Origin: Arthrobacter sp. TMP15
GTDB lineage: Bacteria; Actinomycetota; Actinomycetes; Actinomycetales; Micrococcaceae
DNA length: 64,000 nucleotides
Assembly: GCF_039529835.1 (NCBI RefSeq)
Contig: NZ_CP154262.1
Span: forward strand, 2,976,001 to 3,040,000
Direction: 5' to 3'
The first letter of the stretch is position 1; every line of letters begins with the position of its first letter. A program made the position numbers and the translations under genes. Below are positions 1 to 64,000 of this stretch, piece after piece. Under the pieces are notes generated by a model. The model made no database searches. It saw nothing but the letters and a program-made list of their open reading frames with translations, and was not told where the DNA came from.

Positions 1-144
1 CCCGTGCTGTTCTTGGCCGACCACCCTGTGACCGGAGGCTACCCGGTGCTAGGCGTGGTCCCGCGCGAACAACTGGATCGGGCCGCGCAGCTGCCGCCCG
101 GGGCGAAAATCCGCTTCGTCAGCAGTGAGTACACACAGCAGTGA
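1..144 (+). CDS. C-terminal end of a biotin-dependent carboxyltransferase / PxpC-like protein (partial)
   Basis: Only the last 47 codons and a TGA stop lie in the window, in frame 1. They contain LADHPVTGGYPVLGVV followed by a PG..IRFV ending, the usual close of the allophanate hydrolase subunit 2 / KipA / PxpC family. In that family the protein joins PxpA and PxpB to open 5-oxoproline to glutamate, or acts as the carboxyltransferase half of urea carboxylase-like enzymes. Which of these applies cannot be told from the tail. It converges on the Nudix gene with about 40 bp between the stops and no obvious terminator. Confidence 0.7.
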   Translation, partial: PVLFLADHPVTGGYPVLGVVPREQLDRAAQLPPGAKIRFVSSEYTQQ

Positions 145-184
145 ATAGATCAGGAGCAGGTAGGACTCTCAGCCTTGACGGGGG

Positions 185-925
185 CTAACTTGTGCCATGT
201 GCGTGAGTGAAAACCCAGGGCAGATCAGTCATCGTGAGCCTGTGCCGTGCTCCAGCAGGAGCCTTGGATTCAGGGTATTCCTCATCTCCGTCCCAGAGCA
301 CACCGGCAGCAGCTCCTGCACCAAACCCGGCCAAAGTACTGGCTGCTTCACCGTTTGACGGCGTCAAAAGGTGGGTGTTGTAGATGAAAGGTGTAGCCTT
401 TCGACTTTGCTCCACCGCTTGTTCCGTGGACTCCAGCCCTAGGAGATTGTGCAGTGTCACCCAGGTTGGTGGCACCAGGATCATCTTCCCGGCGGTATGA
501 AGAGCAAGTGCCTCACGTGCAGGTAGCCATGAGCTGCGTTCATGCTCTTCGGGGTTAAGCACTACCTGGTCCGTGGTTGCCGCACCTAACATGAACCAGG
601 TTCGGAACCGGCGCGGAATTCGTTGCATGGGTGTCCATTGCGATAGCCATACAAGTTCTTTTGGGGACAGCTGTTGGCCAGTTTCTTCGGCCAGCTCTCG
701 CAAACCCGCAGCCTGCGCCGCAGCAAATTCATCAAGTTGCTCACCGGCAGGGTTAACCCTATCGCCGGGATCGACCTTGCCGCCAGGAAATACCCATGCG
801 CCGCCAAAGGATCGGCTGTTGCCTGGCCGTTCCAGCATGAGTGTCTCCAGCCCTGCTGCACCGTCACGGAGCAGAACAATTGTGCAGGCATCTTCCAGCG
901 GGGCAAGCTGTTGAGCAGTATCCAT
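185..925 (-). CDS. Nudix hydrolase with an extended Nudix box (NUDT19-like)
   Basis: 246 residues from an ATG. The protein opens with a strand TIVLLRD and FGGAWVFPGGKVDPGD (residues 40-55), then an insertion of about 20 residues before LRELAEETG (75-83). Together these form a Nudix box interrupted as in NUDT19/NUDT8-type enzymes, which cleave CoA or nucleotide pyrophosphate bonds. The REx(2)EE metal-binding core is intact, so activity is expected. The substrate cannot be inferred. It is a single-gene unit divergent from the hemerythrin gene, and a GAGG lies about 13 nt before the start. Confidence 0.8.
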   Translation of the reverse strand: MDTAQQLAPLEDACTIVLLRDGAAGLETLMLERPGNSRSFGGAWVFPGGKVDPGDRVNPAGEQLDEFAAAQAAGLRELAEETGQQLSPKELVWLSQWTPMQRIPRRFRTWFMLGAATTDQVVLNPEEHERSSWLPAREALALHTAGKMILVPPTWVTLHNLLGLESTEQAVEQSRKATPFIYNTHLLTPSNGEAASTLAGFGAGAAAGVLWDGDEEYPESKAPAGARHRLTMTDLPWVFTHAHGTS

Positions 926-1025
926 GGAACCAGCCTATCCTCACCAGTATTGCCCACAATGAGTTTGCACCGGAGTAGCCTGACAGAAGAGCCGTGATTA
1001 AAATACTGCTACGAAGGGCGAAACT

Positions 1026-1532
1026 GTGGAGTTCATGACATTAGGCCAGGCGCTGGAGAATGAACACCGTGAAATTGACGGTGGGATAGAGTCCTTCGTG
1101 GCCGCGATGGACTCCAGGGGACCCACCTCACCGACCTCGCTGCTAACGGCATTTTCGGGTCTACGCAGGCATATCTACTTGGAGGAAACTTTCTTGTTTC
1201 CACCTCTAAAGGCCGCCGGCCTCATGGGTCCACTGTTCGTGATGCTCCGCGAGCACGGCCAGCTGTGGAATCAAATGGGGACTATTGAGTCCCTACTGAG
1301 CACCGAGGCTCAGAAAGGCGGTGAGGTTCAGAAAGCCACGCAGGGCCAGAAAGTCACGCTACGCAGTGCCTGCGCGGCGTTACTCCAGCTGCTCGACGCC
1401 CACAATTCCAAGGAAGAGACCATCATTTATGCGCAAGCGGATGAAATTCTTGACTCTGCCGCCGGCAGTGAACTCCTTAGCTTCTTGGAGAAGAGGACCA
1501 TGCCACATGGCTGGGTTTGCGGCGTCAGCTAA
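1026..1532 (+). CDS. Hemerythrin HHE-domain protein
   Basis: 168 residues from a GTG start. The spacing of candidate di-iron ligands fits a hemerythrin-like four-helix bundle: H14 (NEHREID), H49 with E53/E54 (RRHIYLEETFLFP), H77 (REHGQLW), and H126 with E130/E131 (DAHNSKEE). Such proteins bind O2 or NO or act in iron and oxidative stress handling; this one is cytosolic with no signal peptide. A charged linker rich in Gln and Lys at about 95-110 sits between helices 3 and 4. The gene converges on the penicillin-binding protein gene with only 24 bp between stops. Confidence 0.82.
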   Translation: MEFMTLGQALENEHREIDGGIESFVAAMDSRGPTSPTSLLTAFSGLRRHIYLEETFLFPPLKAAGLMGPLFVMLREHGQLWNQMGTIESLLSTEAQKGGEVQKATQGQKVTLRSACAALLQLLDAHNSKEETIIYAQADEILDSAAGSELLSFLEKRTMPHGWVCGVS

Positions 1533-1556
1533 CCAGCCACGAGATCAACCGAGAGT

Positions 1557-3548
1557 TCAGCCAGCGGCAGCCAACAATATGGACCTCGCCAAGGGCCCCC
1601 CTGTAACGGCACCCAAGTCACCGTCTTCAACGAATACGGCCACGGCAATATCGCCTTGGGCAGCAATCACCCATGAGTGTGTACGCGGAGGATTATCCGT
1701 GCCATATTCTGCCGTCCCCGTTTTACCAATCGCCTCAGCGCCAGGCAGGTCCCCCAACATGCCTAGGTAGCCCTCAGTAACAACGGCACGCATCATTGTG
1801 CGCAGGTCTATGGCTTCCTTCTGCGTCAATGCCGCACCTTCAGCGGCCTTCGATTTGCCGTCATGGCCTTCTATCAGCACGGGAAAAACAGCAGCACCCT
1901 TGACCACAGAGGACATCATCGCAGCCATCATCAGAGGTGAGACCTGTACCTTGCCCTGACCAATCATTGAGGCGGCGTGTTCGGTTCCGGCTGAGTCGCG
2001 CGGCACATTGCCGGCGAATGCTGGCAGGCCCAGGTCATTGGTCATGCCAACTCCCAAGGCCCCAGCAGCATCCGATAGCTTCTCTTGGGGAAGGTTCTGA
2101 AATTGGGAGACAAAAGCTGTGTTGCAGGAATGAGCGACGGCGGTTGTCAAGGACACTTCGCCTAGCGCATCGGGCGCATAACCAGGGGCATTGAGGAACT
2201 TCTTCCCATCGGCAATAAACTCAGGTGTGCAGCTTACTTTCGAACTCGGGTCCATCCCCTGTCGAAACAATCCCAATGACGTGGCAATTTTGAAAGTGGA
2301 CCCTGGCGCATATTGGCCAAGGAACGCCGTGTTGTATCCCTGACTGTCCGGGCCATTCGCTGAGGCCAAAATTGCTCCTGTTGACGGACGCATGACCACG
2401 ATCGAGCTGGGCGTCTTTACGTTTGCCAGTGACTCCTCGGCCGCGTTCTGCAGCCCCGAGACCAAAGTGGTTTTGACATCTTTACCGTTAGTCGGCGCAA
2501 CTGTGAAGAGGATTTTCGGTGGTGAGGTGGGATCGGTGGGTGCCGTCCCGGCGTCGTCCAGGGCAGCAGCGTCAGTCGCAGTGGAATCTGTGGGAGCCGG
2601 ATCTGTGGCAGCAGGATCAGTGGGTGCATCGCTGGGAGCTGCTGAGGGAATGGCCGAAACCATTACTCCAGGATTTCCTGCAAGCTGCGCGTCGAAGGCG
2701 GCCTGTAATCCGCCGGCCCCGACAAATTCTCCGGCGACAACCTTGCCCTTAGATTTCTTGATATCTTCAGCCGTGGCCTCACGGACAGTGCCAAGGATGG
2801 CCGATGCAAAACTGCGTGAGGGCGCAAGCGGCATGGTTGATTCGGTGGCGAGGATACCCTTGATTGCGTTGAATTTTTCCTGGTCCAACGCCTTAAATGC
2901 CTCCTCGCGCAAGGTGATGGCGTCGACAAACGCTATGGGTCCGTAGGCCTTGACCTTGGCGGTGTAGGCGGCCCCGTCAATACCGAGAAGCCCGGCCAGC
3001 TGGTTGGCCGATGCTTCAGCTTCAGAATGATCCAACCCCTCTTTGTTGATGCCGACACTTCGCACGGGCCGGTCCTTGACAATCGCCTCACCATCAGCTG
3101 AGAGGATCCCCGCACGGATGCCGTAGTTGGTGCTCACTTTAAAGCGATAACCTGCCGCCAATTTAGGTTCAACCATTTCTGGAGACCACGCGATAGTCCA
3201 GCCATTACCGTCACGTTTCATGTCGGCACCCGTGGCGTAGGTCCAGGGTTTCTCTACTTTGGGTAATTTCCAGGAGTAATTCAGAGAGACTCGGGCGCTT
3301 TCGCCCTGGACCTCTACGGCACTAACGCTGACCGTGGGCCACGACGGATCAATAGATTCAGCGAGCTCGGTCAGCTCCTTTTGAACTTGCGGGCCAGGTT
3401 TGTCGAAGCTGAGATCTCCGACCGTATGGTCCGATAGGGCCTTCGCCAGGGCTTCAGCGGTTGAGCTTCCGTCATCAGGGGCGGAACAGGCTGCACCACC
3501 CAGAGCAAGGCTGATAGCAAGCAGCAAAACTGTGACGCGACGAATCAT
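1557..3548 (-). CDS. Lipoprotein penicillin-binding protein (class B transpeptidase with MecA-type NTF2 domain)
   Basis: 663 residues. A signal peptide ends in a lipobox with Cys21 (LGGAACS), so the protein is lipid-anchored outside the membrane. Residues 30-140 resemble the NTF2-like N-terminal domain of MecA-type PBPs and 140-290 the dimerisation region. A Pro/Ala/Asp/Thr-rich linker (300-345) precedes the transpeptidase. The catalytic motifs are complete: S417-TFK, S474-CN and K609-TG. It should cross-link peptidoglycan and may tolerate beta-lactams, as MecA-type relatives do, but the latter is inference. An AGGAAGTCA site precedes the ATG. Confidence 0.88.
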   Translation of the reverse strand: MIRRVTVLLLAISLALGGAACSAPDDGSSTAEALAKALSDHTVGDLSFDKPGPQVQKELTELAESIDPSWPTVSVSAVEVQGESARVSLNYSWKLPKVEKPWTYATGADMKRDGNGWTIAWSPEMVEPKLAAGYRFKVSTNYGIRAGILSADGEAIVKDRPVRSVGINKEGLDHSEAEASANQLAGLLGIDGAAYTAKVKAYGPIAFVDAITLREEAFKALDQEKFNAIKGILATESTMPLAPSRSFASAILGTVREATAEDIKKSKGKVVAGEFVGAGGLQAAFDAQLAGNPGVMVSAIPSAAPSDAPTDPAATDPAPTDSTATDAAALDDAGTAPTDPTSPPKILFTVAPTNGKDVKTTLVSGLQNAAEESLANVKTPSSIVVMRPSTGAILASANGPDSQGYNTAFLGQYAPGSTFKIATSLGLFRQGMDPSSKVSCTPEFIADGKKFLNAPGYAPDALGEVSLTTAVAHSCNTAFVSQFQNLPQEKLSDAAGALGVGMTNDLGLPAFAGNVPRDSAGTEHAASMIGQGKVQVSPLMMAAMMSSVVKGAAVFPVLIEGHDGKSKAAEGAALTQKEAIDLRTMMRAVVTEGYLGMLGDLPGAEAIGKTGTAEYGTDNPPRTHSWVIAAQGDIAVAVFVEDGDLGAVTGGPLARSILLAAAG

Positions 3549-3686
3549 TGACTTCCTGACGTTGATTTGTGAGTAACCCTACCCGCAGGCGGGCCTCCCC
3601 CTGGAGTCCGCACTAGCCTCATGGACAGACAAGTGTTCAACGATACTTCGGTGCGGGCGGAAGACGCAGGACTACTCCGACGCTCC

Positions 3687-4232
3687 TTAAGTTTTTAACA
3701 CTTCTGCGGCCACTGCGGCGGCTGGTGTGCTGAGGGCTCCTGGGATCTGCGAACTCTCTTCCGGTGCTGGCGGAAGGAGGTTCGTTGCAGCTGCTGCAGT
3801 TGCCGCTGTCATATCTTCTAAGAAACGTTCAACCACGGCCAGCTCGGCCGGCGAATAGTTGCTCAGCGCCAACCCAAGCTGGGCTGCCAGTGGCATAAAC
3901 AGCTCTCTACCGACGCTACGTGCGGTGTCAGTCATGGTGAGGTCAACTTGGCGTCTGTCGCTTTCGCTACGGCAGCGGGTGACGTGACCGGAACGCTCAA
4001 GTCTGTCAACTAGCGCAGTAGTTGCTGGTGAGCTGAGGTTGAGAGCCTCACCGAGTTTGCCAGGTGTCATCAGTTCTTGCTGGCGGCGGGGCCTGACCAG
4101 CAACCCCAATGCGTTAAGATCCGTCCGGTGGAGCCCATGTAAGGATGCCGCCTTGTCGACGTAGCGGTCAGACTCAATCGTGAACTCCCGCATTTTTGCG
4201 AGAAGTTGAGCATGCGGCTGTGAAGACTTCAT
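3687..4232 (-). CDS. MarR-family transcriptional regulator
   Basis: 181 residues when started at the ATG whose GGGGAGGA ribosome site lies 8 nt upstream; the open frame extends 8 codons further without a better site. A winged helix-turn-helix fills the middle (MTPGKLGEALNLSSPATTALVDRLERSGHVTR, then a DRR wing). The C terminus is Ala-rich. It is divergent from an MMPL exporter, and the shared 87-bp gap holds a perfect palindrome, so it probably represses the exporter and itself. The inducer is unknown. Confidence 0.85.
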   Translation of the reverse strand: MKSSQPHAQLLAKMREFTIESDRYVDKAASLHGLHRTDLNALGLLVRPRRQQELMTPGKLGEALNLSSPATTALVDRLERSGHVTRCRSESDRRQVDLTMTDTARSVGRELFMPLAAQLGLALSNYSPAELAVVERFLEDMTAATAAAATNLLPPAPEESSQIPGALSTPAAAVAAEVLKT

Positions 4233-4277
4233 GACCCAATCCTCCCCTATCGCCAACTATCTCGTTAACATAGTATC

Positions 4278-4288
4278 TAGATTATCTA
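4278..4288. promoter_or_regulatory. Palindrome TAGAT-T-ATCTA, probable MarR operator
   Basis: A perfect 5-bp inverted repeat around a single T lies in the 87-bp gap between the MarR start and the MMPL exporter start. Symmetric AT-rich sites of this kind are typical of MarR dimers. The wider stretch also begins with GTTA and ends with TAAC (4264-4289). No other palindrome stands out in the gap. Assignment to this MarR protein is inferred from position. Confidence 0.55.
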
Positions 4289-4319
4289 ACCTCTCGGCGA
4301 TGGAAGTATTGTCTAAAAC

Positions 4320-6575
4320 ATGAAGAATCTAGATTGGTCCCCCAAACGCTGGCTTCGCCTAACGCTGCCACCCATCCTTATTATTGTGTGGCTGCTGGTT
4401 GCCGGGCTAGGTGGTCCCACCTTTGGAAAAATCTCTGAAGTGTCAACCAACGATCAAGCGAGCTTTCTGCCGGCCAGCGCAGAATCTACCGCGGCTCGCG
4501 AATGGCAGCTGAAGTTTGTGGACAGCAATGCCATCCCTGCCGTGGTGTTGCTGACCTCAACAGAAGCACTGACCAGTGAACAGCTCGGCCAGATCGCTAC
4601 CTTGCCGAAGAAGCTGAGTGCTGTTAGTGGTGTCCAGAAACCGGAAGCACCCGCGACGACTAGCGTTGCAGGGCCTATTCCGTCAGAAGATAAGAAAGCC
4701 GTAGAGTTCTTAGTCCCCATTTCAGGTACTGATGAGGTTAAGTCGGTAGTGGATGAGCTTCGCAACGTCTTGCAATCATCTGCGCCTGGTGGTGTCAGCA
4801 TCTATGTGACAGGTCCTGCCGGGCTGACAGCTGATCTGGTGAATGCTTTCGGCGGTATCGACGGGATTCTGCTGCTGGTGGCACTAATAGCCGTATTCGT
4901 TATTTTGTTAGTCGTCTACCGTTCGGTTGTGCTGCCCCTACTAGTCCTCTTCACCTCAGTGGTTGCGCTGTGCGCTTCCATAGTGGTGATTTACTACATG
5001 GCAAGCTGGGATTGGATCAAACTTAGCGGCCAAAGCCAAGGTATTCTTTCGATTCTTGTCATTGGTGCGGCAACTGATTACTCCCTGCTATTGGTAGCGC
5101 GCTTCCGCGAAGCACTGCACCAAGTGCAGTCGAAATGGGCGGCACTGGGACGTGCAATGCGCGGCGCGTGGGAACCCATAGTCGCTTCCGGTTCCACAGT
5201 CATTTTGGCCATGCTGTGTCTCCTGTTCTCGGATTTGAACTCCAACCGCAGTTTGGGACCAATCGCGGCCATTGGAATTCTGTTCTCCCTTGTTGCAGCC
5301 CTGACGTGCTTGCCCGCATTGCTGGTTGCCTTTGGCCGAGGAGCCTTCTGGCCCTTCAAACCGAAGATGGACGCTAATCATGCGAATAAGCATGCAGACC
5401 ACGGGACACACGGCATGAGTGTGGAAAAGACCGATGCAGTGGAGCACGGACTGGCTGGAGTGGGCGGCATCTGGCGGCGCATCGGCTTACTGATTGCCCG
5501 GAGGCCGCGAATTACATGGGTTGTAACCTTGGTTCTACTTTTGGCTGCCAGCTCAGGGATTTTGCAATTACAGGCCAACGGCGTATCGCAGACTGAAGTA
5601 ATTCTGGGACAGAGCAACGCAGTCGATGGACAACGAGCGTTGGCTGAACACTTCGCCGGTGGTAGCGGTAGCCCTGTGCTGATCATCGCCGACCAAAATA
5701 GCAAAGATCAGATTTTGGTAGCGGTAAAGGATACGGAAGGGATCACCGAGGCCAGTATCTATACTGGCAACGGCCGACCTGACGTAGCTGCAGAGCCTGT
5801 TGTGAAGGAAGGTCGCGTACTGATCAACGCCACGTTGGCAGATCAAGCGGATTCCAGTGCTGCTGAACAGGTTGTTGTGGAACTTCGCAAGCAATTGCCG
5901 CAAGTTGATTCGACTGTCTTGGTCGGGGGTGTTTCTGCAATTGCTTTGGATACCAACCTCACGGCACAAAGTGACCTGTTCAAGATTGTGCCATTGGTAT
6001 TGCTGGTCATTCTCGTGGTCCTGATACTGCTGCTGCGTTCGATTGTTGCACCGCTGCTGCTAATCGGCTCGGTGGTGTTGTCCTACATAGCCACCATGGG
6101 CGTGTCTGCCTTGGTGTTCAATCACGTGTTCGACTTTCCGGGCGCGGATGCCACCGTGCCCCTGTTTGGCTTCGTTTTCTTGGTGGCTTTGGGCGTGGAT
6201 TACAACATCTTCTTGATGACCCGCGTTCGCGAGGAGTCGCTGCTCATGGGTACTCACGCAGGTATATTGCGAGGTTTGGGCAAAACAGGTGGAGTGATCA
6301 CTTCCGCAGGCGTGGTCCTTGCCGCTACATTTGCAGCGCTGGGCATTATTCCGTTGTTGTTCCTGGCCCAACTGGCATTTATCGTGGCATTTGGCGTATT
6401 ACTTGACACCGTAATCGTCCGAACACTTCTAGTGCCGGCACTGACCTATGACATTGGCAACCGTGTCTGGTGGCCGTCTAAAAGGACATTTGGTGGCTTG
6501 AATCCATTCGAGAATAGCCCCAGATCCTCAGACAGCCAGCCAGTTGCTCAGCCATCCGTCGAGCCAGAGAGGTAG
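4320..6575 (+). CDS. MMPL/RND-family membrane exporter
   Basis: 751 residues. The layout is the duplicated MMPL plan: TM1 near residue 20, an extracytoplasmic loop to about 175, a block of five helices with GAATDYSLLLVARFRE (about 250), a His-rich cytoplasmic linker (NHANKHADHGTHG, about 355-367), then a second loop and helix block with ALGVDYNIFLMTRVREE. The paired GxxxDY motifs carry the Asp-Tyr pairs that relay protons in this family. It should export lipids or hydrophobic drugs by proton antiport; the substrate is unknown. The divergent MarR gene suggests inducible expression. Confidence 0.87.
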   Translation: MKNLDWSPKRWLRLTLPPILIIVWLLVAGLGGPTFGKISEVSTNDQASFLPASAESTAAREWQLKFVDSNAIPAVVLLTSTEALTSEQLGQIATLPKKLSAVSGVQKPEAPATTSVAGPIPSEDKKAVEFLVPISGTDEVKSVVDELRNVLQSSAPGGVSIYVTGPAGLTADLVNAFGGIDGILLLVALIAVFVILLVVYRSVVLPLLVLFTSVVALCASIVVIYYMASWDWIKLSGQSQGILSILVIGAATDYSLLLVARFREALHQVQSKWAALGRAMRGAWEPIVASGSTVILAMLCLLFSDLNSNRSLGPIAAIGILFSLVAALTCLPALLVAFGRGAFWPFKPKMDANHANKHADHGTHGMSVEKTDAVEHGLAGVGGIWRRIGLLIARRPRITWVVTLVLLLAASSGILQLQANGVSQTEVILGQSNAVDGQRALAEHFAGGSGSPVLIIADQNSKDQILVAVKDTEGITEASIYTGNGRPDVAAEPVVKEGRVLINATLADQADSSAAEQVVVELRKQLPQVDSTVLVGGVSAIALDTNLTAQSDLFKIVPLVLLVILVVLILLLRSIVAPLLLIGSVVLSYIATMGVSALVFNHVFDFPGADATVPLFGFVFLVALGVDYNIFLMTRVREESLLMGTHAGILRGLGKTGGVITSAGVVLAATFAALGIIPLLFLAQLAFIVAFGVLLDTVIVRTLLVPALTYDIGNRVWWPSKRTFGGLNPFENSPRSSDSQPVAQPSVEPER

Positions 6576-6660
6576 CCTGCCCAACAGCAGAAAACGGTAG
6601 CCCCTAAAGCCATCAGGTTCCCCGTGGGGCGCAAGTTCTTCAGCAGAGGTTCTGCAAGAC

Positions 6661-6770
6661 GCTTTCTGGTGCCGCCCATCGTCAGGGGTCTTTTCTGGTG
6701 CGGCCGTTCTTCAGGAGGCTTTCTGGAGACTCTTTTTGGAGCGGCCGTCTTGCGGGACCTGCTCTGGAGG
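6661..6770. repeat. Three degenerate copies of a roughly 30-35-bp unit
   Basis: Between the MMPL stop and the transposase remnant the sequence repeats with changes: CTTTCTGGTGCCGCCC (6662 on), CTTTTCTGGTGCGGCCGT (6690 on) and CTTTTTGGAGCGGCCGT (6732 on), each followed by a TC..GGGG/GGAG-type tail. No protein match is recognised on either strand. It may be the decayed end of the neighbouring insertion sequence. The rest of 6576-6781 shows nothing else. Confidence 0.4.
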
Positions 6771-6781
6771 CATTCGCAAGA

Positions 6782-7798
6782 GGTAGCGGCGGTCCCGTGC
6801 TTCCCATTCGTCATACTGCTAGGCCAGTACGGCCCCGGCGAGTCGGAGCAGGGCTGCCGGGTTGGGGAATACCCCTGCGACTTCTGGGAGGGACTTGGCC
6901 AGCATCCTGGTGACCTCGTCGAACTGGGTGTTCACGTGCCCGGCATCGGGCTGGGCGAAGGCGGTGCGGATAATCGAGCCGACCATGTCCTGGGATTCCT
7001 TGGGCACGATCGAGAGCACGTTTCGCATGAAATGCACCCGGCACCGCTGCCAGCCCGCACCTTGGAACACCGCGCCGACGGCCTTCTTCACGCCGCTATG
7101 GGCGTCAGAGATCGCCAGCTTCACCCCGTCCAGCCCGCGAGCCTTGAACGACAGCAGGTACGGGGTCCAGAACCCATCGTTCTCGGAGTCGCCGACATCG
7201 AAGCTGAGCACTTCCCTACCCCCGTCAGCCGCGACGCCGAAAGCGACCACGACCGCTTGGGGCACGACCCGGTGCCCAACCGTGGCCTTGCAGTAGGTGG
7301 CATCAAGGAACACGTACGGGTAATCCATGGCGGGGAGATCCCGGTCCCTGAAAGCACCGTCCTCATGGTCAAAGTCCGCACAGATCCGGGACACCTCGGA
7401 CTTGGAAATCCGTGGATCAGCCCCGAGCGCCTTGACCAGATCATAGACCTGCACGTGGAGACCTTGTGCAGGTAGGCCTCCATCACCACGACGAAATGCC
7501 TGATCCACGCGGCGCCGGCGCTCCAGCAATGCAGGAAGGAACGAGCCGTTGCGCAGCTTGGGGATCTTCAGGTTCAAGTCCCCGGCGCCGGTTGTCAACG
7601 TCCTGGGCCGGGACTCGTTGCGCTGGGTGGTGAGGGCCTCCGGGCGTTCGAACGGGGCAGCACCGATGAACGCTGTCGCCTCAGCCTCGATGAGCTGCTG
7701 ATACAGCATTTTCGGTCGCGGTACGGATCTGTTCGGAGACATCGGGAAGTTTTAGGTTGGCCAAGCAGGTTGAACAAGGCAGACTGGTCTAGAGCCAT
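6782..7798 (-). pseudogene. IS256-family (mutator type) transposase, frameshifted and internally deleted
   Basis: The start MALDQSALFNLLGQ is recognisable at 7798. The reading then shifts to LKLPDVSEQIRTATE and shifts again to LYQQLIEAEATAFIGA. The long central part contains the conserved VFLDATYCKA, VAFGVAADGGREVL and ISDAHSGVKKAV blocks. Two compensating shifts affect the VVMEAYLHKVST segment near 7480. After KSLPEV the text jumps straight to GVFPNPAALLRLAG, so about 45 residues with the usual NPLERLNREIKRR block are missing. The tail QYDEWEARDRRYL is in yet another frame after a stop at 6819. The enzyme cannot be functional. No convincing terminal inverted repeats were found. Confidence 0.85.
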
Positions 7799-7938
7799 CG
7801 TGTGTTTGTGTCCTTTGTGAGTTCTTTGATCAATACTCACTGACCATCGCACGATGGCTCTTCACATCAGAAATTCGATGCTTAGCAACGGGAAAATACA
7901 CCACTCCACGGGGCGTAACCCTGCTGTAACTGGGGCAA

Positions 7939-10242
7939 CTATGGATTGTGGCGTTTTTTGTGGTGTTTGGTGGTGTTTTCTTTTGGTGGGTTGAGGGTGT
8001 GGTTGATGTGTTTTTTGAGCCAGGTGGGGTATTGGGTGCGTTGGGGTTCTTGATGTTGGGGTTTTTGGTAGTTCCCTGATGGGGTGATCCAGCCGATGCG
8101 TCCGTCGGGGGTGGGTTGAGGGGTCCAGCCACGAAGACGAATGTTTTGCCGGTGTGGTTCTTGATAGCGGCGGTAGTTACCGTGGCGGTCTTTATCGTCC
8201 TTGAAGTGCTTGAGGCGGTGGTGACGTGCGCAGGCAGGACGAAGATTAGTCATGGCCGTGGTCCCCCCGTGTTCCCACGCGTTCAGGTGATCCAGCTCAG
8301 TGTCCATTACTGGATAAGGACAATTAGGGATGTAACAACCCCCAGTCAGGGCTTGCAGCACAGCTTTTTCAGCGTTACTAAGTGTGTACCGGTCCGGGTT
8401 CAACGCTAATGCTTCCCCACTGATCGGATCGGTGAGCACGCGCAGGAACGTGTGTGAGGCTGCCATGAGTTTCCTTGCGATTTCTTCTGGTATCGGACCG
8501 GTGCCGATACCCACAAGCTCCGCGGGCTCATCAGTTATCCCTAACAAGCCTAGGAAAGGAACCTTCAGGAGAATCAATGCCTTTGGTAGCGGCGGATCCG
8601 TAATGACTTTCCCCTGAGCCAGTGCGTGAAGCTGGTCTAAGTATTCTTGTTGCTGATCTTCCACGATCCCGTCAATGACCCCATTGACGAAACCTGAACC
8701 ATCCCCCACTAACTCCCCCACCACCAGAACATCCACCCCAACATCTACTCCAGTATCTGCTCCGCTATCGCCAGCATCTACTCCAGTATCGCCAGCGACG
8801 TCCTGGGCAAGGGTAGGGTGCGCATCATCCACCGCACTGCCCTCACCACCTAATCCCTTCCCAGCCCCCTTCTCAGCCGCGGGGCGCTCTTGAACAGGGA
8901 GGTACCCCTGAATCGGGTTACCTGGATTATGCAGGGAGTCAGCCTCACGTCCAGGGCAGGATTCACGCACGTCACCACCTGTGGCATCACGGTCTTTGGG
9001 GTCAGGGTCTGTGGTTACGTGGGTGTTGGGGTCAGGATCTGTGTGTGTCCAGATAGGCTCCGGATCAACCAACCTCACCCCAAAGCCCGAGCTAGATCCC
9101 CCGGAACTACTCTCGCTAGTACAGTGCCCGGAAGCACCAGCACTGCCACCGCGGTGACCCCAGTCAGGAACGTTGCTGCTGGTGCTGGTCTTGCTGGTGT
9201 TGTTACTGCCGGTCTTGGTGTAGTTATTGGCGGGTAGTTCTTGGCCCATCAGTAGTAGTGCAGCAACGTCAACACGAAGTTGATCCAGAGTTCTGTATTC
9301 CCCACGATCTCCCCCAACCCCATTCCCAGAACCGGAACCATGACCGGAGCTGGGGTCGGCCCCATTCCCAAAACTGGGGTCGGGGCCGGGGTTAGGGTGT
9401 GGTGTGGGGTGGGTGTTGGTGTGGTTTTTGATGGCTCGTGCTGTGCGGGTGCAGTGCGTCATGATTCCTGCTGCGGCCAGGGTGGGTAGATGCAGGCTTA
9501 GCCAGGACATCCCGTCGCGGCCTTCTTCGCAGAACATTTTACGCCGTGTGAAGGCTTCCTTGGTGGCGGTGGTGAGGGTATCTGGGAATGTTGACTCACG
9601 GGCTCGGCGGGCTTTGGAGGCAAACATTGATGCGGTAGCCCCGGGTGCTAGCACCAGCAATCGGGTCTGGAAAGCGGCGACTTCAGGGGCACTGATGCTA
9701 CTGCTCTCTTTGACAGTGGTGATCTCATCAGCGATCGTGCATGCGTGCCGCCAGGATAAAACCCCTGCTTGTAAAGCCTTGAACGTGACTGGGTGTTTTA
9801 GAACCTCCACGCAGTGATGCGTGAGTGCGGCAGCTGTTCGTTCAGGGATCCCTAAGACCAAAGCTGCTTCCAACACGGCACTACTTTGCGCTAGCGATGA
9901 TTGGTTCCGGTCTAGATCAACTAAAACTCGTTCTACTTCTACCGCACCCATTAATCGTCCCAACAGGGCCGCTTTACACGCCGCGGTAGCGTCTTCTAAA
10001 CGCTTCACTACCGCCAGAGCGGCGATAGCACCATCATGAACACCACGCACCACACCTAACTGAGAGGGCGGCTCCGGTTGTGGCGGGGGGAAGTCAATCA
10101 GTGGCGGTAATCCTGCCAAGGATGGATTGTCAGTGCCGAAGGGTTCAATAGAGGGAAGAGCGGCTATCGCACCAAGGAGTGCGGCCACATCCTGTGTGGC
10201 TTCCTCGCCCCGTTCCCCGGGGGCCATCACCGGAATACTCAT
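7939..10242 (-). CDS. DUF222 (13E12 repeat family) HNH endonuclease-domain protein
   Basis: 767 residues, longer than the usual 400-550 of this actinobacterial family. Residues 1-260 form the helical DUF222 region. The middle (about 270-540) is low-complexity, rich in Gly, Asp, Ser, Thr and Pro, with DPDPNT/DPDPKD and GVDVGVDV repeats. The C-terminal HNH module has CYIPNCPYP, ELDHLNAWEHGG, TNLRPACARHH and LKHF. These Cys/His pairs and the DH motif are intact, so nuclease activity is plausible. The last 85 residues are basic and rich in His, Gln and Pro. Such genes are multicopy in many actinobacteria and often mobile. It lies next to an IS remnant. Confidence 0.85.
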   Translation of the reverse strand: MSIPVMAPGERGEEATQDVAALLGAIAALPSIEPFGTDNPSLAGLPPLIDFPPPQPEPPSQLGVVRGVHDGAIAALAVVKRLEDATAACKAALLGRLMGAVEVERVLVDLDRNQSSLAQSSAVLEAALVLGIPERTAAALTHHCVEVLKHPVTFKALQAGVLSWRHACTIADEITTVKESSSISAPEVAAFQTRLLVLAPGATASMFASKARRARESTFPDTLTTATKEAFTRRKMFCEEGRDGMSWLSLHLPTLAAAGIMTHCTRTARAIKNHTNTHPTPHPNPGPDPSFGNGADPSSGHGSGSGNGVGGDRGEYRTLDQLRVDVAALLLMGQELPANNYTKTGSNNTSKTSTSSNVPDWGHRGGSAGASGHCTSESSSGGSSSGFGVRLVDPEPIWTHTDPDPNTHVTTDPDPKDRDATGGDVRESCPGREADSLHNPGNPIQGYLPVQERPAAEKGAGKGLGGEGSAVDDAHPTLAQDVAGDTGVDAGDSGADTGVDVGVDVLVVGELVGDGSGFVNGVIDGIVEDQQQEYLDQLHALAQGKVITDPPLPKALILLKVPFLGLLGITDEPAELVGIGTGPIPEEIARKLMAASHTFLRVLTDPISGEALALNPDRYTLSNAEKAVLQALTGGCYIPNCPYPVMDTELDHLNAWEHGGTTAMTNLRPACARHHRLKHFKDDKDRHGNYRRYQEPHRQNIRLRGWTPQPTPDGRIGWITPSGNYQKPQHQEPQRTQYPTWLKKHINHTLNPPKENTTKHHKKRHNP

Positions 10243-10442
10243 ACCACAAGTCTACGCCCGTCGTGACCGAAACGCTATAGTTCCTAGAAGAAACATTCTA
10301 AGCAATATCTACTCAGACCCCACCACGCCTCAGCTACACAAGCCGAAACCCGAGCCGAAACCCGACCCGCACCCACCCCCACAACGCAAGAACCGCCGTC
10401 GTCCGCCAACCAACAGCACCAACTCCTCCAGCAGATCCGACG

Positions 10443-12029
10443 CTAGGCCCCATGAACTGCAATCCCACCCGGCGCCTCCGCGTTGAACACTAGGCGGCGA
10501 TTGGCGATCTTGTCAGTGAAGAACCTGTCGTGGCTCACAACCAAAACCGCCCCGGGAAAATGCAGCAACGCTCGCTCCATGACCTGAGTGCTGGACATGT
10601 CCAGGTGGTTGGTGGGCTCATCAAGGACCAGTACGGACGCGCCAGAAAGCAGACATTGGGCCATGGCGACGCGGGCACGCTGGCCACCTGAGAGATTCCC
10701 GATGCGCTGCTTCAAATCAGCCTCGGAGAACTGGAACATGGCCAGAAACCTGTTGACGGATTTTTTAGTAGCGGTCAGGGCAAGGCTGTCGGGCATGGCG
10801 TTGACCGCATGGGTAACGGTGTCCTCCGGGTCAAGCTCGTCAAGAACCTGGTTGTAGGAGACCAGCCCGCCGCCCTTCGCCCAAGTGACGTAACCGGAAT
10901 CGGCAGGCTCCTCCCCCGTCAAAGCCCGCAACAGCGTTGACTTGCCCGAACCGTTGGAGCCCAGCACCACGATCCTGTTTCCCCTGCGAATCTCAAAACT
11001 AAGGTCGCTAAACAGGGTGCGCTCCCCGTAAGACTTCGTCAGTGACTCCACCCGGCACAGCACATCCTTGACGTGCAGACCACCGTAAATTTCGGTAATG
11101 ATCTTATCCACTGGCCGCGGCGCACGCGATTTCTTGATCTTTGAAAGCTTGGAATCGAGCCCCTTTGTGGCACCCTTAGCGGCCTCACGCCGATCAGAAA
11201 TCCCCTCGGCTTCGAAGGCGAGCAGCTCGGATTCATGCATAAACTGGCTCTCAAGGCTCTTAAGCCGGAATTGCTTGGCTACCACGTACTGGGCAAAATT
11301 GCCGGGGTACTCATGCAAGTGGTAATTCTCCAGTTCGATGATGCGGGTGACCACTGAGTCAAGGAATTTCCTATCATGGGAGACGATGATCGCCGCACCC
11401 TTGAAGTTCTTAAACCAGGCTTCCAGCCATTCAACTCCCGCCACATCTAGGTAGTTTGTGGGCTCGTCGAGCAGTAGTACCTCGGGGGCCTCCAACAGAA
11501 TCTTGGCCAAGGCCGCACGGTTGCGCCAACCGCCCGAAAGATCGTCAATGGGGCACACCCGGTGCGCTTCATTGAAGCCAAGTGTAGTCAGCACCTTGTC
11601 GATGGAACGCTGATAATCCCAGCCATCTAGCCGGTCCATATCAGCAAAAAGCTCGGACTGCCGGTGGATCAGCCGGTCCATTTCCACCTCGGCCTGATTG
11701 AGCGCAAGCGCAGCATCGATCTCCGCAAGCTCAGCCTCAATTTCAAGGACGTGCGCAAACACGTCTTCTAGCACCTCTAGAATGGTTGACTTTCCATTGA
11801 GCTCGGAAAACTGGGAAAAGTAACCGATCTTTGTACCCAGCTCAATGCTGACTGTGCCGGTGTCCGGCTCCACCTGATCCATGACGAGCTTGAGCAGCGT
11901 GGACTTTCCCGAGCCATTACGCCCGATCAAACCCACCCGATCCCCTGCTTCCAACTTGAAAAACGTCTCGCGAAGCACCTGAACCTTGTCAAAGCGGACG
12001 CTAACATCGTTCAAACGGATCAAGCTCAT
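10443..12029 (-). CDS. ABC-F family ATPase (ribosome-associated or antibiotic-resistance type)
   Basis: 528 residues from the ATG at 12029, which has AAAGGA 8 nt upstream; an upstream in-frame extension looks non-coding. Two ABC domains are fused without membrane segments. The first has GRNGSGKS (36-43), LSGGWRNR and LLLDEPTNYLD. The second has GSNGSGKST (about 357), LSGGQRAR and LVLDEPTNHLD. A linker lies between them, with RAPRPVDKI before the second domain. ABC-F proteins act on the ribosome to regulate translation or release stalling drugs; which role applies here cannot be read from sequence. It is transcribed toward the DUF222 gene, about 200 bp away. Confidence 0.87.
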   Translation of the reverse strand: MSLIRLNDVSVRFDKVQVLRETFFKLEAGDRVGLIGRNGSGKSTLLKLVMDQVEPDTGTVSIELGTKIGYFSQFSELNGKSTILEVLEDVFAHVLEIEAELAEIDAALALNQAEVEMDRLIHRQSELFADMDRLDGWDYQRSIDKVLTTLGFNEAHRVCPIDDLSGGWRNRAALAKILLEAPEVLLLDEPTNYLDVAGVEWLEAWFKNFKGAAIIVSHDRKFLDSVVTRIIELENYHLHEYPGNFAQYVVAKQFRLKSLESQFMHESELLAFEAEGISDRREAAKGATKGLDSKLSKIKKSRAPRPVDKIITEIYGGLHVKDVLCRVESLTKSYGERTLFSDLSFEIRRGNRIVVLGSNGSGKSTLLRALTGEEPADSGYVTWAKGGGLVSYNQVLDELDPEDTVTHAVNAMPDSLALTATKKSVNRFLAMFQFSEADLKQRIGNLSGGQRARVAMAQCLLSGASVLVLDEPTNHLDMSSTQVMERALLHFPGAVLVVSHDRFFTDKIANRRLVFNAEAPGGIAVHGA

Positions 12030-12285
12030 GGGTGTGTTCCTTTTATTGCAGATGTAGGTAGATGGCGGGGCCGGGAAAACACCCACCATCATTTTACCGC
12101 TGAACCGTGACGCGATCTCCGCATGGAGAACGACGCCGGGGGAGACAAGGCGGGCCACGCACGTAGGCGACGCGAACGTTCATAGGAGAGCAGTCCGCCT
12201 AGGCCTGGCTACGCTGCAGCCTGTACGGTTATTTCTAATGACGCGGCCGCCAAAGAGGGCAGCCCAATCGATGAATGGAGATTAG

Positions 12286-13272
12286 ATGAGCGCGCCAATT
12301 CGTATTGGAATTGCTGGTTACGGAAACTTGGGTCGTGGCGTTGAGGCTGCGATCGCCAAAAACACGGATATGAACCTGGCTGGTATCTACACCCGCCGCA
12401 ATCCGGCCGATCTGTTACCGCTGAATGCTGGGGCAGCCGTGTACTCCATGGATGATTTGGCCAGTCACGCAAATGACATCGACGTGCTGATCCTGTGCGG
12501 AGGATCCAAGTCAGACCTACCCGAGCAGGGCCCGGTATTGGCTGCGTTGTTTAATACTGTGGACAGTTTTGATACGCACGCGCGAATCCCAGAGTACTTC
12601 GCTTCCGTGGATACCCCAGCGCTGGCCAACTCCAAGACTGCCTTGATCTCTGCGGGCTGGGATCCGGGCATGTTTTCCATTAACCGTGTGTACGGTGAGG
12701 CCTTGTTGCCCGACGGCGAAACTTACACTTTCTGGGGCCGCGGGCTGAGCCAGGGGCACTCGGACGCTATCCGTCGCGTTTCGGGGGTGGCTGGCGGAGT
12801 GCAGTACACCCTGCCATCGGAAGCGGCTATTGAGGAAGTACGCAGCGGCTCGCGGCCGGAGCTCACAACGCGTCAGAAGCACACCCGCGAATGTTTTGTA
12901 GTGTTGGCAGAGGGAGCATCCGAAGACGCCGTCCGTGCCGAGATTGTGGGGATGGAACACTATTTTGACCAGTATGACACCACAGTGAACTTCATTTCCG
13001 CCGAAGAATTGGCACGCGATCATGCAGCCATGCCCCATGGAGGGTTCGTTATTCGTAGCGGAAACACTACCGCCGGGCACTCCCAGGTGATCGAGTACTC
13101 GCTGGCGTTAGAAAGCAACCCGGAGTTCACCTCCAGCGTGTTGGTTGCCTATGCTCGCGCCGTGCACCGCATGAATCAGTCCGGTCAGTTTGGTGCTAAA
13201 ACCGTTTTCGACGTGGCCCCCGGACTACTCTCACCTAAATCCGCGGAGCAACTGCGCGCCCAACAGCTCTAG
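12286..13272 (+). CDS. ddh: meso-Diaminopimelate D-dehydrogenase
   Basis: 328 residues. The N-terminal Rossmann motif [13 protein letters not shown] is followed by IYTRR, the [13 protein letters not shown] segment, NTVDSFDTH and [13 protein letters not shown]. This order is characteristic of Ddh, which reversibly converts tetrahydrodipicolinate, ammonia and NADPH to meso-diaminopimelate in one step of lysine biosynthesis. The length matches the Corynebacterium enzyme (about 320). It stands alone: the ABC-F gene is divergent, and downstream it collides with a helicase pseudogene, the two stop codons overlapping by 2 bp. Confidence 0.9.
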
Positions 13273-14530
13273 GGGAAATCCATGGCGGAGGTGAATAGTT
13301 TTGCCTTCCTTTTCTTCAGCGCCATGACTTTCTCCTCGATCGTGTCCTTGGCCACCAACCGGTAGACCACGACATTTTTAGTCTGTTCCATCCGGTGGGT
13401 GCGGTCTGCGGCCTGATTTTCCGCGGCAGGATCCCACCAAGGATCCAGCAGAAAGCAGTAGTCGGTTTCTGCGAGGTTTAGGCCAAAGCCAACCGATTTT
13501 AAACTGTTCAGAAACATCGGTGCGGTTCCTGGCTTGAACTTCTCGTTGGCCTCGCCATGCTTGCTGGTTTAGCCGGCCAAATAGGCGTACGCAATGACAG
13601 CTGCGATCAGACGTTCCCAGGTTTTGCCCAGAAAGATTGTGAACTGGCCAAAAATAGTGCCCGGCGTCCCTCGCCACCATATCTTCAAGCTGTTCACATA
13701 AGATCTCGAGCTTGCTGGACGCAGCAATGGCGTACTTCGGGTCAACTAAGGAGGCGTCCAAGCTTAACATCAGCAGCGTAGTGAGGGAGTGAAAAATGGC
13801 AAATTGCTTCTTTTCCATGTCGTCTACCAAGCCAACCAATTTTGGCGTTCACGCTGCCGATGACGATGATATACGGTGCGGTGTCGCGGAGCGAGTTCCA
13901 GGATTTGCTCCTGCTTGGGCGGCAGTTCCTTAGCTACTGTGTCCTTGATACGTCTCGTTGCCAGCGCCCGGATCCGCCGGCACAATTGTTTTTGCTTGTC
14001 CACATCCCCTTCCTTCTCACCAGGCTGGCAGTAATAGCCCTATGAACTACGTCGACAGCGGGAGCGGTTCCGTGGCGGTAGTGGCAAAAAGCCACCACAG
14101 CTCCATCGGGTTGCTTTGCATGCGTGTGCCAGTGCTGACCAACTTGAATGGGGCAGGGAATGACCTCAAAAGCTGGCTGGAATCAGTGAGATGCTTCTTC
14201 AAAAAGTCGGCCTCGTCCAGGATCAATCCCGCACATTTCCGGCTTTCATAGGCTTCATTTTCTGGGCGGAAAAAATGCAGGAGGTACTGACGACGTCGGC
14301 CCCGCTCACCGCTGAGACCACATGGGTTCTACTTTTTGCGCAGCTGGTCGGTAATTGCCCTGGTGTTCAGGGCTGGCGCAGAGCAGCTGGGCTCGGCCGC
14401 CCTGTTGGATATCACCGAGGTGGGTGCAACCACAGGGTTGACAGACACCACCTTGAACACCGGGGACCACAACAACCGCGATGACCCAACAAGTCCGTGA
14501 CGCTTGCCAAAGGAGCTGACCAACCATGGC
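13269..14530 (-). pseudogene. Decayed SNF2-family DEAD/DEAH-box helicase
   Basis: Pieces of an SNF2/RapA helicase appear in order but in different frames. From upstream they are a KVVSVN segment near 14440, GADVV near 14310, KCAGLILDEADFLKKH with PAPFKLVSTGTRMQSNPMELW (14240-14090), then EKKQFAIFHSLTTLLMLSLDASLVDPKYA and SSKLEILCEQLEDMVA (13820-13670). The intact-looking end has [51 protein letters not shown]. Motifs II, III and V-VI are visible, but several frameshifts and stops break the gene. The final residues run into the ddh stop. Confidence 0.8.
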
Positions 14531-14650
14531 AACAAGTCTTCGTCGGGACCACTTCAAAGCCTGCTTCCGCCGTCGTCGTACATCATGACCACAGTTAGTT
14601 CGCACCAGATTGCATTCACTCATGAGTGCAGTGCGGGCACCTTCCATGGC

Positions 14651-15009
14651 AAAAAGTCCACCATATTATTTGCGGCTGCCGACCGTGCAACTTTCCGGGC
14701 TTTCCCTCCGATTCATGGACGAACACCCCGCGTTGTACAAGTTAAGCCAGCAAACCGAGTTCACCTTCGTTGGGACACTGCGCTTGCATTACACCCGGAT
14801 CGATGGAGGTAGCGTTGACGGTCTCGACGCCGGTTAGCTGACCAGAAAAGTGGAACTCCTAGCCCCTGCGGTGGGGGTCTGAGCGCTGATAAGTATCGGT
14901 GAGAACCTCGGCATACAGTGGGCACTCCGGCAGGAAGGCGATATGGAAACCACAGGCGACTGACGACTAGCTATACCTGAGTAAGTTTTCAAGTGAATAA
15001 TGGATTAGC
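14651..15009. other. No recognisable gene
   Basis: Between the helicase remnant and the 3-hydroxybutyrate dehydrogenase no frame on either strand gives a recognisable domain. Short frames here look like decayed N-terminal sequence of the same helicase, but no motif supports this. A promoter for the downstream dehydrogenase is expected near the end of the stretch. Confidence 0.5.
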
Positions 15010-15072
15010 TTGGACCCGCACTGGTACCCGAGCCTGCACCACCGGCAGCAATTAATGACAGGAGAACCAACC

Positions 15073-15852
15073 ATGAACCAAAATGAGTACAAGCAAGCAC
15101 CTCACGAGGGGCGCCTTTTGGGGCGAACTGCCCTGGTAACTGGAGGGGCCAGCGGCATCGGCGAGGCTTGCGCACGGGCCTTTGCCGCCGAGGGCGCCGT
15201 AGTTACTGTCGCAGATGTGAACAAAGCGGCAGCCACTGAACTTGCAGACCAAATTGGCGGCGATGTGTGGGCCGTTGATTTAAGCGACACGAAAGCACTT
15301 GAAACGTTGGTATTGACCACCGATATTTTGGTGAACAACGCCGGCATCCAGAGCATCGCACCGATCGAAGAGTTCGTACCTGACACGTGGCGACTGATTC
15401 ACAAAATCATGCTTGAAGCCCCCTTTCTCCTAATCCGCGCCGCACTGCCAGGCATGTACGCACGCGGGTTTGGACGCATACTCAACGTCTCCTCAGTGCA
15501 CGGACTACGTGCCAGCGCCTTCAAAAGTGCGTATGTGGCAGCAAAACACGGCATGGAGGGCCTCTCAAAGGTCACAGCATTGGAAGGCGGAGCACACGGG
15601 GTCACCAGCAACTGCATCAATCCCGGCTACGTCCGCACACCGCTTGTGGAGAAACAGATCACCGAGCAGGCGAAAGTGCATGGCATCCCCGAGTCCGAGG
15701 TCATTGCCAAAATCATGCTCACAGAAAGTGCCATCAAACGGCTCGTTGAACCAAACGAGGTGGCTTCATTGGCCACCTGGTTGGCAACAGCAGAGGCCGG
15801 CATGGTTACGGGCGCCTCATACACAATGGACGGCGGCTGGAGTGCGCGATGA
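15073..15852 (+). CDS. 3-Hydroxybutyrate dehydrogenase (short-chain dehydrogenase)
   Basis: 259 residues from the ATG at 15073, which has AGGAG 8-9 nt upstream; an in-frame extension to 15010 lacks a site. The SDR signature is complete: TGGASGIG cofactor loop, NNAGIQ, catalytic Ser in NVSSVHGL and Y-x3-K in YVAAKHGM. The stretch LVEPNEVASLATWLA with TGASYTMDGGWSAR is the usual end of D-3-hydroxybutyrate dehydrogenases, which oxidise 3-hydroxybutyrate to acetoacetate with NAD. A CoA-transferase remnant lies 0.8 kb downstream, suggesting a former ketone-body or polyhydroxybutyrate catabolic cluster. Confidence 0.82.
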   Translation: MNQNEYKQAPHEGRLLGRTALVTGGASGIGEACARAFAAEGAVVTVADVNKAAATELADQIGGDVWAVDLSDTKALETLVLTTDILVNNAGIQSIAPIEEFVPDTWRLIHKIMLEAPFLLIRAALPGMYARGFGRILNVSSVHGLRASAFKSAYVAAKHGMEGLSKVTALEGGAHGVTSNCINPGYVRTPLVEKQITEQAKVHGIPESEVIAKIMLTESAIKRLVEPNEVASLATWLATAEAGMVTGASYTMDGGWSAR

Positions 15853-16637
15853 CCCAACCGATGCTCTGGAGCGGTGCAGTTAAATCAATCACAGGTAGTG
15901 AGACACGCTCGAGTGCCGTCTCGTCGCGTTGGTGCTGATCCACCGCCGTCCTAAGCCGGTCTCTTTCTCAACCGAATTACCTTGACTATTCACGTCTCCA
16001 TTCTGCCCTCACCTGGCATTGACCCCCCTGTAGTGATATTTACATGGCGCACGATTCGCAAGGGCAGGCCCACCCTTGGGACCCTCCGCCAGCTAGGGGC
16101 ATTGGCTCATGCCACGGCCACTTGCCCCGTGGCATGATACATGCTGCAGCATTTGCGGAGCTTTTTTTGCGCAGCTTTGTTCCTGTAGGCCCGAACGGCT
16201 CATTCGAAGAGGTGCCGGACTCTACCAAGATGACTATGTTGGTCGCTGCGCAGAAACAGTAGCTCGGTTCACGGTCTTTCAGGTTCCTGAGGCTGACCCT
16301 TGCACGATCGTGATGGACTCTGCCGGAGCCGGAGCCGCCGCCACCGGGGTGGCCGGATCGATTACTGCCCTATTGCCAGCAGCTTCCGGTTCGCAGTCCA
16401 CGCGGACTTGCCACCACGCCGGATGCCAGTACGTCTCCGAAAAACGCCTCGAGCATGAATATAACGTACAAGAGAAGAATCACCTCAGTGGCCAATGCCC
16501 CAGACGGGCGCCCCTTTGGCCGTTGGCGGGTTGTGGCTGTCTGAGAACCCTATGCAGCTGATCAATGCGGGGCGGCCCCAGCGCACAACCGGGCCCTGTG
16601 TGGTCTCCACTAATTATCGTGTAGATGACGGGCTCGA
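15853..16637. other. No recognisable intact gene; probably decayed sequence
   Basis: All six frames were read. One plus frame (16109-16561) is open for 150 codons, but its composition (many Cys, Trp and Arg, no domain) is that of an accidental frame. Given the CoA-transferase B remnant that follows, a lost subunit A or thiolase would be expected here. I could not identify any conserved motif of either. Confidence 0.45.
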
Positions 16638-16971
16638 TTGGAGCTCTTGACTGCCGCGCTTAGGCATACGTACTTTCTCGCATGGGAGTGGGTCCCCTAT
16701 CAAGTTGAGTCCGACGTCGACCTTGATCTCATCAACGCAGGGAAAGAAACAATCACGATACCCCCTGGCGATACCTTCCTAGACTCTGTCATAAGATTCG
16801 GCACGATCCGTGGTGGACAGGATCGTCACCGGCCAAGCCGTTCTGGATATAACTGACAATGGACTTGCCCTTGTTGAAACTGCGCCGGGGGTCAATATTG
16901 AGAGCATTCGCGCTGCCACGGGCGCCCATTTCAGCGTTTCTGAAGATCTGCTGGAATCAAGCGCCAACTAG
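16638..16971 (+). pseudogene. Remnant of CoA-transferase subunit B (3-oxoacid CoA-transferase)
   Basis: Residues reading [33 protein letters not shown] match the central part of subunit B, where INAGKETVT, a PG..FFDSA and FGMIRGG motif are usual. Immediately afterwards the reading shifts by one base to [28 protein letters not shown], which is the family C-terminal part. Roughly 90 residues that normally separate the two blocks are missing, and the junction changes frame. The N-terminal catalytic Glu region is also absent. This is a dead gene that once served acetoacetate activation next to the 3-hydroxybutyrate dehydrogenase. Confidence 0.75.
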
Positions 16972-17164
16972 CCTGCCCAAACAAAATTAACTTCCACTAA
17001 GAAGTAGTTAGATTTTTTAACTAGGTCTATTATTCTGCATTCCCAAGCACTATGGTTACAGCAAGTGCAAGATCTAGTTCACAGGCAACAATGCCCGCGA
17101 ACTCATCCCCGGCACCCCTGCTGAGCGTTCCGCTCGGGCAGCATTGCTACTTGGAGGAACTGCC

Positions 17165-17419
17165 ATGACTGACAACCAAGCATTAGCCGATGATTTCCGT
17201 TCCGTCCCGGTCAGCGACTGGTCCGACCTAGGCCAACAACTCTGGTCGTACCTAACCGGTCGAGGTGCCGTGGTCAACTACACTTTCGTGGATATGAGCG
17301 TTGAGGTGCCACGCGATATCGGTCCCGACGCCCCACGAGCCACGTGGAAGTTCAATGGGACGCTGCGAGTGACAACCAGCGACAATGAAAGCGCCCCCGT
17401 TGCAGGCCCTAAGTCCTAG
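17165..17419 (+). CDS. Small protein of unknown function, partner of the FHA gene
   Basis: 84 residues from an ATG preceded by GGAGGA at 6 nt. The sequence is acidic, begins DNQALADDFRSVPVSDWSDLGQQLWSYL and contains short beta-like stretches (VNYTFVDMSVEVP, WKFNGTLRVTT). There is no signal peptide or membrane segment. Its stop is 10 bp before the FHA gene start, so the two are almost surely one operon. No family is recognised. The strong ribosome site and conserved-looking amino acid composition argue that it is real. Confidence 0.65.
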   Translation: MTDNQALADDFRSVPVSDWSDLGQQLWSYLTGRGAVVNYTFVDMSVEVPRDIGPDAPRATWKFNGTLRVTTSDNESAPVAGPKS

Positions 17420-17429
17420 GTGATGTGCC

Positions 17430-18332
17430 ATGCGCTTCGACATTGACCTTGAATTTTCCGCAGAACTTCCCGCTGAAGCCGGCAAGGAAGCCGCCGCAGT
17501 CAACGGCACTATCAAGGCTGCGGGACAGGAAATTAACATTCACACTGACAACACTTCCCTGTTCCGGCTCGGTTCCCGGAGGAATTTGGCCGTCATTAAA
17601 GAGTTGGCGCAGTCCTTGGCCAAACGCGGCATTGTTGTGAACGTTTCGGTTCCCGAGGGAACCATTGTCAGCGTGGGTGCTGTGGATGTCTCACCCCTAC
17701 AGCGCCTTCTGACCACCTCAGCCCACATCAAACCGGGCAAGTCGAACACGTGGGCAACTGTTGTCAAAGCGCAAACTACCGGCGGACTGAAAGGGCGCCT
17801 GATGCCCCCGTCAACCCCCTTCCCCTTGGTGCCTACTTTTCAGAAGTCGTACCGCATGAAAGCCACCACCACGCACTATGCACGCGGCGGCGGACGGCCC
17901 AGGCTTATTTTCGTTCGGGATAGTGAAACCTGGGATGGGCGTCCACCGAAGGAGTACAACCTCACTGAGGATTCAACTGTTATTGGCAGCGGTGCCGATG
18001 CTAATTTCATACTGCCGGAGCTGGCCCAGAAGCACGGCCGCGTAGATCATACGGACCAGGACGAATACGTCTACTTCGATGAACATGACACGTCCATCAA
18101 TCCGGGTGGGCGGATTCTGCGAACAGGGGCGAGATTACTCTTGGGACCGTGGCGGATGGTGTTCTTCCGTGAAGAATATGCGGATCATGGGCGCCCTTTC
18201 GGCGGGCGGACCGGAGGCGAGTTCTCCAGAATGCAGCGCCCACAATTTGATCCCCGAACAGGACAAATTGAGTACGACGCCGTTTCCGGGCTAGGTGATC
18301 CGCGCCGCCAAGAATATCCAGACCCTTCGTAA
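17430..18332 (+). CDS. FHA-domain protein with a novel N-terminal region
   Basis: 300 residues. The C-terminal part (about 176-247) is a forkhead-associated domain: YNLTEDSTVIGSGADANFIL, then KHGRVDHTD and INPGGRI, with LLLGPWRMVF closing the sandwich. FHA domains read phosphothreonine, usually made by PknA/PknB-type kinases. Residues 1-115 form an unassigned region with INIHTDNTSLFRLGSRR and KELAQSLAKRGIVVNVSVPEG. No transmembrane segment is seen. A strong hairpin follows. It is likely co-expressed with the 84-residue gene before it. Confidence 0.78.
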   Translation: MRFDIDLEFSAELPAEAGKEAAAVNGTIKAAGQEINIHTDNTSLFRLGSRRNLAVIKELAQSLAKRGIVVNVSVPEGTIVSVGAVDVSPLQRLLTTSAHIKPGKSNTWATVVKAQTTGGLKGRLMPPSTPFPLVPTFQKSYRMKATTTHYARGGGRPRLIFVRDSETWDGRPPKEYNLTEDSTVIGSGADANFILPELAQKHGRVDHTDQDEYVYFDEHDTSINPGGRILRTGARLLLGPWRMVFFREEYADHGRPFGGRTGGEFSRMQRPQFDPRTGQIEYDAVSGLGDPRRQEYPDPS

Positions 18333-18386
18333 CGGCAGTCAATAACGGCCACAGAAACAACGGCTACCCGTAACCAACCATAAGAC

Positions 18387-18425
18387 TTGGCAGCTGTGCA
18401 GATCCCCCATCTGCGCAGCTGCCAA
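18387..18425. terminator. Bidirectional rho-independent terminator
   Basis: A 17-bp stem, TTGGCAGCTGTGCAGAT against ATCTGCGCAGCTGCCAA with one G-T pair, closes a CCCCC loop and is followed by CTTTTT on the plus strand. It lies between the convergent FHA and MFS genes. Confidence 0.85.
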
Positions 18426-18429
18426 CTTT

Positions 18430-20061
18430 TTAGCTTGTTGCCAACTTATCCTCAACGGTGTCCTCATCCAGCCCCCGAGCGGGATCGGAGCCCCCTTCAC
18501 CCTTCCCCAGTGACAGCGTGGCAAAAAGGCCCAAGGTAAGAAACCCTGCGGCGAAGTATGCGGAGTATTTTGTTCCATTGGAAAAGGCTGTCCGTGCCGC
18601 GTCCGCAACGCCTTGGGTGGCAGGATCTTTAGCAAAGCCTGTAATAGCGGCGCCGGAACTTTCCACGACTGCGGTGACGATCTTTGACTTGGCAGCTTCA
18701 GGAATATTTTGCTCATCCAGCGCATGTGACAGCTGGAGCGTGGACGTTGAGAATAAAACAGTTCCCAGGATAGCTATGCCGAGTGCAGAACCAACTTGTC
18801 TGGCGGTGCTTTGGGTTCCAGAGGCTTGGCCGCTTTTGAGCTGCGGGACGTCTTTGAGCACCACGCCAGTCAATTGTGCCGTTGCCAGCCCAACGCCAAG
18901 TCCGTAGACGAAAAGGAATGGCACAAGGGCTCCCCACGGAGTGGTGGAGCTGATCACCAGGCCAAGGAATGCCACCCCGAGAATCTCCATAGCAATACCC
19001 ACCCGGACAATTGTCACTGCCTGGATCTTGTTCCCAAAGGCGCCCGCAAATCCGCTGGCAGCAAACGATCCTGCGGCCAGAGGTAGTAAGAGCAGCCCGG
19101 TCTGTAGTGCCGAGTAGCCCAACACGTTCTGTAACCAAATGGGCAGTGACAAGATGATTCCAAACTCGCCCAAGCTCACAATCATGGCCGCAATGTTGCC
19201 ATTGCGAAACGAAGGGATGGAAAACAGGCTGAAGTCCAGCATGGTGCTTGCCCCGCGCCGTGCACGGGCGCGACCCAAAGTGATAAAAAGAGCAACCGAG
19301 AGGATGCTAACGGTGAAGGCCACAGGCACGGCAGAGAGCCGAAATGGCCAATCCCATGCACCCAGCTTGAAAGGCTTGTTCACCAACCACCAACCATAGT
19401 TGCGACCCTCAATGAGTCCGAATACTAGGGTTGCGCTGGCCAACATTGAGAGCACTGCACCGCTGAAGTCGAGGCGCTTGGCAGAATCCGTGTCCCGTGA
19501 CTCATCGACGGCCAGCAGAGTGCCTACAACAATGATGATGCCCAGGGGAATATTGATACCAAATGCCCATCGCCATGAATATGACGTGGTCAGCCAGCCT
19601 CCTAAGAGCGGTCCAACGGCTGACATGCCACCTATCGTGGATCCCCAGACCGCAAAAGCCAACGCTCGTTCCTTGCCACGAAACGTGGAGTTGATGATTG
19701 AGAGTGTGGTGGGAAGAACCATAGCCCCACCTATGCCCTGCAAAATCCTGGACCCAATGAGTAAATCGGCGCTTTGACTGGTAGCAGCCAGGACTGATGC
19801 CACCGCAAAGATGCTCACTCCGAGCAGAAGCAGCCGCCGGCGGCCGAACCGGTCCGCAAGAACACCAAAAACCAACAAGAGTGCGGCGAAAACGAGGGTG
19901 TACGACTCTTGAATCCATTGAACCTGAGTGGAGGAGGCGCCAAGATCCTCCACGATCGAGGGAATGGCAACGTTGACAATGGTGGAATCAACAATGATCA
20001 AGGAGACGGCGAGACTGATGAAGATCAGACCAAGCCATTTTCTTTTAGCACTATGGCGCAT
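18430..20061 (-). CDS. MFS drug:proton antiporter, DHA2 (EmrB/QacA) family
   Basis: 543 residues with about 14 predicted membrane helices. Family marks are visible: FISLAVSLIIVDSTIVNVAIPSI in TM1 (motif D-type), LADRFGRRRLLLLG after TM2 (motif A) and GSRILQGIGGAMVLPTTLS (motif B/C region). DHA2 pumps export quaternary ammonium compounds, dyes or antibiotics. A cytoplasmic tail (about 515-543) is acidic. There is no adjacent TetR or MarR regulator; the helix-turn-helix gene next door faces the alcohol dehydrogenase. Confidence 0.87.
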   Translation of the reverse strand: MRHSAKRKWLGLIFISLAVSLIIVDSTIVNVAIPSIVEDLGASSTQVQWIQESYTLVFAALLLVFGVLADRFGRRRLLLLGVSIFAVASVLAATSQSADLLIGSRILQGIGGAMVLPTTLSIINSTFRGKERALAFAVWGSTIGGMSAVGPLLGGWLTTSYSWRWAFGINIPLGIIIVVGTLLAVDESRDTDSAKRLDFSGAVLSMLASATLVFGLIEGRNYGWWLVNKPFKLGAWDWPFRLSAVPVAFTVSILSVALFITLGRARARRGASTMLDFSLFSIPSFRNGNIAAMIVSLGEFGIILSLPIWLQNVLGYSALQTGLLLLPLAAGSFAASGFAGAFGNKIQAVTIVRVGIAMEILGVAFLGLVISSTTPWGALVPFLFVYGLGVGLATAQLTGVVLKDVPQLKSGQASGTQSTARQVGSALGIAILGTVLFSTSTLQLSHALDEQNIPEAAKSKIVTAVVESSGAAITGFAKDPATQGVADAARTAFSNGTKYSAYFAAGFLTLGLFATLSLGKGEGGSDPARGLDEDTVEDKLATS

Positions 20062-20120
20062 CTAAGTCACCGATTCCTTATTCTGATCACCGAAATTACT
20101 TAGATAATCATATTACTAAC

Positions 20121-20987
20121 TCATGGAATCAACAATGCCGGCGTAGTCTCCCGCCAAGCCTCGAGGCGACGAAGCGCGTGGGCCGAGGAGCTGCCCGGCT
20201 CTGCCGTGTAAACGAACATGGAAAGTGCCCCTTCTCCCGGCAGGGAGAGTGTCTCGTAGATAAGATCCATGTCCCCGACAATCTCGTGATGAATCTTCTT
20301 CACCCCGGACTGGTGCTCGTGAAGATCATGGGCAGCCCAACGGAGGCGGAAGTCCTCCGAGGCAGTAGCCAGCTCACCGATCAGCCCGGTCAGGTCCTTA
20401 TCGTGCGGATTGCGCCCGGCCGCAACATGCAGCATGGCAACGCTGTAGCTGGCCATCTGGTCCCAGTCCACATAAAACCGTTGCGATTCCGGGTCAAGGT
20501 GGATGTAGCGAGCGTGATTTAGCGTGCCCTTGGAACCCGCGATGAGCCCGGTATACAGCGCCCTGCCCAGCGCGTTCATGGCAACAATGTCTCCTCTGCC
20601 ATTCTGGACGACGGCGGGCATTTGCGTCATCTGGTCCATGACCAGTTGGAGGGTGGCGCGGACAGCAAGTGCCGGCGAGCGCCGTCGTACTGGTTTTGGT
20701 GCTCCGCTGTGGACCCCACGGGTGAGGAGAAAAAGGTGCCGACGTTCCATCTCGTCCAAGCGCAGGGTGCGCGCAATCGCATCTAGGACAGCGTCTGAGG
20801 CCCCAACGGCATTTCCGCGTTCCAACCGGGTGTACCAACTGAGGCTAACTCCCGCCAGAGCAGCGAGTTCTTCTCGGCGCAGCCCAGTTACACGGCGCTT
20901 ACCACCTGCAGGCAGCCCGTAATCCTCTGGTTGGATCTTCGCGCGGCGAGAGGTCAAAAACTCGCGCAGCTCTGTTTTGTTATCCAT
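20121..20987 (-). CDS. Helix-turn-helix regulator with MmyB-like ligand-binding domain
   Basis: 288 residues from the ATG at 20987; an alternative ATG 30 bp upstream adds 10 residues, and neither has a strong ribosome site. The N terminus is an XRE-type helix-turn-helix (GLRREELAALAGVSLSWYTRLERG). The C-terminal 190 residues match the PAS-like MmyB/MLTR ligand-binding domain (VQNGRGDIVAMNALGRALY, WDQMASYSVAMLHVAAGRNP). Such regulators often sit divergent from a redox enzyme gene they control. Here the zinc alcohol dehydrogenase starts 170 bp away in the opposite direction. Confidence 0.85.
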   Translation of the reverse strand: MDNKTELREFLTSRRAKIQPEDYGLPAGGKRRVTGLRREELAALAGVSLSWYTRLERGNAVGASDAVLDAIARTLRLDEMERRHLFLLTRGVHSGAPKPVRRRSPALAVRATLQLVMDQMTQMPAVVQNGRGDIVAMNALGRALYTGLIAGSKGTLNHARYIHLDPESQRFYVDWDQMASYSVAMLHVAAGRNPHDKDLTGLIGELATASEDFRLRWAAHDLHEHQSGVKKIHHEIVGDMDLIYETLSLPGEGALSMFVYTAEPGSSSAHALRRLEAWRETTPALLIP

Positions 20988-21157
20988 GGATATGACTCTA
21001 CGGCCAGTACCGCTCAAGAGGCAGTCATTGCCAATGCCCCCATCAAGGCGAACTCCCCCGCAGCCAAAAAACCGCTCAAATTACCGCCCCGCCACGGTAG
21101 CGTCGAGAACACAACGCGCCTTGGGGCGCCACTAATACACAACACTTCGGAGATGTT

Positions 21158-22198
21158 ATGACTACCGCACGCGCTTACGCTGCTACCTCCCCCACCGAAC
21201 AGCTTGTTGCCACGAGCATTGAACGCCGTGACGTGGGACCGCACGATGTCCTGATCGACATTGCCTACGCAGGAGTCTGCCACTCCGACATCCACACAGT
21301 ACGAGGCGACTGGGGTCCCATCGCTTACCCGCAGGTAGTGGGCCATGAAATTGTTGGCACCGTCTCCGCTATAGGCTCAGATGTCAGCCGCCACGCGATG
21401 GGAGATCGGGTGGGCGTGGGCTGCATGGTCAACTCCTGCCGCGAATGCGTCAACTGCTTGGCGGGCATGGAGAACTACTGCCTCAAGGGCAACACAGGCA
21501 CCTATGCCGCCACTGATCGCGATGGCACCATCACACAGGGCGGCTATGCCACCAATATTGTGGTCAACGAGGACTTCGTGCTCAGCGTCCCGGAGAGCAT
21601 CCCTTACCAAGCAGCAGCTCCCTTGCTCTGCGCCGGCATCACTACCTACTCACCATTGGCCCACTGGAATGCTGGCCCGGGCAAGAAGGTTGCTGTGGTT
21701 GGCATGGGCGGGCTTGGGCATATGGCCGTCAAGATCGCCCACGCCATGGGCGCTGAAGTCACCGTGCTGTCCCAGTCGCTGAGCAAGCGAGAAGATGGAC
21801 TCCGCTTCGGTGCTGACCACTACTACGCAACCAGCGAAAAAGGCACCTTTGCGGAACTCAAGAGCACCTTTGACCTCATCATCAATACCGTCAGCGCTCC
21901 GGTAGACCTGGGTGCTTATGTGTCCCTGCTCCGCCTTGACGGCACTATGGTGAACGTTGGCGCACCGGCAGAGCCGCTGCCGATCTCTGTCTTCTCCCTT
22001 ATGGGTAACCGCCGCTCCTTCGCCGCGTCAGGGATTGGTAGCGTGGCCGAGACGCAGGAAATGTTGGATTTCTGCGCCGCACACAACATCGCTCCTGAGA
22101 TTGAACTAATCGACGCCTCCGAGATCAACGAAGCCTACGAGCGGATTCTTCGCTCAGATGTTCGCTACCGATTCGTCATCGACGCCGCAACTATCTAA
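21158..22198 (+). CDS. Zinc-dependent alcohol/aldehyde dehydrogenase (YahK/CAD-type)
   Basis: 346 residues from ATG with GGAG 7 nt before. The medium-chain dehydrogenase marks are all present: catalytic zinc Cys in GVCHSDIHTVRGDWG, GHE in VVGHEIVG, four structural-zinc cysteines in GCMVNSCRECVNCLAGMENYC, and cofactor loop VVGMGGLGHMAVK. The SLSKREDGLRFGAD segment after it suggests NADPH preference, as in YahK-type aldehyde reductases. The likely role is reduction of aldehydes. Expression is probably controlled by the divergent MmyB-type regulator. Confidence 0.87.
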   Translation: MTTARAYAATSPTEQLVATSIERRDVGPHDVLIDIAYAGVCHSDIHTVRGDWGPIAYPQVVGHEIVGTVSAIGSDVSRHAMGDRVGVGCMVNSCRECVNCLAGMENYCLKGNTGTYAATDRDGTITQGGYATNIVVNEDFVLSVPESIPYQAAAPLLCAGITTYSPLAHWNAGPGKKVAVVGMGGLGHMAVKIAHAMGAEVTVLSQSLSKREDGLRFGADHYYATSEKGTFAELKSTFDLIINTVSAPVDLGAYVSLLRLDGTMVNVGAPAEPLPISVFSLMGNRRSFAASGIGSVAETQEMLDFCAAHNIAPEIELIDASEINEAYERILRSDVRYRFVIDAATI

Positions 22199-22239
22199 GC
22201 AACGCTGAAGCGCTGCACCCGGAAGTTCAAGCGGGCGCG

Positions 22240-22283
22240 TCGGCAACGGTACAAAGTGGCCTCCCTCTTTGTACCGTTGCCGA
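22240..22283 (+). terminator. Perfect 17-bp hairpin after the alcohol dehydrogenase
   Basis: TCGGCAACGGTACAAAG pairs exactly with CTTTGTACCGTTGCCGA around a 10-nt loop, 41 bp after the dehydrogenase stop. There is no T tract on either strand, so it may end transcription imperfectly or protect the 3' end. Confidence 0.65.
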
Positions 22284-22446
22284 CTGAAGCCTCAATTGGA
22301 ACACTACCGGGCTTGGACTGCTACCGGGCTGGGGCGTCCTCCTTAGTGCAAAGCCAGACCCAGATTATTCTCTTAGCTGCAGCCACTCATCCGACCCACA
22401 GAGTGGGTCATGCTGGCCGCCGGCAGTTTCTTCCACACCACATCGT

Positions 22447-22560
22447 TGCAGGTTCATCGCAGTCAAAGACGTAGAGCGGCAGTGCACGAATTTCAACGCG
22501 ACAGTCAGCCGGGAAGAGCTCCATCGCCTTGAGCGCGATTTTGCGAGCAAAGGAGAGCCT
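22447..22560 (-). pseudogene. Possible fragment of an NADPH-dependent FMN reductase
   Basis: On the minus strand SFARKIALKAMELFPADC followed by VEIRALPLYVFDCDEP resembles the N-terminal part of flavodoxin-like FMN reductases, where GSLR..SF.R.IA.AA.EL is followed by an LPLY(D/N).D motif. No usable start, no remaining domain and no downstream continuation were found. The flanks 22284-22446 and 22561-22842 show no other gene, so the whole 0.55-kb stretch looks decayed. The match is short, so the assignment is tentative. Confidence 0.35.
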
Positions 22561-22842
22561 CAGCCCTATCCACGATGGACAGCGGTAACAGCAAGGCAAC
22601 AATGGCGCACGGGAACCAAGCCCGCGATGGAGCATGGAGCCATGGCCCTCTTCCAATCGGTGCGCGACGACGACCAGCAAACAGGAACTTCAATGAGCCC
22701 TAAGGACAAGCCCCAGCGCTCCTGGTGTCTGGAAGCACGCAAAGTCTCCATCGGCGTCGAGCTCGGCGCCTCTGCCGGTACGTTTACATACTCCTAGTCT
22801 CCGAAACTAAGTGCTGTACCGCGCGGCGCCGCCTCCATAGGC

Positions 22843-23277
22843 TTAGTCTTCCATTTCAGCAAGTAGCTCCGTGCAGCTAATGACGGTGCCGTTCATATCC
22901 AGCGTGGCGCTCTGGTCTTCGACGAGGAATTCGCGGATCACTCGGCATTCGGTGAGACCCCCGAGGGCAGAGATGGCTTCATTCTTAAGTTTCACGTGCA
23001 AAATACTGCCCTGCCAATTTGCGTCACCGTCCAGAGCGGCTCCGATCGCGGTGGCAATGCCATCCTTGGTGTTGCCGTTACTCACCAATTTATCCTCTGC
23101 CGCCGCATTGGCAGTGTTGCCAGGGTTGCCAGGCTTGGTGGGAACTAAGGGCGGCGCCACACTCGTGAGGTCTTCTTGTTGCGGCTCTGAATCGGATGCG
23201 CTGCTGCATCCAACTGCGCTGCCGGTCAGGAGCAGAACACAGCCAAGCGCCATCAAGTACTTAACAAAGACCTTCAT
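22843..23277 (-). CDS. Small secreted lipoprotein of unknown function
   Basis: 144 residues when started at ATG 23277, which has GGGAG 5 nt upstream. A signal peptide (KYLMALGCVLLLTG) leads to a lipobox SAVGCSS with Cys at about residue 24. After a Pro/Gly/Asn linker, the domain from about 65 on contains WQGSILHVKLKNEAISALGGLTECRVIREFLVEDQSA, with one further Cys near the end (TVISCTELL). The two mature-domain cysteines could form a disulfide. The function is not recognised. It is monocistronic or the last gene of a minus-strand unit. Confidence 0.65.
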   Translation of the reverse strand: MKVFVKYLMALGCVLLLTGSAVGCSSASDSEPQQEDLTSVAPPLVPTKPGNPGNTANAAAEDKLVSNGNTKDGIATAIGAALDGDANWQGSILHVKLKNEAISALGGLTECRVIREFLVEDQSATLDMNGTVISCTELLAEMED

Positions 23278-23407
23278 CGCTGCTCCCAAGGTAGTCATCA
23301 CCAAACAAGCGCGGACCGTTGCGCCCGTATCACCCTGACCATAGCAGGGCTGCTGGAACTAAAGTTGAGCGATTCTGCCATGACCAAACAACTCACCTCG
23401 GCGCGGG

Positions 23408-23596
23408 CTAGTCCCCCGCTCCTTCGGCACAGGTTACATAGGTGCCCTGAGTCCCGGAAGGAGCCGCGTTGGTTGTGACATATGAACCAGCACGGCTTGG
23501 TTGTGGTGCTGCTGTGCTCACATAGGTGCCCGTCACTTGATCCGTGCGAGGCGCACTGGTAGTCACATACCCTCCCCGATGACTGCGCATGGTCAT
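23408..23596 (-). CDS. YVTT-repeat microprotein behind a Fur-type regulator
   Basis: 62 residues if started at ATG 23596 (MTMRSHRG). The body is four near-copies of a 14-15-residue unit: GGYVTTSAP, GTYVSTAAP, GSYVTTNAAP and GTYVTCAEG. The first begins at residue 8 and the last ends at the C terminus with the only cysteine. No ribosome site precedes the ATG, so it may be leaderless or start upstream. The frame is open further upstream, but that part has mixed composition. It is on the same strand as, and 220 bp downstream of, the Fur-family gene. No family or function is recognised. Confidence 0.55.
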   Translation of the reverse strand: MTMRSHRGGYVTTSAPRTDQVTGTYVSTAAPQPSRAGSYVTTNAAPSGTQGTYVTCAEGAGD

Positions 23597-23816
23597 TTTT
23601 GAATTTTTATCAGCGGCAAATGACTCTGTTGTGTCGGCCTGGTCGGCCACCAGGAAACGAATGAGTGGGTGACGCAATGAAATGAAAGAAGTCTTCAAGA
23701 AAGTTCCTTTGGAAATGATGGGATGAGGGCGCAACAAAGCACGCCACGTTGAATGGTGGGGCCAAGGCAGCATGAAGTAACTACTGCCAGGAAAGATTCG
23801 TCGCTAGGGCAACGGT

Positions 23817-24260
23817 CTATGGGGCGTCGATGCCCAGTTGGCACTTGGAGCACAGGCCCCAAAAAGTGATCTCCGCCGACTGGATGGCGAAGCCATTCAC
23901 GTTCGACGGCGTGAGGCACGGACTTGCGCCAATGACACAATCCACATCCTCTACGCTCTTGCAGTTCAGGCAAACCACGTGATGGTGGTTGTCCCCTACC
24001 CGTGCCTCGTAGAGTGCTGATGAGCCCGCCGGTTCGATCTTTCGGACTAAACCGGCCGTAACTAGTGCCGCTAAAACGCCGTAAACAGCCTGCACGGAAG
24101 TTTTAGGCAATGAAGTGACAATGTTCGAAAAAACCGAATCTGCATCCAGGTGCCCCCGACCGGTGAGAACAGCAAGAACAGCAACCCGGGGGGCTGTCAC
24201 TTTCAGTTGAGCTGACCTAAGCCTGCCTTCCAGAATTTCTTGTGTTTCATGTTTGGCCAT
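23817..24260 (-). CDS. Fur-family transcriptional regulator (FurA/PerR-like)
   Basis: 147 residues. The N-terminal winged helix contains LKVTAPRVAVLAVL and KTSVQAVYGVLAALVTAGLVRKIEPA. The dimerisation half has the metal-binding stretch GDNHHHVVCLNCKSVEDVDC and a second Cys pair in GLCSKC. This layout fits FurA/PerR-type proteins that sense peroxide or iron. In relatives the gene often precedes a catalase gene; none follows here. A perfect 13-bp inverted repeat sits just upstream of the start and suggests autoregulation. Confidence 0.87.
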   Translation of the reverse strand: MAKHETQEILEGRLRSAQLKVTAPRVAVLAVLTGRGHLDADSVFSNIVTSLPKTSVQAVYGVLAALVTAGLVRKIEPAGSSALYEARVGDNHHHVVCLNCKSVEDVDCVIGASPCLTPSNVNGFAIQSAEITFWGLCSKCQLGIDAP

Positions 24261-24272
24261 AACCCAATACTA

Positions 24273-24303
24273 GCAGTTGTTTTGAATTACTCAAAACAAC
24301 TGC
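24273..24303. promoter_or_regulatory. Perfect 13-bp inverted repeat, probable Fur-family operator
   Basis: GCAGTTGTTTTGA, a 5-bp spacer ATTAC, then TCAAAACAACTGC: both 13-bp arms match without error. The repeat begins 12 bp upstream of the regulator start codon and lies in the gap to the divergent methyltransferase gene. It is AT-rich in the middle, as Fur-family boxes are. Its position would block the regulator promoter, so autorepression is inferred. Confidence 0.75.
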
Positions 24304-24387
24304 ATGTATCTTTAGCGAATCCCTAATCCTGTCCTCCAGATGGCGACCAGGCGGCGCAGACAGAATTCTGGCATATACGCTGGCACC

Positions 24388-25014
24388 ATGACAGCCATCT
24401 TTGATGAAAATTACTGGAACGATCGGTACTCCAAGCATGAAAGGGTTTGGAGCGGGAACCCCAACCCGCAACTACTGGCAGAAACTTCAGGCTTAGCGCC
24501 AAGGACTGCGCTTGATGCGGGCTGCGGCGAAGGTGCAGACTCTATCTGGCTTGCCGAGCATGGCTGGCACGTCACAGGTGTGGATATTTCCACTGCGGCC
24601 TTGGAGAAGGCTGCTGCGCACGCAGCAACTCACTTACTTTCTGGTTCCATTACGTGGGAGCACCATGACTTTTTTACGTGGTCGCCTACATCAGCTGCCT
24701 TCGACTTGGTGTCGGCGCAGTTCATGCACCTACCCAAAGCCAGCCGGGATCCCATATTTTCCCGGCTGGCCGACGCCGTCACAACTGGCGGGACGCTGCT
24801 GATCGTGGGGCACTCGCCGTCGGACGCTGACGCCGGCTTCCACCAACACTTTGGGACAGACTTATTTTTCACGGCCGAGCAGTTAGCCGCCGCTTTGGAT
24901 CCAGAGGCTTGGGAAATTGTGACCACAGATTCCCGTCCCAGAAAGACCTCGGGGCGCGATGGTGAGTCCATCATCATCCACGATGAGGTTCTGCGGGCTC
25001 GCAGGAATAGCTGA
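24388..25014 (+). CDS. Class I SAM-dependent methyltransferase
   Basis: 208 residues from the ATG at 24388; the open frame begins earlier without a site. The sequence opens MTAIFDENYWNDRYSKHERVWSGNPN, then motif I LDAGCGEGADSIWLAEHGWHVTGVDIS, an HDFFTW acidic loop, FDLVSAQFMHLP and GTLLIVGHSP. This is the TehB/UbiG-like plan for methylating a small molecule. The N-terminal WNDRY..VWSG segment is shared with thiopurine and tellurite methyltransferase relatives, but the substrate is not defined. The gene faces away from the Fur gene and shares its operator region. Confidence 0.82.
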   Translation: MTAIFDENYWNDRYSKHERVWSGNPNPQLLAETSGLAPRTALDAGCGEGADSIWLAEHGWHVTGVDISTAALEKAAAHAATHLLSGSITWEHHDFFTWSPTSAAFDLVSAQFMHLPKASRDPIFSRLADAVTTGGTLLIVGHSPSDADAGFHQHFGTDLFFTAEQLAAALDPEAWEIVTTDSRPRKTSGRDGESIIIHDEVLRARRNS

Positions 25015-25047
25015 ACAGTCAGCGTTTCCGCCGTCGAGCTATCTCAC

Positions 25048-26778
25048 CTAATGTCGACGACCCACCCACAAGCCGTGCAGTAACGGCAGTACCGAGACGA
25101 TCATCAACACATTGCCGAACACCATATCTCCGCCTCGCACAACAGCGCCCGCTATGAGAACGGCACCAAATATGGCCACCGATACTGCCCTGCGTGCCGT
25201 GCGGTTAAGCTGCGCTACCTGCCGCTCCAAACGCGGAGTTGAGACTGACAACGAGCCCTCTTCGACTTGGGTAATTAGCCCATCCAGCCGTTTCGGTAGT
25301 CGCAGAGCCACCCCTGCGACGTCGAGCGCCTGCTTTGCAACATCCTGAACAATATTCCCGCGTTCATCTCGCAGCAACTGCGCAGCGTAGGGCTCAACCG
25401 AATCCCACAAATTAAACTTCGCGTCCAAGGAACTGCATACACCAGAGGTCAGTGACATGGCGCGGATAATCAATAGGAAATTTTCCGGCAGTTGGAATGG
25501 CAGCGAACGGACCACATCACCAAACTCCTCAGCGAAATCGAGGAACTCGCGAGGGTCTACCTCTCGCAGCTCGGCAAAGCCCATGCCGCCAAATCGGGCG
25601 AACAGGTGCGTCATAGCCCGTTCGAGCTCGAGGGTGTCGGCCGAAGGGACCAACACACCCACGTCGCTAATGGCATTCACCAAACCTTTGCCATCACGGG
25701 AAGCCGCCGCTATTAGCAACTTCCGCAGACCGCTGCGAGTGCTGGGTGGGACTTCCCCCATCATGCCGAAGTCAATGAATGTCAGCTTCCATGGCCGCTC
25801 CGCGGAAGTCCTTTCGGTGGCCTCGGTATTTGGCGTGACAAAGATATTTCCGGGGTGTGGATCGGCATGGAAGAAACCATTGGTAAACATCTGGTCAAAC
25901 ATGACCGAAGCAAAAACAGGAGCAACGTCCACCGGGTCTATCCCCGCTGCAAGAAGAGCTGCGGAATCCGTAATCTTGATTGCCGTGACATCTTCTAAGG
26001 TCAGCACTCGCCGGGAAGAGCGTTCCCAGACAACCTCGGGCACCAGCACCCGGTCATCATCGCTGAAGTCCGCGGCAAAGCGTTCTGAGCTGGCAGCCTC
26101 ATGCAGGTAGTCGATCTCCTCCATACTGGTCGCCGCGAACTCCTCGACAAGCGCTGGCATGTCCACACGATCTGAAACGATCCGCACATGGCTAAGCCAG
26201 CCACCTACTTTGCGCAAAGCAGCCAGATCCACGTCCACAATCTTGTCAATACCGGGACGCTGGACCTTTAGCACCACCGCATGCAGGCCTGAGTCGGCAG
26301 CACCGCTGGCAAGAAGTTGCGCGCGGTGAACTTGACCTAGGGAGGCCGCGGCAACGGGCGTCTCATCGACCCATGCGAACACCTGGTCCAACCGCGCGCC
26401 CAGCTCCGTCTCGGCAAGGGAACGGATCGCAGGGAAAGGCACCGGCGGCACTTCGTCTTGCAGGCCCTCAAGTTCAGCTGTGATCTCGGGTGGAAGCACA
26501 TCGAGTCTGGAAGACATGAACTGCCCTACCTTGATCATCAACCCGCCAAGGTCAACCGCAAGCACATGGAAACGTTGGGCGAAGCGGGTCATTCTTTTCG
26601 CTCTGCTGCGTTCAGCAACCTTGGTCAAGCCAACGCGTGGTAAAAATAACTCAAACCACCACGTCACCGCCAGATGCCACGCCGAAAAACGCAGAATGCG
26701 GCGATACCGTGAGCGAGCCTCCTTGGCCCCAGGAACAGAATCGGCCCGACCTTGAGGAACCGATGCCACCCGTGTCAA
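25048..26778 (-). CDS. ABC1/AarF (UbiB-type) atypical kinase
   Basis: 576 residues from a TTG that overlaps the PadR stop (TTGA). The family KxGQ motif is KVGQFMSSRLDVLP, with an Ala-rich nucleotide loop AAASLGQVHRAQL, the VVLKVQRPG lysine, the catalytic FHADPHPGNIF and the metal-binding FIDFGMMG. Two C-terminal membrane helices (about 535-570) anchor it. AarF/UbiB proteins are ATPases tied to quinone or lipid metabolism; the exact actinobacterial role is unsettled. The coupling to a PadR regulator suggests control in response to a membrane signal. Confidence 0.88.
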   Translation of the reverse strand: MTRVASVPQGRADSVPGAKEARSRYRRILRFSAWHLAVTWWFELFLPRVGLTKVAERSRAKRMTRFAQRFHVLAVDLGGLMIKVGQFMSSRLDVLPPEITAELEGLQDEVPPVPFPAIRSLAETELGARLDQVFAWVDETPVAAASLGQVHRAQLLASGAADSGLHAVVLKVQRPGIDKIVDVDLAALRKVGGWLSHVRIVSDRVDMPALVEEFAATSMEEIDYLHEAASSERFAADFSDDDRVLVPEVVWERSSRRVLTLEDVTAIKITDSAALLAAGIDPVDVAPVFASVMFDQMFTNGFFHADPHPGNIFVTPNTEATERTSAERPWKLTFIDFGMMGEVPPSTRSGLRKLLIAAASRDGKGLVNAISDVGVLVPSADTLELERAMTHLFARFGGMGFAELREVDPREFLDFAEEFGDVVRSLPFQLPENFLLIIRAMSLTSGVCSSLDAKFNLWDSVEPYAAQLLRDERGNIVQDVAKQALDVAGVALRLPKRLDGLITQVEEGSLSVSTPRLERQVAQLNRTARRAVSVAIFGAVLIAGAVVRGGDMVFGNVLMIVSVLPLLHGLWVGRRH

Positions 26779-27320
26779 TCTTGGGCGAGGATCGAGTACA
26801 GCCGGCGACGTGCTTCGTTGAGCACAGTGACAGCTTCGGCGACTTGCTCAGCAGATCCCGTGCGTCCCACTTGAGTGGCAGCCTGAGCAAGCTCAACCCC
26901 TGCTTTAGGTAATGCGGCAAACCCGCCACCAGGCGCCGCCCCCGTCGCGTTCCACGGGTCGGAAGAATCCGAGCCGGCTGCTTCTTCCCGACCTGCCTCA
27001 GTCAGTGAGTAGATCTTGCGACCGTTTGATTCCTCAGCACTGATGAAACCCTCATCGGCCAGTAACTGCAGCGTTGGGTAGACAGAGCCGGCGCTGGGCT
27101 TCCAACTCCCATTGCTCCGCTCTTCAATTTCACGGATGATCTGGTAACCGTGCATGGGACGTTCGGCAAGCAGTGAAAGCACAGCAGCACGAACCTCGCC
27201 GCGACCTGCACGTGTGCCTGAGCGCTTCTCAAACTTTGATCGCAGTTCCTCAACCGCCTGCCACATGCCATCAATGTTGCTGGGGCCAAAACCGCCGCCG
27301 GGGAATGAATTACGCATCAT
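26775..27320 (-). CDS. PadR-family transcriptional regulator
   Basis: 181 residues from one of two adjacent ATGs, with AAAGGAG 4 nt before. The PadR winged helix is clear: AAVLSLLAERPMHGYQIIREIEERSNGSWKPSAGSVYPTL and QLLADEGFISAEESNGRKIYSLTEAGRE. The C-terminal part holds an Ala/Gly-rich linker and a helix for dimerisation. Its stop overlaps the AarF start, so the two are translationally coupled. Repeats in the promoter region probably bind this protein. Confidence 0.88.
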   Translation of the reverse strand: MMRNSFPGGGFGPSNIDGMWQAVEELRSKFEKRSGTRAGRGEVRAAVLSLLAERPMHGYQIIREIEERSNGSWKPSAGSVYPTLQLLADEGFISAEESNGRKIYSLTEAGREEAAGSDSSDPWNATGAAPGGGFAALPKAGVELAQAATQVGRTGSAEQVAEAVTVLNEARRRLYSILAQD

Positions 27321-27339
27321 GGACTCCTTTATAAATCGT

Positions 27340-27391
27340 GAACGACATACAACGATAGAGTCAACGATATACCCCTGAAGTTGTAAACAAC
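27340..27391. promoter_or_regulatory. Direct repeats and palindrome upstream of the PadR gene
   Basis: CAACGATA occurs at 27350 and again at 27362, exactly 12 bp apart, and a weaker GAACGACA precedes them at 27340. Further upstream a 12-bp palindrome GTTGTAAACAAC lies at 27380-27391. Tandem half sites spaced by about one helical turn in front of a PadR gene suggest an autoregulatory operator. Confidence 0.5.
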
Positions 27392-27571
27392 AATAGCTCT
27401 GGGCGTTATCTATCCTGTGTGTTCTCTGTGAAGTATTCGCTGTGACTGACGAGTACGACGGCGGCGCTAGTTCCCATTTGCAGGGTTCTGCGGTGGGGAT
27501 GGCCGATGTATCGCTTGGCGAAGTTTTTGGCTGTGGCGCTCACGCAATCGCACGCAGACATAAGATGACTG

Positions 27572-27621
27572 CGTCAAAAAGACAAAAACCCTCTGACTCA
27601 GTATTTCAACGGGTCAGAGGG
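27572..27621 (-). terminator. Rho-independent terminator of tRNA-Ala
   Basis: Read on the minus strand, CCCTCTGACCC pairs with GAGTCAGAGGG (one mismatch) around an 11-nt loop and is followed by TTTTTGTCTTTTT. It begins 10 bp after the tRNA 3' end. The rest of 27392-27571 shows no gene. Confidence 0.85.
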
Positions 27622-27630
27622 TCATTGTGG

Positions 27631-27703
27631 TGGAGCTAAGGAGATTCGAACTCCTGACCTCCTCGATGCGAACGAGGCGCGCTACCAACTGCGCCATAGC
27701 CCC
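27631..27703 (-). tRNA. tRNA-Ala, anticodon CGC
   Basis: The minus strand folds into a complete cloverleaf of 73 nt. The acceptor arm GGGGCTA pairs with TAGCTCC (one G-U). The D loop has AGTTGGTAG. The anticodon stem CCTCG/CGAGG encloses TTCGCAT, giving CGC for the alanine codon GCG. The T arm reads AGGAGTTCGAATCTCCT. CCA is not encoded. Confidence 0.95.
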
Positions 27704-27872
27704 GCGCAGGTGCTCATACTAGAATTTCACACTGTTTGCACCATTGCTTTTCTCACCCTAAACCTGTTGAGTCGGGTTTCACAAAAATGGGCAAGAAAGT
27801 TAGCTTTATCCGGAGAATTTAAGGGCAGTGGAGAACTTTTCGGGAAAACAGGTGAAATCTGTAGTCTAGAAA

Positions 27873-28709
27873 TTACGCCCGACGTCGTTGCAGGACATCG
27901 TCCAAGTTATTCAACGCGTGGGTTCCACGCTCAGAAGCCGGCACAAATTTCTCCGTGCGGGAGGACTTGTCAGTCTTAGCGATCTCTGCATCTTGCCTAT
28001 CATCCAGCGCATCCCCTTGAACGACAGTCACAACACCACCGTGTTCCCCTGCAATTCCAACCCCGGCTTGATCAGCCCGGATGGAAGTTCCAGCCGACTT
28101 TGGAACGTCAGGAAGCACAAGCGGCTTCTCTAGGCTCAGTGCTCGGTTCGCCGTTACATAGCCGGGAACAGGGACAGCCACGGGCTCCCACGTTTCAGCT
28201 TCCAGCTCGCCCTCAGCGAGAGTCTGGGTGTGCGCTAGTTTCGCGTCGGCAGTTCCCTTGGCCGCTACCCGCATTGCGGCGGCGCGCAGCTCTTCACTGG
28301 TAAGCGGCTTGGGCACCGGAGCCGGTGCAGCACCCTGGGCACCATCAAAGACCGACGTCTCTTTCTTTTCCACAGGGTTGCTGGACGATTCTTGCGCAGT
28401 GGCATTCGCCGTCGCACGTGCAGCCTGGCGTTCGGCACGGCGAACAGAGTGATCACGAACCGCCATGGCCCTGAGACCTACTACAACGGCAGCAAACACC
28501 AGTAGTGAAGTCCATCCCACACCGGGCGAGCCGAGATTAAACACACTCAACGCACCTGTTATGCCTGCCATCAGCAAAGCGATCAGGCCCACGAGAGCAA
28601 TAAATGTCCTGTCCCAGCGAATCCGTAAAGTTCTCGCAGTCCCCTCGGGCGCAGCCGTTGAAGGTCCCGGCTCCACGTGGGTGTGGGCGTCGGAAGTAGT
28701 GCTTTCCAT
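27873..28709 (-). CDS. Two-helix membrane protein of unknown function
   Basis: 278 residues from ATG 28709, with GGAG 6-9 nt before; the frame continues upstream without a site. Two adjacent membrane helices (FIALVGLIALLMAGITGAL and VGWTSLLVFAAVVVGLRAMA) lie near residues 37-85. The rest is a long Ala/Glu/Thr-rich cytoplasmic tail (RRAERQAARATANATA, then Pro-rich linkers) ending DDVLQRRRA. The composition predicts a disordered tail. It sits between tRNA-Ala and the GNAT-galU pair. No family function is recognised. Confidence 0.65.
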   Translation of the reverse strand: MESTTSDAHTHVEPGPSTAAPEGTARTLRIRWDRTFIALVGLIALLMAGITGALSVFNLGSPGVGWTSLLVFAAVVVGLRAMAVRDHSVRRAERQAARATANATAQESSSNPVEKKETSVFDGAQGAAPAPVPKPLTSEELRAAAMRVAAKGTADAKLAHTQTLAEGELEAETWEPVAVPVPGYVTANRALSLEKPLVLPDVPKSAGTSIRADQAGVGIAGEHGGVVTVVQGDALDDRQDAEIAKTDKSSRTEKFVPASERGTHALNNLDDVLQRRRA

Positions 28710-28956
28710 TGACGTCTCCTGCAACTCCTGGATTAGGTGGACTGGCAACTCGTGTCCGGCCACATTTCAACCCTAAACGGGAAACATGTCCGCACTGGCA
28801 TTACTGCCGGTGTGTCGCGGGGTAAGGCTAAAAATCAGCCCCATTTTGTCGCCGTGAATTGTGTCCGACACTTGTTTCTGACAAGACGGGCTCAGAGCAA
28901 CCGCAGTCTCTGACTACATTGCCTAAGTACATCGCAGGGCCCGCGAGTTGCTCGGA

Positions 28957-29574
28957 CTACTGCCTCGCGCCCAGCCACCTGACGAGGATTCCTTCCGGAA
29001 CCTCCTCAGAAGTGAGCGCGAAACTGCGATGATCCGCCCACTGTCCATTGATGTGCAAAAGCCTCGGGCGCAGACCCTCGTCCCGGAAACCCAATTTCTC
29101 CACCACCCGCAGACTGGCCGCGTTCTCGGGGCGGATATTGATTTCCATCCTGTGCAGGCCAAGCTGTTGAAAACAATGGTCCGTGGCCATGGCAACTGCC
29201 GTGGGGACAATGCCTCGCCCGGCCCTGCCTTGATCAACCCAATAGCCTAGGGTCGCCGACATCGCCGAGCCCCACATGATGGAGGAGACAGTGAGCTGCC
29301 CCACAATGGCTGGGCGTCGTTGGGACGGAATCCGTTCGGTAATGATAAACGGCAATGCGGCGGCTTCGCGGGCTTGCCGGTTCAGAACACGTACCATCCC
29401 CGAATAAGTTGGCAGCTCCCCCTGCCCACCGGGATTGCTCGCCTCCCACGGCTGGAGCCACGTTGAATTACGGTTTCGTACCCTGACCCACTCGGCCTTG
29501 TCGCCAAGTTTGATGGGGCGCAGTACCAAATCACCGCATTCCAAGGTCACCGGCCAGATGGCCTGCCCCCACAC
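28957..29574 (-). CDS. RimJ/RimL-type GNAT N-acetyltransferase
   Basis: 205 residues from a GTG start 4 bp after the galU stop. The fold begins with the ECGDLVLRPIKLGDKAEWVRVRNRN strand-helix of RimJ-like enzymes. The acetyl-CoA loop region is DQGRAGRGIVPTAVAMATDHCF, and motif B is LHRMEINIRPENAASLRVVEKLGFRDEGL. Members acetylate protein N termini or antibiotics; in actinobacteria this gene often neighbours galU. Co-transcription with galU is evident from the spacing. Confidence 0.87.
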   Translation of the reverse strand: MWGQAIWPVTLECGDLVLRPIKLGDKAEWVRVRNRNSTWLQPWEASNPGGQGELPTYSGMVRVLNRQAREAAALPFIITERIPSQRRPAIVGQLTVSSIMWGSAMSATLGYWVDQGRAGRGIVPTAVAMATDHCFQQLGLHRMEINIRPENAASLRVVEKLGFRDEGLRPRLLHINGQWADHRSFALTSEEVPEGILVRWLGARQ

Positions 29575-29578
29575 GTAA

Positions 29579-30481
29579 CTAGCTCTTGAAATCGGCGGTG
29601 AACTCGCCGAGCCACTCGCGCAGGTCCGAGCCCAATTCCTCGTTTTCGCAACCCAGCGTCACGACTGCCTTGAGGTAGCTGAGCTTGTCGCCGGTGTCGT
29701 AACGCCTGCCACGGAACACAACCCCGTAGACACCGCCGCCTTCACCTTCCTGGGTGGCCAGGGTTTGCAGCGCATCGGTGAGCTGGATTTCATTGCCACG
29801 CCCCGGAGGGGTGTTTTCTAGGACGTTAAATACGGCCGGGTGCAGCACGTAGCGGCCAATGACGGCCAGGTTCGAGGGTGCTTCCTCTTTTGTGGGCTTT
29901 TCCACCAACTGGTTGACCCGGACGTAATTTTCGCCTTCAACCACTGTCATGTCAGCACAGCCGTAGGAGGAAATCTTGTCCATGGGGACCTCAATGAGGG
30001 CCACGACGGACCCACCTGTGCGCTCCTGGACTTCGATCATCGTCGCAAGCAGCTCGTCGCGCTCATCGATGAGGTCATCACCTAGCAACACGGCAAACGG
30101 TTCATCGCCTACATGGGTTTTGGCACGCAACACTGCATGTCCTAGCCCTTTGGGGTCTCCCTGACGAACGTAATGGATCTCTCCTAGATCAGTGGCATGT
30201 TGTACCGCTGCAAGGCGGTCCATATCCCCTTTTTCCTCCAAAAGAAGTTCCGTCACGGGAACCCTATCGAAGTGGTCTTCCAGAGCGCGTTTATTGCGGC
30301 CAGTAATCATCAAAACGTCGGTCAGGCCCGCGCTGACAGCTTCCTGAACCACATACTGAATGGCAGGTTTATCAACCACGGGGAGCATTTCTTTGGGCAT
30401 TGCTTTGGTTGCGGGCAAGAATCTTGTTCCCAAACCAGCCGCGGGAATAACGGCCTTACGTACATGCTTTGCAGAAGTCAT
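29579..30481 (-). CDS. galU: UTP-glucose-1-phosphate uridylyltransferase
   Basis: 300 residues. The nucleotide loop IPAAGLGTRFLPATKAMPKEMLPVVDKP is the family signature, with KALEDHFDR, VRQGDPKGLGHAV, LLGDDLI and LVEKPTKEEAPS following in the usual order. GalU makes UDP-glucose for envelope glycans, trehalose and exopolysaccharide. An ATG start is used. It heads the galU-GNAT unit and is divergent from the 5-formyl-THF cyclo-ligase gene, with about 100 bp of shared promoter DNA. Confidence 0.93.
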   Translation of the reverse strand: MTSAKHVRKAVIPAAGLGTRFLPATKAMPKEMLPVVDKPAIQYVVQEAVSAGLTDVLMITGRNKRALEDHFDRVPVTELLLEEKGDMDRLAAVQHATDLGEIHYVRQGDPKGLGHAVLRAKTHVGDEPFAVLLGDDLIDERDELLATMIEVQERTGGSVVALIEVPMDKISSYGCADMTVVEGENYVRVNQLVEKPTKEEAPSNLAVIGRYVLHPAVFNVLENTPPGRGNEIQLTDALQTLATQEGEGGGVYGVVFRGRRYDTGDKLSYLKAVVTLGCENEELGSDLREWLGEFTADFKS

Positions 30482-30582
30482 GCCCCTAGGTTATCTGAAA
30501 GAGTCCCAAAAACACGGATAATGTCCCTATAGCTAGTTGCTCTCTCTACTGAACTAAAGTCAACTCAACCGATTGGACACGT

Positions 30583-31200
30583 GTGAGCGCACTCGATAAG
30601 TCTGTTTGGCGTTCCAGGCTGCGTGCTCAGCGCAAGGAAGTCCATCGCGCTTCTCTTGCGCTGCTGGGAGCAGATCTGGCGTATTCCGGACTCAGCTGGC
30701 TGGAATCGCTTGGCCTCCAGCCACGTTCCGGCTCCGCCGTATGTGCCTATATCTCCATGGGTGATGAGCCACCCACCGAAGCACTTTTGGGAGCCCTAAC
30801 GAATGCTGGTTACAGCGTGTACGTGCCTGTTTGCGAACCCGGGCACCTGCTCAGTTGGGTCCTTTGGTTTGCCGACGTGCAGATGGCACGAAGCCGCTTC
30901 GCTCCCGTCATGGAGCCTGTAGGACCTCGAAATCACTTTAGCGAATTGGATTACATTCAGGCGATCTTCGTTCCTGCGCTCGCCGTTGACCGTTCAGGTG
31001 TCCGCCTAGGCCAGGGAGGCGGCTACTATGACAGGTTCCTGGCGACAGCCGCTGCCATTCCCGTAGCCGCCGTGGTCTATGCACCCGAAGTTCTTGCCTC
31101 CGGCCGCCTCCCCTCCGATGTTTTGGACGCCCCCGTAGACTATTCGCTGACCCCTGTTGGCTACCAACACATGGGAACCGGGACAATTCAGCCGCAATGA
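30583..31200 (+). CDS. 5-Formyltetrahydrofolate cyclo-ligase
   Basis: 205 residues from a GTG. The N-terminal basic helix KSVWRSRLRAQRKEV, the SAVCAYISMGDEPPTEALL segment, FVPALAVDRSGVRLGQGGGYYDRFL and the final DAPVDYSLTP are the family marks. The Gly-rich GQGGGYYDR loop binds ATP. The enzyme turns 5-formyl-THF into 5,10-methenyl-THF. It is divergent from galU and followed by an FmdB-type gene about 175 bp on. Confidence 0.9.
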   Translation: MSALDKSVWRSRLRAQRKEVHRASLALLGADLAYSGLSWLESLGLQPRSGSAVCAYISMGDEPPTEALLGALTNAGYSVYVPVCEPGHLLSWVLWFADVQMARSRFAPVMEPVGPRNHFSELDYIQAIFVPALAVDRSGVRLGQGGGYYDRFLATAAAIPVAAVVYAPEVLASGRLPSDVLDAPVDYSLTPVGYQHMGTGTIQPQ

Positions 31201-31375
31201 AACAGCACGGCTGCACATGGTGGGCTATACCAGGGTAGCTAAAGGAGAATGGCATGTGAGGGATCTCCGCGCCTTGTTCTCTTCCGATGGTAGAATTAGC
31301 AGTTGGGACCATGGACTGCCAGCCACGCGACTGGTGATAGCAGGGTCCCAACGCATGTATCCAGGAGGAAAATCA

Positions 31376-31777
31376 GTGCCCACGTACGCTTACGCCTGCA
31401 AAGATTGCGGCCACGCCTTTGATATACAGCAGTCATTCACCGATGACTCTTTGACTGTCTGCCCGGAATGTCGCGGAAATCTTCGGAAGAAATTCAATTC
31501 AGTGGGTGTTGTTTTCAAGGGATCCGGTTTTTACCGCACCGATTCACGCTCCAACGCCAGCTCGGTTCCAGCTGCCGCATCCGGCTCGACTAATTCCGAA
31601 TCAGCAAATTCAGCATCCGGTGGCACTTCCTCCCCCAAGTCCTCAGATGCCAGCAGCTCAGGTGGTGCGGCCAAGGCAAGTGCAGGATCTGGCAGCTCTG
31701 AAAACTCTGGCTCTGGCAGTGCGGCCAAGAAGAATTCGGGCCAAAAAAACGCCTCAGCAGCCAACGCATCCAGCTAG
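31376..31777 (+). CDS. FmdB-family zinc-ribbon protein with Ser/Ala/Gly tail
   Basis: 133 residues from the GTG at 31376, which has AGGAGG 8 nt before; an in-frame extension upstream to 31157 is not coding. Residues 1-60 are the FmdB ribbon: MPTYAYACKDCGHAFDIQQS with CPEC and KKFNSVGVVFKGSGFYRTD. Four cysteines in two CxxC pairs should bind zinc. Residues 60-133 are low-complexity Ser/Ala/Gly/Asn, ending in Lys. The role of these proteins is obscure; they are thought to be regulatory or to bind nucleic acids. Confidence 0.88.
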   Translation: MPTYAYACKDCGHAFDIQQSFTDDSLTVCPECRGNLRKKFNSVGVVFKGSGFYRTDSRSNASSVPAAASGSTNSESANSASGGTSSPKSSDASSSGGAAKASAGSGSSENSGSGSAAKKNSGQKNASAANASS

Positions 31778-31941
31778 TACTTTTAATACAGTTAGTACTT
31801 TTAATTCCTGGCGCCCTTTTCATCCTGCGAACTAGTCTTGTTGACCCAGCTATTCCTCCACAGACCCGGCCGGTTAGAAAGTCCTCCACTGATAAGTGTT
31901 CGCCCCTGTTAGTGGAGCGGTTGTGGGCCTAGCGTTGGGCC

Positions 31942-32736
31942 ATGAAGTCATCACGCTATCCGCCCAACCCGCCTGTTTATGCAGGACCTCTTTGGCGTTC
32001 CCATTCGTGGTCAGGACGCGGTTCCCCTCTATCAATCCGGCATAGGTTTCTGCGGTTACTAATGCGTCATCGACGACTTTTCGCAGCCCTGCTCCTCTGC
32101 GTAGCAGCGGCCCTGGCCGTCCAACAACTCACCCCTTCGAGCCCTGTTACCACCACAGTATTCACAGCATCCCACGACATTCCGGCAGGACACATTCTGG
32201 CTAGTGGGGATCTGCTGGCCACCAAGGTAAGCCCCCGCATGGTGCCCGACGGCGCTCTGCATCCCGAGGTTGCCACGAGTGGATCGGCTACCACTGGCTC
32301 ACTCGCCACTGGCACGGAGTCCAACACAACGTCCAGCTTGTGGCAGGGAAGGCAGGTCTCTGGGCCCGTTCGCCGTGGCGAAGTTATTACCGATGCCTCC
32401 CTACTGGGAAGTGGGTTGCTGATCGGTGCACCTGCGGGGAGCCAGGCGGTGCCACTGCGATTAAGTGATCCCTCTACCTTGGCACTGTTGCGTCAGGGGC
32501 AGCTTGTCACTGTGATCCTTAGTAGCAGCCAAGGCATGGATGGACCTGTACACAATGAAGTATTGGCAGAGAGTATCCCCGTTTTGTGGACTCCGGAACT
32601 GGTGCAGAGCAGTGCAGGATTACTACCAGCCCACGAAAATGAGGGACTCGTCGTGGTGGCAGCGTCAGCAGAGCAGTCTGTTCGCTTGGTGGACGCCGTC
32701 AACCGTGGAAAGATTTTCCTCATCTTGCTGAATTGA
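31942..32736 (+). CDS. SAF-domain membrane protein (CpaB/RcpC-like)
   Basis: 264 residues. A basic N terminus leads to a membrane helix (LFAALLLCVAAALAVQQL, about 46-63). The SAF domain follows: VFTASHDIPAGHILASGDLLATKV, then RRGEVITDASLLG. The C-terminal domain has VPLRLSDPSTLALLRQGQLVTVILSS, the CpaB-type ring. CpaB/RcpC proteins help assemble Flp pili, but no pilus genes are nearby, so a stand-alone role in the cell envelope is possible. It follows the FmdB gene after 165 bp. Confidence 0.8.
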   Translation: MKSSRYPPNPPVYAGPLWRSHSWSGRGSPLSIRHRFLRLLMRHRRLFAALLLCVAAALAVQQLTPSSPVTTTVFTASHDIPAGHILASGDLLATKVSPRMVPDGALHPEVATSGSATTGSLATGTESNTTSSLWQGRQVSGPVRRGEVITDASLLGSGLLIGAPAGSQAVPLRLSDPSTLALLRQGQLVTVILSSSQGMDGPVHNEVLAESIPVLWTPELVQSSAGLLPAHENEGLVVVAASAEQSVRLVDAVNRGKIFLILLN

Positions 32737-32784
32737 AGAACTCATGCCGGTCTACCCTGCAGCAGTCCGATTGTCTTCTTGCAC

Positions 32785-33297
32785 TTAGCTCCGTGCAGCC
32801 TTGGCAACTGCAAAGTACTTATTCGCTTCAGGCAGATAACACAGTCCTACTGCCAAACCGCCCAAAATAATCTGAGCCACAGTTGTCAGCCCCTGAGGCA
32901 TCGTGAACCCGACTAGTTGCGTCAACGTTAGAACCGCCAGCACCCCAGCGGCAACTCTGGCCCAAGTCCGGCCTTTCCGCAGAAAAAATGCAAACAACAC
33001 GTACGCGCTAACAGTTGCAATGCCAGCCAAAACCACTGTTATCACCCCCATGTTTCGGGTGGCTTCCAAACTGGGTACAGCACCGCTCATGGCATCTATC
33101 TGTGCCTGAATCGCCACTAGACGTTCGGGTGAGGCCGCGTACATTACTGCCATCACTGAGGCGATGATCTGAACCGCGGCAGCGGCAAGCAACAATCGGG
33201 CAGCCGTCACTACAAGATGTGGTGCAGCCGGTTTGGACGCCCCAGCACTCTTCTCAATGAATGCACCCAAACCGGGAATTTTCGGAGGATTAGTCAA
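32785..33297 (-). CDS. Four-helix integral membrane protein of unknown function
   Basis: 170 residues from a TTG start with AGGA 6 nt before. The ribosome site overlaps the end of the helicase-nuclease gene, so the two are an operon. Four hydrophobic segments are seen: LLLAAAAVQIIASVMAVMY, MGVITVVLAGIATVSAYVLF, ARVAAGVLAVLTLTQLVGFT and VAQIILGGLAVGLCYL. A short loop holds SPERLVAIQAQIDAMSG. The N terminus is Pro/Gly-rich. No enzymatic motif is present; it resembles generic actinobacterial DUF membrane proteins. Confidence 0.7.
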   Translation of the reverse strand: MTNPPKIPGLGAFIEKSAGASKPAAPHLVVTAARLLLAAAAVQIIASVMAVMYAASPERLVAIQAQIDAMSGAVPSLEATRNMGVITVVLAGIATVSAYVLFAFFLRKGRTWARVAAGVLAVLTLTQLVGFTMPQGLTTVAQIILGGLAVGLCYLPEANKYFAVAKAARS

Positions 33298-33305
33298 TGC
33301 AGTTC

Positions 33306-36300
33306 CTAGCCCCAGTGCGGAGGCTTATTCTCACGCAGCCACGCGTCATGACCGCGTCCGTTGGAGGAGTCACCCCACGTATGATCGGCGTCGCTCGGAG
33401 CTACCTTGGGCAACAACTTGGAGTCTTCTGCTGATTCCGGCGCTGGGTTGTCGCTCGTCTTATCAGCTGCTGTATCTTCAGACCCGCTCACTGTTGGCAC
33501 ACTCTTTTCACTATTTTTTGTATCGTCTACTTTATTTGCACGCACCAGCTCCTCCGCCGCTACGTCAGCTGAAGCTACATTGGTGCGTCGCCGTGAACGA
33601 GACGAATCAACCGTGCCGGTTGTGGGGGAATCAGAGGGTGTGCCAAATAAAGAAGCTAGTTCGGCATCGCCACTGGTCGTGGCCAGGTTCAGGTGCCGGC
33701 CAATCTGATCAGCACAACTTGATGGATCGGTAAATACCTCAATGGTCCACAACGGTACGTAGCGCCAGCCCAAACGTTCCAGCATTTGTGGGCGCAGCCG
33801 GCTCCGCTCACGTACAGTCATGTTCTGGTACTTAGCCGTGCCATCCGATTCAACTGCGACAGGTACCGGAATTTCGTGGTCCTCAAGGCCAAGAAGTTGA
33901 ACGGGGTCCGGGGCCGCCGCCATATCCAGAACACCGTCGTAGTGATGCCACACTCTTGCTCCACGGGCGCGAAGCCTGTCGGCCAGATCCGCCACGAGCG
34001 GGTCCTCGCCTGTGACACGTTCACTATCAAGGGCACGTGTTGCCGGTGTTCCCAGCAACGAATTCCCGGCAAGTTCACGGTCAAGTAGCTCAAAGAAATC
34101 AATGGCACCAAAACTTAGCCGATTCTCATCTAAGTCCTCAGGACGGAAGCACGTGACTATATGTATATGGGTGCGGGCGCGCGTCATAGCCAGGGCGAAT
34201 TTCGCACGACCGTCAGGTTCAGACAAGGGCCCAAAGCCATGCAGCGCACGGCCATGTGGCGTCCGTCCAAAGCCAAGGGAGAAAATAACTCTATCCCTGA
34301 CAAGACCGGCGGCACGGTCAACAGTAACAACGCGGAACGACTCAGCACCCGAGGCAAAGAATTCAGCGAGCAGCGGATGGTTGGCCATTTGAAGCCGGAT
34401 GGCTTGAGCAACTCGAACGGCATGCCGCTCACTGGCTGTGATGATGGCCAACGACTCGCGAGGACGAACCCTGGCGTGTTCAAACACCAAGTCAACAACA
34501 CGGTTAACTTCGGCAACCACTGATTCAACCCCGCCGTCGCCAGCGCCGGGCAAGCCCTTGCCGTCCGGGAGATAGTCAACTGTGATTGCGCGTTCAAGTC
34601 CTGTCACGGCCCGGCCGTCGGGAAGCCGTTCCAACTGTGAATCGTAGAATCCGGTACTGAGCTGACGCACCAAGTCTTCATCAACGGCTCGGTAAGAAAC
34701 TGTCAAACGATGTCGCGAAAGGACCCTGGACAGCGCACCAAACACACTTTCCAACGGATGTTGCTCGGCACTACGGGCCCCCGGAGTTCCGACAGCAACG
34801 CTGAAGCTCTTGGGGCACGCTGTCTGTTCGTCGCCAAAGGCAATGACCTGATCCGCCCGGGCCAGGGCTGGGAGGGCCGATTGCAAAGACGTGGATTCTG
34901 CATCAAGGATGACCACGGCATCGAAACGGTAGTGGGCCGGAATGGCCGAAGACACCACGAGTGGGCTCAGGGCAAAAACGGGTGCCAGATTACGTAACAG
35001 GTCAGGTGTCTGGGTGCTCAGTCCGGCAAGGGAGACCCTCCCATCCTTTAGCACATTGCGCAGCATTTCACCCTGCCGGTTGCGACCGGCAAGCATCGCC
35101 TTCCACTGCTTGGCCAGGCGCCAACGGATCCTGCCGGGACCGGAAGCAACATGCGTTTGGTCAGCCAAGCGGAACTCAGCCTCCAAGCGGCGCAGATTTT
35201 CGCCGTCGGACATGGCAAGGTACTCATCCCCGCTAATCATGGCTTCCAACGCCGACTGCCACCACGCAAGTTCAAGCTCTGAACTGGTCTGCTCAGACGG
35301 CACCTCACGGCGGGCCAGGTCATCAAGTAGTTCGCCAAGACCTTGTTCCCGCATACCCTCAAGCAGAAGCGTGCGCTCAGGCAGCGTCTCCAGTGATTCC
35401 CGAGAAGCCACCAGCGCTTCCAAACGGCCAACGAGCTCCCGCGCATTGAAATTCAGCAGGTCCCCGCCATCGACCGTACGGTCCAAAACAGCGCCCAGAG
35501 CCACCAACTTCTCGCGCAAGCTCTTGTAAGTGCGGCTCAACTCAGCCAGCCCCGAGGGCACTGTGGGGTGACGCTTGCTAGTTGCAGCCTCCGCCCACAG
35601 CATGCTTTGTTCGTTGACAAGCATCAAGGATGCGTGGAGATCTGCGATATGCACACCGGGACGGACTAAATCTTTAGCGTTGCGACGGAACCGTGCACGC
35701 TGCAAGGCAGGCATATCGATGCCACGCTCCCGGCGCCAAGCAGCGGTAGCCGTGGCAGCGATCATTTCATCCGTTGACCAGTCAAAAATATCGGCGTTGA
35801 ACTTATCCAGGCTTTCCCGAATCGCGACCAGCATGTCCAGCTGCCGACCCCACTGGGCAAAAGAACTACCCTGCCGAATTTGGCCAAATTCAGCCACCTC
35901 CCGCATCTTCACGGCAAAGCCGGGCACCTGATCGTACAGTTGCTCAGCCAGCGAATAAGCCGACTCGGTTTCCTTGCGTGTCACCATTCGGGCGCCATGC
36001 CATGCACTACTGACGGCAACCTGGCTAAACGCACCGAGCTCAGCGGTCCGTCGCAGACGCCCAGTGAGCTCCTTGCGATCACGGATGCTATCCAAGACGC
36101 TGCGTTTGAGGCGCACTGTTGTGGATGGCGCGGGGTGGATCGAGGTCAGTTCGGCCAATGACTGCATAGCTTGGTAAGGCGAGCATCCCCATCGTTCGCG
36201 CACATTGTGCAGGCTGGCTACATGATCAACCAGTTGGTGGCGATGATCGACGAGAGTTTCATGCAAGCTGTCCAAGGTGGGTTCAACAGCTTTTTCATTT

Positions 36301-37433
36301 CGGGTGATGGCCCGGATCAACTGCGACTTGATTTGCTGGGGCCCCGTCTGTGCGCTGAGCTGCAACAGAAGCGAGTCAAGATCGTGATTGCTGAGAATCT
36401 GAGCAAATTCATTTAACGTCCCGCGACGTTCACCCACCACCAGAACGCTTTTGCCGTCATGGACTAGTTGGGCGACGGCATTGATTGCTGTCTGTGTCTG
36501 TCCGGTCCCTGGAGGGGTCGAAACAAGGACTGACTCGCCACTGCGAACCATATCCAGGACGTATTGTTGCTGTGGATCAGCGTCCAGGACCAACAGTTCA
36601 TCTTCAGGGTGGCGATCATCCAGCGGAGCAAAGCGTTCAAAGTCGGGCTCGAGCTCAACGGGTAGAACGTCATCGCCGCTATGACTCTGGAGCAACTCAA
36701 GCAGTTCGCTACCGGCCATCAGTGCTGGGTCGTTCAAATTATCTGCCAGGAATGCGAAGGTGGAAACCACCAGTTCGTGTTCCACAACTGCCCCGTTGAT
36801 GGGGGCCAGTAGTGTACGCACGCGATCCAGGACGGGGGCCGGATCGAAGCGTGCCGTGCTGTATGCCAGCCGCCCTAAAGCTGCGGTATCAAGGTGGATG
36901 TTTGCCTTCTGAGCCAAGTGTTTCGCCAGTGCGGGGTTCACCTGTGCCTGCTCCATTAGCTGGAGTTCATAGTCATCTTGACCAGGGCGGACGGTCAGTG
37001 CGACGGCGGCGAGCAGGACAGGTGCGCAGACGTCACCGCTGTTTTCACCACCGACAACAGACCAGCGCGCCATACCGGCACCCAAATATCCGACGTCGAT
37101 TCCGCGATCGGTGCTCAGCTCAAAGATCTTCGCGCGAAGGGCAGCGGCAGCCTTCTTTGCGGCCGCATAATGTTCGGGTTCGCGAATCAAGGTGGAGAGC
37201 CGGGTTTTACGGCCGGCCAGAAGCTGGGCCAGGCCAGACGGGTGGGCGTGTGTGAGACCAATGCTGCCGTGCTCGGTTTTTACGAAGGCAAGGGCTGTAT
37301 CCGCGCCTGAATAAGAATCCAATCCAGCAAGCCAGGTTTGGAGTTCCAATGAACTCTCATTGGGGCCTGCAACATCGGACACGGGTGCCTTCTTCTCTGC
37401 ACTTGAGCGAAACGGTCTTGACCATACTGACAT
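33306..37433 (-). CDS. Giant helicase-like ATPase fused to a PD-(D/E)XK (MTES_1575-type) nuclease, ATPase motifs altered
   Basis: 1375 residues. Residues 1-290 are an unassigned N-terminal region. The superfamily 1 helicase core starts with TPPGTGQTQTAINAV (306-320): the Walker A Lys is Gln312. A long helical insert follows (350-800). The Walker B region is VILDAES (842-848), where DEA(S/H) is usual. Motif III (IAFGDEQ), an SYRA motif (913-916) and FGPLSEPDGRAKFALAMTRAR (1067-1087) remain. The nuclease (1145-1250) has D1170 in GVLDMA and E1195/D1197 in VAVESDG, then LRPQMLERLGWRYVPLW, all typical of REase_MTES_1575. A disordered acidic tail ends DAWLRENKPPHWG. It is downstream of guaA on the same strand. 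Confidence 0.82.
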   Translation of the reverse strand: MSVWSRPFRSSAEKKAPVSDVAGPNESSLELQTWLAGLDSYSGADTALAFVKTEHGSIGLTHAHPSGLAQLLAGRKTRLSTLIREPEHYAAAKKAAAALRAKIFELSTDRGIDVGYLGAGMARWSVVGGENSGDVCAPVLLAAVALTVRPGQDDYELQLMEQAQVNPALAKHLAQKANIHLDTAALGRLAYSTARFDPAPVLDRVRTLLAPINGAVVEHELVVSTFAFLADNLNDPALMAGSELLELLQSHSGDDVLPVELEPDFERFAPLDDRHPEDELLVLDADPQQQYVLDMVRSGESVLVSTPPGTGQTQTAINAVAQLVHDGKSVLVVGERRGTLNEFAQILSNHDLDSLLLQLSAQTGPQQIKSQLIRAITRNEKAVEPTLDSLHETLVDHRHQLVDHVASLHNVRERWGCSPYQAMQSLAELTSIHPAPSTTVRLKRSVLDSIRDRKELTGRLRRTAELGAFSQVAVSSAWHGARMVTRKETESAYSLAEQLYDQVPGFAVKMREVAEFGQIRQGSSFAQWGRQLDMLVAIRESLDKFNADIFDWSTDEMIAATATAAWRRERGIDMPALQRARFRRNAKDLVRPGVHIADLHASLMLVNEQSMLWAEAATSKRHPTVPSGLAELSRTYKSLREKLVALGAVLDRTVDGGDLLNFNARELVGRLEALVASRESLETLPERTLLLEGMREQGLGELLDDLARREVPSEQTSSELELAWWQSALEAMISGDEYLAMSDGENLRRLEAEFRLADQTHVASGPGRIRWRLAKQWKAMLAGRNRQGEMLRNVLKDGRVSLAGLSTQTPDLLRNLAPVFALSPLVVSSAIPAHYRFDAVVILDAESTSLQSALPALARADQVIAFGDEQTACPKSFSVAVGTPGARSAEQHPLESVFGALSRVLSRHRLTVSYRAVDEDLVRQLSTGFYDSQLERLPDGRAVTGLERAITVDYLPDGKGLPGAGDGGVESVVAEVNRVVDLVFEHARVRPRESLAIITASERHAVRVAQAIRLQMANHPLLAEFFASGAESFRVVTVDRAAGLVRDRVIFSLGFGRTPHGRALHGFGPLSEPDGRAKFALAMTRARTHIHIVTCFRPEDLDENRLSFGAIDFFELLDRELAGNSLLGTPATRALDSERVTGEDPLVADLADRLRARGARVWHHYDGVLDMAAAPDPVQLLGLEDHEIPVPVAVESDGTAKYQNMTVRERSRLRPQMLERLGWRYVPLWTIEVFTDPSSCADQIGRHLNLATTSGDAELASLFGTPSDSPTTGTVDSSRSRRRTNVASADVAAEELVRANKVDDTKNSEKSVPTVSGSEDTAADKTSDNPAPESAEDSKLLPKVAPSDADHTWGDSSNGRGHDAWLRENKPPHWG

Positions 37434-37545
37434 GTATTTCAGGCTATCGCTCTCAGCCCTTCAATGCTCGTTCGGCACACTGGAGGACACCAAATTTCCC
37501 TATTTCCACAGGTAATGGCGTCCACCAGTGTCCCAAAAGTGGGAA

Positions 37546-39135
37546 CTACTCCCACTCAATAGTTCCCGGTGGTTTGGAGGTGACATCCAGAACCACGCGG
37601 TTTACCCCATCCACTTCATTAGTGATCCGGTTGGAAATTTTTGCCAGCAAGTCGTACGGCAGGCGTGACCAATCCGCGGTCATAGCGTCTTCTGAGGACA
37701 CCGGGCGCAACACGATAGGGTGACCGTAGGTGCGCCCATCTCCCATCACACCAACGCTGCGGACATCGGCAAGCAGCACCACAGGCATCTGCCACACTTC
37801 ATTGTCCAAGCCAGCTGCCGTGAGCTCGGCTCGGGCAATGGCGTCCGCGTTTCGGAGCAGTTCAAGACGTTCGCCGGTAATTTCGCCCACGATGCGAATA
37901 CCCAGGCCGGGACCGGGGAACGGCTGGCGGCCCACAATCTCAGGTGGCAGACCCAACTCGGCACCAACCGCACGTACCTCGTCCTTGAACAAGGCCCGCA
38001 GCGGCTCAACAAGTTCAAAGCGTAGATCTTCGGGTAGTCCGCCTACGTTGTGGTGGCTCTTGATGTTGGCTGCGCCTTCACCACCGCCAGACTCAACAAC
38101 GTCCGGGTACAAGGTTCCTTGAACCAAGAACTTGATCTCTTCACCTTCCAAGGCAGCCTCAGCCATGATGGCCCGCTCCGCCTCTTCGAAGGCGCGAATG
38201 AACTCGCGACCAATGATCTTCCGCTTTGTTTCAGGATCAGAGACGCCAGCGAGGGCGTTCAGGAACCGGTCCTGCTCGTTGGCTACGTAGAGTTTGGCTC
38301 CGGTTGAGGCAACAAAGTCCAACTCAACTTGCTCAGCTTCACCTTGACGAAGCAGGCCGTGGTTGACGAACACGCAGGTCAACTGATCGCCAACTGCACG
38401 CTGCACCAAGGCAGCGGCCACTGCTGAGTCAACGCCGCCGGAGAGTCCACACAACACTTTGGCGTCGCCGATCTGCTCGCGGATGCGGTCAATCTGCTCG
38501 TCCAAGATGCTGGTGGCGGTCCAGTTCTTCTCAAGTTTGGCACCATTGAACAAGAAATTTTCCAACACCTGTTGGCCAAATTCGGAGTGCTTGACCTCGG
38601 GGTGCCATTGCACGCCAAAGAGGCACTTTTCCTCATTGGCGAAGGCGGCAACAGGTGCGCCGGGAGAAGATGCCAGAACATCAAAGCCTGCCGGAGCCTC
38701 ATGGACGCTATCCCCGTGGCTCATCCAAGTGGTTTGTTCCGCCCCTGTTGAGCTAAGGATGGAGCGGCTTTCACCCAAGAGTTGTACTTGGGTTGATCCG
38801 TATTCGCGTTGACCGGTCTGGGCTACGGTGCCGCCCAAAGCGGCCGCCATGGCTTGGAAGCCGTAGCAAATGCCGAGTACCGGGATACCAGCTTCAAAAA
38901 GGTCGACACCAATGCTGGGTGCGCCTTCGGCGTAGACACTAGAGGGTCCACCGGAAAGGATAATGGCAGCTGGGTTTTTGGCAAGCAACTGCGCGGTTGT
39001 ATAGGTATGTGGCACGATTTCCGAGTACACGTTTGCCTCACGCACACGGCGCGCAATCAACTGGGCGTACTGGGCACCGTAGTCCACAACCAGGACGGGC
39101 TTCTGGGAAGTCTGAGGCGTAGCGGGATTAGTCAC
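37546..39135 (-). CDS. guaA: GMP synthase (glutamine-hydrolysing)
   Basis: 529 residues from a GTG. The class I amidotransferase half has nucleophile Cys90 in [10 protein letters not shown] and the His/Glu pair in VQWHPEV. The ATP pyrophosphatase half has [12 protein letters not shown]. The GMP synthase C-terminal dimerisation domain holds [13 protein letters not shown] and ends with [13 protein letters not shown]. It converts XMP to GMP with glutamine and ATP, completing the guanine branch started by guaB at 45-47 kb. No riboswitch-like structure was seen upstream. Confidence 0.96.
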
Positions 39136-39237
39136 GGTTCAATCTTAACCTACGCCGCAGCCAACCAGTCCCGGTACCGCATTTTCAGTGACCAGCTACT
39201 CAAAAATGAACCACAAAAGTGCCCTAGGAGTTCAGGG

Positions 39238-39804
39238 TTAGTAACGCTTCCCGGCCTTGGGGTTGGCTGCCACTTCGGCCAGCACTTCCTTGTGAACCCT
39301 GCCCTCAACAATGAATGAGAGGAAGGGCACCACGCCACCAAGAGCGATGAGGACGAGTTTCCCGAACGGCCAGCGCATCAGCGTCCACAGACGGAAATCG
39401 GCAATCAGGTACACCACGTACATCCAGCCGTGAATGATCAAGACCATCGTTGAGAGGTTTACACCGCCGGTGACGGCCATCAGGCCACCGTCAATATTGA
39501 CGAGTCCTAGTCCGTGAGAAGCCCCCGCAGTATCCGTACCGCCGGCCACAAGCACACTCTGGAAGCCGTAGCGCAACACCAATTCAACAACGAGCAAAAG
39601 CAGCATGGTCCCCGTGGCGTATGCAAGGACTTTATAGAATTTTAATGCACTGAGAATCTGTGCTGGCGTTCCCCCGAAGCGACGCTTTGGTGCTGTTTTA
39701 GCCGGTTGCGATGCGCCTCCCTGTACAGCCGGGCTTGCTGCTTTCTTTGCCGGCTCGGTATTAGTGGGTTCGGTGCTGGATTCGGTGTTCTTAGGCTCGG
39801 TCAC
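39238..39804 (-). CDS. DUF3817 integral membrane protein
   Basis: 188 residues from a GTG. A charged, Pro/Ala/Thr-rich N-terminal tail (1-45, with EPTNTEPAKK) precedes a basic KRRFGG segment. Three membrane helices follow: LAYATGTMLLLLVVELVLRYG, LSTMVLIIHGWMYVVYLIADF and LVLIALGGVVPFLSFIVEG. The WMYVVYLIADFRLW stretch and the final ASKV..RVHKEVL are the DUF3817 hallmark. The gene is a usual actinobacterial neighbour of guaA; the function is unknown. A gap of about 100 bp separates it from guaA. Confidence 0.82.
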   Translation of the reverse strand: MTEPKNTESSTEPTNTEPAKKAASPAVQGGASQPAKTAPKRRFGGTPAQILSALKFYKVLAYATGTMLLLLVVELVLRYGFQSVLVAGGTDTAGASHGLGLVNIDGGLMAVTGGVNLSTMVLIIHGWMYVVYLIADFRLWTLMRWPFGKLVLIALGGVVPFLSFIVEGRVHKEVLAEVAANPKAGKRY

Positions 39805-39887
39805 TGTGCCGGCTCTCCTTCAATCTGTGCTTGGTTGCTGACTGTAACAAAACCAGTCGGTGCATGTCTTCAGTCGGTGCAAAAAAC

Positions 39888-40748
39888 TCAGTGCGTGTGC
39901 GGTGCTACTGACGGTTGCTGGCCGTCACTTCCATCATCGTCACTAGCGTCTTCATCTTCATCGTTGATATCAAAAAGTTCGTCTTGGTCACGGCGATAAT
40001 CGTCTGCCACCAGGCGCCACCATAGGAAAACGGCAAAGCCCGCAAACAATACCCATTCAATCGCGTAGAAGATGTTCAGCCAATTGACCTTGTTGTTTTG
40101 ATCCGTGGCGGTGACGGTAATGGGAACTAGGGCCGCGCCTTGAGCTTTCGCGCCTACGTCTTTGCCCTCAATAGTCTCACTGTGGGAAACTATGAACGCG
40201 GAATAGGTACTCACTGACCAAATATTCGTCAGTTCAGCAGAGGACAGAGTTTTCACTTGACCGGTCGGCAGGTCCTTGGCCAATTCTGGACCTTCCGAGT
40301 TCAGCAATCTGCCTTCAAGGGCAACAGTTCCCAGTGGTGCACTTGGCACATTGTCAGGAGAAACAACCCATCCTCGGGCTACCGGAATGACGATTTCCTT
40401 GGTAGCTGCAACTCCGCTTAGTGCCGGTGCACCCTCGACTTTAAAGGCAGTAACCACCCAGTATCCAACGTTGTCATCCTGCAGGCGTGAGGGAACCAAT
40501 ACCTGCTTGCTCGGATCAAATTCACCCGTGGCCGTGACAACTTGTCCTTCAGCGGTGCCCATCATGGGCGCCCCGGGAGACAACGTGTCAAGTAATGGCT
40601 GGATCTGTTCTGTCACAGAGGGCGGAGCAACATCCTTTTCCAGCGAACGCGAGAGCTGCCACTGACTCAAAAGCACGAAGGCGGCGGCCACGGCAAGCGC
40701 GAACACGAGCGCTGCTATCCATTTGGGCTTAACGGCAGTTTTCAACAC
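39888..40748 (-). CDS. SURF1-family cytochrome oxidase assembly protein
   Basis: 286 residues from a GTG. It has the SURF1 two-helix topology: WIAALVFALAVAAAFVLL near the N terminus with the adjacent SQWQLSRSLEKD, and IFYAIEWVLFAGFAVFLWWRLV near the C terminus. The periplasmic part has VLVPSRLQDDNVGYWVVTAFK, PVARGWV and the YAIEW motif. SURF1 helps insert haem a into cytochrome c oxidase. The tail DEDEDASDDDGSDGQQ is acidic. No other oxidase gene is nearby. Confidence 0.85.
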   Translation of the reverse strand: MLKTAVKPKWIAALVFALAVAAAFVLLSQWQLSRSLEKDVAPPSVTEQIQPLLDTLSPGAPMMGTAEGQVVTATGEFDPSKQVLVPSRLQDDNVGYWVVTAFKVEGAPALSGVAATKEIVIPVARGWVVSPDNVPSAPLGTVALEGRLLNSEGPELAKDLPTGQVKTLSSAELTNIWSVSTYSAFIVSHSETIEGKDVGAKAQGAALVPITVTATDQNNKVNWLNIFYAIEWVLFAGFAVFLWWRLVADDYRRDQDELFDINDEDEDASDDDGSDGQQPSVAPHTH

Positions 40749-40806
40749 AGCTCAACGGTACTTCGTCACGCTGTAGAACAACGAATGCAGTTGAAGAACA
40801 TGATCA

Positions 40807-40980
40807 GGTGGGCCCACGCGCCCGAGGGACCCGGCACGAGCTTGCGAGTGTTGGGAGGGCGTGGGTGGGCCCACGCGCCCGAGGGACCCGACACGAGCTT
40901 GCGAGTGTTGGGAGGGCGTGGGTGGGCCCACGCGCCCGAGGGACCCGACACGAGCTTGCGAGTGTTGGGAGGGCGTGGGG
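40807..40980. repeat. Three tandem 57-bp repeats abutting a stop codon
   Basis: The unit starts GTGGGCCCACGCGCCCGAGG and ends GTGTTGGGAGGGCGTGG. Copies begin at 40808, 40865 and 40922 and differ only at one site (GGCACG against GACACG). GTGGGCCCAC is a perfect palindrome and CGAGCTTGCGAG a near one, so the transcript could fold. The array fills the gap between the PTS EIIA stop and the SURF1 start. The last copy runs to GGGGACTA, where CTA is the reverse of the EIIA stop codon. Confidence 0.95.
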
Positions 40981-40981
40981 A

Positions 40982-41473
40982 CTAGTGGTCGAAAAACACC
41001 AGAGTTGAGTTGATCAACTCTGAAATAACTTCGGCATCGTGGGCTCTGCGCAGCGACTCCCGGAAGTTCTCTTTAAACAAAGAGCGGGCCAAGGTGGCCA
41101 GCACTTCAAGGTGTGCAGAGAATGAGCTGTCGGGAGTGGCAATGAGCAAGATCACTGATGCTGGCCCGTCCACAGCACCAAAATCCAAGCTGTGGTCAAA
41201 CTTTGTGATGCCAACAGCGATGGATATCTCTTTAACATGCACGCTTCTGGCGTGCGGCAAGCCCACCCCGCCTGGCAGCCCTGTCGCCATCTGGTGTTCC
41301 CGGGCATTGACGTCCCGTAGAAAGCCATCCAGGTCTGAGACCCTGCCTTGCTCGAACAGCTTGGCAGCCAACTGCGCGGCCGCGTCCTCTTTGGAATCCG
41401 CCACCATTTCCAGAATTACCAAACCAGGGTTGGTCAACTCTGTGTCATAGCGTTCCAGTGAACCCAATGTCAT
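40982..41473 (-). CDS. PTS EIIA-like protein (fructose/mannitol/Ntr type)
   Basis: 163 residues from ATG 41473, with AAAGG 7 nt before; an upstream in-frame stretch is not coding. The phosphorylation-site His74 is in GGVGLPHARS, the EIIA(Fru/Ntr) motif. Other family marks are HQMATGLPGG and a C-terminal LATLARSLFKENFRESLRRA. No EIIB or EIIC lies nearby, so it is an orphan, possibly a regulatory PtsN-like protein rather than a sugar transporter part. The stop codon touches a tandem repeat array. Confidence 0.82.
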   Translation of the reverse strand: MTLGSLERYDTELTNPGLVILEMVADSKEDAAAQLAAKLFEQGRVSDLDGFLRDVNAREHQMATGLPGGVGLPHARSVHVKEISIAVGITKFDHSLDFGAVDGPASVILLIATPDSSFSAHLEVLATLARSLFKENFRESLRRAHDAEVISELINSTLVFFDH

Positions 41474-41570
41474 TAGTACCTTTCGGCTGTACTTAAAAAT
41501 TTTCCCCTTCCACGAGTCTAGCCTCACGCGCTTGGACACTGTGAGTGCTTCTGACATGCACAACGCACAC

Positions 41571-41605
41571 AAAGCGCCCCGGTCCACGAGGGACGGGGCG
41601 CTTTT
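41571..41605 (-). terminator. Terminator downstream of guaB3
   Basis: AAAGCGCCCC and GGGGCGCTTT pair perfectly around a 14-nt loop that can itself form GTCC/GGAC. It lies 28 bp after the guaB3 stop and between that gene and the EIIA gene. A short T run follows on both strands. Confidence 0.75.
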
Positions 41606-41632
41606 GTAATAGTGGGTCAAGCATCGAAAGAA

Positions 41633-42757
41633 CTAACGGGCAACGATGACCTCTACACGCTGGAATTCTTTCAAGTCAGAGTAACCGGTAGTGGCCATTG
41701 AACGGCGTAGAGCACCGATCAGGTTGGAGGCTCCATCTGCCTGGTGCGCCGGACCATACAGCACTTCTGCCAAGGTGCCCACGGTTCCCATGTTCACCCG
41801 GTGTCCGCGCGGCAATTCTTGGTGGTGGGCTTCGGCACCCCAGTGCCAGCCTTGACCGGGAGCCTCTGCTGCACGAGACAGTGCCGCGCCAAGCATTACT
41901 GCATCCGCACCCATGGCGATGGCTTTGACAATGTCACCGCTAGAGCCCATGCCGCCGTCGGCGATCACATGCACATAGCGACCGCCTGATTCATCCATGT
42001 AGTCACGACGGGCTGAAGCCACATCAGAAATGGCACTTGCCATCGGGGAACGAATTCCCAGCGCACGGCTGGTGGTCGTGGAGGCACCGCCTCCGAAGCC
42101 AACCAACACACCCGCTGCGCCAGTGCGCATCAGGTGCAGCGCCGGGGTGTAACCAGCAGCTCCACCGACAATGACGGGAACATCAAGCTCGTAAATGAAT
42201 TGCTTAAGGTTCAACGGCTCAGTAGTTTTCGAGACGTGCTCTGCCGAGACCGTAGTTCCGCGGATCACGAAGATGTCTACGCCCGCGGCGATGACAGTCT
42301 TGTAAAATTCTTGCGTGCGCTGCGGCGTCAGCGATCCGGCTACTGTCACACCAGCGGCACGAATTTCCGCTAGCCGGGCTGTGATCAGCTCAGCTTGAAT
42401 CGGGGCACTGTAGATCTGTTGCAAGCGCACGGTTGTTTCAGGATCCATCACAGAAGCCTGAAGCATCGCGATTTCATCAAGCAGTGGCTGCGGATCCTCG
42501 TACCGGGTCCACAAGCCTTCCAAGTCCAGAACGCCGAGCCCGCCCAACTTCCCAAGGGCTATGGCAGTCTCCGGGGACATGACTGAGTCCATCGGCGCGC
42601 CAAGCACCGGCACATCGAATTGGTAGGCATCAATCTGCCACTTCACTGACACGTCTTGTGGGTCGCGGGTACGCCGGGAAGGCACAATCGCAATCTCGTC
42701 CAACGAATACGCGCGGCGTCCGCGCTTACCAAGGCCAATCTCAATCTCATAAGTCAC
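41633..42757 (-). CDS. guaB3: GuaB3-family IMP dehydrogenase-related protein
   Basis: 374 residues from the GTG giving MTYEIEIGLGKRGRRAYSL; an open extension above it is not conserved. The TIM barrel lacks CBS domains. Marks of the GuaB3 class are IVPSRRTRD, the APMDSVMSPETA segment, GGLGVLDLEGL, GGGASTTTSRALG and VHVIADGGMGSSGDIVKAIAMGADAVMLG. The loop carrying the IMPDH catalytic Cys is not obvious. These actinobacterial paralogues accompany guaB; their reaction is less established than that of GuaB. It lies about 1.6 kb from the GuaB-side end of the IS3 element. Confidence 0.88.
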   Translation of the reverse strand: MTYEIEIGLGKRGRRAYSLDEIAIVPSRRTRDPQDVSVKWQIDAYQFDVPVLGAPMDSVMSPETAIALGKLGGLGVLDLEGLWTRYEDPQPLLDEIAMLQASVMDPETTVRLQQIYSAPIQAELITARLAEIRAAGVTVAGSLTPQRTQEFYKTVIAAGVDIFVIRGTTVSAEHVSKTTEPLNLKQFIYELDVPVIVGGAAGYTPALHLMRTGAAGVLVGFGGGASTTTSRALGIRSPMASAISDVASARRDYMDESGGRYVHVIADGGMGSSGDIVKAIAMGADAVMLGAALSRAAEAPGQGWHWGAEAHHQELPRGHRVNMGTVGTLAEVLYGPAHQADGASNLIGALRRSMATTGYSDLKEFQRVEVIVAR

Positions 42758-43134
42758 GCCACCTAGCCTATCGCAGCGAGGGCCAGAGCCATTAAAGGGC
42801 ACTTCACGCGAAGTTCATTGGGCGATGCCAGTGGCTCCTGCCGGACATTGATTCCAACTCTATGGCGGGTGTCCTATCCAAAGTCACGCCAAGCTCCAGT
42901 GTCCGGACCATTGCGGTAAAATCGCCTCGCTCAAACGCACCCGCTTCCAGTTATGGCAGGAGCATGTGAAGCATGTCTGGAATCAAGAGAGAACTCTCCA
43001 CGTCACCAAAAATTCGCAACCATTCAGGTTCGACGGCGTGGCTGCGCTGACGCACGCAAGCTGCCCACCGCCGTCGTCCATCAAACACTACCCACCCGCA
43101 CTCGCCAACACGGGCACATCCGTGAAGGCCATGT
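42758..43134. other. No recognisable gene upstream of the repeat array
   Basis: The stretch between the guaB3 start and the 55-bp repeats has no credible gene. A plus-strand frame runs through it and into the repeats (42953-43399) but is explained by repeat sequence. The guaB3 promoter must lie in the first part. A short open stretch CPDHCGKIASLKRTRFQLW (about 42900-42955) could be the ruin of a coding gene but matches nothing known to me. Confidence 0.5.
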
Positions 43135-43394
43135 CACCCTCGCTTCGCTCGGACGGGGCCCCTCGGCCGCTACCGCTTGCACCCTCCCCAACCCTCGCTT
43201 CGCTCGGACGGGGCCCCTCGGCCGCTACCGCTTGCACCCTCCCCAACCCTCGCTTCGCTCGGACGGGGCCCCTCGGCCGCTACCGCTTGCACCCTCCCCA
43301 ACCCTCGCTTCGCTCGGACGGGGCCCCTCGGCCGCTACCGCTTGCACCCTCCCCAACCCTCGCTTCGCTCGGACGGGGCCCCTCGGCCGCTACG
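43135..43394. repeat. Tandem 55-bp repeats, four full copies and a partial fifth
   Basis: The unit begins ACCCTCGCTTCGCTCGGACG and ends CTTGCACCCTCCCCA. Anchors CGCTTCGCTC fall at 43141, 43196, 43251, 43306 and 43361, exactly 55 bp apart, with essentially identical copies. The reverse complement shares blocks with the 57-bp repeats at 40.8 and 59.9 kb (GTTGGG-AGGG, CCGAGGG-CCC and CGAGC-GCGAG). The last partial copy ends 8 bp before a start codon. Confidence 0.95.
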
Positions 43395-43402
43395 CTTAGT
43401 CC

Positions 43403-44020
43403 ATGACTGACACGGAACTTCGTATGACCGATCATGAGCTTCTTACCCTGTTGTCCATGACCCCCACTGAATCGGCTGCCGTCACGCTGGGTCTGCTCCG
43501 GCTCGACCAGCACGGGGACAATGAACTACTCCATAATGCTGGCCTGACAACATTGTTGGTGCGCGGGTTGGCCGAGCAACAGGCCGAGAAAATTGTTCCC
43601 ATTGAGAAAGCGGCTGTTGTTGGCACAGTGCTCTCCCAAGCTCAGGAGTGGTTGGAGATCTCGCTGACCACCCCAACCAGCAACCATGTACTTTTCGCCG
43701 TGGGTTCCAATGTTGGAGCCGTTCTGCTGAGCATCGGTCCGCATGGTGTGCATGAGATTCAGCCCATCGAATCCGGCCCGGCCATGCTTGAGCTTGGGCT
43801 GCATCTAGGCAATGAGTACCTCACGGGCGCTGCCGAAGGTCTGCCCGCAACAGCAGTAGTTCGGCGCTTACGCGTAGATGCCGAGCCCCTTGTAGCCCAG
43901 CTGACCGCAAACGAGTCCGGTGATTGGATGCTACGCAGCGGATCAGAGTCAGAATTCACCGAGAACAGCTACCCGGCGAGCGAAGCCATGTCCCAGTTCA
44001 AGGCAGCACTGGAAGCTTAA
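43403..44020 (+). CDS. Unknown 205-residue protein between guaB and guaB3
   Basis: 205 residues from the first ATG, which has no ribosome site and lies 8 bp after the 55-bp repeats; a second ATG 21 bp on (GTATGACC) is an alternative. The N-terminal half is helical (DHELLTLLSMTPTESAAVTLGLLRLDQ), the C-terminal half is mixed with strands (LLSIGPHGVHEIQPI, LRVDAEPLVAQL). It has no signal peptide, membrane segment or known motif. The mixed fold resembles actinobacterial sensor-like unknowns next to guaB genes. A terminator-like inverted repeat after its stop now carries an IS3 insertion. Confidence 0.65.
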   Translation: MTDTELRMTDHELLTLLSMTPTESAAVTLGLLRLDQHGDNELLHNAGLTTLLVRGLAEQQAEKIVPIEKAAVVGTVLSQAQEWLEISLTTPTSNHVLFAVGSNVGAVLLSIGPHGVHEIQPIESGPAMLELGLHLGNEYLTGAAEGLPATAVVRRLRVDAEPLVAQLTANESGDWMLRSGSESEFTENSYPASEAMSQFKAALEA

Positions 44021-44148
44021 ACCAATCACCAGTAAAAGCGGCTAACAGCTAACAGCTAAGCCGTTGCGTTTTAGCCGTTGAGGTTGGAGGTGATGACACC
44101 CCGGAGGAATGAACTGCTCCCCGAAAGTTGGACTCGATAAATAAGAGT

Positions 44149-44988
44149 CTACGCAGCCAGTGCCTGAGCCCGATATTCCATCGGACTCAGGCACTGCAGC
44201 GTTAACGAGATGCGGTCGGTGTTATACCAGTGGATATAGTCCCGGAGTTCGGTGGTGAACACTTCTGTGTCAGTGAATTCTTGACGATGGAACATCTCTT
44301 CCTTGAGGTGACCGAAGAAGTTTTCCATTACCGAGTTATCTAAACAGTTGCCCCTGCGCGACATGGATTGGGCCATCTCGGCGTCGCTAAGGAGTTTCTG
44401 CCAGCTGGAGTTTTGGTACTGGAATCCTTGGTCTGAATGCATCATCGGGGTCTCGCCCGGGGCGAGGGTGCCAATCGCAGCGATGAGTGATTCGTTGGTG
44501 AAGGAAACGGTCGGGGACTGGGAAACCGAGTAGGAAACGATCGAGCGGTCAAACAGATCTAACACCGGTGAGAGGTAGACCTTGCGTTCGGCGATTTTGA
44601 ACTCAGTCACGTCGGTCACCCATTTGGTGTTCGGCGCATCGGTTTCGAATTCTCGTTTGAGTAGGTTCTCGGCGATCTTACCGACCTGGCCTTTGTAAGA
44701 GGAATATTTGCGACGGGTACGGACTTTGCAGATCAGGTTCTCCTCACGCATCAGCTTCAGCACGGTCTTGCGTGCGATCTGCCAGCCGTGGCGTCTCAGG
44801 ACTGCGTGGATGCGCCGGTGGCCGTAGCGGCCCTTAGCTACGGTGAAAGCCTCGTGGATCTGAGCTCGAAGCTCAGCGTGCCGGTCAGGGGTTTTGAGTG
44901 CCGCTTGACGGTGGAAAAATGTGGAACGAGCCAATCCCGCTGCTTGAAGCAACAGGGGCAGGGCATGGGATGCCTTGAGGGAAATCAC
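44149..44988 (-). CDS. IS3-family transposase OrfB (DDE integrase domain)
   Basis: 279 residues from the ATG, though translation probably arrives by frameshift from orfA. After an N-terminal HTH_21-like part (GRYGHRRIHAVLRRHGWQIARKTVLKLMREENLI), the rve domain has WVTDVTEF (first Asp), LDLFDRSIVSYSVS, MMHSDQGFQYQ (second Asp) and SRRGNCLDNSVMENFFGHLKEE (Glu). The DDE triad is complete. The end YNTDRISLTLQCLSPMEYR is typical of the IS3 family. No stop or shift interrupts it. Confidence 0.92.
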   Translation of the reverse strand: MISLKASHALPLLLQAAGLARSTFFHRQAALKTPDRHAELRAQIHEAFTVAKGRYGHRRIHAVLRRHGWQIARKTVLKLMREENLICKVRTRRKYSSYKGQVGKIAENLLKREFETDAPNTKWVTDVTEFKIAERKVYLSPVLDLFDRSIVSYSVSQSPTVSFTNESLIAAIGTLAPGETPMMHSDQGFQYQNSSWQKLLSDAEMAQSMSRRGNCLDNSVMENFFGHLKEEMFHRQEFTDTEVFTTELRDYIHWYNTDRISLTLQCLSPMEYRAQALAA

Positions 44989-44999
44989 GGTGCTGACTT

Positions 45000-45491
45000 T
45001 CAGCGCCGTGGTTGGTTCCTCAAGGCCCGTATTTTTTTTAGGTAGGCGTTCTCTGCCGCCAGACGTTCGTTCTCGCGGCGTAGCTTCTCCAGCTCACTGA
45101 CTTCAACCGATAGGGTCTCAGGCACAAATTTGGGCCGGCCCTTGGCCTTGGGGCGCAGGCCCTCCTGGCCATAGTCCCGATAGGCGCGGATCCATGATCG
45201 CAAGAGGCCTAGAGAACTGAGCTGATGCATCTGGGCAAGGTCCTGCAGCGTCCCCTTACCGTCGAGATATTGGCGAACAACCGCCAGCTTGAAATCAAAG
45301 GAATACGCCTGCTTAGTTGTTTTGTTTTCCAATACTGCTCTACCCCAGATCTTGAAACGACTTCTCAACTCGCAAATAGCCGACACGCTGACTCCCAGCC
45401 TTGAGGATACCGCGCGATACCCAAACCCTTCCTCAAACAGATCGACGGCAGCTAGCCGCTGCTCGGCTGTCAATGAACTACGTGGACGCAT
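45000..45491 (-). CDS. IS3-family transposase OrfA (helix-turn-helix, leucine zipper)
   Basis: 163 residues. Two helix-turn-helix units appear (LTAEQRLAAVDLFEEGFGYRAVSSRLGVS and FDFKLAVVRQYLDGKGTLQDLAQMH). A coiled coil follows, SVEVSELEKLRRENERLAAENAYLKK, for oligomerisation. Near the end, eight consecutive A residues (minus strand, 45039-45032) form a slippery site; a -1 shift there opens LKKNTGLEEPTTALKVS into orfB with no stop. The gene begins just inside the right inverted repeat. Confidence 0.92.
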   Translation of the reverse strand: MRPRSSLTAEQRLAAVDLFEEGFGYRAVSSRLGVSVSAICELRSRFKIWGRAVLENKTTKQAYSFDFKLAVVRQYLDGKGTLQDLAQMHQLSSLGLLRSWIRAYRDYGQEGLRPKAKGRPKFVPETLSVEVSELEKLRRENERLAAENAYLKKIRALRNQPRR

Positions 45492-45634
45492 GAAAAACTC
45501 CCCGAAAGTAAGGTACTGAATTATTCAGTCCAACTTTCGGGGAGCAGTTCAGGACCATGGGGTGTCATCACCTCCAACCTCAACGGCGCCGGGCGAAGCT
45601 TAATGAAGACGTTTCGCTAGCCCCACGAAGGGAA

Positions 45635-47299
<1,665 letters not shown>

Positions 47300-47346
47300 T
47301 CATCACATAGAATCAAGCCCACAAACTGGCACGAGAAAGGCCTCCC

Positions 47347-48345
47347 ATGGCGTTGGAGATCCGCATTGTTATCCCATCCGGGGCCGCAGATTCCGTCGAA
47401 GAAATTGCTCGCAACCACCCCGGCGTCTCAGAAATTTCTCGCACTCGGGGTGTATCACTTGTCCCCAAGGGCGACGTCATCGTTTTACAGGCAGTGCGCG
47501 AATCTGTCGAGGGACTGTTGGAAAAGCTGGAAGCCCTCAACATCGCCCAGCAAGGATCCATCAGCGTCAGCTCACCGGAATTGGTTATCTCCGACCGCTT
47601 GGACGAAGTGGAAAAGGAAGTTTCCGGGGACGGTGCCGACGCCATTATTTGGGCCGAAGTTGAAAAGGACACGAATGCCGATTCGAAACTGACCTGGAAC
47701 TATATGCTCTTTCTGATTATCGCCGTGCAGTTGGCTGGGATCGGCATCGTCACCGATTCCACCATCGCCATTGTTGGTGCCATGGTGGTGGGCCCCGAGT
47801 TCGGTCCGTTGGCGGGGTTGGCGTTGGCCGTGGTGGACCGGCGCTGGAAACTGGCCCGGCGCGGCGCCGTAGCACTCATAATCGGGTTCCCAATTGCCAT
47901 CGTTTTGGCGGCCCTGGCCACAATGCTCTCCCTGTGGCTGGGGTTTTTCATCCCGGCTGACGTACTCCGTGAAAACCGTGCCACCGAATTCATCTACCAC
48001 CCAGGACCGTACTCTTTCATTGTGGCTGTGCTTGCCGGTGCGGCTGGAATGCTCTCACTTATCGGACGCAAATCCGCCGCCCTGGTCGGCGTGTTCATTT
48101 CAGTCACAACGATTCCTGCCGCGGGGTATATAGCCGTTGCATTGGTGTTGGGCGAACAGGGCAGGGCTGTTGGCTCGGTGCTGCAACTCTTGGTCAATGT
48201 TTCAGGCATTGTTCTTGCTGCGGTCACTGTGCTTTTCGTTTACCGTATGGCACGACGACGGCGTCCTGGGCCTTCCATCTATTCCGCGGCACACGGGGCT
48301 GCAAATGCCCACAACGTGGGCTCACGTAATCCTTTCCGCCGCTGA
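47347..48345 (+). CDS. DUF389 integral membrane protein
   Basis: 332 residues from ATG with AAAGGCC before it. Residues 1-115 are an N-terminal domain (VIPSGAADSVEEIARNHPGV and RGVSLVPKGDVIVLQAV) of the ferredoxin type. Six or more membrane helices follow, with LAGIGIVTDSTIAIVGAMVVGPEFGPLAGLALAV as the family signature and KSAALVGVFISVTTIPAAGYIAVAL later. The C-terminal tail is basic. DUF389 proteins are suggested transporters, but the substrate is not known. Divergent from guaB. Confidence 0.85.
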   Translation: MALEIRIVIPSGAADSVEEIARNHPGVSEISRTRGVSLVPKGDVIVLQAVRESVEGLLEKLEALNIAQQGSISVSSPELVISDRLDEVEKEVSGDGADAIIWAEVEKDTNADSKLTWNYMLFLIIAVQLAGIGIVTDSTIAIVGAMVVGPEFGPLAGLALAVVDRRWKLARRGAVALIIGFPIAIVLAALATMLSLWLGFFIPADVLRENRATEFIYHPGPYSFIVAVLAGAAGMLSLIGRKSAALVGVFISVTTIPAAGYIAVALVLGEQGRAVGSVLQLLVNVSGIVLAAVTVLFVYRMARRRRPGPSIYSAAHGAANAHNVGSRNPFRR

Positions 48346-48440
48346 ACACTCACCACTGCTGACGGTGTCCTTGCCTCGCGGGTACTGGGAATGTGTCTCA
48401 TATACTGTGTTTGGCGGCAAAGCTAAGGCAGAGTAAGGGC

Positions 48441-50345
48441 ATGGACGCCACACGCCCCCACACCACAGATGCATCCGAGACGACCAGCCCGGTGGCCCGG
48501 GCCTCCACTCAGTTCTCGCTAGTCGCCGCCATCCGGCGATACCCGCTAGTGGCGCTGACTCTCCTAGTTCTGGTTGTTGCCGGCTCGTTGGCTCTTACAG
48601 GCTTAGGTGCGGCTGCCCAGTGGTTGGCGAGTATCTACGCCATAGCGGTCGCGTTCCACCAGGGCATTGGCATGGTCAAGGACATCCTGCGAGGTCATTG
48701 GGGCATTGACATACTCGCTTTGACAGCCATTGTCAGCACAGTCGCTGTCGGGGAATATATTGCCTCTCTGATCATTGTCCTGATGCTCTCCGGTGGTGAA
48801 GCACTGGAGGATTTTGCTGCCGGCCGTGCCCAGCGTGAACTGCGTTCCCTATTGGAGCGGGCACCACTTTCGGCACACCGAGAAGGCCCGGACGGCCTGA
48901 CTGAAGAAATCCCTGTGGCGGAAGTAGAGGTCGGTGATGTCCTCATCATCAAACCGGCAGAAGTGGTTCCAGTTGACGGGACGATGCTCTCTGATTCTGG
49001 TTCCTTCGACGAGTCTGCGTTGACGGGAGAAAGCCTTCCCGTTGACCGGTTTGCCGGTGATCCTGTTATCAGTGGAACAGTCAATGGCTCGGCCGCGCTG
49101 CACATCTTGGTCACAGCGAAGGAATCTGACTCGCAATACAGCCGCATCATTGCCCTGGTCAAAGAGGCCGCAGACAGCAAGGCACCCATGGTCAGATTGG
49201 CGGACCGGTACGCGGTGCCCTTCACCATCGTGGCTCTGGTGCTGGCCGGAATGGCGTGGTTCCTGAGTAAAGATCCGGCCCGCTTTGCCGAGGTCTTGGT
49301 CGTGGCGACTCCGTGTCCGTTGCTGATTGCCGCACCCGTGGCATTCCTTGGCGGTATGAGCCGGGCAGCCAAGGCTGGCATCATCGTGAAAAATGGTGGC
49401 ACACTCGAACAGCTTGGCCGCGTTAAGACAGCAGCTTTCGATAAAACGGGTACCCTGACGGGTGGCCATCCAACGTTGGAGGCGATCACGCCCGCAGGTA
49501 ACTTCTCTGCTGACCGGGTGTTGTCCCTTGCGGCGTCGGCCGAACAATACTCGTCCCACGTTCTCGCGGCAGCCGTCATTGATGCGGCGCAGGCGCAAGG
49601 ACTGGAAATCTATTCTTCAAACAACGCTGTCGAACACGCCACCAACGGGGTTACTGCTACATGCGATGGCAGTGTGGTGGTGGTTGGAAAGTCTGCGTTC
49701 GTGGCGCAGCAGGCCAATAACGTGGTGCTAGCAGCACTTGTGCCCGGCCAGTTGGCTGTTTATGTAGCCATTGACGGAGTCTTCGCTGGCACTCTCCTCA
49801 TGCGGGACCACATACGGGAGAATTCCGCGGCAACGGTCAGCGCGCTGCACTCGCTGGGTGTACGCCATGCCATGATTCTGACAGGGGACGCGCAGTCCAC
49901 GGCCGATCATGTGGGCCGTGCTGCAGGGATCACCGAGATCCGGGCGAATTTACTGCCCGAAGATAAAGTCACCATCGTGAATTCGATGCTTGATCGGCCA
50001 GTGCTGATGGTTGGTGACGGCATCAACGATGCACCAGTTCTTGCCGTGGCTGACGTCGGTATCGCCATGGGTGCCAAAGGTTCCACGGCAGCCAGTGAGT
50101 CTGCTGATGTTGTCATCCTTGTCGATGATCTGGCCAAGGTTGCCCAGTCGGTGGAAATCGGCCAGCGGACTATGAAAATAGCGATCCAAAGCATTTGGAT
50201 CGGGATCATCCTGAGCGTGGGGCTGATGATTCTCGCCGCATTTGGCTACATCCCTGCCGTGGCTGGGGCGCTGGCCCAGGAACTCGTGGATTTGGCCACG
50301 ATCTTGAACGCACTGCGCGCTTTGGTCGTTGGTCGGCGCAAGTAG
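48441..50345 (+). CDS. P1B-type heavy-metal-transporting ATPase with TPCP motif
   Basis: 634 residues from ATG 48441. No N-terminal metal-binding domain is present. The A domain has TGES (195-198). TM6 has T290-PCP (VVATPCPLLIAAPV), the signature assigned to the P1B-5 group, for which Ni2+ and Fe2+ transport is reported; Cu pumps have CPC and Zn pumps CPC(A/S)L. D334 in DKTGTLTG is the phosphorylation site and GDGINDAP closes the P domain. Its C terminus lacks the hemerythrin-like extension of the P1B-5 protein Nia. It is followed by a large hairpin and groEL in convergent orientation. Confidence 0.88.
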   Translation: MDATRPHTTDASETTSPVARASTQFSLVAAIRRYPLVALTLLVLVVAGSLALTGLGAAAQWLASIYAIAVAFHQGIGMVKDILRGHWGIDILALTAIVSTVAVGEYIASLIIVLMLSGGEALEDFAAGRAQRELRSLLERAPLSAHREGPDGLTEEIPVAEVEVGDVLIIKPAEVVPVDGTMLSDSGSFDESALTGESLPVDRFAGDPVISGTVNGSAALHILVTAKESDSQYSRIIALVKEAADSKAPMVRLADRYAVPFTIVALVLAGMAWFLSKDPARFAEVLVVATPCPLLIAAPVAFLGGMSRAAKAGIIVKNGGTLEQLGRVKTAAFDKTGTLTGGHPTLEAITPAGNFSADRVLSLAASAEQYSSHVLAAAVIDAAQAQGLEIYSSNNAVEHATNGVTATCDGSVVVVGKSAFVAQQANNVVLAALVPGQLAVYVAIDGVFAGTLLMRDHIRENSAATVSALHSLGVRHAMILTGDAQSTADHVGRAAGITEIRANLLPEDKVTIVNSMLDRPVLMVGDGINDAPVLAVADVGIAMGAKGSTAASESADVVILVDDLAKVAQSVEIGQRTMKIAIQSIWIGIILSVGLMILAAFGYIPAVAGALAQELVDLATILNALRALVVGRRK

Positions 50346-50353
50346 GAAGCGAA

Positions 50354-50417
50354 AAAGCCGCCGCTTGCGGTTAAAGCCCCCGGTAGCCGGGTGGCTTTAA
50401 CCGCAAGCGGCGGCTTT
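50354..50417. terminator. Large bidirectional terminator hairpin
   Basis: A perfect 25-bp stem, beginning AAAGCCGCCGCTTGCGG at 50354 and mirrored at 50393-50417, encloses a 14-nt loop. Runs of A on the left and T on the right serve as U tracts for both convergent genes, the P-type ATPase and groEL. Confidence 0.92.
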
Positions 50418-50456
50418 CCTAGTGTTCGCCCCGAGAAAACGGGAAGAAGCTAGGGA

Positions 50457-52103
<1,647 letters not shown>

Positions 52104-52159
52104 CTAAGCTACGGTCCCGGTCGCGGGGGCTTTACAAAGTGGTTGTTTGGCGAGGGTCG

Positions 52160-52456
52160 TTACTTAACGACGATGGCCAGTACGTCGCGGGCCGAGAGAA
52201 CGAGCAGCTCTTCGCCACCGGTCTTCACTTCGGTTCCACCGTACTTGGAGTAAATAACGACGTCGCCAACAGCAACATCGATCGGGACACGGTTGCCGTT
52301 GTCATCAACGCGGCCGGGTCCAACTGCCACAACTTCGCCCTCTTGGGGCTTTTCCTTGGCAGTGTCCGGGATGACCAGACCTGATGCGGTGGTCAGCTCG
52401 GCTTCGAGCTGGCGAACAACAATACGATCCTCAAGAGGCTTAATAGAGACCGACAC
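52160..52456 (-). CDS. groS: 10-kDa co-chaperonin GroES
   Basis: 98 residues from the GTG at 52456, with GGAGG 5 nt before; the frame stays open above it but is unrelated. The sequence begins [13 protein letters not shown], with [24 protein letters not shown] and [32 protein letters not shown]. It caps the GroEL ring. It heads the groES-groEL operon, which is preceded by two CIRCE operators. Confidence 0.95.
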
Positions 52457-52578
52457 TCGGACCTCCCCTTCACATGCGTAAATTTTTTGGATGCCTGGCA
52501 GTCTTTTTCGCCATGTGTGTGGAGTCCAACCGTCGTCGCGGTGCCGGAGGTGCTCCCATGGCCAAGAAGATTGGCAAG

Positions 52579-52604
52579 TTAGCACCCTCGGGTGAGAGTG
52601 CTAA
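52579..52604. promoter_or_regulatory. CIRCE-like operator 1 (HrcA)
   Basis: TTAGCAC and GTGCTAA are exact CIRCE half-site cores. The spacer is 12 bp rather than 13, and the eighth base of the left arm is C rather than T. It is 122 bp upstream of the groES start codon. Confidence 0.75.
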
Positions 52605-52623
52605 CTCGACTCTAGATAGTTGG

Positions 52624-52650
52624 TTAGCACTCGGTCAAGGCGAGTGCCAG
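52624..52650. promoter_or_regulatory. CIRCE operator 2 (HrcA)
   Basis: TTAGCACTC, 9 bp, then GAGTGCCAG: the consensus TTAGCACTC-N9-GAGTGCTAA with two changes at the end of the right arm. With operator 1 it implies tandem HrcA binding and heat-shock control of groES-groEL. It is also within 160 bp of the divergent ABC gene. Confidence 0.85.
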
Positions 52651-52808
52651 ATTCAGCGCCAAAAGTACGACGACGGCGGGCCGGGTTTCGCTCACGGCGC
52701 ACCAAAAGCGGTAGTGCCGGATGCACCTGCGATTGACTGAGGAGAATCCGTCAACAAATCCTTGGTCACAATGCTTCCGGGCTACTTGGACAATGCAAGG
52801 ATAAAGCC

Positions 52809-53699
52809 ATGACCCCCAGTCCTGTGCAATTGCGCGAACTCAAAAAGTCCTATGGCACCTTCACCGCCGTTGACGGCATCTCCTTCGATATTGGCGAGGG
52901 CGAAACTTTTGCCCTGCTCGGTCCCAACGGTGCCGGTAAAAGCACCACCATTGAGATCCTGGAAGGCTACCGAAACAGGACCAGTGGCGACGCTCAAGTG
53001 CTGGGGGTGGACCCCCAAGTCGGTGGGAGGGCGTGGAAAGAGAAACTGGGGATCGTGCTTCAATCCAGCGGTGAGAGCGGAAATGTCACGGTGCTGGAGC
53101 AACTGACGCACTTCGCTGGCTATTACCCCAACCCGCGCAAGGTTGCCGATGTCATTGAAGCCGTGGGGCTGGCAGGCAAGGCAAAGTCCCGGATCAGCAA
53201 GCTCTCCGGAGGACAGCGCCGCCGTGTGGATGTTGCTTTAGGAATCATCGGCCGGCCCAGACTTTTGTTCTTGGATGAACCCACCACGGGTTTTGATCCT
53301 GAGGCCAGACACCATTTTTGGGACTTGATCAACCAACTTAAAGACGAAGGCACAACCATTTTATTGACTACCCATTATCTTGACGAGGCCGCCACCTTGG
53401 CCGATCGCGCAGGGGTGATCATCGGGGGCAAATTAGTAGACATTGGCCCTATCGATGAGATTGGTGGGCAAGAGGCAAAGGTGCCATCTGTGCGGTGGCG
53501 GCAGGACGGCGTCGTCCGTGTTGAACGAACCACAGCACCAGCTGCATTAGCCGCACGGCTGTTTGCTGAACATGGCGGTGAGGTACCGGGGCTTGAAATC
53601 ACTCGACCCAGCTTGGAAGACATCTATCTGGATATGGTGAAAAACCATTCCGCGGCACAGAAGTCGCCCGAGCCGGTCCCCGCTGGAGGTGTGGCATGA
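52809..53699 (+). CDS. ABC-2 type exporter, ATP-binding subunit
   Basis: 296 residues from ATG with AAGGA 7 nt before. The Walker A is GPNGAGKST, the signature LSGGQRRRVDVALGI, the Walker B LLFLDEPTTGFD and the switch His in TTHYLDEA. A C-terminal DUF4162-like extension follows. This is the NodI/DrrA type of single-domain drug or lipid exporter ATPase. Its stop overlaps the permease start by 4 bp (ATGA). The 0.35-kb promoter region is shared with groES. Confidence 0.9.
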   Translation: MTPSPVQLRELKKSYGTFTAVDGISFDIGEGETFALLGPNGAGKSTTIEILEGYRNRTSGDAQVLGVDPQVGGRAWKEKLGIVLQSSGESGNVTVLEQLTHFAGYYPNPRKVADVIEAVGLAGKAKSRISKLSGGQRRRVDVALGIIGRPRLLFLDEPTTGFDPEARHHFWDLINQLKDEGTTILLTTHYLDEAATLADRAGVIIGGKLVDIGPIDEIGGQEAKVPSVRWRQDGVVRVERTTAPAALAARLFAEHGGEVPGLEITRPSLEDIYLDMVKNHSAAQKSPEPVPAGGVA

Positions 53700-54508
53700 G
53701 CACGTTGGCGCTGGGTACCTCCCGAATTGGGTACGAACTAAAACTCTATTTCCGCCAGGGCGACTCGGTATTTTTCACGTTCCTGTTCCCCATCTTAATG
53801 CTCTCCGTTTTTGCCGTGGCGTTCAGCACCAGCGGCAACATCGGTGAGGCTCCGGACGGCAGTGGCGGCATCAGCTTTGCCGCATTTTATGTTCCCGGCA
53901 TGGTGGCCGCTGGCATGCTGCTTAGCGGAGTACAGAATCTTGGCGTGGACATTGCTGGGGAAAAAGGCGACGGGACGCTCAAACGTTTGGGCGGCACTCC
54001 CTTACCGGTTTTTTCTTACTTCATGGGCAAGATTGGCATGGTGCTTGTCAGCTCCGTTTTCCAGGTGATTCTGCTGTTGCTTGTGGCCCGCTTCGTCTTC
54101 AGCGTTGAGCTGCCCACCGATCCTGCCAAGTGGCTGATTTTTGCGTGGGTGTTCCTTTTTGGTGTGATCACCAGCTGCGTACTGGGTATTGCCCTCTCGG
54201 CCCTGCCCCGTTCGGGGAAAAGTGCTACCGCTGTGGTGATTCCCATTGTCTTGTTGTTGCAGTTCATTTCAGGGGTTTACCTGAACTTTGCACAACTGCC
54301 GAGCTGGCTACAAAACATCGCCAGCATCTTCCCTTTGAAATGGATGGCTCAGGGGATGCGCAGCGTGTTCCTTCCGGAGTCATTTGAGGTGATGGAGTCA
54401 GGCGGTTCCTGGGATCTTGGACTCGTGGCCTTGATCATGGGCGTCTGGTTAGTGGTTGGCTTGATCCTTTGCCGCGCTACGTTCCGATGGATCCGCAAGG
54501 ATACGTAG
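53696..54508 (+). CDS. ABC-2 type exporter, permease subunit
   Basis: 270 residues. About six membrane helices; an extracytoplasmic stretch GNIGEAPDGSGGI follows TM1, and the ABC-2 marks FYVPGMVAAGMLLSGVQNL, EKGDGTLKRLGGTPLP and the later SGVYLNFAQLPSWLQNIASIFPLKW are visible. It pairs with the ATPase gene. The substrate, possibly an antibiotic or a lipid, is unknown. Its stop is two bases from that of the siderophore ATPase gene on the other strand. Confidence 0.88.
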   Translation: MSTLALGTSRIGYELKLYFRQGDSVFFTFLFPILMLSVFAVAFSTSGNIGEAPDGSGGISFAAFYVPGMVAAGMLLSGVQNLGVDIAGEKGDGTLKRLGGTPLPVFSYFMGKIGMVLVSSVFQVILLLLVARFVFSVELPTDPAKWLIFAWVFLFGVITSCVLGIALSALPRSGKSATAVVIPIVLLLQFISGVYLNFAQLPSWLQNIASIFPLKWMAQGMRSVFLPESFEVMESGGSWDLGLVALIMGVWLVVGLILCRATFRWIRKDT

Positions 54509-54510
54509 TA

Positions 54511-55266
54511 CTAGTAGTAGACCGCCAGCGGACCGCGCGGGCCGTCAATGACCTGCACGGGGGTGTCGAAGACCCGGCTCAGTACATCATCGGTCATGAT
54601 CGTTTCCGGGGTGCCAAACTCAATGACCTTGCCGTCCTTCACTGCGCAAATGTGGTCTGCATAGTGTCCGGCGAAATTGATGTCGTGGAGCACTATCACC
54701 ACTGTCCGGCCCAGCTCGACGGCGGCCTTCTGCAGAAGCGCCATCATCTGCGCGGAATGCTTCATGTCCAAGTTGTTCAGCGGCTCATCCAACAGGACAT
54801 AGTCGGTGTCTTGAGCCAGCACCATCGCCACATACGCCCGTTGGCGCTGGCCACCTGATAGCTGGTCCAGGTAACGGTTTTCCAGCTCGTTGAGGTTGAG
54901 GAAATCCACCGAGCGGCTGATGATTTCCTCATCTTCAGTGGTTAGCCGTCCTTTGGAATGCGGGAATCGACCAAAACCCACCAATTGACGAACAGTCAGG
55001 CGGGTGACGAAGTGATTTTCTTGGCGCAAGATGGAAACGATCTTGGCGAGATCTTTGGAAGCGGTGCGGGAGATGTCATACCCGGCAATCTCGATGGCAC
55101 CCGCGTCCACCCCCAGCAAACGCCCGATCATGGTCAATAGCGTTGATTTTCCGGCACCGTTGGGGCCCACCAACGCTGTAACTCCGCCTTGGGGGATCGC
55201 CAACGTCACGGGCCCAATGGCCACGTTATCGCTGTAACTTTTCTTGACGTTGGTCAGCGTAATCAC
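54511..55266 (-). CDS. Siderophore ABC importer, ATP-binding subunit (YclP-like)
   Basis: 251 residues from a GTG that overlaps the stop of the permease (GTGA). Walker A GPNGAGKST, the FecE/FhuC-type signature LSGGQRQRAYVAMVLAQ, Walker B YVLLDEPLNNLD and HDINFAGHYAD. The LRQENHFVTRLTV segment is typical of siderophore ATPases. It powers uptake by the two permeases that precede it. It is the last gene in the iron-regulated operon. Confidence 0.92.
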   Translation of the reverse strand: MITLTNVKKSYSDNVAIGPVTLAIPQGGVTALVGPNGAGKSTLLTMIGRLLGVDAGAIEIAGYDISRTASKDLAKIVSILRQENHFVTRLTVRQLVGFGRFPHSKGRLTTEDEEIISRSVDFLNLNELENRYLDQLSGGQRQRAYVAMVLAQDTDYVLLDEPLNNLDMKHSAQMMALLQKAAVELGRTVVIVLHDINFAGHYADHICAVKDGKVIEFGTPETIMTDDVLSRVFDTPVQVIDGPRGPLAVYY

Positions 55267-56324
55267 AAGCGACCCTTTCTGAGGATGAAGAATAAGAACA
55301 CGACGCCACCGACAACTTCAATGATGATCGAGACCACCCCTTGGGCGTAGAAGAGGTTCTTCATGATGAAGTACGCGCCCGCCAGAACGACGAAGCCAAT
55401 GAGCACGGCTACGGGGAAGACGTAGCGGTGATCATAACTATCGGCCAGTTGGTAAGCCAAGGTGGCTACAAGGAAGCCAAGGAACGTCATGGGCCCCACC
55501 AACGCGGTAGAGGTAGCCATCAGGATGGAAACTAGGAATAGTACACGCATGACTTCAAAGCGGTGATTCAAGCCCAAGTTAGTGGTGGTATCTTGGCCCA
55601 GTGCAATGATATTCAGCCGTTTGGAGTTCAGTAACAACAGAACCCCGGCCCCTACGCACAACGGGATAGCGATGGGCAGGTAGCTGATATCGGCGTTTGA
55701 GATGGAGCCGAAGAGGCGTGCCGTGAGCACATCGAATTCACTTGGCGTCAACAACCGCTGCATGAACACCGAAATGGAGCCAAGCCCACCGCCGATGACT
55801 ATGCCGATCAGCAGCATAATCTGCAGATTGCCATATTTGCCTGAAAGCAGCCAGCCATACAGTGCCATGGAAAGCCCCACCATGAGCACAATTTGAATGA
55901 TGAACTGTGGAACGCCTTGAACTGCGCTGACACCTGCGGCACCCAAGAAAAACACTGCCCCCGTCTGCACGGCAATATACAGAGATTCAAAGCCCATGAT
56001 CGACGGCGTGATAATACGATTATTAGTGGCCGTTTGAAAGCTCACGGTGGCCATGGCCTGACAGATGGCGACAACCAACATGAGAACAACGCTGGTACCG
56101 CGCATTTCAGCTATTCGCCAGAATCCGGCGCTCCCGAGGGGCATGGGGTTGTCCCAGGCCAGCAGCCCAAAGCCAAATCCCGCGGCCATAGTGATCAGTA
56201 CGCCAAGTATTATCCAATACCGTCTCCGGGCGCGGGTTGTGGGCAAGGCGCCGGATGCACGATCGCGGTGGTGTGTGCTTTTAGGAAGTGGCGGTGTGAT
56301 CCTCCGCGTGGATGTTTCAGCCAT
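55263..56324 (-). CDS. Siderophore ABC importer, permease 2 (FecCD family)
   Basis: 353 residues. A basic N terminus precedes about nine membrane helices. FecCD marks include ATVSFQTATNNRIITPSIMGFESLY and LFLVSILMATSTALVGPMTFLGFLVATLAYQLA. It starts within the last codons of permease 1 (8-bp overlap) and its stop overlaps the ATPase start. With permease 1 it should form the YclN/YclO-type heterodimeric channel. Confidence 0.9.
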   Translation of the reverse strand: MAETSTRRITPPLPKSTHHRDRASGALPTTRARRRYWIILGVLITMAAGFGFGLLAWDNPMPLGSAGFWRIAEMRGTSVVLMLVVAICQAMATVSFQTATNNRIITPSIMGFESLYIAVQTGAVFFLGAAGVSAVQGVPQFIIQIVLMVGLSMALYGWLLSGKYGNLQIMLLIGIVIGGGLGSISVFMQRLLTPSEFDVLTARLFGSISNADISYLPIAIPLCVGAGVLLLLNSKRLNIIALGQDTTTNLGLNHRFEVMRVLFLVSILMATSTALVGPMTFLGFLVATLAYQLADSYDHRYVFPVAVLIGFVVLAGAYFIMKNLFYAQGVVSIIIEVVGGVVFLFFILRKGRL

Positions 56325-57294
56325 TGCGGCGCTGCTTGAGCAAAAGGGTGATGAAAACTACGGCGCCAACAACACCCAGGATCAATGACACGGGGACTTC
56401 AAAGGGCATGATGATTAGCCGGCCCACCAGATCGCAAACGGTCACAATACCGATGCCCAGCAAACACACCCAGGGCAGATTTCCGCGCAGATCATCGCCA
56501 CGGAACATGGAAACAATGTTAGGCACTATCAGTCCCAGGAATGGCAGGTTTCCCACTACAACCGTGACAATCCCTGTGGCAATGGCGATGAGCCCGGTCC
56601 CCAGAAGCATGACCTGGTTGTAGTTCAGTCCTACGCTGGTGGCAACATCTTGACCGAGTCCAGCCACGGTAAAGCGGTCTGCCACAAGAAAGATAGCTAC
56701 TCCCACGAGTGCTACAATCCACAGCACCTCGTACTGGCCACGCAGCACCGAGGTAAAGCTCCCGGCAAACCAAATACCTAAGCTTTGGAGCATATTGGTC
56801 TGTAGGGCAATGAAACTGGAGATGGCACCCACCACGGCACCCAGCATGATGCCAACGATCGGCACCGTCAGAGATGCCTTAAGTGAGACTCTGCGCAGGA
56901 ACAGGAAGAAGACCATGGTGCCAATGAACGCGGCAATCACGGCCCCGCTCATCTTCAGCAGGATGCTGGCACCTGGGTTGATGATCATCACGGTCAGCAG
57001 TCCCAGCCCCGCCCACTCGGTGGTGCCCGTGGTGGTGGGTTCAACAAAACGGTTTTGTGTCAGCATCTGCATGACCAGTCCTGACATGGCCATGGCAGCA
57101 CCGGCCAAAACGAGCGCTATGGTTCGAGGGACGCGGGTCACGGCAAACATCTCGCCGCCGTCCTTGGCCCCAAAAATGTCATAGACACCCGTGAACAGTG
57201 AGAACACCAATAAAAGCCCCACAACGGCAATGCCGATGAATAGCTTGGGTTCAAACAGCCGGCCCTTTGTTGGAGCCCGCGTGGTGGTGGTCAT
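56317..57294 (-). CDS. Siderophore ABC importer, permease 1 (FecCD family)
   Basis: 325 residues from ATG. Around nine helices; FecCD marks are RVPRTIALVLAGAAMAMSGLVMQMLTQNRFVEPTTTG and GLGQDVATSVGLNYNQVMLLGTGLIA. The GxxxxG in GNLPFLGLIVPNIV is the ATPase-coupling loop. It follows the binding-protein gene by about 120 bp. Confidence 0.9.
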   Translation of the reverse strand: MTTTTRAPTKGRLFEPKLFIGIAVVGLLLVFSLFTGVYDIFGAKDGGEMFAVTRVPRTIALVLAGAAMAMSGLVMQMLTQNRFVEPTTTGTTEWAGLGLLTVMIINPGASILLKMSGAVIAAFIGTMVFFLFLRRVSLKASLTVPIVGIMLGAVVGAISSFIALQTNMLQSLGIWFAGSFTSVLRGQYEVLWIVALVGVAIFLVADRFTVAGLGQDVATSVGLNYNQVMLLGTGLIAIATGIVTVVVGNLPFLGLIVPNIVSMFRGDDLRGNLPWVCLLGIGIVTVCDLVGRLIIMPFEVPVSLILGVVGAVVFITLLLKQRRNG

Positions 57295-57413
57295 GTTCAG
57301 CTGTCCCTTCAGACCTGGCGTGGCCGCATCAAAGCTTGAATGCGCAGCAGTTCAGATGCGCAGCAGTGGCAGACTCACGGAGCGGTCTGCCACTGCATTA
57401 GTAAAGCGTTGGT

Positions 57414-58403
57414 CTACTTTTTGCCCTCGAGCGCCTCGGCAAAGCTGTTCAGGAATTTGGTGTAGGTCTGAATGCTCTCGTTGGTATAGGTGTCGGCCGG
57501 CATGTATACGATGTTGCCCTTTTGTGTTGCCGTGACATTTTTCAAGGCGTCGGAGCCTTCAAGCAGCGCGTTGGCTGGTTTATAGGCAGCGTCATCAGCG
57601 GACACCGCGGCGTCGCGGTCCATAACAAGGATCCAGTCGGGGTTGGACTTGGCAATGGCCTCAACGGAAATGTCATCACCTTGGTGATCTGTGCTGGCGT
57701 CCTTGACTTCAAGGGCAGGGGTCAGACCCAGGATGCTGAACAGCGGGCCAAGCGTGCGGCCATTGCCGGGTGCGGAGTAGTTGATGTTGCCACCGGAGGT
57801 GATGACGCCCATGACAGTGGTGTCTTTGTTATAGGACTTCTTGACTCGGGCAATCGCCGCATCAAAGTCATCATTAAGTTTTTTGGCTTCGGTCTTTTTG
57901 CCGAAAACTTCTCCCAGAACTGAGATCTGACGCTTCAGCTCAGAGTCGAAGGGCTGCCCCTCACGTGGATCCAGCTCAAGGACTGTGGCATTAGGCGCCA
58001 GTTTGGCGAAATCGTCATGGTATTGCGAGAAGCGCTGGCCATTGACAATCAAATCCGGTTCTACGGCCACGACGGCTTCCAAATTTGGCTCACGGTGGTT
58101 GCCCAGATCCACGATCGAGGAGTCTTGCTTGTAGCCACTTGTTTTTGGCATGAGTGCTACGGCGCCGGCGCTGAGCTTGATACCCCAGTCCGACAGCGTT
58201 TCAAAGGTCCTATTGTCAGTAGCGACGACTGATTTTAAAGGGGTTGAGATTGTCTGCGGTCCATTGTTGTCTTCGATGGAGACAGTGGCCGGTGCGTCGG
58301 TGTTGGAATCGGTGGTGGCGGCAGGCGTTTGTGCACCACAGGCGGTCAAGCTGATGGCGGCTGCGCCAATCAGCGCAATGAAGCGAAACTTCAGGGAGGT
58401 CAT
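57414..58403 (-). CDS. Siderophore-binding lipoprotein (YclQ/FatB/CeuE-like)
   Basis: 329 residues. The lipobox LTAC with Cys22 anchors the protein outside. The mature part begins VEDNNGPQTISTPLKSVVATDNRTFETLSDWGI, then IVDLGNHREPNLEAVVAVEPDLIV, the periplasmic-binding fold for ferric catecholates such as petrobactin in relatives. A DtxR/IdeR-type box lies 60 bp upstream of the start. No siderophore synthesis genes are nearby, so uptake of foreign siderophores is plausible. Confidence 0.9.
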   Translation of the reverse strand: MTSLKFRFIALIGAAAISLTACGAQTPAATTDSNTDAPATVSIEDNNGPQTISTPLKSVVATDNRTFETLSDWGIKLSAGAVALMPKTSGYKQDSSIVDLGNHREPNLEAVVAVEPDLIVNGQRFSQYHDDFAKLAPNATVLELDPREGQPFDSELKRQISVLGEVFGKKTEAKKLNDDFDAAIARVKKSYNKDTTVMGVITSGGNINYSAPGNGRTLGPLFSILGLTPALEVKDASTDHQGDDISVEAIAKSNPDWILVMDRDAAVSADDAAYKPANALLEGSDALKNVTATQKGNIVYMPADTYTNESIQTYTKFLNSFAEALEGKK

Positions 58404-58462
58404 TTTTTCCTTCGTGTTTGTGCGGCTGTGAAATGGCCGTAAAACTGAACTGGTACCGAAAG

Positions 58463-58481
58463 TTAGCTTAGCCTAACCTAA
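58463..58481. promoter_or_regulatory. Iron box for an IdeR/DtxR-type repressor
   Basis: TTAGCTTAGCCTAACCTAA matches the 19-bp consensus TTAGGTTAGGCTAACCTAA at 17 positions and lies 60 bp upstream of the siderophore-binding protein start. This implies repression when iron is plentiful. Confidence 0.88.
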
Positions 58482-58572
58482 GTACAAAGCCACTTTCGGA
58501 GCTGTTAGCTCGATCACAACTTGCCTCAAAACACCTTTTACCCAGACGCTGCGATCAAAGTTAGTACAGACT

Positions 58573-58610
58573 AAGTAAATTACGCAACTAAGTAGTGCTG
58601 TAATTTACTT
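58573..58610. promoter_or_regulatory. 11-bp inverted repeat upstream of the methyltransferase
   Basis: AAGTAAATTAC, a 16-bp spacer, then GTAATTTACTT; the arms match exactly. It lies 54 bp before the start codon of the THUMP-like methyltransferase gene and contains two copies of ACTAAGTA. It may be an operator or leader hairpin; the binding factor is unknown. Confidence 0.5.
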
Positions 58611-58663
58611 GTCTTCGAGCAGTCCTGCCCGAAAGGACCGTTTCTGGAGGTTAGGCTTAAGGA

Positions 58664-59893
58664 ATGGTTCACGACGCAATTTCCCCGCTGCTCACCGTTG
58701 AAGGCTGGGAACTTTTGTCTTCCCTTGGTCCCTACCAAGAGGCCGATTCCCTGAAACTCAACGACTCATTGCGCAAAGCCGGGCACTCCCCCGAATTGGT
58801 GGCCGCCGCCCTGACACAAGCACGTCTGCGCGCCAAGGCAGAAGCCAAATTTGGGGAGTTCGCGCACCAGATGCTGTTCACACAAGCAGGTTTGGAACAG
58901 GCCACTCGCCTGAGCATCGCTGCCTTGCATGCGCAGAGATTTACAACAGCAGGTATCACCTCAGTGGCCGATCTTGGCTGCGGTCTTGGCGCTGATTCGC
59001 TAGCGATGGCAAGCCTTGATATCAGCGTCATCGCCGTGGAAATGGACGAAATAACAGCCGCGTGCACCGCAGTAAACCTCATGCCCTTCCCGCACGCCAC
59101 GGTGTTGTGCGCGAAGGCTGAAGAGGTGGATCTTCAGGGAATTCAGGGCGTGTGGCTTGACCCGGCCCGGCGCACCACCAGCACCTCGGGCACCACACGA
59201 CTCTTTGATCCGGAAGCCTTCTCCCCTCCCCTGTCATTTGTGGAACAGCTGGCCGATCAGGGGCTAGCTGTGGGCGTAAAGATGGGTCCGGGTATCCCGC
59301 ACGACGCAATTCCAGACACTGCCGAGGCCCAGTGGATCTCCATCAATGGAGAGGTGGTGGAGGCGGGCCTGTACTTCAATCAGCTTGCCCGCCCCAATAT
59401 CCGTCGCGCTGCTCTGGTGATTGGCAAGAATGTCACCGGCGCTAGCGGTAGTGCAGAGCTGACAAGTCCGCAGAAATATGAGCCTTCTGAGCAAAATGCG
59501 CTGCTGGGCCCCGTCAGTGGCTACTTGCACGAGCCCGACGGAGCAGTTATCCGCGCCGGACTTGTGGCCGATCTAGCCCGAAGCATCGGCGCTCACCTGC
59601 TCGATGAACACATTGCTTACCTGTCCTCCGATGCTCCAATCCAGACGCCGTTCGCCCGTAGCTATAAGGTTCTTGAGGTAAAGCCGTTCAACGTCAAAGC
59701 GCTCAAGGCGTGGGTGAAGACTAACCGGATTGGCGTCCTCGACATCAAAAAACGCGGTATCTCGACGACGCCGGAAGAACTACGCCGTCAGCTACTGACG
59801 GGCTCGGGCAAGGGGCCCAATAAAGCCACGCTTGTGCTGACCCGTATTGGCGAAGAACGCGTGGCAATAGTGGTTGAACCCCTCACCCCATAA
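58664..59893 (+). CDS. THUMP-like SAM-dependent methyltransferase
   Basis: 409 residues from ATG, with GGAGG upstream. The N-terminal helical region leads into the methyltransferase core: SVADLGCGLGADSLAMASL (motif I), VEMDEITAACTAVNL, and GVWLDPARRTT (the DPxR-type motif). The C-terminal part (KVLEVKPFNVKALKAWVKTNRIGVLDIKKRG) is the THUMP-like RNA-binding region, which ends with GPNKATLVLTRIGEERVAIV. It may methylate RNA; no substrate is known for this actinobacterial class. Confidence 0.85.
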   Translation: MVHDAISPLLTVEGWELLSSLGPYQEADSLKLNDSLRKAGHSPELVAAALTQARLRAKAEAKFGEFAHQMLFTQAGLEQATRLSIAALHAQRFTTAGITSVADLGCGLGADSLAMASLDISVIAVEMDEITAACTAVNLMPFPHATVLCAKAEEVDLQGIQGVWLDPARRTTSTSGTTRLFDPEAFSPPLSFVEQLADQGLAVGVKMGPGIPHDAIPDTAEAQWISINGEVVEAGLYFNQLARPNIRRAALVIGKNVTGASGSAELTSPQKYEPSEQNALLGPVSGYLHEPDGAVIRAGLVADLARSIGAHLLDEHIAYLSSDAPIQTPFARSYKVLEVKPFNVKALKAWVKTNRIGVLDIKKRGISTTPEELRRQLLTGSGKGPNKATLVLTRIGEERVAIVVEPLTP

Positions 59894-59939
59894 TCAACGC
59901 TCGCTCACTTCACGTCGAGTATTTCTCAGCGCTCGCTCA

Positions 59940-60031
59940 CCTGCGAGCTTGCGAGTAGAGGGAGCGGCTGGGTGGGCCCACAGACGCGAGGGACCCGCTG
60001 CGAGCTTGCGAGTAGAGGGAGCGGCTGGGGA
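59940..60031. repeat. Two 57-bp-spaced repeats abutting a stop codon
   Basis: TGCGAGCTTGCGAGTAGAGG begins at 59942 and again at 59999, 57 bp apart, each followed by GAGCGGCTGGG. Between them lie GTGGGCCCAC and CGCGAGGGACCCG, shared with the 40.8-kb array. The second copy runs to GGGGACTA, where CTA is the reverse of the dehydrogenase stop codon. Confidence 0.85.
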
Positions 60032-60880
60032 CTACTGCCGGGAGAACTCGGAGGCTTCTCGAACCTGTTCCGCGCTTGGACGAACACCCGTGTACAGCAC
60101 AAATTGTTCCTCAGCCTGGATAGCAATGACCTCGGCTCCCGTGATGACCTGCTTCCCGGCGGCCCGGGCAGCCGCAATTAGCGGGGTCTCGGCAGGAAGT
60201 GCGACGACGTCGAACACCACCTGCGCCTGCTGCACCAGTGCATCGGAGAACGACTGAACCGTCTCCTCTCCTCCAGCCATGCCCAAAGGGGTCACGTTGA
60301 TGAGCATGCCTGCTCCAGGAACACGATTGGCATCCGCAACAGCACAGCCAGCGGCCCCATCCACCTCCGGAAGCCAGGAAAAATCGTAAAGCGCGGCAAG
60401 CGCTTGGCCACGTTCTTCGTTGCGGGCCACAATGCTCACGTGAATGAATCCGGCGTCGTGCAAGGCAGCAGCAACAGCCTTGGCCATGCCGCCGGAACCA
60501 CGCAGAAAAACCGTCATGGCGGGATCAATAGCGTTCACTGTCAGCAGCCTGGCGATGGCAAGATAATCGGTGTTGTACGCGGTGAGCACGCCCGAGTTAT
60601 TGACAATTGTGTTAACCGAATCAATGGCCAAGGCGGAGGCGTCCATCGCGTCAACAAGTGCAATGACATCCTCTTTGTACGGCATCGAGACTGCGGCGCC
60701 GCGAATACCCAGCCCCCGGATACCTGCAACAGCCTGGGCCAGATCACGTGGCGCAAACGCCTTGTACACGTAGTTCAGGCCCAAGGCCTCATAGAGGTAG
60801 TTATGGAAGCGGGTACCGATGTTGCTAGGTCTCGCGGCGAGCGAAATGCACAATGTCATGTCTTTGTTTAGGATAGGCAC
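60032..60880 (-). CDS. SdhL-type shikimate dehydrogenase-like protein (HI0607 class)
   Basis: 282 residues if started at the GTG giving VPILNKDMTLCISL, the usual opening of this class; an ATG seven codons on is an alternative. ARPSNIGTRFHNYLYEALGLNYVYKAF replaces the HSxSP substrate motif of classical AroE. The catalytic Lys (VSMPYKED) and Asp (YNTDYLAI) remain, and GSGGMAKAVAAAL is the nucleotide loop. Such proteins have weak shikimate activity and their true substrate is unclear, so this is not assumed to be the cell's main AroE. The stop codon touches a tandem repeat. Confidence 0.85.
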   Translation of the reverse strand: MPILNKDMTLCISLAARPSNIGTRFHNYLYEALGLNYVYKAFAPRDLAQAVAGIRGLGIRGAAVSMPYKEDVIALVDAMDASALAIDSVNTIVNNSGVLTAYNTDYLAIARLLTVNAIDPAMTVFLRGSGGMAKAVAAALHDAGFIHVSIVARNEERGQALAALYDFSWLPEVDGAAGCAVADANRVPGAGMLINVTPLGMAGGEETVQSFSDALVQQAQVVFDVVALPAETPLIAAARAAGKQVITGAEVIAIQAEEQFVLYTGVRPSAEQVREASEFSRQ

Positions 60881-60978
60881 CTCTCCATTGTGCCTGAGAT
60901 CCTGAACTACAATCAGAAGGCAGAACGCACATTTGTCGTATTGCACCCACCACTCCATCATGCCTAGGGGGCGTCGCA

Positions 60979-62121
60979 GTGAAGATTGATTTCGCGAAAT
61001 CTAAGCAATCTACACTGGGTTTGGAGTGGGAGATTGCGCTGGTTGACAAGGATTCCGGAGAATTGGCTGCGCGAGCCGACGACGTCTTCGAGAATATCTT
61101 CGCAGCTCAGCCAGAGGTCATAAAGGACGAGGAGCACCCGCACATTAAGGGTGAAATGCTCCAAAACACAGTGGAGTTGGTCACAGGGGTTGCTCAAACC
61201 GTCTCTGATGGTATCGAGGATCTGCGCCGCAACTTAAACCTGCTGCGCCAAGCTTCCGAGCCCCTGGGCCTTGATCTCCTCAGCGCCGGCACACACCCTT
61301 TCAGCAACCCGCGCACGCAGGCCGTTACCGATAAGGAACGCTACTCCAAACTCGTGGATCGGACTCAGTGGTGGGGCAGCCAAATGCTCATCTACGGCGT
61401 GCATGTCCATGTAGGCCTTGACCATGTGTCAAAGGCCATGCCAGTGCTTGATGGGCTGGTCAACCACTTCCCGCACTTCCAGGCCCTCTCTGCCTCTTCT
61501 CCTTACTGGAATGGCGAGGACACCGGCTACGCGTCCCAGCGGGCTTTGATGTTCCAGCAGCTGCCTACAGCCGGCTTGCCCTTCCAGTTTCCCGACTGGA
61601 ACGCGTATGAGTCCTACGTGCAGGATATGTTCACCACCGGGGTCATTGACGCGCCAAATGAAATCCGCTGGGATATTCGTCCCGTGGCAAATCTTGGCAC
61701 TATTGAAATGCGTATCTGCGACGGGATGTCCACCCTGGAAGAGATTGGCGCTGTCGCCGCGCTGACCCAGTGCTTGGTTGAGGATTTCTCAAATACCCTG
61801 GACGACGGCGGCACCATCCCCACGATGCCACCGTGGCACATTCAGGAAAACAAGTGGCGCGCAGCCAGGTATGGCTTGGACGCCATCATCATCTTGGATG
61901 CTGCCGGCAAGGAGCAACTTGTCACGGAGCACACACTGGAGCTCCTGAACAAACTTGAACCCGTGGCAGCCAGGTTAGGCTGCTCAGATGAGCTATCCAA
62001 TGTGGAGAGAATCATCACGCGCGGGGCGAGTTACCAGCGCCAACGCCGCGTTGCTGCCGCCCACAATGGCGACCTGCGCGCCGTCGTGCGTGAACTTGTG
62101 CAGGAAATGGCCGGCAACTAG
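60979..62121 (+). CDS. YbdK-type glutamate-cysteine ligase / carboxylate-amine ligase
   Basis: 380 residues from a GTG. GLEWEIALVD is the ATP and metal site. HPHIKGEMLQNTVELVTGV, the YGVHVHVGLDHV segment and GTIEMRICDGMSTLEE follow in the order of the GCS2/YbdK family. E. coli YbdK has weak glutamate-cysteine ligase activity; in actinobacteria, relatives are implicated in thiol or ergothioneine metabolism, but no ergothioneine genes are adjacent. It is divergent from the SdhL gene. Confidence 0.9.
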   Translation: MKIDFAKSKQSTLGLEWEIALVDKDSGELAARADDVFENIFAAQPEVIKDEEHPHIKGEMLQNTVELVTGVAQTVSDGIEDLRRNLNLLRQASEPLGLDLLSAGTHPFSNPRTQAVTDKERYSKLVDRTQWWGSQMLIYGVHVHVGLDHVSKAMPVLDGLVNHFPHFQALSASSPYWNGEDTGYASQRALMFQQLPTAGLPFQFPDWNAYESYVQDMFTTGVIDAPNEIRWDIRPVANLGTIEMRICDGMSTLEEIGAVAALTQCLVEDFSNTLDDGGTIPTMPPWHIQENKWRAARYGLDAIIILDAAGKEQLVTEHTLELLNKLEPVAARLGCSDELSNVERIITRGASYQRQRRVAAAHNGDLRAVVRELVQEMAGN

Positions 62122-62214
62122 CTCAGCGGCGGGCACTTCTTAGAAAATTCTTAGCTATCGTGCGAGACAGTGAAGGAAAGTCTTATTGCACGCAGCGAAT
62201 CAGAGAGTTGGCTA

Positions 62215-63108
62215 ATGTCGTCACCGACCAAACAAGGGAAAACGCACGCCGCGCCTGAATCCGGCGCACACGCTTCGCAGATGCGCCGTCTCTTCACGCG
62301 GCCTGGCAACCTCTGGCGCACACGGTTAGCTGTCCTCCCCCAGCCCGCTTTCTGGGGCCTCTGGGTGATAGTCCTGTCCGGAATGGTTTTGGTTCTAGGA
62401 TTCTTCGTGGTTGGCACTCCTGACTTCACCGCCAACGAGTTCACCGTGGATCAGGAAATGAGTAGGAGCCACGTTGGTGCGCTGACTGTTGTGGCGCTGG
62501 CACTGGACAAAGTATTTTCACCGATCGGCGGGTGCGTCATGATCGCTTTGATGGTCATCTTTCTGCTCATCATTCGTCGATCGCCGCTCAACGCTGTTGC
62601 CTTTGGCGGTGTGACAATTGCTGGCTGGTTTGCAAGCCAGTTCTTCAAACTTGTGGTGGAGCGTCAACGCCCCAACCCCGCACTGCTTTTAAACCCGCTG
62701 GCTCCTGAAACTGGTTCGAACAGCTTTCCCAGCGGCCACGTGGCACTGGCTGTTGGGCTCGCGTGGGCGTTCTGGTTCTTGTTACGCAAGGGGACGTGGG
62801 CCAAACTGGCGGCGCTTCTTGCCATTGTGGTGCCGCTGGTAGTGGCTTGGTCCCGACTCTATATTGGTGTGCACTACCCCAGCGATGTTGCCGCGTCATT
62901 CCTGGCTGCGAGCGCGGCTGTGGTCTTATTTGCAGGGGTGTGGAACCGCTATCAAGGCCATATAATTCCCCGAATTCCAGGTCTTGACCGCTTCGGCCCC
63001 ACTAGTGCAACACCCGTTGGGGTAAGCCAATTCACGGGACAGCTCAGAGCCGACGGGTCTACTATTAAAACTGGCCCGTCTGCTGCCCCCACCCCTTCGA
63101 ACCCCTGA
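62215..63108 (+). CDS. PAP2-family membrane phosphatase
   Basis: 297 residues from ATG 62215 (GAGAG upstream); a GTG at 62170 would add 15 residues. Six membrane helices carry the three phosphatase motifs: KLVVERQRPNP, NSFPSGHVALAVG and SRLYIGVHYPSDVAA. All catalytic residues (the Lys and Arg of motif 1, His of motif 2, Arg and His of motif 3) are present. It may dephosphorylate undecaprenyl or phosphatidic substrates. The C-terminal tail is Pro/Thr-rich. A DedA gene follows 12 bp later. Confidence 0.9.
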   Translation: MSSPTKQGKTHAAPESGAHASQMRRLFTRPGNLWRTRLAVLPQPAFWGLWVIVLSGMVLVLGFFVVGTPDFTANEFTVDQEMSRSHVGALTVVALALDKVFSPIGGCVMIALMVIFLLIIRRSPLNAVAFGGVTIAGWFASQFFKLVVERQRPNPALLLNPLAPETGSNSFPSGHVALAVGLAWAFWFLLRKGTWAKLAALLAIVVPLVVAWSRLYIGVHYPSDVAASFLAASAAVVLFAGVWNRYQGHIIPRIPGLDRFGPTSATPVGVSQFTGQLRADGSTIKTGPSAAPTPSNP

Positions 63109-63120
63109 TCGAGGCCCGTT

Positions 63121-63846
63121 TTGTTGCATCTCATCGTTCCTGTAGTCCACGGATTTCTCCTCCCTAGCGGATCCCAGACCGTTGGGATAACGTCACTTTT
63201 CGATCCTGCTGCGCTCTTAAACGGGCTAGGGCCAGCCGCTCTTGCCATTGTGGCTGTGATTGTTTTCATTGAGTCAGGGCTCCTGTTTCCTTTCCTGCCC
63301 GGTGACTCGCTCCTATTCACTGCCGGACTTCTGCATCAACAGCTTCAGCTCTCACTGCCCGTACTGATCGGCGTGGTGGTGCTGGCTGCCGTTGCAGGGG
63401 ATCAGGTTGGGTACATGCTGGGTCGCAAGTTTGGCCGACGCTGGTTCAAAGATGACGCTCGAATCCTGAAAACGAAGTACCTCAAGGAAACCGAGGAGTT
63501 CTTCGCCAAGCGAGGAGGCGCCGCTATTGTCTTGGCGCGTTTTGTGCCGGTGGTGCGTACCTATGCCCCTTTGGTGGCGGGCACCGCCAACTACAATTAC
63601 AGGAAATTTACGCTGTGGAACATTGCCGGCGCAGTCGGCTGGGCTGGCTCCATCACCCTCCTTGGAACATGGCTGGGGCACTATGAAATCATTGCCAACA
63701 ACATCGACATCATCGCAATAGTGCTGGTCTTTCTCTCGGTGGTGCCGGGCTTGATCAGCATCCTGCGTAAACGGCGGTCCGGTAAAGCGGAAACTGCCGC
63801 TGAAGCCAGCATTTTGGAGGAGGATAAGGAGCGTGCACATCCCTGA
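63121..63846 (+). CDS. DedA/SNARE-associated membrane protein
   Basis: 241 residues from a TTG. Marks of the DedA family are VFIESGLLFPFLPGDSLLFTAGLL, AGDQVGYMLGRKFGRRW and RFVPVVRTYAPLVAGTANYNYRKFTLWNIAGAVGW. DedA proteins flip undecaprenyl phosphate or phospholipids. The neighbouring PAP2 phosphatase makes a lipid-carrier recycling role likely. Its last 14 bp overlap the following response regulator gene. Confidence 0.9.
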   Translation: MLHLIVPVVHGFLLPSGSQTVGITSLFDPAALLNGLGPAALAIVAVIVFIESGLLFPFLPGDSLLFTAGLLHQQLQLSLPVLIGVVVLAAVAGDQVGYMLGRKFGRRWFKDDARILKTKYLKETEEFFAKRGGAAIVLARFVPVVRTYAPLVAGTANYNYRKFTLWNIAGAVGWAGSITLLGTWLGHYEIIANNIDIIAIVLVFLSVVPGLISILRKRRSGKAETAAEASILEEDKERAHP

Positions 63847-64000
63847 ACGCTCGCGGCTGCTCCTGGTTGAAGATGATCCCGTCCTAGGGCCACTCATTGC
63901 AGAGCTTCTGGTCAGCGAATACGAGGTGCATTTGGTCTCAGATGGGCAGAAAGGCCTCCATCTGGGCCTCACTGCTCAATGGGACGCCATGGTGATTGAC
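63833..64000 (+). CDS. Response regulator, receiver domain (partial)
   Basis: 56 residues to the window edge, from a GTG with AAGGAG 3 nt before. RLLLVEDDPVLGPLIAELL has the acidic pair of a receiver domain, followed by YEVHLVSDGQKGL; the phosphoacceptor Asp is the final residue seen (AMVID). It overlaps the DedA gene by 14 bp, so it is co-transcribed with PAP2-DedA. The output domain lies beyond the window; an OmpR-type protein with an envelope-stress role is likely. Confidence 0.85.
   Translation, partial: MHIPERSRLLLVEDDPVLGPLIAELLVSEYEVHLVSDGQKGLHLGLTAQWDAMVID

Follow-up and report, generated by a model that had tools for sequence, protein, structure and literature searches.

Comparison with described helicases

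Upf1 and IGHMBP2 (SMUBP-2) are SF1B helicases that are active ATPases, and they are not known to have an MTES_1575-type nuclease domain or the long insertion. Helicase folds may also act as a nucleic-acid clamp or platform without ATP turnover, as is the case for RecC and the Schlafen proteins; Schlafen-11 (SLFN11) is eukaryotic and its nuclease domain is unrelated. PriA belongs to a helicase superfamily other than that of the protein described here. Deinococcus radiodurans PriA is reported to have Walker A and B motifs that are degraded across its phylum, and to show no ATPase or unwinding activity while DNA binding is kept (PMC4504706). The protein analysed here, which is encoded in a window of 64,000 nucleotides (the whole stretch of DNA that was analysed) from Arthrobacter sp. 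TMP15, also has degraded helicase motifs. PriA differs in having a known role in replication restart.

The protein shares a superfamily with ProA/PDC-S37 (NF058533, PADLOC PDLC05009), with matches over aa 619-1286 and 617-1267 and a whole-protein E-value of 2e-97. Its ProA score is 327.3 bits against a cut-off of 1500, the best stretch stops at model position 1731 of 1903, and the 1903-position model compares with a protein of 1375 aa in which the catalytic motifs are lost and whose gene occupies a shared core locus. Hhe (NF042953) likewise belongs to this DUF4011-type helicase-nuclease superfamily, but the Arthrobacter protein, with its lost motifs, reaches 147.3 bits against a cut-off of 2000. 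A paralogue in the Arthrobacter genome scores 1130.3 bits for ProA, also below the 1500-bit cut-off. No literature on this protein family was found among the matches listed. The features of the locus, all on the minus strand, are as follows.

33306-37433, minus strand: pseudohelicase gene, 1375 aa, with an SF1B Upf1-like core, a DUF4011-type N-terminus and an MTES_1575-type nuclease domain
36579-37346, minus strand: N-terminal region, aa 30-285, with the widespread motif DLTxAHPSGLAQLLAGRxTRLS; G111 and G120 invariant
36489-36509, minus strand: former Walker A motif GTGQTQT, aa 309-315 (Q312 at 36498-36500)
35034-36233, minus strand: long insertion, aa 401-800, mostly helical
34893-34907, minus strand: former motif II LDAES, aa 843-847 (Walker B Asp replaced by Leu843, catalytic Glu by Asp844)
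34104-34718, minus strand: RecA2 domain, aa 906-1110 (estimated limits), with motif V degraded to AAGLVRD and motif VI TRAR kept (34173-34184)
33669-34016, minus strand: MTES_1575-type nuclease domain, aa 1140-1255, with D1170, E1195 and D1197 present
33309-33668, minus strand: weakly constrained C-terminal tail, aa 1256-1375 (dN/dS 0.334)
32785-33297, minus strand: downstream gene, 170 aa, membrane-like by eye, starting 8 nt past the pseudohelicase stop
37546-39135, minus strand: guaA (GMP synthase, Pfam), the upstream neighbour in Micrococcaceae

Profile matches to the N-terminal region also occur in DUF4011 paralogues, whereas a profile of the insertion (aa 430-690) gave no matches in paralogues. 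Within the insertion, W478, A560, R579, L603 and R709 are invariant in both the 26-row and the 112-row sets.

Loss of the ATPase motifs

The Walker A stretch reads TPPGTGQTQT, with Gln312 (codon 36500-36498) where the lysine is expected, as an earlier note on this DNA had recognised. That note also reported LDAES in motif II; the sequence and the loss are real, although it lies at aa 843-847 and not, as given there, at 844-848. When the region (RFDAVVILDAES) is set without gaps against the canonical RFDVVIFDEAS, Leu843 takes the position of the Walker B Asp and Asp844 that of the catalytic Glu. A further change, missing from the note, affects motif V, which is AAGLVRD here versus QGDERD in motif-bearing orthologues. 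Of the features of active SF1B enzymes, Walker A GK[ST], motif II DE and motif V QGDE are without a match, while the motif VI arginine and a predicted two-RecA SF1B fold are retained; the TRAR arginine, previously assigned to the C-terminus of the protein, is present but lies in RecA2 (aa 1084-1087). It is very unlikely that the protein hydrolyses ATP in the way SF1 enzymes usually do. It may still bind ATP without hydrolysing it, and G309 and the outline of the P-loop persist in many lineages.

The altered residues are highly conserved in 112 loci of Micrococcaceae (family f1). Eighty of these are named loci, a further 22 come from the genus and 10 from other f1 genomes. The named set consists of the 80 best among 509 confirmed places, which biases it towards close relatives, and a genome may be represented in two of the sets. 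With this composition, Gln312 occurs in 110 of the 112 loci (GTDDIRT and GTEPLRT in the other two), D844 in all 112, and R1085 and R1087 of motif VI in 111, with one gap. Gln312 is encoded by CAG in 100 cases and by CAA in 9 (111 loci caught by a pattern). A sequencing error at 36498-36500, which had been named as a possible source of the variant, is ruled out by its presence in 110 loci, and normal motifs were encountered in none of the 112.

The gene is a single open frame in 22 of 23 genus genomes and is broken into three frames in the remaining one (G003). Its dN/dS within the genus is 0.161 (92 pairs). In a set of 13 loci the value is 0.119, with 0.072 for guaA, 0.068 for galU, 0.122 for DUF3817 and 0.192 for SURF1. 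The alignment and dN/dS comparison that the note had proposed therefore agree with its suggestion of a conserved variant class under selection instead of decay: the glutamine is near-invariant, if not wholly so (110/112), and dN/dS is low (0.12-0.16). The protein has the properties of a pseudohelicase, in that its catalytic residues are lost, its predicted fold is kept and it is under purifying selection.

Distribution across the order

With E<=1e-50 as our threshold for presumed orthologues (the paralogues seen reach about 3e-41), matches were found in 138 of the 149 genomes sampled from the order; eight genomes have weak matches only and three have none. The gene is present even in a 0.8-Mb genome (L133). 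Motifs were read in 90 of the 149 genomes, with families f10, f12, f16 and f18 having no row. The Walker A lysine is kept in 8 of these 90, the letters at column 312 being descriptive in f3, f4, f8, f9, f11, f13 and f20, where the P-loop is scrambled and column homology is unreliable. Normal motifs occur in two other families, in both rows of f5 and in 6 of 7 rows of f17. Elsewhere the replacement residues differ among families, and the P-loop may be wholly scrambled (for example PVGSDVAGT or ASGRNGVSS) with the protein still kept. The 127-row alignment omits the window protein itself (L001), the paralogues L002, L003 and L027-L031, the fragments L025 and L026 (from G003), the partial L102 and the duplicate L117; L095 is truncated in the nuclease, and G419, split in two frames, was left out of the motif reading.

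The states of the lysine and of DEA agree in 78 of 78 rows, and outgroup-rooted trees give at least three joint losses. The trees were built quickly under LG+G4 and contain long branches, and the grouping of f25 with f38 on them is not firm. The sequences and trees show that the predicted ATPase residues were lost in the ancestor of most of the order and at least twice elsewhere. A single origin of the loss is not favoured, as at least three changes fall on the trees used. A history in which K and DEA were first lost and later restored would involve the same number of changes, but several residues would have to be regained together.

Domain matches would label this protein a helicase or AAA ATPase, which is very probably wrong for most of the order. 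A motor-dead protein of about 1200-1700 aa that is kept in nearly all sampled genomes, including one of 0.8 Mb, implies a core function, and such retention points to a job that needs the shape of the protein and not its motor. Retention is not tied to the loss of the motor, because the near-universality includes the motif-intact families f5 and f17.

A proposed vertically inherited pseudohelicase

The explanation we favour, with a probability of roughly 0.55, is a vertically inherited pseudohelicase that serves as a putative ATP-independent nucleic-acid platform. The data show that a member of the ProA/Hhe superfamily, an SF1B helicase-nuclease encoded in a chromosomal neighbourhood shared by most families read, lost the Walker A Lys and the motif II Asp-Glu jointly. 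The protein persisted in nearly every genome sampled from the order, with purifying selection (measured in the genus) and a predicted intact helicase fold. An Upf1/IGHMBP2-like SF1B core is predicted by models both for the Arthrobacter protein and for an orthologue that has no P-loop at all. We infer that the protein may bind nucleic acid without ATP turnover, through both RecA domains and the helical insertion, as a clamp or platform (as inactive PriA does) which might recruit or protect other repair or RNA factors.

More tentatively, a helicase-nuclease of the phage-defence type may have been domesticated as a core gene of the order, its motor and then its nuclease being shut down in most of the order, so that the body would now be a RecC-like structural subunit of a genome- or RNA-maintenance complex. 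The gene is sparse outside the order and present in nearly every sampled genome inside it. If this is true, the motor-bearing f5 and f17 proteins would represent the older state.

The nuclease domain

The PF18741 (MTES_1575) match scores 31.3 bits (E 2.2e-07), below the Pfam gathering threshold of 38.2 bits. The acidic residues of the D...E-x-D pattern, D1170, E1195 and D1197, do remain in the Arthrobacter protein, as had been noticed before, and are not invariant in relatives. The note had proposed that the altered pocket binds nucleotide without hydrolysing it and that its state gates an active nuclease. This model, which we consider unlikely, would account for the GTGQTQT outline and the motif VI Arg being kept in Micrococcaceae, and for the two pocket segments being the most constrained of the stretches measured (dN/dS 0.031, a value for the short stretch aa 303-320 around the former Walker A, and 0.040). 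In other families, however, the P-loop is scrambled while the protein stays, and the proposed output is itself poorly conserved: D1170 is Asn in 15 of the 112 Micrococcaceae loci (the named part being the best 80 of 509), and among 71 Lys-less rows from other families of the order D1170 is kept in 12, E1195 in 20 and both in 5, the letters at column 1170 being descriptive in f2 and f7, where a scrambled nuclease strand makes its homology unreliable. The attached nuclease may still cut in Micrococcaceae; in the order as a whole, retention of the gene probably does not depend on cutting. Loss of E1195 is a softened proof of nuclease death, since the motif-intact paralogues L247, L251 and L253 also lack that Glu.

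Gene neighbourhood

Adjacency to guaA is a feature of Micrococcaceae, seen only there in the loci read: all 80 named loci (the best 80 of 509) and 29 of 31 f1 loci have it, against 0 of 95 loci from other families. Outside Micrococcaceae the usual neighbour is mscL, both in the motif-bearing f5 and f17 and in degenerate families, and most families read share one chromosomal neighbourhood, whether their motifs are intact or lost. Because the motif-intact f5 and f17 orthologues share this neighbourhood, the motor-dead helicase fold can be approached through matched natural pairs.

These observations bear on the possibility that the protein is of the ProA/Hhe type and still defends against phages, its motor being dispensable. 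Its best NCBIfam/PADLOC relatives are indeed ProA (327 bits) and PDC-S37/Hhe, but the scores are far below the 1500- and 2000-bit cut-offs, and near-universality in the order, a shared neighbourhood and housekeeping neighbours are unlike mobile defence genes. We regard continued defence as quite improbable.

The 170-aa membrane-like gene, once suggested as a coupled partner, accompanies the pseudohelicase gene at 9 of the 80 named loci (themselves the best 80 of 509), at 15 of 31 f1 loci, all 15 of them in the genus (15 of 21 genus rows), and at none of 95 loci of other families, the flanks being short. It occurs at no locus read outside the genus, which rules it out as a general partner.

Alternatives: residual catalysis and decay

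With-no-lysine kinases catalyse using substitute residues, and hydrolysis might similarly continue in a cryptic ATPase. The persistence of the P-loop outline and of the motif VI arginines in Micrococcaceae would fit, but the Walker A Lys, Walker B Asp, catalytic Glu and motif V QGDE have all changed together, and to different residues in different families, which leaves this highly improbable. Ordinary decay of an unneeded gene, suggested by one split copy among 23 genus genomes and a fast-evolving tail, is ruled out for practical purposes by presence in 138 of 149 genomes, dN/dS of 0.12-0.16, a single open frame in all but one of the 23 genus genomes and an intact predicted fold. All 16 DUF4011 helicase paralogues examined keep both Lys and DEA. 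A divergent match from the phylum (L265), not counted as an orthologue, also keeps K and DEA, and its nuclease reads AIGVDG.

Loss of motor residues and retention of the gene

The protein under study has lost its motor residues and its gene has been retained vertically. Two genes of the window genome are listed below.

33306-37433, (-) strand: helicase-nuclease-like gene of the window, encoding 1375 aa
L239:1098-6629 (G000:C1, 848000-855500): motif-intact DUF4011 helicase-nuclease of 1844 aa, close to ProA/PDC-S37 (1130 and 1165 bits)

The Pfam matches of the window protein are sub-threshold, both for MTES_1575 (PF18741; 31.3 bits vs a cut-off of 38.2) and for AAA_11 and DUF4011. Its P-loop reads PPGTGQTQT, with the Q312 codon at 36500-36498, and its motif II, RFDAVVILDAES, aligns ungapped to the canonical RFDVVIFDEAS, which puts Leu843 at the Walker B Asp position and Asp844 at that of the catalytic Glu. 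The earlier note had read Gln312 and the altered motif II correctly, with motif II coordinates off by one. Motif V is also altered (AAGLVRD vs QGDERD in motif-bearing orthologues); motif VI TRAR (1084-1087), D1170, E1195 and D1197 are still present.

Within Micrococcaceae (f1) we aligned 112 loci (80 named, 22 from the genus and 10 others, where genomes may overlap between sets); the named set is skewed to close relatives because it was capped at the 80 highest-ranking among 509 confirmed places, one of them Arthrobacter sp. H35-MC1, whose 100% over the N-terminal query assigns the window to Arthrobacter. Gln occupies column 312 in 110 loci, the remaining two reading GTDDIRT and GTEPLRT, while D844 is found in 112/112 and L843 in 111/112. 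In the 111 loci caught by a pattern, the Gln312 codon is CAG in 100 and CAA in 9. The earlier note had proposed that invariant Gln over at least 50 homologues, together with low dN/dS, would mark a selected variant; within Micrococcaceae a conserved, selected variant is supported by the alignment and by an overall dN/dS of 0.161 in 22 genus sequences (92 of 231 pairs used, whole-gene dS 0.1-1.2). All dN/dS values come from the genus and near relatives. Values for the P-loop stretch (aa 303-320, 0.031) and the motif II stretch (aa 836-852, 0.040) are lower still, being rough for such short stretches; RecA2 gave 0.082, the nuclease 0.090 and the tail 0.334. A 13-locus comparison gave 0.119 for the gene, 0.072 for guaA, 0.122 for DUF3817 and 0.192 for SURF1, with 0.068 for the galU-type gene (12 loci). 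In one of 23 genus genomes (G003; L025, L026) the gene is broken into three reading frames, a pseudogene or an assembly error.

Distribution and phylogeny

Matches at E<=1e-10 occur in 146 of 149 genomes of the order; by our reading of the search table, the match is at 1e-50 or better in 138 genomes and weaker in 8, with none in the other 3. The Walker A Lys is kept in 8 of the 90 genomes whose motifs were read. A larger alignment of 127 rows comprises the window and 126 others, with additional members of the genus and with 16 rows that lie outside the order; its column 312 holds Q 30, V 19, R 19, A 16, G 14, K 9, T 8, P 4, S 3, L 2, D 1, N 1 and H 1. The Lys rows belong to families f5 (2/2), f17 (6/7) and, outside the order, f45 (1/1); the P-loop is scrambled in f8, f3, f13, f20, f4, f9 and f11, where the alignment is approximate in the scrambled segments. 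A search of the class matched 40/197 genomes at 1e-10, several through paralogues; all 14 f38 rows read carry Arg. The phylum search matched 18/149 at 1e-30, partly through paralogues. Beyond the class, four full-length orthologues (L259-L262) keep GPPGTGKSQT, FDEASQ and QGDERD.

Trees built with the motif columns excluded and nine paralogues as outgroup (quick trees with SH-aLRT support and several long branches) mostly recovered the family groups. Lys and DEA each require a minimum of three changes, and the two states never disagree, either in 73 rows or in 78 with phylum members added. With the Lys-bearing outgroup as root, the changes are read as losses, of which one would fall in f25/f38, another in L134 of f17 and a third at the base of a clade of 49 rows that contains the window. 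L134 reads APGTGVTQV and ILEAS, an independent loss of Lys within a mostly motif-bearing family. As a control, GPPGTGKS and FD...DEAS are present in 16/16 paralogous DUF4011 helicases of the same and related genomes, the 1844-aa copy of the window genome included; two of the 16 (L239, L254) come from one species.

A degenerate 1205-aa copy adjoining mscL (L133, G075) is kept in a 0.8-Mb genome that is 99% complete. Micrococcaceae-like copies in records titled Sporosarcina beigongshangi (L146) and Acidobacteria MAG (L176), with 83% and 57% over the query, are probably due to mislabelling or contamination.

Genomic neighbourhood

Outside f1, mscL (PF01741) often adjoins the gene within 1-2 kb (f5 2/2, f17 7/7, f19 9/9, f13 5/6, f8 7/10, f6 6/8, f4 2/3, f38 6/14, f3 4/10, f15 2/5, f7 1/2). 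It was not found in such flanks of f2 (n=1), f9 (1), f11 (6), f14 (3), f20 (6), f25 (1) and f45 (1); with 20-kb regions it appears in f2, and is still not found in f9, f11, f14, f20 and f45. A 3' block of RcpC/CpaB-like, Zn_ribbon_8 and nucleotidyl transferase genes (window neighbours named by Pfam; the latter two we take to be FmdB-type and galU-type) recurs in 13-17 of 22 compared regions. Among the named f1 loci (best 80 of 509) the same block, with a 5-FTHF ligase gene, is found in 77-79/80 and mscL in 0/80; guaA lies upstream in 80/80, so that the adjacency pointed out earlier holds throughout this set. Because these genes recur, motif-bearing and degenerate genes have a neighbourhood in common, which supports their orthology and vertical descent. 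The 170-aa membrane-like gene downstream (32785-33297), without an NCBIfam match, occurs in 9 of the 80 named loci (best 80 of 509) and is confined to the genus in the loci read (15/21 genus rows).

Nuclease residues and possible function

The earlier note envisaged a sensor steering an active nuclease. The residues are present in the window protein, where activity is possible. Lys-bearing rows have D1170 and D1197 in 9/9, with Glu (8) or Asp (1) at 1195; among 71 Lys-less order rows outside f1, D1197 is found in 70, D1170 in 12, E1195 in 20, and both of the last two in 5. A missing E1195 means little by itself, as it is also absent from three paralogues with intact motifs. In Micrococcaceae, E1195 is found in 106/112 loci; at position 1170, 93 loci have Asp, 15 have Asn and 4 have another residue or a gap. 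The trait that selection maintains across the order is thus not nuclease activity. The 15 Asn loci of Micrococcaceae are from Arthrobacter/Pseudarthrobacter (L165, L169, L171, L172, L191, L194, L197, L200, L207, L211, L212, L213, L216, L217, L218).

The nearest named families, ProA, Hhe and PADLOC PDC-S37, are anti-phage, and the window gene fails membership in them (327 bits vs a 1500 cut-off for ProA, 147 vs 2000 for Hhe); it behaves as a core gene. Its product probably works like a pseudohelicase. PriA of D. radiodurans has degraded Walker motifs and retains DNA binding without ATPase or unwinding activity (PMC4504706). Given this precedent, the failed anti-phage memberships and the core-gene behaviour, we favour a protein that, after motor loss, would serve as an ATP-independent nucleic-acid platform, presumably binding nucleic acid and partners.

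PriA of the window genome (L255, PF17764 match; G000:C1 ~1985004-1985300) reads HGWGPRSWHHQ and WDDGDELH at the motif sites, by eye neither GKT/Walker A nor DEEH, and is an apparent second dead helicase in the same genome.
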